Positions 1-33,719 of a stretch of 33,719 nt of DNA are shown here, in pieces (within the stretch, counting starts at the first letter, position 1; each line of letters starts with the position of its first letter). Both the position numbers and the translations under genes were made by a program. The notes below the pieces were generated by a model, which saw nothing but the letters and a program-made list of their open reading frames with translations, did not search any database and was not told the DNA's origin. The DNA comes from Bacillota bacterium (GTDB lineage Bacteria; Bacillota; Dethiobacteria; DTU022; UBA8154): positions 1 to 33,719 of the forward strand of contig JAAYFF010000013.1 in NCBI GenBank assembly GCA_012728375.1, given 5' to 3'.

Positions 1-311
1 ATATTCTCGCTATATCTTTTAATAACTATGTTTTTCGGTTGTTGACATTTTAAGATTAATTTTATGCATCGTTACTGATAAAATGCTGTTTTTCTAAATT
101 CGCGAGAATGTTAAATTATAATTTTTTGATTTTAGGGGTGCAAAAGATCAGTTAAATGCAGTTAAAATGGTCGATCCGACTATTTAAGATCCATATCTCC
201 CATCTAGAGAAAACCAATGATTATTTCATTTTTGGAAAGTTGCCCTGCAAAATAATTGCAAAACAGAAATCTTCCATTGCCGCATTATTTTCCCAAATCC
301 AGGACCAAATA
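1..311. other. Intergenic region, no gene recognised
   Basis: No convincing coding region is seen here. A plus-strand reading frame beginning near 156 runs into the antisense of tex and shows no family motif. The region is AT-rich. It contains an 8-bp inverted repeat (attctcgc at 3-10, gcgagaat at about 103-110) and an isolated TTGACA at 42-47 without a good -10 partner. It is simply the sequence downstream of tex. Confidence 0.5.
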
Positions 312-343
312 CGAAAGGCAGCTCCCTGCGGAACTGCCTTTCG
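312..343 (-). terminator. Hairpin downstream of tex
   Basis: A perfect 10-bp stem (cgaaaggcag at 312-321, ctgcctttcg at 334-343) with a 12-nt loop lies 13 bases beyond the tex stop codon. There is no strong U-tract on the minus strand, so it may be a weak terminator or a 3'-end stabilising hairpin. Confidence 0.5.
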
Positions 344-356
344 CGTAAACTTTCGT

Positions 357-2506
357 CTAGCCGTCCGGTTTCTTCATGGACAGCGATATCCTCTTTTTTT
401 CCGGACTCACGGATATAACCCTGACGCTGACAATATCTCCGGGTTTCACCACATCCAGGGGATGTTTGACGAAACGATCCGACATTTCAGAGATATGAAC
501 CAGCCCGTCCTCATGAACACCAATATCCACAAAAGCTCCAAAGTCCACTACGTTGCGGACAACGCCCTGGAGTTCCATACCTTCCTTTAAATCTTCAAGG
601 CGAAGAATCTCTTTTTTAAAAATAGGCCGGGGGAGATCATCCCGCGGGTCACGCCCCGGTTTTTTAAACTCCTCCAGAATATCCTTGATCGTCGGTTCAC
701 CAACCTTAAGGAGCGCGGCCAGCTCACTTATATCAGCCTCGGGAATAGCCTCCGCCCTTCCCAGGTCTTCGGGAGATATGCCCAGTATATTCATTAATTT
801 TTGGGCTGTTTCGTAGGACTCCGGATGAACGGCACTGCGATCGAAATAATTTTCAGCATCAGGGATGCGCAAAAAGCCGGCACATTTTTAAAGGTTGCCG
901 GACCCAGCTTGGGTACTTTAAGCAAATCGCTGCGGCTCCTAAAAGGGCCGTTTGCCTCCCGGTAAGCAAAAATGTTGGCGGCTACCGTCCTGTTAATTCC
1001 CGCCACGTGTTCTAGCAATGCCGGTGATGCTGTATTCAGGTCGACTCCGACCTCGTTAACGCACGATTCCACTACCCCATCCAAAGCTTCAGCCATTTTT
1101 TTCTGGTTTACATCGTGCTGATACTCTCCCACCCCAATGGAGCGGGGATCAATTTTTACCAGTTCAGCCATAGCATCCTGCAGGCGCCGCGCCAGGGATA
1201 CCGCGCTCCTTTCGGCCACATCCAGCTCCGGAAATTCCGCCTGCCCCAGCCTGGAAGCAGAATAAACGCTGGCACCGGCCTCATTGACAACCGTATAGGC
1301 CAGTTCTTGCGTATATGTTTCCAGCAGTTCGGCAATAAACATTTCTGTTTCCCTTCCCCCTGTTCCATTACCGATAGCGATGGCATTTAGGTTGTGCTTT
1401 TCAATTAAAGAAAGGACGACCTTCGCTGCCTTTTCTTTATCATTGCGGGGCGGGGTGGGAAAGATAACGGCCGTTTCCAGCAGTTTGCCTCTTTCATCAA
1501 CGCAGGCTATTTTACAACCGCTTCTCAATCCCGGGTCAATGGCCAGGATCCTTTTTCCTTTCACCGGAGGAACCATAAGCAGGCTGCGCAGGTTTTCTTT
1601 AAAAATTTTAAGGGCCTGCTCTTCCGCCTTTTGGGTGAGCAGGCTGCGGATTTCCCTTTCCAGAGCGGGAAAGAGCAGCCTTTTCCAGCTGTCTTTGATG
1701 GCTTCTTCAAGATGAAGCTTGGCCCTTTCATTAAAAAAACCTTTGATATATTGCCTTCTGATAAGTAAAAGAGCTTTTTCTTCCTCGAGCCGGATTTTAA
1801 CGGAAAGATGCCCCTCTTTTTCTCCCCTGTTCATGGCCAGAATACGGTGAGGCTGAGCTTTTCTGCACGGCTCGCAATAATCATAATACATTTCGTAGGT
1901 TCCATTTCCTGTTCCCCGACCGCTTGAGACAATAAACCCCTCTTTTAAAATGATCTCCCGCAACCCCCGGCGCAATCTGGGGTCCTCCGAGATCATTTCC
2001 GCGATAATATCCCTCGCGGCGTGCAGGGCATCACCGGAAGTCATTACATCTTTTTCCGTATTGAGATAATTCGCCGCTTCCCCGTCCGGATCTTTCTCCC
2101 CTTTGAGAATAAGACGGGCAAGGGGTTCCAGGCCTTTGTCCCTGGCTATAGAGGCGCGGGTTCTTTTTTTAGGCCTGAAAGGACGGTAAAGGTCTTCCAG
2201 GTCCGTTACATTAAGAGCCTTTTGGATAGCATTCTCCAGCTCCGGTGTCAGGACGCCCTGCTCCCCCAAAAGCCGCCGGATATCTGTGCGGCGGCTCTCC
2301 AGGTTACGGTTCAATGTAAGCTTTTCCGCCAGGAGCCTAAGTTGTCCGTCTGTCATGCCTCCCGATACTTCTTTGCGGTAGCGGGCAATAAACGGTATCG
2401 TATTCCCTTCGTCAAGCAGGGCAACTACCCTGGAAACATGCCCGGGGTCCAAATTCAATTCTTTGGCAATACGAAGGTTTATCAGTTCCTCATTCTTGTT
2501 ATTCAT
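357..2506 (-). pseudogene. tex: Tex family S1 RNA-binding protein, frameshifted
   Basis: Tex is a cytoplasmic nucleic-acid-binding protein of about 720 residues linked to transcription. The sequence here aligns over the whole family length but in two frames. The first 560 or so residues (from ATG 2506) carry the N-terminal helical region, the YqgF/RNase H-like core (AIDPGLRSGCK) and the helix-hairpin-helix region (VDLNTASPALLEHVAGI, then KLGPATFK). The last 170 residues carry the RIPDAENYFDRSAVHPESY segment and a C-terminal S1 domain (GVVRNVVDFGAFVDIGVH). One base is missing in the T-run at 885-889 (A5 in the gene; A6 would restore F-K-K-C-A-G-F-L). Upstream of the shift the first frame runs on with non-Tex residues to a stop near 794. 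Everything else is intact, so this is either a very recent pseudogene, a homopolymer sequencing error, or a programmed-slip candidate. The start has only a weak SD (taaggt, 11 nt upstream). Confidence 0.93.
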
Positions 2507-2764
2507 ATCATTACTATACCTTACTGCAAAAATAGCCTCAATAGATTTGTAAAATAAAATTCTTTGATAGCATAATTAAATCAAATCGAAAGGCCCTGCC
2601 TAAACTCGAGTATTTTTCGCCATATGGAAGGATACAGCCCGACTGTTAAGTATTCCCCTGGTAAGGATACTGTTTCTTTTAAGATAGCAATTATAGAGAG
2701 TATATACTTCTTCTCGCTGCTTGGTGAAGCTGTATTTTTATGGTAACATAATAATGAAGGAAAT
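2507..2764. other. Intergenic region between tex and ablA
   Basis: AT-rich gap between two divergently oriented genes. A minus-strand reading frame of about 70 codons (2581-2802) exists, but it overlaps the hairpin at 2765-2797, lacks a recognisable family and has no clear SD, so it is not called. Promoters for tex and ablA presumably lie here, but no consensus pair was convincing. Confidence 0.4.
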
Positions 2765-2797
2765 AAAAAACAGTCCAAAAATAGGACTGTTTTTTTG
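2765..2797. terminator. Bidirectional-looking intrinsic terminator upstream of ablA
   Basis: The stem aaaaaacagtcc (2765-2776) pairs with ggactgtttttt (2784-2795) across a 7-nt loop, with T-tracts on both strands. It sits only about 15 bases before the ablA ribosome binding site. It may end upstream transcription or act as a leader attenuator for ablA-ablB. Confidence 0.65.
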
Positions 2798-2872
2798 CAC
2801 ACAATGGTCTTGGGAGGTTAAGAACAATCAGAAGTTACAAGAAAATCGGTTTGTGGAAAGATGTAAGCGAAA

Positions 2873-3994
2873 ATGACTGGAATAGCTGGCGCTGGCAATT
2901 GCGCCACGCTCATGAATCCGTTGGATTCCACTTGCCCGGTGCGCAAACAAGCGGTGCCAGTTTCTCAGGAACTGCTGAGGTCAAAGCATGATATGGAGGA
3001 CCCACTTGATGAAGAAGAGGACTCACCGGTACCCGGCATTACCCATCGCTACCATGACAGGGTATTATTTCTGGTTACGGATCAATGCAGTATGTATTGT
3101 CGTCACTGTACCCGAAGAAGATGGGCGGGAAGCACGAACAGGCATTTACCCCAAAAGTGGGTGGACAATGCCCTGGAATATATTCGCAACACTCCTCAGG
3201 TTCGGGATGTACTGATATCCGGAGGGGATCCCTTCTGCCTTAACGAAAACAAATTGGAATATATTCTCCATAATTTAAAACGTATCAAACATGTAGAAGT
3301 GATTCGCATCGGCACCAGAACTCCGGTGGTTTTGCCCCAGCGGATTACCGGAGACCTTGTCGGGATGTTGAAAAAATACCATCCCCTCTGGATAAATACT
3401 CATTTCAATCACCCAAATGAAATAACACCGGAAGCCGTTAACGCTTGCGCCAGGCTGGTGGATGCCGGGATACCCCTGGGTAATCAGAGTGTGCTTTTAA
3501 AAGGTGTAAACGACTGCCCTATTATTATGAAAAAACTTCTGCACAAACTTGTTCAAATGCGTGTAAGACCTTATTACTTGTATCAGTGTGATCTTTCTGA
3601 AGGAATAGAGCACTTCCGCACGTCTGTTTCCAGGGGAATAGAAATAATGGAGCTGCTGCGCGGACATACATCAGGCTTCGCAGTACCCACATATGTAATT
3701 GACGCTCCGGGTGGAGGAGGCAAAATCCCCATAAGCCCTCAATACCTCATTTCCCAATCCCAGGATAAGGTTATCCTGCGCAATTATGAAGGTGTTATTA
3801 CAACTTACAGCGAACCGCAGGATAAAATCAGTGAATGTATGACGTCATGCAGGCTTTGCGACGAACAAGACTGCAAAGAACAGGCCGGTCTAGGCAGGTT
3901 AATTAACGATGAAACACTGAGCCTTATCCCGGAAAACAACTTGCGTGTTCAGCGCAGAAAACAGTTCGCGGAGGTGGTAAACGAATCAGCATGA
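2873..3994 (+). CDS. ablA: Lysine 2,3-aminomutase, N-terminal deletion and frameshift
   Basis: Radical-SAM/PLP enzyme that converts L-lysine to L-beta-lysine, here the first step to the osmolyte N-epsilon-acetyl-beta-lysine. The open frame (373 residues) has the radical-SAM cluster motif CSMYCRHC, the long KamA signature [16 protein letters not shown], the PLP-lysine loop APGGGGK, and C-terminal zinc-type cysteines. Family members are about 410-420 residues. The true N-terminus is visible in another frame: from an ATC at 2827-2829, placed 9 nt after GGAGG, the sequence reads [20 protein letters not shown], then WRWQLRH near 2910. There it collides out of frame with ATLMNPLD. About 37 residues of the usual N-terminal helical region are missing. 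The 2873 ATG used here lacks a good SD. The gene overlaps ablB by ATGA. I regard it as probably inactive or decaying; a truncated active enzyme is less likely. Confidence 0.88.
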
Positions 3995-4890
3995 GCGCCT
4001 GCAAAAAGTATTATTTGCCAAAAAGGCTCCAATATGACCAGTTACTTTTTTCCGAGCAAGACCCTGAAAATAATGCTAAAATTTTGCTGGATTTTTATAA
4101 TAAAAGGCTTAAATTATTGGAATATAATAGCCTAAACTTGGCTGGTCTGGATAACCTTCTTTTAAAGACAGCCATGAAACATAATTTGGAAAAGGTACTG
4201 ATAACTGCCAGCGTGGACGACTGGGAAAATTTTTTGTCGCAGGGTTACGTTTTGGAATGCCTGAACAAATTTTATTTCAGCGGAAAACCCGGTTTCCACA
4301 TGTCAAAGTTTTTGTCTGCGTCCAGGCGACAAAGCAGCAATCCAGCAGAAGCGGACCGGATTTTGCAAATGGTATTGCAAAAAAGTGTTACAATCCCGCA
4401 TGCACTGCCGGAAGGATATACAGTGCGTCCGTGCCGCGATGAAGATATCCCGGCAATGGTGCAGCTTTTTACCCGGGTGTTTTCCACATATCCCAGTCCT
4501 GTTTATGATCCGGCTTATTTATTCCAGACTACGCATACAAACAGCTATTATTTACTGCTTATCAATGATCGTAAACAGATTGTCAGTATCATCTCAGCTG
4601 AAATAAATAAACGCTATAGCAATGCGGAAGTGACTGATTGTTCAACTTTACCTGAATACAGGGGCAAAGGTTTTATGTCCGCCTTGCTGGCAGCCTTAGA
4701 AAAAGAGATAAAGAAAAGGGGAATTACAAACCTCTACAGCATAGCCAGGGCGACTTCTCCAGGCATTAACACTGTATTACGACGGCATGATTACACTTAT
4801 GGCGGCAGGTTTATTAAAAACTGCAATATCAGTGGAGGCTTTGAAGATATGAACCTTTGGTTTAAGCAACTAAATCATTGGCAGTATTGA
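3991..4890 (+). CDS. ablB: Beta-lysine N6-acetyltransferase
   Basis: GNAT-fold acetyltransferase (299 residues) that acetylates beta-lysine to N-epsilon-acetyl-beta-lysine, a compatible solute. The N-terminal half is typical of AblB ([20 protein letters not shown] region). The C-terminal GNAT domain runs from about residue 140 ([18 protein letters not shown]) and includes the acetyl-CoA-binding stretch [18 protein letters not shown] and the later [15 protein letters not shown]. The start codon overlaps the ablA stop (ATGA), the usual ablA-ablB coupling. It is intact although its partner ablA is damaged, so if ablA is dead it has no local substrate supply. Confidence 0.9.
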
Positions 4891-4987
4891 CCTCCATAGC
4901 AGAAAATTGTTATAATTGCTTCATCAACAATTAGAAATATTTAACGCAAACAATGAAGCATTAACGCGCCATAAGGAGAAATTATAG

Positions 4988-5569
4988 ATGAAAATAGCGG
5001 TAATTATCACAGATATGGTTGAAGATTTTATAAGGATGGACAGGCCTTTGCCTGTTGGAGAAGAAGGCTTTAAAATTATTCCCAAACTGCAAAAATTAAT
5101 AGGAATTTGCCGTAAAAAGTCTATACCGGTTATCTTTGCCAACGATGCTCTCATGCCGAATGATTTCCTGTTTAAATCCCGCATGAAGCCTCACGGAATT
5201 AGAGGAACAGCCGGAGTACAGATAATTGACGAACTAAAGCCGCAGGACTCCGATCTGATCATACAGAAAAGACGTCTTAGTGCCTTTTTTAAGACAGACC
5301 TTGACATTACCCTCAGGGAGTAGAAAATTGACACAATCGTCCTGGGAGGTGTGGCTACCGAGGCCTGCGTTTTGTCAAGCGCATATGACGGTATTTCTCA
5401 TGATTTCAAGGCAATTGTGCTTGAAGATTGCTGTGCATCACGTTTCAGGCAAACTCACGAACATATCATCGCGGTATTGAAGGTAAGCCCGCTCTATCCT
5501 CTGCTCAGGGTGATGACCCTGGCTGAACTTGTTAACTCTTTGCATAAAGAAGATGTACAAGGAGAATAA
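4988..5569 (+). pseudogene. Isochorismatase-family cysteine hydrolase, in-frame amber stop
   Basis: Cysteine hydrolase of the isochorismatase/nicotinamidase superfamily, about 190 residues if read through. The putative catalytic triad is visible: Asp9 (IITDMVEDF), Lys94 (LIIQKRRLSAF) and Cys127 (GGVATEACVLSSAYDG). A TAG codon at 5321-5323 interrupts it in the same frame, between the Lys and Cys strands, so neither half keeps all three residues. The two parts join without a frame change, which points to a nonsense mutation. TAG ends other genes nearby (DUF4321 at 5822-5824, tex), so reassignment is unlikely. A good SD (AAGGAG) precedes the ATG. The exact substrate cannot be told from sequence. 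It lies 6 bp upstream of the DUF4321 gene, probably in one operon. Confidence 0.85.
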
Positions 5570-5575
5570 ACCCGG

Positions 5576-5824
5576 ATGGCAAAGGTACCCAGAAATACGT
5601 GGATCTTAATTCTACTTCTTGTTGTCGGGAGCATGTTCGGAACGCTGCTGGGAAACTTATTAAAAGATATTTTCCCTTTTCTTTACTACAGCCAGACCAT
5701 TGGTTTAAATCCGGCTACAATAGACCTGGGGGCGTTAACCGTCACCCTGGGCTTGAATTTAAAAGTAAACATTGCCACCATCATCGGCTTTTTTATCGCC
5801 CTTTTTATCTATATCAGGCTTTAG
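5576..5824 (+). CDS. DUF4321 small membrane protein
   Basis: An 82-residue hydrophobic protein matching the DUF4321 pattern common in Clostridia: a short basic N-terminus (MAKVPRNTW), a first membrane segment (ILILLLVVGSMFGTLLGNLL), a middle with PATIDLGALTVTLGLNLKVN, and a second membrane segment at the C-terminus (TIIGFFIALFIYIRL). Function is unknown. In other Clostridia it often sits near cell-shape or division genes, but none is present here. The SD (GGAG) overlaps the end of the preceding hydrolase gene, which suggests cotranscription. Confidence 0.8.
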   Translation: MAKVPRNTWILILLLVVGSMFGTLLGNLLKDIFPFLYYSQTIGLNPATIDLGALTVTLGLNLKVNIATIIGFFIALFIYIRL

Positions 5825-6007
5825 TAAATCTACAAATATTTGCAGTGCTTTACTTTTAATCTCACACAACTTCATAAACTACATTTCAGGCGAAGTGTTA
5901 GCTGACGCTATCAAAAAAATTTGTAAACTTTTAAATTTTTTTAGAGGAATTATCTGTTTTTTGTAGAAAAATTTAACATACTGTTATAAAGCGAGTGATT
6001 CAAGGAT

Positions 6008-6478
6008 ATGAAGCTCCCCCTTCTTCAGTGGCTGCTGCAAGGCATCCCGGAATGCCTTGCCCTTGTTTATCTGGCAACTGTGCTGGCAGTGCAAAAACCG
6101 GAAACGGGTAAGATAATCTTTATGGGCATTATTGATGCAGTAATAATTTACCTTATCCGCCTGCTGCCGCTCACCTTTGGAGTACATACAATTCTGCAAA
6201 TACTTGTCATAGCCTTTCTGCTTTATCTCCTTTTTAAAGTAACCTTCGGCAAGAGCCTCTTTTCCGCTCTGATCGCTATTGTCACTCTGTCTGTTTCGGA
6301 AATGATATTTTTTACCCTTTTTATGGCGCTTGTAGACCTCTCCTTTGAGAAGTTTTCGAAAAATATTTTTTTATATATTCTCGGCGGCTGGCCCCACGTT
6401 ATCCTGCTGTTCATCCTCGCCCTGACTATAAACAGAAAACAGCAAAAAACTAGTGCTCTCAAGAAGACTTTTTTTTAA
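6008..6478 (+). CDS. Receptor-like integral membrane protein, copy 1
   Basis: A 156-residue protein with about five hydrophobic segments and no soluble domain. It shares motifs with the next gene across its whole length: LLQGIPE near the N-terminus, IRLLP-x-x-FGVH in the middle, and GGWP-x-x-ILLF-x-LALTINR at the end. I infer from memory of related genomes that this fold resembles the N-terminal membrane sensor half of AgrC-like GHKL kinases in Peptococcaceae, here without any histidine kinase. It ends shortly after the last membrane segment with a Lys-rich tail. Its position upstream of agrB and agrD fits a role in peptide sensing, export or immunity, but function is not established. The SD is weak (GAGTGA/AAGGA just before ATG). 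Confidence 0.75.
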   Translation: MKLPLLQWLLQGIPECLALVYLATVLAVQKPETGKIIFMGIIDAVIIYLIRLLPLTFGVHTILQILVIAFLLYLLFKVTFGKSLFSALIAIVTLSVSEMIFFTLFMALVDLSFEKFSKNIFLYILGGWPHVILLFILALTINRKQQKTSALKKTFF

Positions 6479-6712
6479 AATCCTCGCCCTTGCAGCTAAG
6501 CGCTGCCTTTCCCACTTTCTCTTTTTTTGCACCTCCTAAGACCTAAGATGCGGTTTCCTAAAACCATTTTATAAACTCTTTTTCCCTGAAATATTTTTTA
6601 AAAATTTACTCTTCTTTATAATTTTTATTTGTTTAGGAAGGATTATCCAGTTTTATGTCGAAGAAGCTTTTATATCAGCAACATGTTACCAAAAATGGAG
6701 TGACTCGAAAAT

Positions 6713-7180
6713 ATGAAACTTCCATTTCTCTTATGGCTGTTGCAAGGCATACCGGAAAGCCTCGGCCTTGTCACACTGGCGATGGCGCTCTTGAGGGAAA
6801 AACCCGCGATCCGCAAAATACTCCCCCTTGGCGTGATTCATGCAGTGATCATGTATGGCATCCGCCTTTTACCCCTTGTCTTTGGAGTGCACTCCATTTT
6901 TTCAATGTTTGTGATTGCAATCCTGCTTAATCTGTTTTTAAAAACTCACTTTAGCAGGAGCCTGCTCTCTGCTCTGATCGTCATAATTGCCCTCGGTGCC
7001 GCTGAAACCGTTTTTGTTACTCTCATACTTTCTTTAACAAACCTTTCTTATGAGCAGTATGCTGAGAATATGTTTTTATACATTGTTGGCGGCTGGCCGC
7101 AGGTTATCCTGCTTTTCTTCCTCGCCCTGACCATAAACAGATGGCAGGACAAACGCCGCAACTTGAAAGAGGATGCCTGA
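6713..7180 (+). CDS. Receptor-like integral membrane protein, copy 2
   Basis: A 155-residue paralogue of the protein at 6008-6478. It has the same length and membrane topology, with matching MKLPFLLWLLQGIPE start, GIRLLPLVFGVHSI centre and IVGGWPQVILLFFLALTINR end. Even the sequence before the start is alike (gagtga-c/t-tc 8-16 nt before each ATG), so the pair looks like a tandem gene duplication that has since diverged. The stop overlaps the agrB start by one base (TGATG), so this copy is translationally coupled to agrB. No kinase or response-regulator domain is attached. Proposed role, as inference only: receptor, accessory or immunity component for the autoinducer made by the next genes. 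Confidence 0.78.
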   Translation: MKLPFLLWLLQGIPESLGLVTLAMALLREKPAIRKILPLGVIHAVIMYGIRLLPLVFGVHSIFSMFVIAILLNLFLKTHFSRSLLSALIVIIALGAAETVFVTLILSLTNLSYEQYAENMFLYIVGGWPQVILLFFLALTINRWQDKRRNLKEDA

Positions 7181-7827
7181 TGACGAGATATCTAGGGGAG
7201 GGAATCGCCCGACATTTGGGCCGAGCAACAGGGCTCAACGCGGAAGACATGGAGGTGGTGGCCTATGGCTTGGAGTACCTCCTCTCCGCGGGGCTGGGGA
7301 TTTTACTTACGCTTTTAGCTGCCTTTTTGCTGGGGCTTTTGCCGGAAACTCTAGCCTTGCTTGCCTGCTGGATCCTTGTGCGCCGCCTGGCCGGGGGAGC
7401 GCACTGCTCCACCCTCTGGCGCTGCGCAGCCGGCAGCTGTTTCTCTGCAATTGCAGCAGTTCTCATATCACTCTTTGCTGCGAAGAGTGTGCCTGTATAC
7501 CTCTGGGCAGGTGCGGCAACAATTTGGGCTCTTTGGGCCACCTGGAGGTGGGCGCCGAACAACAGCAAAAAACCGGTGCGGGATCCGGTCAGGCGTAAGC
7601 TTCTGCGCCGCCGGGCTTTGATGGTTGAACTTTTCCTGGGCGTGGCCTTCCTTCTTCTCTCCCTGAACAACAGCGAAATGCTGCGGAAAATGGCTGCCGC
7701 AGGTGGAGGCGGGATCGCCTCAGCCGCGCTGATGATCTCCCCGGCAGGTCTTTTCATTGTAAATAAATTTGATAATTTTTGCAATTTTTTACTAACTTTA
7801 TTTAACAAGGAGGTGAAAATGCAATGA
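7180..7827 (+). CDS. agrB: AgrB-type autoinducer-processing membrane protease
   Basis: Polytopic membrane cysteine endopeptidase that trims the C-terminus of an AgrD precursor and forms the thiolactone. The signature is RRLAGGAHCSTLWRC: the catalytic pair is His75 and Cys82 (H-x6-C, equivalent to His77/Cys84 of Staphylococcus aureus AgrB). Hydrophobic segments flank this site on both sides. The start at 7180 (SD-like gaaagagg 7-9 nt upstream, TGATG overlap with the previous gene) is preferred to an in-frame ATG at 7141, which lies inside that gene. The C-terminal end (NKEVKMQ) overlaps the agrD start by ATGA, and the strong agrD SD (AAGGAGGTG) lies within its last codons. The protein is 215 residues, within the normal AgrB range. 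Confidence 0.93.
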   Translation: MTRYLGEGIARHLGRATGLNAEDMEVVAYGLEYLLSAGLGILLTLLAAFLLGLLPETLALLACWILVRRLAGGAHCSTLWRCAAGSCFSAIAAVLISLFAAKSVPVYLWAGAATIWALWATWRWAPNNSKKPVRDPVRRKLLRRRALMVELFLGVAFLLLSLNNSEMLRKMAAAGGGGIASAALMISPAGLFIVNKFDNFCNFLLTLFNKEVKMQ

Positions 7828-7958
7828 AAAGAACCCTTATCTGGTTGGCCGGAGTCGCGGTCATGTTGCTGACCATGATCGCCTCTGTCGGAGCGGCCTC
7901 TGCCTGTTCTTGGATGTATTATGAACCAGAGGTGCCGGCAAAACTGCGCGGAGAGTAA
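7824..7958 (+). CDS. agrD: AgrD-type cyclic lactone autoinducer precursor peptide
   Basis: A 44-residue peptide starting MKRTLIWLAGVAVML. It has a hydrophobic or amphipathic leader (residues 1-27), then Cys28-Ser-Trp-Met-Tyr-Tyr-Glu-Pro-Glu-Val-Pro, ending AKLRGE. This matches the cyclic-lactone autoinducer family pattern of a Cys followed some residues later by an aromatic or Q/E-P-E-x-P recognition tail. By analogy with the S. aureus AgrD tail (DEPKTP), the predicted cleavage lies after Tyr32, giving a five-residue ring CSWMY closed on Cys28; this is inference. The gene overlaps the agrB stop (ATGA) and has a near-perfect SD (AAGGAGGTG, 7 nt from ATG). It is followed after 23 nt, with no terminator, by the GGDEF/HD-GYP gene. 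Confidence 0.9.
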   Translation: MKRTLIWLAGVAVMLLTMIASVGAASACSWMYYEPEVPAKLRGE

Positions 7959-7981
7959 GAAAACGTTGAGGAGTTGTGGGG

Positions 7982-9667
7982 ATGCAGGAATGGCAGCGGG
8001 AGAGAAAAGAAAAACTGGCTGATTTAACGTTGGGAGCACATATTATTGCTTACCTGATCGCTGTTGCTGTCTTTATTTGCAGCAAACCTTTACATATTAA
8101 TCATCTGAACAATTTATATAATGCTACAATAAAAATAAGCAGCATCCTTTTTCCCGCTGCTACCTTCATTCTGCTGGATGTTTTCTTCCTGTTGCACAAA
8201 GGGCGCAGCCTTGCTGACATCTGGAATGTCGCCAAGCACCTGGCCCTTTTCTTGCTGATCACTTTGGTTTTTTTGTATAATGGAAAGGACTTGACATCAG
8301 GCAGCCTTTATCTGTTGCCCGTTGTCCTTTCCAGCCTTACCCTGGGCCGCGGCTGGGGGCTGGCCTTTGCCGCAGCTGCCAGCGGTTGCCTCGTTGCGCT
8401 GACAGGAATCTTTACAACAACCGCCTTCACCCAGCGGATTGAGATGCCCTTTGTTTTCAGCGCTCTTTTTTTCCTGGCAGCCTGGTTTTTGGGTGGGATC
8501 ATTGAAATTGAAAAGCAAACCACAGTAAAATTGGCCAGAATAGCCAATGAAGACGGCCTGACAGGCTTGGCCAACCACCGCTTTTTTTACGAAAGGCTAA
8601 AAAAAGAGGTAGAGATCGCCCTAGCAAATAACCGGCCCCTTTCCCTGGTCTTCCTGGATATTGATTTTTTTAAAAACTACAATGATACGTTCGGGCATCA
8701 GCAGGGAGACTTGGTCCTTCGTGAACTGGGAAAACTTCTACAGGGAGTTCTCCCAGCAGATACTTTCCTCGCCCGCTACGGAGGGGAGGAATTTGCCGTA
8801 ATCCTTCCCGCTTTACAGCTGGAAGAAGCAGCCGAAGTCGCTCGGAAACTACACCAGGCGGTGGCAAATCATGCTTTCCCCGGAGAAAACTGCCAACCTT
8901 TTTCTAAACTGACGATTTCCGCCGGAGTAGCCACTCTTCCAGACCACGCCAAAAACGTCCAGGAACTTGTGGATGCCGCCGATGAAGCTCTTTACAGCAG
9001 CAAATGGACCGGCCGAAACAAGGTGCGCTGTTACCTGGCAGTCTTGGAACGCTTGAGCCGTTCAGCAAAGAAAAACGACCTCGTGCTCATTGAGTCACTG
9101 CGCACACTGATGACTGTTATTAACGCCAGAGACAGGTACACTTACGGCCATTCAGAGCGGGTCGCCTACTATGCGGGAAAGATTGGAGAAAAACTGGGGC
9201 TCAGCCTAGACGAACTGCGACTTCTGGAGTACGGTGCCTTCCTGCATGACGTGGGGAAACTGGAAATCCAGCGGGAGGTTTTAACCAAAACAGGAGAGCT
9301 TTCCAAAACGGAATGGGATTTTGTCCGCCAGCACCCCCTCTGGGGAGCGGAAATCCTTAAACCAATAAAAGCCTTGCAACCCGTTATCCCTGCAATAATG
9401 CACCACCATGAAAACTATGACGGTTCAGGATACCCGGATGGGCTTAAGGGTGAAGAAATTCCTTTTTTTGCCAGAATATTACGGGTTATCGACAGCTTTG
9501 ATGCCATGACCACCAACAGGCCATACCGCAGGGCGCTTTCCAAGGTAAAAGCCCTGGATGAAATTGCCTTGTGCAGCGGCCGGCAGTATGACCCCCAAGT
9601 AGTGGAAGCCTTTCGCGAAACCCTGACTGAAACCGGCAAGACAATTTCCTTGCTGGATTATATTTAA
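7982..9667 (+). CDS. Membrane GGDEF and HD-GYP cyclic-di-GMP protein
   Basis: A 561-residue bifunctional-looking c-di-GMP enzyme. Residues about 15-175 form roughly six membrane segments with no recognised sensor family. The GGDEF domain (about 185-350) has DGLTGLANHRFF and an intact GGEEF active site at 267-271; the RxxD inhibitory site expected just upstream reads PADT, so it appears to be missing. The HD-GYP domain (about 365-555) has the HD pair at 422-423 (AFLHDVGKLEI), HHHENYDGSGYP and the downstream RVIDSFDAMTTNRPYR. Both synthesis and hydrolysis of c-di-GMP are therefore plausible. Start at ATG 7982 (SD GAGGAG, 8 nt) is preferred to GTG 7976. Placement 23 nt after agrD suggests its membrane domain or expression is tied to the peptide signal. 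Confidence 0.95.
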   Translation: MQEWQRERKEKLADLTLGAHIIAYLIAVAVFICSKPLHINHLNNLYNATIKISSILFPAATFILLDVFFLLHKGRSLADIWNVAKHLALFLLITLVFLYNGKDLTSGSLYLLPVVLSSLTLGRGWGLAFAAAASGCLVALTGIFTTTAFTQRIEMPFVFSALFFLAAWFLGGIIEIEKQTTVKLARIANEDGLTGLANHRFFYERLKKEVEIALANNRPLSLVFLDIDFFKNYNDTFGHQQGDLVLRELGKLLQGVLPADTFLARYGGEEFAVILPALQLEEAAEVARKLHQAVANHAFPGENCQPFSKLTISAGVATLPDHAKNVQELVDAADEALYSSKWTGRNKVRCYLAVLERLSRSAKKNDLVLIESLRTLMTVINARDRYTYGHSERVAYYAGKIGEKLGLSLDELRLLEYGAFLHDVGKLEIQREVLTKTGELSKTEWDFVRQHPLWGAEILKPIKALQPVIPAIMHHHENYDGSGYPDGLKGEEIPFFARILRVIDSFDAMTTNRPYRRALSKVKALDEIALCSGRQYDPQVVEAFRETLTETGKTISLLDYI

Positions 9668-9821
9668 ACGGGCGTTATTAATGCAGCGTTGGCGAATAAG
9701 AAGCGAAAAGGCGGAGATAATAAATAAAAGCCGGAATAACTCTCCTCTGGATTAAAGCCTCTTTTTTTATCGTCCACAGCTTTTCCTAAAAATACATAAA
9801 ACATTCTTTTCCAGTTGCGCC

Positions 9822-9850
9822 TTGAAAGCCATAATTACATATGTTATTCT
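9822..9850 (+). promoter_or_regulatory. Predicted sigma-A promoter for the zinc-ribbon/hisS unit
   Basis: TTGAAA at 9822-9827, a 17-nt spacer, and TATTCT at 9845-9850. It lies about 40 bases before the start of the small zinc-ribbon gene. Assignment is by consensus only. Confidence 0.5.
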
Positions 9851-9890
9851 TAACAAAATGAACCATCCTTCTAAAATTGAGGAGGTCAAA

Positions 9891-10034
9891 ATGGTTAAAT
9901 GGTTTTGCCGGTGTGGAAATATTTTCTACTCCTCTGAGACATTCATTGCTGAATGTCCCGGCTGCGGAGAAATATTATATTATCTTTGTACATGCGGAAA
10001 TTTTGCAGGTTTTTGTTGTGGGGAAGAAGATTAA
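9891..10034 (+). CDS. Small zinc-ribbon protein
   Basis: A 47-residue Cys-rich protein (MVKWFCRCGNIFYSS) with C-x-C-G, CPGCG, CTCG and a late CC pair, so it probably binds one or two zinc ions. The start is set by a strong SD (GGAGGT at 9881-9886, 4 nt before ATG); a longer in-frame reading from 9822 would begin inside the promoter. It sits 25 nt upstream of hisS and is probably cotranscribed. No named family was recognised. The pairing with a tRNA synthetase may be incidental. Confidence 0.7.
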   Translation: MVKWFCRCGNIFYSSETFIAECPGCGEILYYLCTCGNFAGFCCGEED

Positions 10035-10059
10035 AATACTTGAGGGGGTTAACGGCCAT

Positions 10060-11361
10060 ATGGAGATAGAACTGAAAAACCTGAAAGGAACCCGGGATTA
10101 TTTTCCTGCTGAACAGCAGGTTAGAAATAAAATTAGAAATACCCTGGAAAGCGTCTTTCAAAAATATGGTTGCCGTCCTCTGGAAACTCCCATCTTATGT
10201 TTATTTGATATTCTCTCTTCGAAGTATGGGGGAGGAGCAGAAATTCTAAAAGAAGTATACCGCCTCCAAGACCAGGGTAAAAGGAATTTAGCCCTGCGTT
10301 ACGATCTGACCGTTCCCTTTGCCAGAATCATAGCCATGAACCCCAACCTGCGCATGCCCTTTAAACGTTATGAAATTGGGAAGGTGTTCCGGGACGGCCC
10401 CGTTAAAACAGGTAGGCTCAGAGAATTCATACAATGTGACGTTGATATTGCCGGAGTGAAGTCAACCATCGCCGAGGCCGAGCTGATGGCCATGGCCCTT
10501 GATGCCTTTGAGCAACTGGGACTGGAGATTTTCATCTCCTATAACAACAGAAAATTATTAACGGGTGTCCTGGAAAGCATCGGCCTCTCCAAAAATCAGG
10601 TAAATGATGCCGTTGTATCGCTGGATAAAGTGGAAAAAATCGGCGAGAAGGGTGTCAGGGAAGAACTGGCGGTCAAAGAAATTCATCCGAATCTCATCGA
10701 GAAAATTTTTGATGTTTTCCAGGAAGGGAAAAGACCGGAATACTTTGCCTCTTACTCTTCCAGCGCATTGGTCCGGGAAGGTATTTCCGAGCTGAACGAG
10801 CTGGAAAACTACCTCACAGCCCTTAATATATTGGACAAGACCGTCTTTAACCCCCTGCTGGCCAGGGGATTGGAGATCTACACCGGAACCGTGTACGAAT
10901 TATTCCTCACCAGCGGGGAAATTACATCCAGCATCGGCAGCGGCGGGCGTTATGACAGGATTATCGGCGGCTTTATTAATAACGGCGAGGAATATCCTGC
11001 AGTAGGTATTTCTTTTGGCCTTGATGTTATCTATACGGCGCTTAGCATGAAAAATAAAGAAAAAGTGGCCGAACCCCACGTAGATTTTTTCCTTATCCCT
11101 TTGGGCACTGAAAAAGAAATTCTGCAAATTGCCCAAAAACTGCGGAAAAAGGGCTTTAGAGTAGAGGTGGAGATGTCCGGAAAAAGATTGAAGAGATCTC
11201 TTGATTACGCCAACAAGGAACGTATTCCTTATGTTCTTATCCTCGGCGAAAACGAGCTGCAGCAGGAAAAAATTGCATTAAAAAATATGGCTGACGGTAA
11301 AGAAGAGAAAATCCCCCTTGCGGAGTTGGAAAAAAGAATTGAAAAGCTGAAAAAAGAGTAA
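10060..11361 (+). CDS. hisS: Histidyl-tRNA synthetase, RYDLTVPFAR type
   Basis: Class II aminoacyl-tRNA synthetase that charges tRNA-His in the cytoplasm; 433 residues. Visible motifs: KGTRDYFP at residues 9-16; RYDLTVPFAR (80-89), the form I associate with archaeal, eukaryotic and some second Gram-positive HisRS rather than the common bacterial RPEGTA form; KRYEIGKVFRDGP (motif 2, about 102-114); ARGLEIYTGTVYE (268-280); SIGSGGRYDR (motif 3, 291-300). The anticodon-binding domain covers roughly 340-430. A HisZ paralogue is unlikely because the anticodon domain and signature loops are kept. The start at 10060 has an SD (GAGGGGG) about 11 nt upstream; earlier in-frame reading overlaps the zinc-ribbon gene. 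No T-box leader was seen. The stop codon falls inside a repeat element. Confidence 0.93.
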   Translation: MEIELKNLKGTRDYFPAEQQVRNKIRNTLESVFQKYGCRPLETPILCLFDILSSKYGGGAEILKEVYRLQDQGKRNLALRYDLTVPFARIIAMNPNLRMPFKRYEIGKVFRDGPVKTGRLREFIQCDVDIAGVKSTIAEAELMAMALDAFEQLGLEIFISYNNRKLLTGVLESIGLSKNQVNDAVVSLDKVEKIGEKGVREELAVKEIHPNLIEKIFDVFQEGKRPEYFASYSSSALVREGISELNELENYLTALNILDKTVFNPLLARGLEIYTGTVYELFLTSGEITSSIGSGGRYDRIIGGFINNGEEYPAVGISFGLDVIYTALSMKNKEKVAEPHVDFFLIPLGTEKEILQIAQKLRKKGFRVEVEMSGKRLKRSLDYANKERIPYVLILGENELQQEKIALKNMADGKEEKIPLAELEKRIEKLKKE

Positions 11362-11392
11362 CTGCTCAGAGGTTAATGTACTAAGCGGTTAC
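11358..11392 (+). repeat. Short palindromic repeat, copy A
   Basis: Arms gtaactgctcag (11358-11369) and ctaagcggttac (11381-11392) pair imperfectly (two G-U-type mismatches). The first 23 bases are identical to the reverse complement of copy B at 19003-19063, so copy A looks like an internally shortened version. It overlaps the last codon and stop of hisS. Confidence 0.7.
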
Positions 11393-11551
11393 AAAAAAGA
11401 TTAGTTTAAAGAAAAAATGTAAAATGGTATAAAGTAAATCCGGACGGCAAAACTATTATTACAGTGCAAATTACCTTTAACTAAGGGGCATACCAAGAAG
11501 TACCTTTGGGCTGCATCACTGTAAAATAGTAAAATTGTAGGAGGTAAAAAA

Positions 11552-11794
11552 ATGCCAAATATTTATTGCAGCGTTCATAACTGCCATTACTGGAAAAAAG
11601 GCAATGTATGTGATGCAAACGAAATTATGGTTACCTCGGATAAAATGGGGGAATCTGCACCCGACAGCTTTGACGCTCCGGATCACACCAGTTTTAAGCC
11701 TACCCCGGCCAGCACCTGCATGGATACCTGCTGCAAAACTTTCGTTGACAAAAATTCCCAAAATATAGATAAAGATGGAGTAATGAGGCTGTAG
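11552..11794 (+). CDS. DUF1540 domain protein
   Basis: An 80-residue Cys-rich protein with the DUF1540 signature: CSVHNCHYWKKGNVCDANEI at residues 6-25, then TCMDTCCKTF near 55-64. The spaced cysteines suggest metal binding. DUF1540 proteins are common in spore-forming Clostridia, and their function is not established. A strong SD (GGAGGT) lies 7 nt before ATG. It is monocistronic: a 190-bp gap separates it from hisS and an intrinsic terminator follows. Confidence 0.88.
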   Translation: MPNIYCSVHNCHYWKKGNVCDANEIMVTSDKMGESAPDSFDAPDHTSFKPTPASTCMDTCCKTFVDKNSQNIDKDGVMRL

Positions 11795-11821
11795 CTATAA
11801 AATAATAAAGAGCATTAAAAT

Positions 11822-11858
11822 GGGGCTCCAGTGTGATTTATAAACTGAAGCCCTTTTT
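11822..11858 (+). terminator. Intrinsic terminator after the DUF1540 gene
   Basis: Stem ggggctccagt (11822-11832) with actgaagccc (11844-11853), one mismatch, followed by a T-run at 11854-11859. Confidence 0.8.
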
Positions 11859-11889
11859 TATTTGCAAAAAAGTAAAGATTTATATTTAG

Positions 11890-11909
11890 CAAAAAGGCTT
11901 TCGCCTTGC
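11890..11909 (-). terminator. Intrinsic terminator with GAAA tetraloop
   Basis: On the minus strand the sequence reads caaggc-GAAA-gcctttttg directly after the stop of the small gene at 11912-12100, with a run of five U. The GNRA tetraloop and immediate U-tract make this a good terminator. Confidence 0.8.
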
Positions 11910-11911
11910 TT

Positions 11912-12100
11912 TTACTTCTTCCGGCCGGACTTGGGTTCAAAGCTCAAACAGGGGATTCCGGAAGAACTAAACACGTCCCCTGAAGGGATGCCCCGGGTTT
12001 TAAAGCCCAGGCGCCTGCATCCCCTGGGGAAATGAGTATCCCAGGTAATATAAAAGTGCTTGCACTTGTAGCAATTTGCCTTCGCTTGTTCTCCGGGCAT
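11912..12100 (-). CDS. Conserved small Cys-rich protein (CYKCKHFYITWD type)
   Basis: A 62-residue protein. CYKCKHFYITWDTHFPRGCR at residues 10-29 and GFKTRGIPSGDVFSSSGIPC later look like a small conserved bacterial family with a C-x2-C, a single downstream Cys and a final Cys, probably binding metal. I recognise the pattern as recurrent but know no function. The start is supported by an SD (GAGGTG, 7 nt). It is flanked by its own terminator, so it is an independent unit convergent with the DUF1540 gene. Confidence 0.75.
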   Translation of the reverse strand: MPGEQAKANCYKCKHFYITWDTHFPRGCRRLGFKTRGIPSGDVFSSSGIPCLSFEPKSGRKK

Positions 12101-12296
12101 TGTTTTTCACCTCAAAAACCTAAACCTATGAAACTAGAAAACAAGCTTTAATATTAAGTTGTTCCATAAAAATTTGTCTATTCCTGCAGGCGGAAGAGAA
12201 TAAAAGGAGAAATTATCCGGCTTCGCAACAGAATACGGTCCGGAGCGTCCTCTAGATTAGAATAACCGATATCGCGCGGTATCGAGGTGAAGAAAC

Positions 12297-12827
12297 ATGA
12301 AAAACGGCACCGAAATAGAAGCACAAAGAGAAAGCTGGTTCTCCGAACAGTGGCCAAGAGTCTACCGGTTCTTTTACTTCAGGGTGCAAAACAGGGAGGA
12401 AGCAGAAGAACTTGCCCAGGAAACATTCCGGCGGGTATTCAAGCAGACGGCTGCCGGCAGCATCCGGGACGTTGAAAAACAGGAAATTTACCTGTTTACC
12501 ACGGCGAGGAACCTGATGACGGACTTATGGCGCAAACGCGGAAGGTATCCCGGGCCTCTATCCGTAGAAGATCTGCAGGAAAAGGGTTGGGATCCGCCTG
12601 AAGGAGAACAGCAGGAAGTGGAGGACAAACTTATGGTACAAGAAGCGCTAAACAAGCTAAACCCGGATTACCGCAAAGTGCTGACATACCGTATCATTGA
12701 AGGCAGGCCGGTTAAAGAAGTTGCCAAAAAGATGAAACGCAGTCCCGGGGCTGTGAGAAGCCTACAATTCAGAGCCCTGCAGTCGTTAAAAGAAATACTG
12801 GAAAAAGGGGGTTATTTCCATGGATGA
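12297..12827 (+). CDS. ECF-type RNA polymerase sigma factor
   Basis: A 176-residue sigma-70-family protein. Region 2 covers about residues 15-85 (WPRVYRFFYFRVQNREEAEE, LAQETFRRVF, TARNLMTDLWRKR). Region 4 covers about 115-172, with the helix-turn-helix PVKEVAKKMKRSPGAVRSL. There is no region 1 or 3, which fits the extracytoplasmic-function group. Its last codons overlap the next gene by 8 nt, the normal arrangement for a sigma factor and its cognate anti-sigma. The target promoter is unknown; autoregulation is usual for the class but no ECF promoter could be identified here. Confidence 0.9.
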   Translation: MKNGTEIEAQRESWFSEQWPRVYRFFYFRVQNREEAEELAQETFRRVFKQTAAGSIRDVEKQEIYLFTTARNLMTDLWRKRGRYPGPLSVEDLQEKGWDPPEGEQQEVEDKLMVQEALNKLNPDYRKVLTYRIIEGRPVKEVAKKMKRSPGAVRSLQFRALQSLKEILEKGGYFHG

Positions 12828-14457
12828 AAAAAAATTTGCACCTCTTCTCGATCAATTTATTGATGACCTGCTGGAGGAAAAAAAACCGCGTATTTATCAA
12901 GAAGAAAATGTCGAACCCGAGCTGGAAAAACTTTTTGAAACAGCCCGGGCAGTTAAAAGGCTTAGAACGGAAAAAAGATTTTCCGCATTTTTAACAACCC
13001 GCTGGTTTAAAGGCCTGCTCACTATTGCAGCAGCGTTGGCACTGGCTGTGGGGCTGGGAATCCTTTCCCCGGCTGGATTAGATGAAAATAATATTGTCTA
13101 TGCCGTGGTCAAAGCCTATGATGATCTCCAGTGCTACCGGGGAACAGCGGAAATACGCTCGGAGCAGGAAAACGGCGAAGTGGATTTTCTTGAAACCATC
13201 GAGATACAATATCAAAAACCTTTCCAATACTCCGCGGTTCATCGTTACGACGGTTTTGAAAGGCAGTATCTCAGCGACGGGGAAAAACTGGCGGTTATCG
13301 AACCCGCGGGCGTTACAGTAGATCATCTCTTCCCGGAAAAAGAGCTCTGGCGCTATCATATCGGGAGCGCAGTGTGGGAATTGGAGGATGCCGCAGAGGT
13401 AAAAGTCCTGGGTAAGGACACTATCTCCAGCCGTCAAACAATCGTTTTGGAATACCGCTTCGCAGGGGACAGCGTCTCTCACCGGCTCTGGATAGATGAG
13501 TCCACCCGCCTCCCCCTGCGCAAGGTTTTAAACCACCCTGAAGGGCACAGGCTGGTAGTGGAATTTAAAGAGATCTCCATCAACACCGCGCCGGAAAAAA
13601 ATGCCTTTGCCTGGGCCCTGCCGGAGGGCAAAAAAGTCGTTGAACTCAATCAAACCAGCAGCCTGGAAGAAGTTCAAAAAATATGGCCGGAAAGTGAAAA
13701 GGCCGTGGAGTTCCTTTCCGGAAAAATGGAGCTGCGGAAAATTGGTCTACTAAAAGGTGACCTTTTTGAACTGGTCCTTCGCTTCCGCGGAGAGAAAGAA
13801 AACGATTTTCTGGATATTTACTATTCCACAAGCCCCGAAAATATTTCCCACAATGCAACCGGGCAGGTTGGCGAACTGGGCAACGGTGTTGCCCGGCTGG
13901 AAGAAAACGCGCGCAATGTTTTCGAGCGTTATATGGGAGAAAGCAATACGGCATGCTGGTCCTGCGAAGACGGGGAAGTATTTATCGTCAGCAGTCGTGA
14001 AATAGTGCAACTCCAGGAGATCCTGGAACACCTGGCGGACAATAAAATTGACTTTGAAATTTCTCCTGCGAAAGATAAGGCAACGCTTTATTTTATGGAA
14101 GTAACGGACACACAGTTTAAACTGGGAGCTGAAAAGCGCGAATTCACCCGTCAGCCGGATGCTGAAGGCTTGATACAGGAGCTGTTGAAAGGACCCCGGG
14201 AGGGTGCACTCAAGCGGATAATCCCCGAAGGAACCCGCCTGCTCGGCCTGCGGATTGAAAAGGGGGTTGCCTTCGTTGATTTCTCGCAAGACATTACAGC
14301 AGCAAATTATGGAGCAGAAACCGAAAGCGTCCTGGTTAATTCCATTGTCTTAACCCTCACCCAACTGGAAGAAATTGAAGCGGTTCAGATCATGGTCGAA
14401 GGTAAGATCGTGGATACGCTGGCCGGACATGTTTTTACAGGCAAACCGCTGCATTAA
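12820..14457 (+). CDS. Anti-sigma-like membrane protein with LolA/RseB-like and GerMN-like domains
   Basis: A 545-residue single-pass protein. Residues 1-62 are a charged cytoplasmic segment, the likely sigma-binding part. One membrane helix covers about 63-84 (FKGLLTIAAALALAVGLGIL). Residues about 92-265 resemble the LolA/MucB-RseB fold (VVKAYDDLQCYRGTAEI at the start, then EYRFAGDSVSHRLWIDE and LPLRKVL). A middle section has no recognised family. Residues about 420-540 resemble a GerMN domain (LYFMEVTDTQF, ELLKGPREG, LKRIIPEGTRLLGLRIEKG, VAFVDFSQDI). It overlaps the sigma gene by 8 nt, so it probably holds that sigma factor at the membrane and releases it on an envelope or sporulation cue. 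Domain calls are by motif memory and should be confirmed by profile search. Confidence 0.75.
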   Translation: MDEKKFAPLLDQFIDDLLEEKKPRIYQEENVEPELEKLFETARAVKRLRTEKRFSAFLTTRWFKGLLTIAAALALAVGLGILSPAGLDENNIVYAVVKAYDDLQCYRGTAEIRSEQENGEVDFLETIEIQYQKPFQYSAVHRYDGFERQYLSDGEKLAVIEPAGVTVDHLFPEKELWRYHIGSAVWELEDAAEVKVLGKDTISSRQTIVLEYRFAGDSVSHRLWIDESTRLPLRKVLNHPEGHRLVVEFKEISINTAPEKNAFAWALPEGKKVVELNQTSSLEEVQKIWPESEKAVEFLSGKMELRKIGLLKGDLFELVLRFRGEKENDFLDIYYSTSPENISHNATGQVGELGNGVARLEENARNVFERYMGESNTACWSCEDGEVFIVSSREIVQLQEILEHLADNKIDFEISPAKDKATLYFMEVTDTQFKLGAEKREFTRQPDAEGLIQELLKGPREGALKRIIPEGTRLLGLRIEKGVAFVDFSQDITAANYGAETESVLVNSIVLTLTQLEEIEAVQIMVEGKIVDTLAGHVFTGKPLH

Positions 14458-14464
14458 ATAAACC

Positions 14465-14512
14465 AAAGCGGAAACAGTGCGGGTTTTATCCCCCACTGTT
14501 TCCGCTTTTATT
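14465..14512. terminator. Strong bidirectional terminator between convergent units
   Basis: A perfect 15-bp stem (aaagcggaaacagtg at 14465-14479, cactgtttccgcttt at 14494-14508) with A/T runs on both flanks. It serves the sigma/anti-sigma unit and possibly murC arriving from the other side. Confidence 0.88.
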
Positions 14513-14524
14513 AAAATTCATGTA

Positions 14525-14552
14525 TCAGAGGTTCTCAATGTATAAGTGAAGC
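14525..14552 (+). repeat. Fragment of the palindromic repeat family, copy C
   Basis: The sequence tcagaggtt-ctc-aatgtataagtgaagc matches the reverse complement of copy B (19003-19063) except for a 3-nt insertion. It is followed by ggggacggttcgagcgtctccg, a GGGACGGTTC-type intergenic motif. The outer palindrome arm is not retained. Confidence 0.6.
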
Positions 14553-14594
14553 TGCGGGGACGGTTCGAGCGTCTCCGTAAGCTATGGCTAAAGC

Positions 14595-16004
14595 TTAAAT
14601 AGGATTTGTAACTTCGGGAGTAATAACGCTATCCTCGGACGAAAGTATGCTCAACAAGTTCCTGCCGGCTTTCCAAATATCTCCCGCGCCCATGGTCAAG
14701 ACCATATCGCCTTCCCGGAGCAGTCCCTGCAAAAAAGTCACTGCTGCAGACGGCTCATCAAAATAATAAACGTTTTGCAGCCCCCTTTCTTTAATTTTCC
14801 CGGCCAGCCTTTCCGAAGTAATCCCCGGAATGGGAGCCTCTCCGGCTGAATAAATATCTGTTAAGATGAGCAGATCAGCAGCATTAAAGGCAGCGACAAA
14901 TTCATCCCACAGAAAATGGGTTCTGGTAAAACGGTGCGGCTGGAAAAGGCAGATGATTCTCCTGCCGCTTTGACGGGCAGCCTCCAGGGTGGCCCTGATC
15001 TCCGTAGGGTGATGGGCATAATCATCAACAATAAGGACATCGCCTGCTTTACCCACAATTTCAAAACGCCGGCGCGCCCCTTCGAAAATGCAAAGCGCAT
15101 CTTTAATTATTGAAAACTCGATGCCGAGATGCAGGGCAATTGCCGTCGCCCCAAGGGCATTGCGGACATTGTACAAACCGGGAACGTTCAGGAGGATCTC
15201 ACCAAGGAGCTTTTCCTTTGCAAAGACACGAAAACGGGAACGCAACCCTTCAATTTTTACATCATCCCCCCGCACGTCTGCACCGGGGGACAGCCCGTAA
15301 GAAAGGGATTTTGGACGGAAAGCAGAGCTCAACGATTTTACGAGGGGATCATCGTGGCAGTAGAAAACCGTCCCCCCTTCCTTAACATTATTAACAAAAG
15401 CCAGATATGTATCAACCATCCGGTTAAAATCTCCCCCGTAATGTTCAAGATGGTCGGCTTCAATATTGGTCAGCAAAACTAAAAACGGTCTGTAGCGCAG
15501 AAAAGAATGATCGCTTTCACAAGCTTCAGCTACAATATAGGGGCTTTTTCCGAGCCGCGCATTCCCATTAAAATAGGAAACCTCCCCCCCAATCACGGCA
15601 GTGGGATCCAGGCCTCCCCTTTCCAAGAGCAATGAAACCATTGCCGAAGTCGTTGTCTTGCCGTGGGTTCCGGCAACAGCGATTCCTTGCCTTTCGTTCA
15701 ATAAGGCTGCCAACAATTTAGAGCGGTGCCAGGTAGGAATATGCTTTTTCCGGGCTGCCTCAATTTCAGGGTTATCGGAGGGGATAGCTGTGGAGTAGAT
15801 TAGAAGCTCAGCATCCCCCACCTGATCTGCGCCATGCCCCAGAAAAATTTTGGCGCCGGCTTTCTCCAGGCTTTCGGTCAGCCTTGAGGCTTTGATATCC
15901 GATCCCCGCACATCAAAGCCGCTTTGCAAAAGCACGAAGGCTAAAGCGCTCATGCCGTATCCCCCGATACCGGTAAAATGTATTTTATGAAATTTTTTTA
16001 ACAT
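14595..16004 (-). CDS. murC: UDP-N-acetylmuramate--L-alanine ligase
   Basis: ATP-dependent ligase adding L-Ala to UDP-N-acetylmuramate, the first amino-acid step of peptidoglycan precursor synthesis in the cytoplasm; 469 residues, normal for MurC. Visible: N-terminal Rossmann motif FTGIGGYGMSALA (10-22), ATP-binding P-loop GTHGKTTTS (112-120), EACESDHSFL, DDYAHHPTEI and FQPHRFTRTHFLWDEF in the C-terminal domain. The SD is GGGGGGA just upstream of ATG 16004. It stands alone here, outside any mur/fts cluster. It converges on the sigma/anti-sigma unit. No promoter was assigned in the 290-bp leader, which contains two DnaA-box-like sites. Confidence 0.96.
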   Translation of the reverse strand: MLKKFHKIHFTGIGGYGMSALAFVLLQSGFDVRGSDIKASRLTESLEKAGAKIFLGHGADQVGDAELLIYSTAIPSDNPEIEAARKKHIPTWHRSKLLAALLNERQGIAVAGTHGKTTTSAMVSLLLERGGLDPTAVIGGEVSYFNGNARLGKSPYIVAEACESDHSFLRYRPFLVLLTNIEADHLEHYGGDFNRMVDTYLAFVNNVKEGGTVFYCHDDPLVKSLSSAFRPKSLSYGLSPGADVRGDDVKIEGLRSRFRVFAKEKLLGEILLNVPGLYNVRNALGATAIALHLGIEFSIIKDALCIFEGARRRFEIVGKAGDVLIVDDYAHHPTEIRATLEAARQSGRRIICLFQPHRFTRTHFLWDEFVAAFNAADLLILTDIYSAGEAPIPGITSERLAGKIKERGLQNVYYFDEPSAAVTFLQGLLREGDMVLTMGAGDIWKAGRNLLSILSSEDSVITPEVTNPI

Positions 16005-16177
16005 GAAATCCCCCCATTTCTTTATGGATGGTCATGCCAGGTAGTTGCATTTAATTCCTAAAATGTAAATTCAGTCTAATAAAAAAACTCTCCAGGATCA
16101 CAACTGCAATATTTTATGTGAACTTATGTTAAACTGTGAACAGTTCTCCTGTTTTACCCAAAACATAGGCCTTTTTT

Positions 16178-16198
16178 TGTGGAAAACTTTGTGGATAA
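16178..16198 (-). promoter_or_regulatory. Pair of DnaA-box-like sites
   Basis: TGTGGAAAA (16178-16186) and TGTGGATAA (16190-16198) are reverse complements of TTTTCCACA and TTATCCACA, the Firmicutes DnaA-box forms, in the same orientation and 12 bp apart. They lie in the 290-bp gap between murC and tsaD. No dnaA, dnaN or rpmH is nearby, so this is not obviously oriC. The rest of this gap is AT-rich with no gene. Confidence 0.4.
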
Positions 16199-16294
16199 TG
16201 TGAATTGCTTGTGTAAAAAAACTTATCCTATTATTCTATTCCCGAATTAAAGGGATTATTCCCCAAAGTTTATTTACATAAATCTTAGTTTTTC

Positions 16295-17329
16295 TTAACA
16301 ATTTCTTCGGCTTTCCAAATTTAAAGATGGTTCAGCATTTAAATCATAGGAAGCGGTAAATCCTCTTCTCAGCCGGTAGTACCCTGCAGCCGCGATCATA
16401 GCCCCATTATCTGTGCATAGCTCTACGGGAGGAACTATCACTTCCATTTTCTCCGGCTCCAAGCGCTGACGAAGCCTTCTGCGGAGTTCGCTGTTTGCCG
16501 CAACGCCGCCGGCCAGTAAAAAGTTCTTAACATTTTTCTGCCTGGCAGCCAGAAGACATTTTTCGACAAGAACATCCACCACAGAAGCCTGAAAAGCCGC
16601 GCAAATATTGTGTAAATCAACATTTTTCCCCTTTTCCATTTCCCGGCGGATACAGTTCAAAACAGCCGTTTTTACTCCGCTAAAACTAAAATCTAGCTTT
16701 CCCTCTTCCCCCATAAGGGCACGGGGAAAAGAAAAAGATGAAGGATCGCCCCTAACAGCCAGTCTGTCGATTACCGGCCCTCCCGGGAAACCCAGTTCCA
16801 GAGCCCGGGCAATTTTATCAAATACTTCCCCGGCCGCATCATCGCGCGTCCTTCCTAAAACCTCAATCTCGCCATGACCCTCCAGGTAAAGGATATTGGT
16901 ATGCCCCCCTGATACAACCAGGCAGAGAAGGGGGAAAGAAATTGTTGCCCCCGTTAGAAAATTGGCATAAAGATGCCCTTCGACATGGTTGACACCCACC
17001 AGCGGCAGGTCCAGGGAGAAAGCAAGGGCTTTGGCCGCCGAAACACCGACCAAAAGCGAGCCCACAAGCCCCGGGCCATATGAGACGGCAATTCCATCCA
17101 GGTCTGAAAAGCGTACCCCTGCCTTGGCCATCGCTTCATCAATTATCGGATTAATTATTTCCAAGTGGCGCCGGGAAGCAATTTCAGGGACAATCCCGCC
17201 AAAACGTTGATGAAGATTGTCCTGGGAGGAAATAATATTGCTCAGGACAGTACGTCCGTTTAAAACTACAGCAGCAGATGTGTCGTCGCAACTCGTTTCT
17301 ATGCCAAGAATTAAAGAACGGTTTGCCAC
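16295..17329 (-). CDS. tsaD: tRNA N6-threonylcarbamoyladenosine transferase subunit TsaD
   Basis: Catalytic subunit that transfers threonylcarbamoyl to A37 of ANN-decoding tRNAs, acting with TsaB and TsaE; 344 residues, normal size. Visible: ASKHA fold start LGIETSCDDTSAAVV, metal-binding HVEGH (His115, His119), SGGHTNILYLEGHGE, LGFPGGPVIDRLA, FSFSGVKTAVLN and the C-terminal LLAGGVAANSELRRRL and CTDNGAMIAAAG. The start is GTG at 17329, with a GGGGTGA SD 6 nt away. It lies 4 nt downstream of rimI, so it is the last gene of the tsaE-tsaB-rimI-tsaD operon. Confidence 0.97.
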   Translation of the reverse strand: MANRSLILGIETSCDDTSAAVVLNGRTVLSNIISSQDNLHQRFGGIVPEIASRRHLEIINPIIDEAMAKAGVRFSDLDGIAVSYGPGLVGSLLVGVSAAKALAFSLDLPLVGVNHVEGHLYANFLTGATISFPLLCLVVSGGHTNILYLEGHGEIEVLGRTRDDAAGEVFDKIARALELGFPGGPVIDRLAVRGDPSSFSFPRALMGEEGKLDFSFSGVKTAVLNCIRREMEKGKNVDLHNICAAFQASVVDVLVEKCLLAARQKNVKNFLLAGGVAANSELRRRLRQRLEPEKMEVIVPPVELCTDNGAMIAAAGYYRLRRGFTASYDLNAEPSLNLESRRNC

Positions 17330-17333
17330 GCAA

Positions 17334-17798
17334 TCACCCCTTTACTTTTTCCAGAAACCATGCCATAATCAGGGCATCCTCATCAAAGTAATACCTTTTT
17401 CTTTTCCCGATAACTTTAAACCCAAACCGCTCGTAAATCCTCCTGGCTTGCAGATTGGAGTCCCTTACCTCCAGAAATACTTTACAGGCACCTTCTAACT
17501 GTGCTTTCTTGAGAAGGTGCGCCAGCAAAAGGCTTCCCACCCCTTTATGCCTGCAGAGAGGTTTAACGGCAATGGTGGTAATATGCCCCTCATCAAAGAG
17601 GATCCAAATGCCTGCATAGCCTATAATAAAACCGTCAGCATCTTTCGCTGTAATATAATAAGCAAATCGGTTTGTTAAAAGCTCTTCCTGAAACGAATTT
17701 CTGGACCAGGGGTACAAAAAAGAATCCCGCTCGATTTGCATAACCCCATCTAGATCTTCCAGGACCATAGGAGCTATGGTAAGTTTTTCCTGGCTCAA
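17334..17798 (-). CDS. rimI: Ribosomal protein S18-alanine N-acetyltransferase family (RimI)
   Basis: A 154-residue GNAT acetyltransferase. In this conserved gene neighbourhood RimI acetylates protein N-termini, classically S18. The acetyl-CoA site is seen in ITTIAVKPLCRHKGVGSLLL, and the C-terminal NLQARRIYERFGFKVIG loop is typical of RimI. The start codon appears to be TTG at 17798: the SD (GGGAGGT) lies inside the end of tsaB with 7-nt spacing, leaving 5 nt between the tsaB stop and this start. Other GNAT substrates are possible; the operon context favours RimI. Confidence 0.92.
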   Translation of the reverse strand: MSQEKLTIAPMVLEDLDGVMQIERDSFLYPWSRNSFQEELLTNRFAYYITAKDADGFIIGYAGIWILFDEGHITTIAVKPLCRHKGVGSLLLAHLLKKAQLEGACKVFLEVRDSNLQARRIYERFGFKVIGKRKRYYFDEDALIMAWFLEKVKG

Positions 17799-17803
17799 GG
17801 CTT

Positions 17804-18508
17804 TTACCTCCCACCTTTTTCCAGCAAGCGCCTTTCTGCCTCGGGGAGACGTATATAATACGGTTTTAGCGCATAGACCGGAACCGGACCGTCCTTTTCC
17901 CAGCTCTTCAGCCCTTTCTGGAGTACCAGAGCAGCGCGGTTTAAGCGAGAGGAAAAAGGCATCTCCATATATCTATTACCCAGAGCTTTAAGGAGTTTTT
18001 TGCGAAATGTTTCCAGAGCATCGCCGGTAAAAATCACATTTTCCTCAAAGCCTTTAACCCTGGCGATTAACTCATCCAGAGTCAGGGCAGCCGGTGGTTC
18101 CAGCGCAACCGGGCCTTCGGCCCCACCCCGGTAGAAACAGGTGTACACCTGCTCTCTCCTGGCATCCAGGAAGGGACAGATCAGCCCCGGGAAAAAGCTG
18201 CATCCTTCCGCCAGGGCATCCAGCGTCATAACCCCTACAACGGGAATGTTCAGTCCCAGGGCAAGCCCCTGGACAGTTGCCATCCCAATGCGAATACCCG
18301 TGAAAGAGCCGGGGCCAATAGCCACAGCAAGCCCTTCCAGCTGTTTCTTATCCACACCCGCGTCCCGAAGAAGATTTTTCACAGCAGGCATCAAGCGCTG
18401 TGAATGAGTCTTTTTTGTATTTAAGGTGATTTCCGCCCAGAGCTTATCCTTCTCGCCCAAGGCAACGCTGCAGACATTTGTCGTTGTATCAATTGCCAGC
18501 AGAAGCAT
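17804..18508 (-). CDS. tsaB: t6A biosynthesis subunit TsaB
   Basis: A 234-residue inactive TsaD paralogue that forms the scaffold of the bacterial t6A complex. The start LLAIDTTTNVCSVAL and the segment KKTHSQRLMPAVKNLL followed by AVAIGPGSFTGIRIGMATVQ are typical. No metal-binding HxxxH is present, as expected. It overlaps tsaE by 20 nt and is followed by rimI, so translation is coupled. It starts with ATG at 18508. Confidence 0.95.
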   Translation of the reverse strand: MLLLAIDTTTNVCSVALGEKDKLWAEITLNTKKTHSQRLMPAVKNLLRDAGVDKKQLEGLAVAIGPGSFTGIRIGMATVQGLALGLNIPVVGVMTLDALAEGCSFFPGLICPFLDARREQVYTCFYRGGAEGPVALEPPAALTLDELIARVKGFEENVIFTGDALETFRKKLLKALGNRYMEMPFSSRLNRAALVLQKGLKSWEKDGPVPVYALKPYYIRLPEAERRLLEKGGR

Positions 18509-18968
18509 ATTCTTTTATTTCCTCCAGAACAGAATGATCGAGCTTTCCTATAGGTTTAAAAAACAGGTAGCGGACATCCCAATCTTTATCGCTTTTTTTA
18601 ATCTCTATTTCCAGCCTATCCGCCGGTAAAACGGAAGGAAATTTATCCGCCCATTCGATAAGGGTAATTCCGTCTCCATAGAAATATTCTTCAAGTCCCA
18701 GCTCAAAAAGATCGTCCTCTTCTTCGAGGCGGTAAAAATCAAAATGGTAAAGCTCCACTCGGCCGTGATAGAGATTCATAAGCACATAGGAAGGGCTGTT
18801 TACCGTCCCCGACACCCCTGCTCCCTGGGCAACACCCTGGGTAAAAACCGTTTTACCCGCTCCAAGGTCCCCTTGCAGAGCAATAATCATTCCCGGAAAA
18901 GCCCTCCTTCCCAAAATGCGACCGAGGGTCCTTGTTTCTTCCTCATTTTTGCTCTTAATAACCAGCAA
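18489..18968 (-). CDS. tsaE: t6A biosynthesis ATPase TsaE
   Basis: A 159-residue P-loop ATPase that drives turnover of the TsaB-TsaD complex. Walker A is GDLGAGKT, followed by VFTQGVAQGAG and NSPSYVLMNLYHGR. Later come YHFDFYRLEE, ELGLEEYF and the Walker-B-like ITLIEWADKF, all standard TsaE. The start codon is TTG at 18968, about 8 nt after a GAGGTG SD. It is the first gene of the operon and ends overlapping tsaB by 20 nt. Its leader contains repeat copy B. Confidence 0.94.
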   Translation of the reverse strand: MLVIKSKNEEETRTLGRILGRRAFPGMIIALQGDLGAGKTVFTQGVAQGAGVSGTVNSPSYVLMNLYHGRVELYHFDFYRLEEEDDLFELGLEEYFYGDGITLIEWADKFPSVLPADRLEIEIKKSDKDWDVRYLFFKPIGKLDHSVLEEIKEYASAGN

Positions 18969-19002
18969 AAAAATAGCACCTCATTTAATTACAATATTTT
19001 TT

Positions 19003-19063
19003 GTAACTGCTCAGTCTAAGAGATAATCTGGCTTCACTTATACATTAACCTCTGAGCAGTTAC
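19003..19063 (-). repeat. Palindromic repeat element, copy B
   Basis: A 61-bp element bounded by a perfect 12-bp inverted repeat (gtaactgctcag at 19003-19014, ctgagcagttac at 19052-19063). No ORF lies inside and no clear target duplication was seen. It lies in the tsaE leader between the predicted promoter and the start. Related copies occur at 11358-11392 (23-bp identity) and 14525-14552. Confidence 0.75.
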
Positions 19064-19073
19064 ATTTTGTTTC

Positions 19074-19103
19074 ATTATATCTTTTTTTTAACAAGGCCTG
19101 CAA
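19074..19103 (-). promoter_or_regulatory. Predicted promoter of the tsaE operon
   Basis: On the minus strand: TTGCAG (complement of 19098-19103), an 18-nt spacer, and a perfect TATAAT (complement of 19074-19079). The transcript would carry repeat copy B in its leader. Confidence 0.5.
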
Positions 19104-19205
19104 TACAATATTTTGCTATTTTATGATAATCTATATGTATGAAGCGCACGAAAAGAGCATACTAAAAGAGGAATACCCCGAAATAACAGGAGGCTGAACA
19201 AATTA

Positions 19206-20111
19206 ATGAAGGCAAAAAACATCAGGGGTTTTCCGGTAGTTAGCCTGGAGGACGGCTCAATGATCGGAAAAGTTCAGGAATTACTGGCAGACCCTGAAGA
19301 AAAGAGAGTCGAAGCGCTGCTTGTTGCTGAAAAGGTTTTTTTAAAAGGCCGTACACAGTTTATTTTATATAACCGGGTTAAAAATATCGGTAAAGACGTT
19401 ATTACGGTTGAAGCCGAAAAACAACCGCTCACGGCTGATCTTTTTACTCACCTGGAAAATTTAAAAAAATATTCCTTCCTAGGCAATAACGTAATTAGCC
19501 AGGACGGCGACTATCTCGCGCGTGTCAAAGATTATACCTTTAATGCCCGGACCGGACAAATTGAAAGCCTGCTCCTTCATGATTTAAGAGAAGAAGTTAA
19601 GGGGGAAATAGCTCTCCGTATGGAGGGTGTTCTAAAACTCGGACGGGATTATGTCATCGCGCGCCCGGATTACGCAGAATATTTCAGTGAGACAGATGAA
19701 GACGAAGGGCTTTTGCAGGAGGAAAGTGCTCCAAGCCCGCCGGAAAGCGAGCAGAATGATTTTCAACGGGAAGGGGACAGGGCAGAAGGAAGCTTTAAAG
19801 ATATTTTTAGTAAATTGAAGGATTTATGGGATAACCTGGAGGGGGAAGTTGCACGGGAGGGGAAGGAGCTGGCCAGGGAGACACGGGAAAAAATGAAGAA
19901 GTATGTCCTGGGGAAAAAAGCCAACTATACTGTCCGCGACAGCCAGGGGTATCCCCTGATAAGTGCAGGTGAAACCATAGATCGTAATACCGTTCACCTG
20001 GCAGAGACTCATGAAAAATTAGGGGCGCTGTTTCTTTCCGCTATTTCGCAGGAAGTAGAGGAAAGTGTGGGAATAATTGGAGAAAAAATTAACAGTTTTT
20101 TCCGGAGCTAA
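19206..20111 (+). CDS. Double PRC-barrel domain protein
   Basis: A 301-residue soluble protein with two N-terminal PRC-barrel-like repeats: residues 1-80 (IRGFPVVSLEDGSMIGKVQELLADPEEKR split by a short loop) and about 88-165 (GNNVISQDGDYLARVKDYTF). An acidic linker (EDEGLLQEESAPSPPESEQ) follows, then a helical, charged segment (KLKDLWDNLEGEVAREGKEL). The tail, NYTVRDSQGYPLISAGETI, resembles a short barrel-like repeat seen in similar Clostridia proteins. PRC barrels serve as protein- or RNA-contact modules (RimM, H subunit of reaction centres); the specific role here is unknown. The SD AGGAGG is 12 nt from ATG, rather long. The gene converges with hisC, with only 4 bp between the stops and no terminator seen. 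Confidence 0.82.
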   Translation: MKAKNIRGFPVVSLEDGSMIGKVQELLADPEEKRVEALLVAEKVFLKGRTQFILYNRVKNIGKDVITVEAEKQPLTADLFTHLENLKKYSFLGNNVISQDGDYLARVKDYTFNARTGQIESLLLHDLREEVKGEIALRMEGVLKLGRDYVIARPDYAEYFSETDEDEGLLQEESAPSPPESEQNDFQREGDRAEGSFKDIFSKLKDLWDNLEGEVAREGKELARETREKMKKYVLGKKANYTVRDSQGYPLISAGETIDRNTVHLAETHEKLGALFLSAISQEVEESVGIIGEKINSFFRS

Positions 20112-20115
20112 CCTT

Positions 20116-21228
20116 CTACTTTTTTTTCGAGGATAATTCCTTCAAGCTTTCTTCCAAGGCCTGAAAAAAACGCCTGTTTTGTTCTTCAGTGCCGAAAGAG
20201 ATGCGCAGAAACTGCGGATAACCGAAGATATCCCCGGGCCTGACAATAATACCCTTCCGGAGCAGGGACTGATAAAGCTCTCGGGAGTTTACTTTAACAT
20301 CCACAAAAATAAAATTGCTCTGAGTCGGCACATAGTTAAGATCCAGACGTTCAAATTCCCTGTAAAAGTATTCCTTTGCCCGCCGGTTCAGCTCACGGCC
20401 GGCCAAAAGATGCTGTTTATCCTTCAGCGCTGCACGAGCGGCAACCTGCGCTACCGCATTGACATTAAAAGGCTCCCGCACGGTGTTTAAGTCTTCAATT
20501 ATCTCCCTAGGGGCAAGGCCGTAGCCGATACGCAGACCGGCCAGGCCGTATATTTTGGAAAAAGTGCGCAGAATAAGAACGTTGCGCCCTTCATCCAACA
20601 AAGCCAGGCTGGAGGGGTAATCAGGATCTGTAACGTATTCATTGTAAGCTTCATCGATAACGACGAGAATTTCCGGCGGCAAACTATTTAAAAAGGACTC
20701 CAGCTGGCTGTGGGTGACAATCGTACCGGTAGGGTTATTGGGGTTGCAGATAAAGATAACCTTTGTCCGGTCAGTAACAGCAGCAGCCATGGCTTCGAGA
20801 TCGAAAGAAAAATTCTTTGTGGGAATATGCCTGGGAACTGCATCCATAAGCAAGGCTGAAAATTCGTAACATGAAAAAGAAGGATGGGCCATGATGATTT
20901 CATCGCCCGGATTTAAGTAAGCAGCTCCCACAAGGGTAATAAGCTCGTCTGCACCGTTGCCGAAAATAATATTTTCTTCTTGCAGGCCCAGATATGCTGC
21001 CAAATCTTTTTTTAGAAGATAAGCGTTCCCGTCAGGATAGAAGTTGATCCCCGATAAAAACCTTTGAACAGCTTCCAGAGCCATTGGCGAAGGGCCCAGG
21101 GGGTTTTCATTGGAAGCCATTTTAATAACGTTTTTTAAACCAAGCTCTCTTTCCAGCTCTTCAACAGGTTTTCCCGGTTCATAAGGAGTAATTTTTTGTA
21201 GACAGGAGCGTCGCGGCAACTTTTTCAT
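20116..21228 (-). CDS. hisC: Histidinol-phosphate aminotransferase family enzyme
   Basis: A PLP-dependent fold-type I aminotransferase (370 residues) converting imidazole-acetol phosphate and glutamate to histidinol phosphate. Motifs: ASNENPLGPSP (38-48), FGNGADELI (89-97), ICNPNNPTGT (160-169), VIDEAYNEYV and the PLP-lysine region RTFSKIYGLAGLRIGYG (Lys225). The start at 21228 is chosen for its SD (GAAGGTGAT, about 7 nt); an ATG ten codons upstream has no SD. No other his genes are near, so the enzyme might also serve aromatic amino-acid transamination, as some HisC do. Confidence 0.93.
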   Translation of the reverse strand: MKKLPRRSCLQKITPYEPGKPVEELERELGLKNVIKMASNENPLGPSPMALEAVQRFLSGINFYPDGNAYLLKKDLAAYLGLQEENIIFGNGADELITLVGAAYLNPGDEIIMAHPSFSCYEFSALLMDAVPRHIPTKNFSFDLEAMAAAVTDRTKVIFICNPNNPTGTIVTHSQLESFLNSLPPEILVVIDEAYNEYVTDPDYPSSLALLDEGRNVLILRTFSKIYGLAGLRIGYGLAPREIIEDLNTVREPFNVNAVAQVAARAALKDKQHLLAGRELNRRAKEYFYREFERLDLNYVPTQSNFIFVDVKVNSRELYQSLLRKGIIVRPGDIFGYPQFLRISFGTEEQNRRFFQALEESLKELSSKKK

Positions 21229-21283
21229 CCTTTTATCACCTTCGAAAAAAACTGACAAACAGTTATACAGTTATGTTATAAAG

Positions 21284-21820
21284 TTATAATGAAAGAAAGT
21301 GCGCGGCCAACAAGATACCGGTAATTGTTTTTCCGTCTTCAACGGTTCCATCCGTAACCATTTTCAGAGCCTCGGCCAGGGGAATACGCTCCACTTCCAA
21401 AAACTCTCCTTCATCATTTTCCAAGCGGTGCCTGACAAGGTTCCGGGCAAGGTAAAGATAAATCTTTTCACTGGAAAAACCGGGTGAAGAATAAAGAAAG
21501 GCCATCTGCCTCAATTCTCCGGGTGCAAAACCAATCTCCTCAGCTAATTCACGCTTCGCACAATCTGCGGGGTCTTCCCCGGGCTCCAACCTCCCGGCAG
21601 GAATTTCCAGCAAAATCTTGTCCAGGGGCTTGCGGTATTGCCGAACAAAATAAACCCCGTTATCGTCATCCACGGGAACAATCGCAACAGCCCCGCCATG
21701 TTCCACAATTTCGCGCATACTTTCCCTTCCGTCGGGTAGTCGAACCTTCTCGATAAGAACGCGAATAACTTTACCCTTGTAAATTTCCCGGCTCTCGATC
21801 GTTTCTTCCCGCAAATTCAT
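21284..21820 (-). CDS. Nudix hydrolase, ADP-ribose pyrophosphatase type
   Basis: A 178-residue Nudix protein, likely hydrolysing ADP-ribose to AMP and ribose 5-phosphate. The Nudix box is intact: GRLEPGEDPADCAKRELAEE followed by IGFAPGEL. It is preceded by the family's VRLPDGRESMREIVEHGGAV and YRKPLDKILLEIPAG. The start at 21820 has an SD (GAGAGG, about 8 nt). The same reading frame continues upstream into 99 extra codons that are clearly UbiX C-terminal sequence (see 21905-22195), so gene callers may report a 277-residue fusion; I think that is a relic and not a real fusion. It lies 55 bp upstream of hisC on the same strand. Confidence 0.92.
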   Translation of the reverse strand: MNLREETIESREIYKGKVIRVLIEKVRLPDGRESMREIVEHGGAVAIVPVDDDNGVYFVRQYRKPLDKILLEIPAGRLEPGEDPADCAKRELAEEIGFAPGELRQMAFLYSSPGFSSEKIYLYLARNLVRHRLENDEGEFLEVERIPLAEALKMVTDGTVEDGKTITGILLAAHFLSL

Positions 21821-21904
21821 CCATAAAACCTCTCTATTTTTAACGATATTTGTTATTTCGAGATCAATGATCTTTTTTCCTTCTTTTGCTCCTCCAAAGA
21901 TTTT

Positions 21905-22195
21905 GCCCTCCCAGCGCTGGAAAAGATTGTGCTTCAGGCCAAATTGATCAAGCGCCTTGCCCACCGACTGGTTAATAATATTATCAACTGTTTTAGGTAA
22001 ATTATAATAAGCCGGCACAGGAGGCAGCAAAATTCCGCCCATTTCGGCAGCTGCAGTTGCTCTCCAACTCAATGGTTCTTTTTCCCGCCCCCGATATAGC
22101 CAGGTGAGTTTCCACAATTAAGCCTGAATAACGTTTTTAAGATTGTATTTCAAAAATTGCTCCCGTTGCCCCGAAATTCCTACAATTAGTCTCAC
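21905..22195 (-). pseudogene. ubiX: ubiX (flavin prenyltransferase) remnant
   Basis: UbiX makes prenylated FMN, the cofactor of UbiD decarboxylases. The remnant starts with a good SD (AGGAGG) and GTG 22195, reading RLIVGISG. One G is then missing from a G-run (restoring it gives ISGATGAIFEI), and a stop follows in the restored frame. Next comes VETHLAISGAGKRTIELES. After a jump of roughly 90 residues and a further frame change, the C-terminus appears: RATAAAEMGGILLPPVPAYY, NLPKTVDNIINQSVGKALD, QRWEG. The flavin- and phosphate-binding middle is gone, so it cannot work. About 290 bp remain of a gene of about 570-600 bp. It lies downstream of the TRAP permease, as expected for a former ubiD-ubiX gene set. 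Confidence 0.85.
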
Positions 22196-22299
22196 CGTTA
22201 CTGCCTCCTATGCATAACAAATATAATGCATTTAATGAATTTATTACAATTGGTGCCCGGCAACAATGCCCGGCATTGCAATTATCTTTTTTGTTTTCG

Positions 22300-24273
22300 C
22301 TACTTCACATTCGGTATCTTTTTAACATTTTCCAGGCGTTTACCGGCAGTCAGGTAATCAGCAATTACTAAAACTGCAAAAGCGGCAACTGCTACAAAAG
22401 ATACTCCCGGAGGAAGCGGCAGGAACAAGCATGCCGAAATTATGCCGAATAAAATTCTGACAAGCATGCCTTTTCGTTTTTTCAAGAAGCCTTCAAGCGC
22501 AATACTGACCGCAAACACGGCAATAACTGCAAAAAACAATTCCCTGATAATCTCCAGTGCTGTCCCCTGCAGCGCCACCGCGGGATTAAAAATAAAGATA
22601 AAGGGAACGATGAAGGCGGGAATTGCCAACTTCATACCTTGAATAGCTGTTTGCATAAGATCTGCGCCGGCTATGGATGCTGCCGCATAAGCAGCCAGAC
22701 AAACCGGCGGAGTGATAAAAGAGAAACAACCGAAATAAAAAATAAATAAATGGGCAATTAAGGGGGCTACCCCCATGTCAATTAAAGCGGGAGCCACAAG
22801 AAGCGCCAAAAGCAAATATGCTGCTGTGGCAGGCATCCCCATTCCCAGTATTATGCTGGCTATTGCCGTCATAACCGTTAAAAGCAAGAGGTTATGTCCG
22901 GCCAGCTCTGTGAGCACCCTGGAAAGGGTAAGGCCGAGGCCGCTGTATGTTATGACACCGATGACAAGCCCTGCCGCGCCGCAGATGATTGACACTTCCA
23001 GCATGCTCCGGCTGGTGTTCTCAAAAAAGGTGACAAAGCCTTTTAGCTTAGCCCGGATATCTTTTTTTATCAGGCCGATTATCAGCAATGAAACCAGCGA
23101 AAATAGAGCGGCACTTTCCGGGTTTAAATGGAGAAAGAAGATAACGTAGATAAGGACTACGATGGGAATTAAGAAAAACCAGCCTTCTTTCAATACTTTA
23201 GTTAAGGAAGGGACTTGCTCGGGGGGCATTCCTTTAAGCCCGTCTTTCGAGGCCCTGAGGTCAACCTGCATAAAAAGGCTGAGATAATATAATGCTGCAG
23301 GAACGATGGCGATATATAACACTTCCGCATAAGGTACGCCAAGAAATTCTGAAATAATAAAGGCAGCCGCGCCCATAATCGGTGGGGTTATGACTCCACC
23401 CGTCGATGCTACCGCGGACACTGCTCCCGCAAAGTAAGGCTTGTACCCAATATCCTTCATCATGGGAATAGTAAGCGTACCTGTTGCAGCCACGTTGGCC
23501 ACAGCGCTGCCGGATAACATACCAAAAAAAGCACTGGCCAGAATGCCTGCTTTGGCAGGACCTCCCCGGTAGCGCCCCATTGCTGATTCAGCCAGGCCGA
23601 ACAAAAATTTTGCCCCGCCTGTCCCAAACATAATCTGGGCAAAAAGGATAAAACCAAACACAATGATCGCGGCAGTACGCAGAGCTACACCATAAATGGA
23701 ATCTGCGCCCAGAAACAACTGTGTAACCATTCTTCCCCAGGAAATTTTTTGAATTTCCAGTATTCCCGATAATAAATAACCAAATTTAAAATAAACTATA
23801 AAAAATAACACTACAGCAACCAAAATCCAGCCGCTGGTCCTTCTTGTCCCTTCAATGATCAGGAAGATGACGATAATGCCCATTAAGACTCTAAACGGCG
23901 TTATTAGTCCAATCGTGCTTATCAGGTTCGGGTAACAGATAAATATATAGAAACCGGAAAAAAGGCTTAACAATGAAAAAATAAGGTCGTACCAAGGAAG
24001 ACTGCTGCGGGAAGATTTAGCAAATGGCGGCAATATGACAAACATCAACGCCAAGAGCAGCCCTAAAAATAGTCCTAAAAATTGCTGGTTAAAAAACGAC
24101 ACTCCAAAATAAAGGGGTATATTTAAGATAAAAACTATCCCGATAATGGGTATCAAAATGCCGAGAACTTTTTGATATTGGCGGGCTGGACCTTTTAAGG
24201 CGCGATAGCGCTGTTTTTCTTCTTTTTCTTCCGACAACAGTTCTTCTCTTTTTTCTGCCGATATTTGTGCCAT
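22300..24273 (-). CDS. TRAP transporter fused permease (DctQM type, TAXI-linked)
   Basis: A 657-residue polytopic membrane protein. It combines an N-terminal DctQ-like small-permease part (about residues 35-200) with a large DctM domain (about 180-560). The DctM part has many membrane segments, a typical stretch (SAFFGMLSGSAVANVAATGT then LTIPMMKDIGYKPYFAGAVS) and a second half-repeat ILGMGMPATAAYLLLALLVAPALI. The C-terminus has extra segments and a Lys-rich tail. It is expected to use a sodium or proton gradient to import an organic acid delivered by the TAXI protein. The SD is GGGAGGG just before ATG. It lies 83 bp after the TAXI gene, separated by a hairpin. The substrate cannot be read from sequence. 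Confidence 0.94.
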   Translation of the reverse strand: MAQISAEKREELLSEEKEEKQRYRALKGPARQYQKVLGILIPIIGIVFILNIPLYFGVSFFNQQFLGLFLGLLLALMFVILPPFAKSSRSSLPWYDLIFSLLSLFSGFYIFICYPNLISTIGLITPFRVLMGIIVIFLIIEGTRRTSGWILVAVVLFFIVYFKFGYLLSGILEIQKISWGRMVTQLFLGADSIYGVALRTAAIIVFGFILFAQIMFGTGGAKFLFGLAESAMGRYRGGPAKAGILASAFFGMLSGSAVANVAATGTLTIPMMKDIGYKPYFAGAVSAVASTGGVITPPIMGAAAFIISEFLGVPYAEVLYIAIVPAALYYLSLFMQVDLRASKDGLKGMPPEQVPSLTKVLKEGWFFLIPIVVLIYVIFFLHLNPESAALFSLVSLLIIGLIKKDIRAKLKGFVTFFENTSRSMLEVSIICGAAGLVIGVITYSGLGLTLSRVLTELAGHNLLLLTVMTAIASIILGMGMPATAAYLLLALLVAPALIDMGVAPLIAHLFIFYFGCFSFITPPVCLAAYAAASIAGADLMQTAIQGMKLAIPAFIVPFIFIFNPAVALQGTALEIIRELFFAVIAVFAVSIALEGFLKKRKGMLVRILFGIISACLFLPLPPGVSFVAVAAFAVLVIADYLTAGKRLENVKKIPNVK

Positions 24274-24301
24274 TATTATCCCTCCCTATCAAAATGTAGA
24301 A

Positions 24302-24345
24302 GAGGAGGCAGGGCTTACTTTACCGCAAACTTCCCCTGCCTCCTC
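24302..24345 (-). promoter_or_regulatory. Intergenic hairpin between solute-binding and permease genes
   Basis: Perfect 12-bp arms gaggaggcaggg (24302-24313) and ccctgcctcctc (24334-24345), with no U-tract following. It is probably an mRNA-stabilising or partial-attenuation hairpin that lets the binding protein be made in excess of the permease. Confidence 0.65.
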
Positions 24346-24356
24346 CGGATATTTCT

Positions 24357-25433
24357 CTATTGTTCTTCCAAGGAAAGCAGTTCTGCCTGTAAAGCATCCA
24401 TTTCCTCGGTCCAAACGCCTTTTTCTTTATAGAATTTAATAGCGCCGGGGTGATAAGGTACCGTAGCCTGTGCTGACACAAATCTGTCGGTTGACCACTC
24501 TTTTAACCTTGGATGAATGGTTGCCAGCTCCTCGTTATTATCCCAGATAGCTTTAACCATTGCATAAGCCGCATCTTCAGAAAGATCGGTGCGTGCCACC
24601 AGATAAATATCATAAGCCATCATGGTCATAGGTTCTCTCACACCGGTAAATCCCGGTCCCGGCTCGACTTCAATCGGATATAACGGAAATTCTTTTTGCG
24701 CCCGCTCTACTGCCTCAGGGGAAGGATCAAAGGCTAAAAAGCGCGCTCCCCTGGTTGCCTCTAATTCTTCTACCAGGGCAAACCCGACATTGGCTGAGCC
24801 GGCACAGTCGGCACGCCTTTCAATAATGGCCTTAACGCCGTCCGAAATACCGGGAACTGAGACAACTTTCACATCGTCTTCAGTCAAATTATGATTTGCT
24901 AAAAAAGCCTTTGCCTGGGCAGTAATACCTGCAGCACCGGTATAATTTAAAATATAACTCTTTCCCTTTAGATCCTGAGCGGTTTTTATACCTGAGTCTT
25001 CGGCAACAAGGACACTATAAATGGAGAAGGCACCATTGGTCAGCAAGCGGACGGGAAAGCCTTTGCCCCCGGAAATAGCCGCATAATCAGATTCCCCAAG
25101 CCAGCCCATTTGAGCGTCCCAACAATTTAAAACCCCCATGTCCATCTCCCCGTTTAAAAACATGGGAAACCACTCGATTGGCCCGGAAGTAGCTATCGCT
25201 TTAACTTCCATAGGAGTATATTTGCTCGCCACTGTAGCAATACCGGAACCCATGGCATTATATAGCGAGCTCATGGGGTGAGTGCCAATTGTTAACATGG
25301 ACGGCAGTCCTGTCTCTTCCGTCCCGCCGGCACCGGAACTTTTTTCCTCAGTTCCATTGCTGCAACCAATAACTTGAATTACTAAAGCAAGTATAAGAAA
25401 ACAAACTGCCAAAAACAAATATTTCTTTTTCAT
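24357..25433 (-). CDS. TAXI-family TRAP solute-binding lipoprotein
   Basis: A 358-residue extracytoplasmic binding protein. It has a Lys-rich start, a hydrophobic h-region and the lipobox VIGC with Cys24, followed by a Ser/Gly/Glu linker, so it is a membrane-anchored lipoprotein. The mature domain begins MLTIGTHPMSSLYNAMGSGIATV, the usual TAXI opening, and continues with FLNGEMDMGVLNCWDAQMG and DLKGKSYILNYTGAAGITA. The family often binds dicarboxylates or amino acids; the ligand here is unknown, but linkage to ubiD suggests a carboxylic acid. The SD (AAGGAGGG) is about 6 nt from ATG. Confidence 0.94.
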   Translation of the reverse strand: MKKKYLFLAVCFLILALVIQVIGCSNGTEEKSSGAGGTEETGLPSMLTIGTHPMSSLYNAMGSGIATVASKYTPMEVKAIATSGPIEWFPMFLNGEMDMGVLNCWDAQMGWLGESDYAAISGGKGFPVRLLTNGAFSIYSVLVAEDSGIKTAQDLKGKSYILNYTGAAGITAQAKAFLANHNLTEDDVKVVSVPGISDGVKAIIERRADCAGSANVGFALVEELEATRGARFLAFDPSPEAVERAQKEFPLYPIEVEPGPGFTGVREPMTMMAYDIYLVARTDLSEDAAYAMVKAIWDNNEELATIHPRLKEWSTDRFVSAQATVPYHPGAIKFYKEKGVWTEEMDALQAELLSLEEQ

Positions 25434-25592
25434 GATGACCCTCCTTGTTTTTTTGTTAATTATACTTCTTGGCCTATTTTTAGTACTGCCGTATCCACCC
25501 CCTAGTATGTACAGTATTACAAGGGAACGCTAAAAGACAGTTGCCCAACCGGCAAACCCTGCTTGTCCGCCTCACAAAGTATAACAGTTAAA

Positions 25593-25605
25593 AAACGATT
25601 CGTTT
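25593..25605. promoter_or_regulatory. Palindromic site upstream of the TAXI gene
   Basis: aaacga-t-tcgttt is a perfect odd-length palindrome in the 226-bp gap between the zinc-ribbon gene and the TAXI gene. It may be an operator. On the minus strand it is followed by TATACT about 18 nt downstream, but no good -35 was found. The rest of this gap shows no gene. Confidence 0.35.
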
Positions 25606-25659
25606 AAAAGTTCCCTGAAAATCTAATAAACCCTTTAGGTTATATTTGGCGCGTTATCC

Positions 25660-25812
25660 TTAAAGGCGTTCATCAATTTCCGGACTTTCCGCATCTAGAA
25701 ATTGTTCATGGCAAAAAGGGCAGATTAATTTTAAATTGGAATGCCTAAGTTCATAATCACAACAAAAACGGCCACCACATTTTGGGCATTTAACCCAGAA
25801 TATTCTTTCCAT
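25660..25812 (-). CDS. Small zinc-ribbon protein linked to UbiD
   Basis: A 50-residue protein, MERIFWVKCPKCGGRFCCDY, with a second knuckle ICPFCHEQF. The CPKC plus CPFC pairs indicate one zinc ribbon. It has a strong SD (AGGAGG, 10 nt) and lies 31 bp after ubiD on the same strand, so it is surely cotranscribed. Non-oxidative hydroxyarylic acid decarboxylase operons carry a small third subunit (VdcD/BsdD type) next to UbiD and UbiX. This peptide could be an analogue, though it is shorter and I cannot show homology. Confidence 0.72.
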   Translation of the reverse strand: MERIFWVKCPKCGGRFCCDYELRHSNLKLICPFCHEQFLDAESPEIDERL

Positions 25813-25843
25813 TAATGAATTACCTCCTTGCAATCAAATTTTC

Positions 25844-27226
25844 TTATTTAATCCATTCATCCAATTTTATCCGCTGCATGGCGCTTTCAGGAATTCTAAA
25901 GCGCTCGGGGAAGGCTCTGTCGAGCGGCTTTGTGGCATCAATAATCATTTTATTATGACCCATGGCCGTAGTAAAAACGGTGTGAACATTTTCCACCATA
26001 GTGATATCACGTTTCGGATCCACCATGGTTAGAATGGCCCAGACGACCTCTTTTTCATTAAAAACATCAATATCATCATCAACCACTACTACAACCTGGA
26101 AAGTCCAAGATTCTAAAAGTGCTGCCAAACCAGCGATTTTAGCGTCCCCTTCACGCTTTTTATCGATGGAAATGTAGCATGCCAGTCTTCCAATCCCGGA
26201 ATGAGGCAGATGTACCGCTTTGACATTTCCATATCTGCTGTTAACAGCATTAAATACGCTGCCTTCTTTGGGCAGGGCTCCCAGGTTCCAGTGACCTTCA
26301 TGTCCGGAAAAAATATCCTGCATAATGGCATTCTTGCGCCTTGTAATCGCTGTCACATTTACTGCCTGACGAATGCATTGGGCCTGGTAATGTCTTGTCA
26401 CTTCACCAAAGGGGTCGACAATTTCTTTTTCTCCGGGGAGAACTTCTCCCTCGATGATGATCTCCGCATCCGCGGGAACCAGAAAATCTTTGCCCCAGGT
26501 TTCCGATTCAACCAGGCGAAGGGGTTCGCGTAAAAAAGAGCCTACGCTGGCATAATCATCCGCATCATAAGGGCTTAGTGCCAGTGAGCCGAGATAAAAA
26601 GCCGGATGATGTCCAAGAACCTGTACTACAGGAGCAGGCTCATTTCGTTCTTTATATTTATTGACAATTCGTTCGAGGTGAGGGGTATGAATAGACGCTC
26701 CCATCCTTTGTGAACCTTTGTAAAATGTTTTGGCAAAGGTAATATCATAGATTCCGGTATCCGGATCCTTCATAATAAGTGTCATGGTAAAAACCGGGCT
26801 TAAATCCATCTCATAATGCCGCACTCCGGGTAAGATGGCGGGATCTGCCTCAGGTCCCCGCAAGATTATTTCTTTGACCGGAGCTTGCTCTTTTCCAATT
26901 TCTACCGGAGGAATGATCTCCCGTTCCAAACGGGCATATTCAAGGCTTAAAGGAAGGTTGGACTGGTCTACAGGCCAATCAAGAGCCAGGGCACATCTTT
27001 CTCTTTTTGCAAAAACATTTGATACAACCGGTATCTCTGTGTCTTCCCCCTTTAAGTTTTTTGGATTTTTAAATAAAACCAGGGGGAATTTATTTTGTTT
27101 GGTCAAATGCTCTAGAATCGCAGTTATATCAAAGTTATTCGGATCAACAGAGCGTGTAACTTCGATATAATCATCAGGCAACTCGTTTTTAACTTTTTCT
27201 AAAAAATAACGTAAATCTTTAGCCAT
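25844..27226 (-). CDS. UbiD-family prenyl-FMN-dependent decarboxylase
   Basis: A 460-residue enzyme of the UbiD family, which reversibly decarboxylates aromatic or alpha,beta-unsaturated acids with prenylated FMN. The start MAKDLRYFLEKVKNELPDD is typical. The active-site stretch DPFGEVTRHYQAQ carries the P-x-G-E part of the signature, with upstream FAKTFYKGSQRMGASIH and GHHPAFYLGSLALSPY. Near the C-terminus are VVVVDDDIDVFNEKEVVWAI and GHNKMIIDATKP. The SD is GAGAGGTGA close to ATG. It is the first gene of the ubiD/zinc-ribbon/TAXI/TRAP set, divergent from the LysR gene. The exact substrate is unknown. Cofactor must come from another UbiX, as the local one is broken. Confidence 0.93.
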   Translation of the reverse strand: MAKDLRYFLEKVKNELPDDYIEVTRSVDPNNFDITAILEHLTKQNKFPLVLFKNPKNLKGEDTEIPVVSNVFAKRERCALALDWPVDQSNLPLSLEYARLEREIIPPVEIGKEQAPVKEIILRGPEADPAILPGVRHYEMDLSPVFTMTLIMKDPDTGIYDITFAKTFYKGSQRMGASIHTPHLERIVNKYKERNEPAPVVQVLGHHPAFYLGSLALSPYDADDYASVGSFLREPLRLVESETWGKDFLVPADAEIIIEGEVLPGEKEIVDPFGEVTRHYQAQCIRQAVNVTAITRRKNAIMQDIFSGHEGHWNLGALPKEGSVFNAVNSRYGNVKAVHLPHSGIGRLACYISIDKKREGDAKIAGLAALLESWTFQVVVVVDDDIDVFNEKEVVWAILTMVDPKRDITMVENVHTVFTTAMGHNKMIIDATKPLDRAFPERFRIPESAMQRIKLDEWIK

Positions 27227-27268
27227 TTTTTGTCACCTCTCATTTTAATTTACTTTAAATATTGAATT

Positions 27269-27309
27269 CTCCTAACTAGGAGGATAACAAGGCAATATTT
27301 TAGCGTCAA
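27269..27309 (-). promoter_or_regulatory. Predicted ubiD promoter with overlapping palindrome
   Basis: Minus strand: TTGACG (complement of 27304-27309), a 17-nt spacer and TATCCT (complement of 27281-27286). A 14-bp palindrome CTCCTA-AC-TAGGAG (27269-27282) overlaps the -10 and start region and could be an operator. Confidence 0.5.
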
Positions 27310-27370
27310 ATACTATTTAATCTATTTGAACATATATTGATTTTCTAATCAGTTTAGTATTGGAACAATC

Positions 27371-27448
27371 TTCAAGCATATTTTGTTAACGGCCTAGATG
27401 AAAATTCCTGTTATTTAACAAATTCAATGAATCTGTACAATGCTTGAA
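27371..27448. promoter_or_regulatory. Inverted repeats in the ubiD/lysR divergent region
   Basis: ttcaagcat (27371-27379) and atgcttgaa (27440-27448) form a 9-bp inverted repeat whose right arm overlaps the lysR -35. Smaller repeats lie nearby: aatacta/tagtatt (27309-27315, 27355-27361) and TGATT-TTCT-AATCA (27338-27351). They are candidates for LysR-type regulator binding. Confidence 0.4.
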
Positions 27449-27472
27449 TTGAAAAAGCTTCTTTAGTATAAT
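27444..27472 (+). promoter_or_regulatory. Predicted lysR promoter
   Basis: TTGAAT at 27444-27449, a 17-nt spacer, and a perfect TATAAT at 27467-27472. It lies about 37 bases before the proposed lysR start. Overlap of the -35 with an inverted-repeat arm suggests autoregulation. Confidence 0.6.
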
Positions 27473-27508
27473 TCATTTAGAAAAACACCTATAAAGAGGT
27501 GATATATA

Positions 27509-28414
27509 ATTACTTTTAACTTGCTGTATATTTTCTGCAGTGTCGTAGAAAACAATGGTTTTAGAAATGCTGCCGAAAAATTATTAATATCACAATCCTC
27601 AGTTAGCACCGCAATAAAGGCATTGGAAAATGAACTTGAGGCAAAATTAATCAAAAGGAGAGTATCAAATAATGACAATATGGAGTTGACAGAAGCGGGA
27701 AAGTGCTTCTATTTTACGGCTAAAGAAATCCTTAAACTAAAGGATAGTTTGTATCAAAATATTAGAAATTTAAAAAAAGAAGAAGCGCAGCACAAGGAAA
27801 CTGTAAGTATTATCACTAACGCCGCGCTGGGGGGGCATTTACTTCCCAAATTACTGGAAAGGTTTAAATTAAATTTTGACAAACTATATTTAAAAATAAT
27901 TATCGAAACAAACGATTATTCGTCCATGGCGGATCTTTTCAAAAATAATGCCTGTGATATCGGTATTATTCCCCTTGATATTAATGCACCTTTTACAAAT
28001 TTAGTTTTTACATTTGAGCAGAGGCTATCAATCGTTGCCAATAAAAAAATTGTCATTTCCTCTTATGAAGATTTTGAAAAGTTACCCTTAGTTTTGCTTC
28101 CAAAATCTTTTATCTCCAGAAAAGCATTAGACGACTTCTTTTTAAGAAACCAAATCATGCCAAATATAGCATTAGAACTTAATTATCCCTATGTCATCAA
28201 AGAACTTATCAAAAAAGAAAATTTTGTTGCAATCTTACACTATGTAACCGTAAAAGAAGAAATAAATCGAGGGGAACTTATTGAGATAATACCTTCCTTT
28301 GAACTTCCTACTATCACCTACAAGTTAGTAGTCAACCAAAAAAGTACCAAGCAAAAGTATCTCGACGAAATCACTAATTTTTTATCAGTTCTTAAAACTA
28401 ATTCTGTTGTGTAA
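27509..28414 (+). CDS. LysR-type transcriptional regulator
   Basis: About 301 residues. An N-terminal winged helix-turn-helix (FNLLYIFCSVVENNGFRN, AAEKLLISQSSVSTAIKALE, then LTEAGKCFY) is followed by a periplasmic-binding-protein-like effector domain from about residue 95. The best start is ATT at 27509: an SD (AGAGGTGAT) lies 7 nt before it, and the four codons between ATT and the first possible TTG (27521) encode the conserved TFN-type LysR beginning. TTG 27521 would be 19 nt from the SD and would cut the helix. The gene is visibly more AT-rich than most neighbours. It is divergent from ubiD and probably controls that operon in response to its substrate; this role is inference. Confidence 0.9.
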   Translation: MTFNLLYIFCSVVENNGFRNAAEKLLISQSSVSTAIKALENELEAKLIKRRVSNNDNMELTEAGKCFYFTAKEILKLKDSLYQNIRNLKKEEAQHKETVSIITNAALGGHLLPKLLERFKLNFDKLYLKIIIETNDYSSMADLFKNNACDIGIIPLDINAPFTNLVFTFEQRLSIVANKKIVISSYEDFEKLPLVLLPKSFISRKALDDFFLRNQIMPNIALELNYPYVIKELIKKENFVAILHYVTVKEEINRGELIEIIPSFELPTITYKLVVNQKSTKQKYLDEITNFLSVLKTNSVV

Positions 28415-28502
28415 ACCTGTATTTCCTCTTTTAAGATATACTTCATCATCTATCGGATTCAGATAACCTTCCCGGAAGCTTTTAAACATTATTTATCATA
28501 AG

Positions 28503-28542
28503 AAACCTCTTTAAAGAATAAACTTTAAATGAGGTTTTTTTT
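28503..28542 (+). terminator. Terminator ending lysR, abutting the pdaB ribosome binding site
   Basis: The stem aaacctctttaaag pairs with ctttaaatgaggttt (one bulge) and is followed by eight T. The SD of the next gene starts two to five bases later, so it may double as an attenuator for that gene. Confidence 0.7.
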
Positions 28543-28558
28543 ATAGGGGGTGATAGCC

Positions 28559-29365
28559 ATAAAAAAGAAAATCATTTTCCAATCTTTCAAACTTCTAGGA
28601 ATAAAAAGAAGACTAATTACTTTTTTGGCGGTTCTTGCACTATTTCTCGCCGGAGTATATTTTCTATTGCCGGGCGTCATACAGCCCGTTTTAAACTATG
28701 CGACAGGCCACAGGCTTGTACCAATTTATTATGTAGAAACCCCGGAAAAAAAAGTCGCCTTTAGTTTCGACGCATGTTGGGGGGCTTCTTACACGCCGAC
28801 GCTGTTGGAAATTTTACAAGAAAATAATATTAAAACAACGTTCTTTCTTACCGGCTTCTGGGTTGAAAAATACCCGGAAATGGTTAAAAAGATTGCCGAG
28901 GGAGGCCACGAAATCGGCAACCACACTTACAGTCACCCTCACTTGAACAGCCTTTCTGAAGAAGAGATTAAAACAGAGCTGGAGAAGGTTGGAAACATGA
29001 TCTTTGAACTTACCGGACAAAAACCGTATCTTTTCCGCCCGCCTTATGGTGAATACAGCAATAAAGTAATCACCACCGCACAGAAATGCAACTACCAGAC
29101 AATTCAATGGAGCATTGACTCTCTGGATTGGAAGGAGTTAGGAAAAGAACCTATGGTTCAAAGAGTGACAGAAAATCTCCATCCAGGGGCGATAATTCTC
29201 TTCCATAATAACGGCACCTTTACAGCCGAAGCTTTACCGGAAATCATCAATTTCGTCAAAGGCGAAGGTTATGAGATCATCCCCATTTCCGAGCTTTTGT
29301 ACAAGGATAATTATTATATAGACAGCAATTCAGGAGCGCAAAAGCCTAAACCCCCCAAAGAATAA
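28559..29365 (+). CDS. Polysaccharide deacetylase, PdaB-like
   Basis: About 268 residues. A basic N-terminus and one membrane segment (LITFLAVLALFLAGVYFLLP) anchor an extracellular NodB-fold domain. Motif 1 is FSFDACWG, the form typical of the sporulation protein PdaB (FDAAWG) instead of TFDDG. Motif 2 is the metal-binding GNHTYSHPHL, motif 3 RPPYGEYS, and later WSIDSLDWKE and LHPGAIILFHN. It probably removes acetyl groups from peptidoglycan sugars, perhaps in spore cortex. The start is unusual: the SD (AGGGGGTG, 28545-28552) is 6 nt from ATA at 28559, where an ATG would be expected. GTG at 28550 lies inside the SD and is less likely, though gene callers will choose it. Confidence 0.88.
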   Translation: MKKKIIFQSFKLLGIKRRLITFLAVLALFLAGVYFLLPGVIQPVLNYATGHRLVPIYYVETPEKKVAFSFDACWGASYTPTLLEILQENNIKTTFFLTGFWVEKYPEMVKKIAEGGHEIGNHTYSHPHLNSLSEEEIKTELEKVGNMIFELTGQKPYLFRPPYGEYSNKVITTAQKCNYQTIQWSIDSLDWKELGKEPMVQRVTENLHPGAIILFHNNGTFTAEALPEIINFVKGEGYEIIPISELLYKDNYYIDSNSGAQKPKPPKE

Positions 29366-29437
29366 ACACTTACATACTATTTCCCTGTTTTCTGTTTTGC
29401 GAGGCGGCTGCCCGGAAACTATATAAAAATAAAAAGC

Positions 29438-29482
29438 AAAGAGATTAGCAGGCTTTAAGCCATCACTAATCTCTTTATTATT
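29438..29482 (+). terminator. Intrinsic terminator after the deacetylase gene
   Basis: aaagagattag (29438-29448) pairs perfectly with ctaatctcttt (29466-29476), with an inner ggctttaagcc mini-stem and a following T-rich stretch. Confidence 0.8.
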
Positions 29483-29517
29483 TCCCCTTGTCACCCCCTT
29501 GCCACTTAAAAAAAAAT

Positions 29518-29546
29518 TTGCAAATGACATTTTGACGTTCTATACT
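29518..29546 (+). promoter_or_regulatory. Predicted promoter of the diaminopimelate dehydrogenase gene
   Basis: TTGCAA at 29518-29523, a 17-nt spacer, TATACT at 29541-29546; about 45 bases before the start codon. Confidence 0.6.
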
Positions 29547-29591
29547 TGAAAAAAGAATTATTTAGGATAAGTAATTAACTGGAGGGTTAAA

Positions 29592-30581
29592 ATGACGATC
29601 AGCATAGGCATTATTGGATATGGGAATTTGGGCCGGGGTGTTGAAAAAGCGATTAAGCAAAACCCGGATATGAAGCTTGCAGCCGTTTTCACCAGGCGCA
29701 ACCCGGACACTGTTAAAATTGAGGACAAGCAGGTGAAGGTCTTGCACGTAGATGAGGCCGAAGAGTTTGTTGACAATATTGACGTAATGATTTTGTGCGG
29801 TGGTTCGGCTACGGATCTGCCGCTGCAGGGACCGCATTTTTCCCGTCTATTTAACACTGTGGACAGCTATGACACCCATGCCAAAATACCCGAATACTTT
29901 GCGGCAGTTAACGAATCTGCATTAGCGGGAGGAAAAACTGCTGCCATCAGCATCGGCTGGGACCCAGGTCTGTTTTCCTTAAACAGAATGTTGGGTGAGG
30001 CAGTTTTACCCCGGGGGCATGGGTACACTTTTTGGGGCAGGGGTGTCAGCCAGGGTCACTCCGATGCTGTCAGGAGGATAGAGGGAGTAAAAAACGCTGT
30101 CCAATATACTGTTCCAGTCAATGAAGCATTAATAAAAGCAAGAAGCGGGGAGGCGCCCGGCGGTTTAACCGCAAGGGAAAAACACATCCGGGAGTGCTTC
30201 GTAGTACCTGAGGAAGGAGCCGATCAAGAAAAAATCTCCCAGGCCATTAAATCCATGCCCAATTATTTTGCCGGGTATGAAACCAGGGTTACCTTTATTA
30301 CCGAAGAAGAATTCACAAAAAACCATAACCGAATGTCTCACGGAGGCTTTGTTATTCGTAGCGGCTTGACAGGGCAGGGAAACGGGAATAAACAATTAAT
30401 GGAGTTTTCGCTGAAACTGGAAAGCAACCCGGAATTTACAGCCAGCGTCCTGACAGCATATGCGCGGGCAGTTTATCGTTTGAATCGTGAAGGGCAAACC
30501 GGAGCGAAGACTGTTTTTGACATTCCCCTTGCATATTTGTCAAGCAAGACTCCGGAAGAGCTGCGCCGCACATTGCTTTAG
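29592..30581 (+). CDS. ddh: meso-Diaminopimelate D-dehydrogenase
   Basis: NADPH-dependent enzyme that makes meso-diaminopimelate from tetrahydrodipicolinate in one step, feeding lysine and peptidoglycan synthesis; 329 residues, normal size. N-terminal Rossmann motif IGIIGYGNLGRGVEKAI, VFTRRNP, CGGSATDLP, the substrate-region VDSYDTHAKIPEYF, IGWDPGLFSLNRML, FWGRGVSQGHSDAVRRIEGV and HGGFVIRSG are all characteristic. The SD GGAGGG is 6 nt from ATG. It is monocistronic, with its own promoter. A small gggg-cttag-cccc hairpin lies just after the stop. Confidence 0.96.
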   Translation: MTISIGIIGYGNLGRGVEKAIKQNPDMKLAAVFTRRNPDTVKIEDKQVKVLHVDEAEEFVDNIDVMILCGGSATDLPLQGPHFSRLFNTVDSYDTHAKIPEYFAAVNESALAGGKTAAISIGWDPGLFSLNRMLGEAVLPRGHGYTFWGRGVSQGHSDAVRRIEGVKNAVQYTVPVNEALIKARSGEAPGGLTAREKHIRECFVVPEEGADQEKISQAIKSMPNYFAGYETRVTFITEEEFTKNHNRMSHGGFVIRSGLTGQGNGNKQLMEFSLKLESNPEFTASVLTAYARAVYRLNREGQTGAKTVFDIPLAYLSSKTPEELRRTLL

Positions 30582-30689
30582 GATCGAGGGGCTTAGCCCC
30601 ATATATACCGGCCGGGCTTGAAGGATGGATAAAATTCCCGGAAAAGGGGGTTGCAAATTAAAAAAATATATGGAAATTAAAAATACATA

Positions 30690-30718
30690 TTGACATTTCC
30701 ATTAGCAATGAATATAAT
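30690..30718 (+). promoter_or_regulatory. Perfect consensus sigma-A promoter
   Basis: TTGACA (30690-30695), exactly 17 nt, TATAAT (30713-30718): 12 of 12 consensus positions. No coding region follows on this strand. Confidence 0.8.
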
Positions 30719-30724
30719 AAAAAT

Positions 30725-30851
30725 GCATTATGTCAGATATGACATAATGCACTGCTTTAAAAATATCTCCTTTAGTCTGCTGCAGTACTACCAAATTTTT
30801 GCCAAAAAATTTAATAACCCCTCTTCTCCCGGCGTTGTCCGGGATTTTTTT
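30725..30851 (+). ncRNA. Candidate small RNA of about 127 nt
   Basis: The predicted start site falls at or next to a perfect 12-bp stem with a 4-nt loop (tgcattatgtca, gata, tgacataatgca; 30724-30751). A single-stranded-looking pyrimidine-rich section with atatctccttt (about 30763-30773, anti-SD-like) follows, and the unit ends in an intrinsic terminator at 30827-30851. Only a five-codon ORF lies near its start, so a protein product is unlikely. No Rfam family is recognised. The alternative is that the palindrome is an operator and the terminator serves ddh read-through. Confidence 0.55.
30827..30851 (+). terminator. Intrinsic terminator of the candidate small RNA
   Basis: tcccgg-cgttgt-ccggga followed by seven T (30845-30851). 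The U-tract is on the plus strand only, so it does not serve moeA. Confidence 0.85.
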
Positions 30852-30864
30852 ATATAAATATATC

Positions 30865-32088
30865 TTAATGTAACGAAACCGTTTCACATAACGGGATTAC
30901 CGCTACCATTGAATTTTCTTCCACAGCTGGATGGCCTGCGCGAAGGTCAATTAAGGCATTATAACGCAGCAAAGATTTCATCATACTCGACTTCTGGCCG
31001 GGCAATATTTTTACCTTCAGACATCCCTCGTGGACAAAAAGCCGTCCCCGTAAAAAACGACGGTCACCGCCGTTTTTCTTATATTTATCAACACATACCG
31101 CCGGAACTTTTTCCAAGTCGGCGGGCAGGCCTTGCAGCTTACGCAAAACAGGCGAGGCCAGCAGATGGTAACCTACTACACAAGCAGCAGCATTTCCTGA
31201 TAAGGCTATAACAGGTTTAGCTCCCCAAATTCCGCCGCCCGAATGGCTGCCGGGCTTGGACAGAATCCCCCAGAAAAGCATTTCCGCTCCCGCTTCGCCC
31301 AGCAATGAAAATATCTGCTGTGAAGATTCCCCAAAAGCACCGCCGATGGTAATAAATAGGTCTGCTTTCTCATAAATATTTTTCAGCTTGTCAACACCGT
31401 TTTTGCTGCTAAAGTCTTTTCCCATATATTCTAAACAAGCAATCCGTCCCCCCTCCTGGAGAATCAGTGAGGCTAATAGAGGACCGTTGCTGTCCCTGAC
31501 CTCTCCTGCCTTCGGAGTACAATAATGGGGAATAATTTCCGGACCCAAACAGATTATTGCTACAGAGGGACGGCGGCAAACCGTAACCTTTTCTTGGCCA
31601 AAAGCAGCAAGCACTCCAAGCGCTCCCGGGGTCAGGCGCTCATGGCGGTGCAAAATAATTTCACCTTTTTTAAAGTCTTCCCCCTGTCTTTTTACATTGC
31701 TTCCAGGAACTAATTGTTCTCTGACAAATAAAAAGCCGCCTTTAAGTTCGGCATTTTCCTCGGGAATGACTGCTGCAGACCCTTCCGGCAATATTCCGCC
31801 TGTAACCACCTTCACAGTGTTTCCAGGGTTTAAAGAAAAGGAGGGAATCTCTCCCGGGCCCAAAGCTTCACCCACCAGGAGCTCACGCCCCCCTTGCAGG
31901 TCATTCTCATGAACGACAAAACCGTCAACTGCTGATTGATAGTTCGGCGGAAGGTCGCCTGCAACCGCCAAATCAACGGCAGCAACCCGGTGCAAAGCTT
32001 CAATAAGCGGAACGCTTTCCTCCTGGAGCGGTGTAGTAATATTAAGTAGTAATTCCCAGGCCTCTTCAACAGGAATATTTACAAGCAT
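30865..32088 (-). CDS. moeA: Divergent MoeA-family molybdopterin molybdenumtransferase
   Basis: A 407-residue protein of the MoeA/gephyrin-E fold, which inserts molybdate into adenylylated molybdopterin. Conserved parts: SAVDGFVV (family SAMDGYA, Asp kept), VTGGILPEGSAAVIPEE, GEVRDSNGPLLASLI. Two usual motifs are altered: the GGVSxGxxD loop reads GGAFGESSQQ, without the acidic residue, and the GLPGNP loop reads IALSGNAA. It may be a paralogue with a modified role, for example for tungsten or a dedicated enzyme, or a weakened copy. It lies 173 bp downstream of a molybdopterin oxidoreductase on the same strand. No SD stronger than GGAGG-like aggaaaaaa was judged; ATG 32088 fits the family start. 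Confidence 0.85.
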   Translation of the reverse strand: MLVNIPVEEAWELLLNITTPLQEESVPLIEALHRVAAVDLAVAGDLPPNYQSAVDGFVVHENDLQGGRELLVGEALGPGEIPSFSLNPGNTVKVVTGGILPEGSAAVIPEENAELKGGFLFVREQLVPGSNVKRQGEDFKKGEIILHRHERLTPGALGVLAAFGQEKVTVCRRPSVAIICLGPEIIPHYCTPKAGEVRDSNGPLLASLILQEGGRIACLEYMGKDFSSKNGVDKLKNIYEKADLFITIGGAFGESSQQIFSLLGEAGAEMLFWGILSKPGSHSGGGIWGAKPVIALSGNAAACVVGYHLLASPVLRKLQGLPADLEKVPAVCVDKYKKNGGDRRFLRGRLFVHEGCLKVKILPGQKSSMMKSLLRYNALIDLRAGHPAVEENSMVAVIPLCETVSLH

Positions 32089-32160
32089 TTTTTTCCTCCC
32101 CGAAATATACCGGCAATGAATTCGCCTTGGCCATAGTAAGCAAAGTTACGGCAAAAGCTC

Positions 32161-32212
32161 AGGGTGCGGTTCCCGTTCCGTCAGGAGCAGTAAGAACTAA
32201 GAACCGTACCCT
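32161..32212. repeat. Long hairpin between the oxidoreductase and moeA
   Basis: agggtgcggttc (32161-32172) pairs with gaaccgtaccct (32201-32212), one G-U pair, around a 28-nt loop. The GGTACGGTTC arm resembles the GGGACGGTTC motif at 14557-14566, so it may belong to a dispersed intergenic repeat. On the plus strand a T-rich stretch follows. Confidence 0.55.
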
Positions 32213-32261
32213 TTGTTATTTTTCTCAAAAACAAGATTTTTAACGATTAACCTTAGTCACT

Positions 32262-33719
32262 TTAGGAAAGCTTGACGATGCGGCAACCATTACCCCTCAT
32301 GGTAATATAGCCGGATACTTCGTCTCTAACTTTTGCATCCAGCAGTAAGTTAACGTTAGCCATTGCCCAGCCGTGCGGAATGGATACTACGCCGGGTATA
32401 ATATCCGGCGTGACTTTTGCTTTAATCTTGATCTGGCCGCGCGGGGTCTGCACGCCAATCATCTCGCCGTCCATTATGTCATATTTCTTAGCGGTAAGGG
32501 GGCTTATCTCCGCATACGCTTCCGGTACTCTAACCCTCAAAGGCAGAACATCACGCATTTGAGCGCCGATGTATTCCTCTTTTCTGGCACCGGTCAGCAA
32601 TACCTCAGGATACTGCTCTGCAAAAATGGGATCCGCTACGCGGCTCTGCTGCGGTTCGAAGTGGCCGGGAAGGCCTGCTGCGCCCAGTCTTTCCATTTCT
32701 GCTGAATAAAGCTCGACTTTCTTTGATTCTGTGGCAAAGCCAATTTTTTCAAAAAGATTGTACTCGATTTCGCCAAAATAAAGGCCTGCGGGATGTTCCT
32801 TCAGCTGCTCCATAGTTACCCCGGTGGTGGAGAAGAAGTGTTCCGCCACTTCTTCATCGGTCTTCCAGGGGAAGTACTCTCCCAGACCGACCTTGTGGCC
32901 CAGCTCGCTCCAAATTTGCCAGATCGGCTTGCTTTCATACAACGGATCTATAACTTTCTTGCGCAGCAAGATGTAGGGCTTGCAATATGAAATGGCATAG
33001 GGGAATCCTCCGATGCCGGTCTCCTCCAGGGAGGTGCAGGCAGGAAGGACATAATCGGCCAACTGGCATGTTTCTGTCATAAACGGGTCAATGGATACAA
33101 ATAATTCCAAATTCTTTATGGCCTCTAAGAAGCGATTGGTATCGGGGAAAGTCAGAGCAGGGTTGCTTCCCGAGCTAATAAAGGCCTTGATCGGGTACGG
33201 CTTCTCGGTGATCATCGCTTCTGTCATCATGGACGCAGAGCCGTACGGAGGAGTACGCTTGCGGAACTGGTGGAAAACAGGATATTCATAATAACCGAGG
33301 CTCTTTTCCTCAACCGGCACGCGCAGGTCGGCAAGCCTGATTTGTGGACAGGTAACCCATCCGCCAGGTCTGTCGATATTGCCGGTAATGGCCATCAGGA
33401 TGCAGAAAGCCCTTTCCGTCTGCAGACCGTTGGCATACTGGTTCAGGTGCCCCACACCCTCTACGATGCAGGATCTTTCGGTATTGGCAAAAGTCCTGGC
33501 GATACGCCGCACTTCCGAGGCCGGAACACCGGTGACAACTTCGGCTTTTTCCGGTGTATATTCCTTAACGTGCTCCACCAGCTTGTCAAAGCCGGATACC
33601 CACTTGTCGACAAATTCCTTATCCCATAATTCTTCTGCAATAATAACGTTGATCATGGCCAGCGCCAGGAAGGCGTCAGTCCCCGGGCGGATCGGTTGAT
33701 AAATACCCTCTTTGGCCAG
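32262..33719 (-). CDS. Molybdopterin oxidoreductase, C-terminal part (runs off the window)
   Basis: At least 485 residues of a DMSO-reductase-family molybdo- or tungsto-enzyme. The frame is open to the window edge: codons beyond the internal ATG at 33656 read IYQPIRPGTDAFLALAM, a standard family segment, so 33656 is not the start. Visible: EGVGHLNQYANGLQTERAFC, ITGNIDRPGGWV, ISSGSNPALTFPDTNRFLEA, FMTETCQLADYVLPACTSLE and the C-terminal molydopterin-dinucleotide-binding barrel (SPLTAKKYDIMDGEMIGVQT, VSIPHGWAMANVN). The N-terminal Fe-S and metal-ligand region is off the window, so the reaction cannot be assigned. Confidence 0.9.
   Translation of the reverse strand: MAKEGIYQPIRPGTDAFLALAMINVIIAEELWDKEFVDKWVSGFDKLVEHVKEYTPEKAEVVTGVPASEVRRIARTFANTERSCIVEGVGHLNQYANGLQTERAFCILMAITGNIDRPGGWVTCPQIRLADLRVPVEEKSLGYYEYPVFHQFRKRTPPYGSASMMTEAMITEKPYPIKAFISSGSNPALTFPDTNRFLEAIKNLELFVSIDPFMTETCQLADYVLPACTSLEETGIGGFPYAISYCKPYILLRKKVIDPLYESKPIWQIWSELGHKVGLGEYFPWKTDEEVAEHFFSTTGVTMEQLKEHPAGLYFGEIEYNLFEKIGFATESKKVELYSAEMERLGAAGLPGHFEPQQSRVADPIFAEQYPEVLLTGARKEEYIGAQMRDVLPLRVRVPEAYAEISPLTAKKYDIMDGEMIGVQTPRGQIKIKAKVTPDIIPGVVSIPHGWAMANVNLLLDAKVRDEVSGYITMRGNGCRIVKLS

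Follow-up and report, generated by a model that had tools for sequence, protein, structure and literature searches.

The window (the whole 33,719-nt stretch of DNA that was analyzed) carries a block of five genes on the forward strand, in which the genes for an agr-type peptide signal lie between two small five-transmembrane (5-TM) proteins and an enzyme of c-di-GMP turnover. The features are as follows:

6008..6478, + strand: putative 5-TM sensor protein copy 1, stand-alone and without a kinase; 58% identical to copy 2; profile A1 1.5e-52
6713..7180, + strand: putative 5-TM sensor protein copy 2, stand-alone; stop codon shares 1 nt with the agrB start; five long helices in the AlphaFold2 (AF2) model
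7180..7827, + strand: agrB, AgrD-maturing membrane peptidase; Pfam AgrB 6.9e-31
7824..7958, + strand: agrD, autoinducing peptide precursor; TIGR04223 1.8e-10; predicted thiolactone ring CSWMY before YEPEVPAKLRGE
7982..9667, + strand: membrane GGDEF/HD-GYP enzyme with about six TM helices; Pfam GGDEF 5.1e-46, HD_5 2.3e-39; AF2 model

A preliminary description of this DNA had copy 2, agrB and agrD overlapping by 1 to 4 bases, with the enzyme gene 23 nt further on and no terminator between, and we obtained the same layout. The stop codon of copy 2 and the agrB ATG share 1 nt at 7180 (TGATG), the agrB stop and the agrD ATG share 4 nt at 7824 (ATGA), and the 23-nt gap between the end of agrD at 7958 and the enzyme ATG at 7982 contains a ribosome-binding-like stretch (GAGGAG) and no terminator-like site; the genes are presumably cotranscribed. 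The starts in the ORF list differed for AgrB (7141, longer) and for the enzyme (GTG at 7976), but the homologues favored 7180 and 7982. The agrB start was also set by the TGATG overlap, and that of the enzyme by its opening residues, MQEWQ, which are conserved among the homologues. No Rfam family was matched in the window.

The AgrB protein had the catalytic His and Cys (GGAHCSTLWRC) at a spacing of seven, and H77 and C84 of S. aureus AgrB have the same spacing. AgrD scored 40.7 bits against TIGR04223 (cut-off 19) and 18.6 bits against the Pfam AgrD family, which is under the cut-off of 22.7 for that family; it had a Cys at the Cys/Ser position of the ring and an acidic, Pro-containing tail. 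The precursors of the relatives followed the pattern [C/S]xxxx[YH][EDQ]Px.P, with four variable residues after the ring Cys/Ser. Two systems of the same genus differed in the ring (CSWMY vs CTVMY) and had a constant tail, as would be expected of specificity types. The ring size of the window peptide is predicted from an alignment with staphylococcal AgrD. In the AgrD of three other loci (L027, 4543-4674; L040, 3041-3172; L079, 6218-6349) a Ser replaces the ring Cys, and a lactone is therefore predicted instead of a thiolactone.

Agr peptides are known to act through the AgrC kinase and AgrA. The preliminary description had seen neither of the two in view, and this held genome-wide. A whole-genome search of the assembly (2.38 Mb, 96.5% complete) identified a single AgrB, and no LytTR (AgrA-type) protein was matched in this 96.5% complete genome. 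There was no convincing AgrC-type GHKL kinase in the genome either; two weak GHKL (HATPase_c_5) matches were rejected as AgrC since they belong to ordinary HisKA/HAMP kinases, and no agrC/agrA pair thus lies elsewhere in the assembly. AgrC combines a polytopic sensor and a GHKL kinase in one protein; in this genome the sensor domain occurs as stand-alone copies. Possible receivers of c-di-GMP in the genome were one c-di-GMP-I riboswitch and one PilZ/YcgR-type protein. A search of phage and plasmid collections for AgrB gave no match.

The 5-TM proteins of the window matched no Pfam family, and their relatives yielded only stray weak matches; the CBO0543 family was rejected at 18.2 bits against an NCBIfam cut-off of 35. 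The single window sensor sequence, searched against genome contigs, gave no match. With a sensor profile, the search across the phylum found two kinds of protein, stand-alone ones of about 150-190 aa and longer ones of about 440-500 aa, and all five of the long frames examined carried a GHKL/HATPase domain. The long frame that was scanned with Pfam (L080) had SPOB_a and GHKL domains, with a Response_reg-LytTR regulator adjoining and agrB nearby, and is by these domains of the AgrC-AgrA type. A sensor HMM of the GGDEF type, built without the row from the GHKL locus, detected the N-termini of the fused GHKL kinases at 2e-19 to 3e-22, while the best reversed decoy reached 0.13 and the best other ORF 0.12. 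In the reciprocal search, an HMM of the fused AgrC-type kinase N-termini found copy 2 at 4.1e-26 and copy 1 at 1.1e-23 (best reversed decoy 0.095). Since even the best reversed decoy reaches only 0.13, the kinship of the sensor with the fused kinases is not an effect of composition. The AF2 model of copy 2 was a confident five-helix protein (pLDDT 89.8). Because of the reciprocal HMM matches to the fused-kinase N-termini and this confident model, the pair in the window most plausibly represents the sensing half of a receptor of the AgrC type, with the kinase missing. Searches of the PDB with the profiles of the sensor and of the enzyme TM domain gave no relative. Foldseek and VIA-align matches to the sensor model were weak and to unrelated helical proteins (best Z 5.9), and therefore no fold was assigned. 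Tandem sensor copies, as at 6008-7180 of the window, recur in unrelated lineages (L026/L025, L117, L109, L145, L136), which suggests hetero-dimers or divergent specificity.

The enzyme begins with a 6-TM domain that is PilS-like in Pfam (2e-6) and has six helices in the AF2 model, which for the full enzyme was of moderate confidence (pLDDT 69). Its GGDEF motif reads GGEEF, in agreement with the GG[DE]EF signature, and the allosteric I-site RxxD is absent (PADT). The HD-GYP motif is complete (HDVGK ... HHENYDGSGYP; HD + HHExxDGxGYP). Among the relatives, the HD-GYP motif was intact in all 44 with full sequence while GG[DE]EF was retained in 27 of 43, the remainder having GSDEF or worse; for this reason hydrolysis of c-di-GMP is probably the main and conserved output. 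The GGDEF domain may be active or regulatory depending on the lineage, and as some members of the family have a degenerate motif the net activity may vary; in the window enzyme both domains look competent. A longer GGDEF/HD-GYP type of about 690-770 aa, usually paired with the sensor, was noted at L031, L032, L073, L075 and L027 (6165-8442). It has a C-terminal MEDS domain in L032 (Pfam), and in L032 and L027 a Spo0E-like gene comes next, which hints at a link with sporulation.

Conservation of the agrD-GGDEF linkage in relatives had been proposed as a check in the preliminary description, and we found the linkage to be conserved. In the search of the order, AgrB was present in 18 of 60 relatives, and 21 AgrB places were obtained, that of the window among them. 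At 13 of these the order sensor-agrB-agrD-GGDEF/HD-GYP was found in one direction (window, L024, L025, L026, L027, L028, L030, L034, L035, L037, L038, L039 and L041; L035 is counted although its contig begins inside agrB and the sensor is out of sight). Two places have agrBD oriented divergently from the sensor and GGDEF/HD-GYP genes, which are paired there (L031, L032). In L040 the enzyme is replaced by a hybrid kinase that has the same TM domain. Contig ends truncate two further places (L029, L036), and the last three are of other types (L033, L042, L043). The gaps between agrD and the enzyme gene were mostly below 100 nt among the relatives, and the outer flanks of the block were mostly unlike between loci. 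Sensor and AgrB were present together in 17 of the 18 AgrB genomes and in 0 of the 42 others (Fisher 4.6e-14). The pairing of sensor and enzyme was also found across the phylum: in a sample of 56 places, picked by sensor score and hence biased, a GGDEF/HD-GYP gene adjoins the stand-alone sensor at 23, in 19 families.

A neighborhood like this could be due to chance or be an inherited block with no functional tie. The hisS gene is also near the block in the nearest relative, and part of the synteny is therefore inherited. On the other hand, the block recurs in unlike contexts in 19 families of the phylum, and the window bacterium's own genome of 2.4 Mb has 12 HD_5 genes, so that (assuming ~2,400 genes) an HD-GYP gene would be met by chance at about 0.5% per neighbor. 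Since the genes adjoin repeatedly throughout the order and the phylum despite these odds, this is not chance, and we regard an explanation without a functional tie as very improbable. The peptide-signal genes, the small membrane sensor and the c-di-GMP enzyme are kept as one unit in the window bacterium and in many distant relatives.

The same sensor domain is found elsewhere fused to a kinase, or beside a separate GHKL, HisKA or hybrid kinase or a GGDEF/HD-GYP enzyme. The other partners in the 56-place sample were TM-linked HisKA/hybrid kinases (8), HisKA kinases (7) and separate GHKL kinases (about 17, frequently accompanied by LytTR); two kinds of partner occur together at some places, and L109 is cut inside the enzyme. 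At three loci in the class (L040, L078, L079) a TM domain of the window type (~41% identity) stands on PAS-HisKA-HATPase-REC kinases, and in family f6 the gene order is HisKA kinase-sensor-agrB-agrD. Among the 107 sensors placed in a tree, every GHKL or fused row fell on one side of a branch with an SH-aLRT of 91 (a branch that is not starred), and GGDEF and HisKA partners were mixed on the other side. The starred branches alone force at least nine changes of the GGDEF label, and by this tree GGDEF and HisKA partners were swapped repeatedly on that side. Because sensor-GGDEF pairs exist also without agrBD in view (L073, L075), it is the sensor that stays constantly with the enzyme. We also noted at L078 a frame (4994-5149, G093) that opens AgrB-like and closes AgrD-like, as if an internal deletion had taken most of agrB; the sensor and the hybrid kinase are retained there, and an intact copy (L079) is present in the same genome.

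We propose that the block encodes a split-receptor variant of agr, in which the peptide is sensed by the stand-alone sensor and the output is c-di-GMP turnover and not a two-component cascade; we put the probability of this reading at roughly 0.7. It draws on the gene order and its conservation, the homology of the sensor, the exchange of outputs, the intact HD-GYP motif and the lack of AgrA and AgrC, all of them features of sequence. AgrB would cut and cyclize AgrD into a small thiolactone (predicted ring CSWMY) that exits the cell. Outside the cell the peptide would be bound by the 5-TM sensor (copy 2 and/or copy 1), and the peptide-bound sensor would contact, within the membrane, the 6-TM domain of the co-encoded enzyme. 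The long helix after TM6 would relay the signal and switch the c-di-GMP activity of the enzyme, most likely HD-GYP hydrolysis, and high density would thereby change, and probably lower, c-di-GMP. The locus suggests that a peptide signal can control c-di-GMP without the usual kinase and DNA-binding regulator. A wider proposal is that kinase-free peptide quorum sensing is widespread in the Bacillota and that the 5-TM module serves exchangeable membrane outputs as their shared adaptor, in the window by switching a c-di-GMP enzyme directly within the membrane; we consider this slightly better than an even bet.

Two routes for the peptide had been suggested beforehand, through the membrane part of the enzyme or through the small membrane proteins. 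The results support this interpretation and, of the two routes, favor the small proteins as the receptor: these share homology with the sensor part of AgrC-type kinases, and they are found next to GGDEF/HD-GYP genes also at loci with agrBD divergent (L031, L032) or not in view (L073, L075). Alternatively, the peptide could be bound by the 6-TM domain of the enzyme itself, with the 5-TM proteins assisting only as co-receptor, chaperone or modulator. In line with this, the close TM subfamily (A4, E <1e-70) was confined to agr loci or contig ends, the TM domain of the window type was kept when the output was swapped to a hybrid kinase, and relative to the nearest relative the TM domain (65% identity) was more variable than GGDEF (77%) and HD-GYP (81%), as expected for a ligand-facing part. 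However, it is the small protein and not the TM domain that is common to the kinase-fused AgrC-type receptors and the GHKL- and HisKA-type loci. PilS/DUF4118-like TM domains are moreover general; a distant form of the enzyme's domain also occurs without agr genes, and coupling of the domain to agr is therefore not obligatory. We thus hold the enzyme to be an unlikely primary receptor.

The 5-TM proteins might, on the other hand, serve AgrB in processing, export or immunity, with the enzyme controlling peptide production or merely cotranscribed with it and the peptide acting elsewhere. Peptide export commonly involves small accessory membrane proteins, and the sensor gene overlaps agrB. An AgrBD pair without AgrC and AgrA is also known from agr1 of C. 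difficile (PMC8534292). This explanation does not fit well with the sensor-GGDEF/HD-GYP pairs that persist with agrBD divergent or out of view, with the sensor being elsewhere the N-terminal domain of GHKL kinases, or with a genome that has no other AgrC or AgrA, and we judge it less probable still than reception by the enzyme.

Compared with known systems, the split-receptor variant proposed here would be agr-like on the signal side and RpfR-like on the output side, the AgrC kinase and AgrA being the two agr features that are lacking. It shares with staphylococcal-type agr (AgrBDCA) the His/Cys pair of AgrB, the Cys ring and acidic EPEVP tail of AgrD, and a sensor homologous to the N-termini of AgrC-type GHKL kinases in other genomes surveyed. 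It differs in that the sensor is without a kinase, the genome is without LytTR and the output is a membrane GGDEF/HD-GYP enzyme. In Xanthomonas, RpfC/RpfG links the quorum signal DSF to HD-GYP hydrolysis of c-di-GMP by a phosphorelay from the kinase RpfC to a REC domain; the output is alike, but the window system has neither phosphorelay nor REC. In Burkholderia, DSF acts on RpfR (PAS-GGDEF-EAL), and a quorum signal thus reaches a GGDEF-containing enzyme without a kinase (PMC6361424). Unlike the window system, RpfR is a single Gram-negative protein with a fatty-acid signal, a soluble PAS receptor and EAL in place of HD-GYP. Clostridial agrBD without agrCA (C. difficile agr1, PMC8534292) likewise has no neighboring agrC/agrA, but the window operon supplies its own stand-alone sensor and c-di-GMP enzyme. 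In C. difficile, agr affects the transcription of c-di-GMP genes (PMC3754575).

Since AgrBD alone is already known, the new part is what replaces AgrC/AgrA. Among open-licence papers, a scope outside which most subscription journals and preprints fall, we found no earlier description of an operon that combines AgrBD with a GGDEF/HD-GYP enzyme and an AgrC-type sensor devoid of a kinase, and in a 2026 review the passages located on GGDEF proteins and quorum signals mention RpfR alone. If correct, the proposal would mean that Gram-positive lineages can couple population density to a second messenger with no phosphorelay in between. It would also point to candidate receptors for other orphan AgrBD loci and reveal a receptor of modular build, with interchangeable sensor and output parts.

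Upstream of the block, the window has an isochorismatase-like cysteine hydrolase frame (4988-5569) with one in-frame TAG at 5321-5323, after which the same frame continues to 5569; a pseudogene, an assembly error or recoding are all possible. It is preceded by a lysine 2,3-aminomutase gene and a GNAT acetyltransferase gene (2873-4890) that overlap by 4 nt, a pair resembling ablAB (N-epsilon-acetyl-beta-lysine osmolyte).
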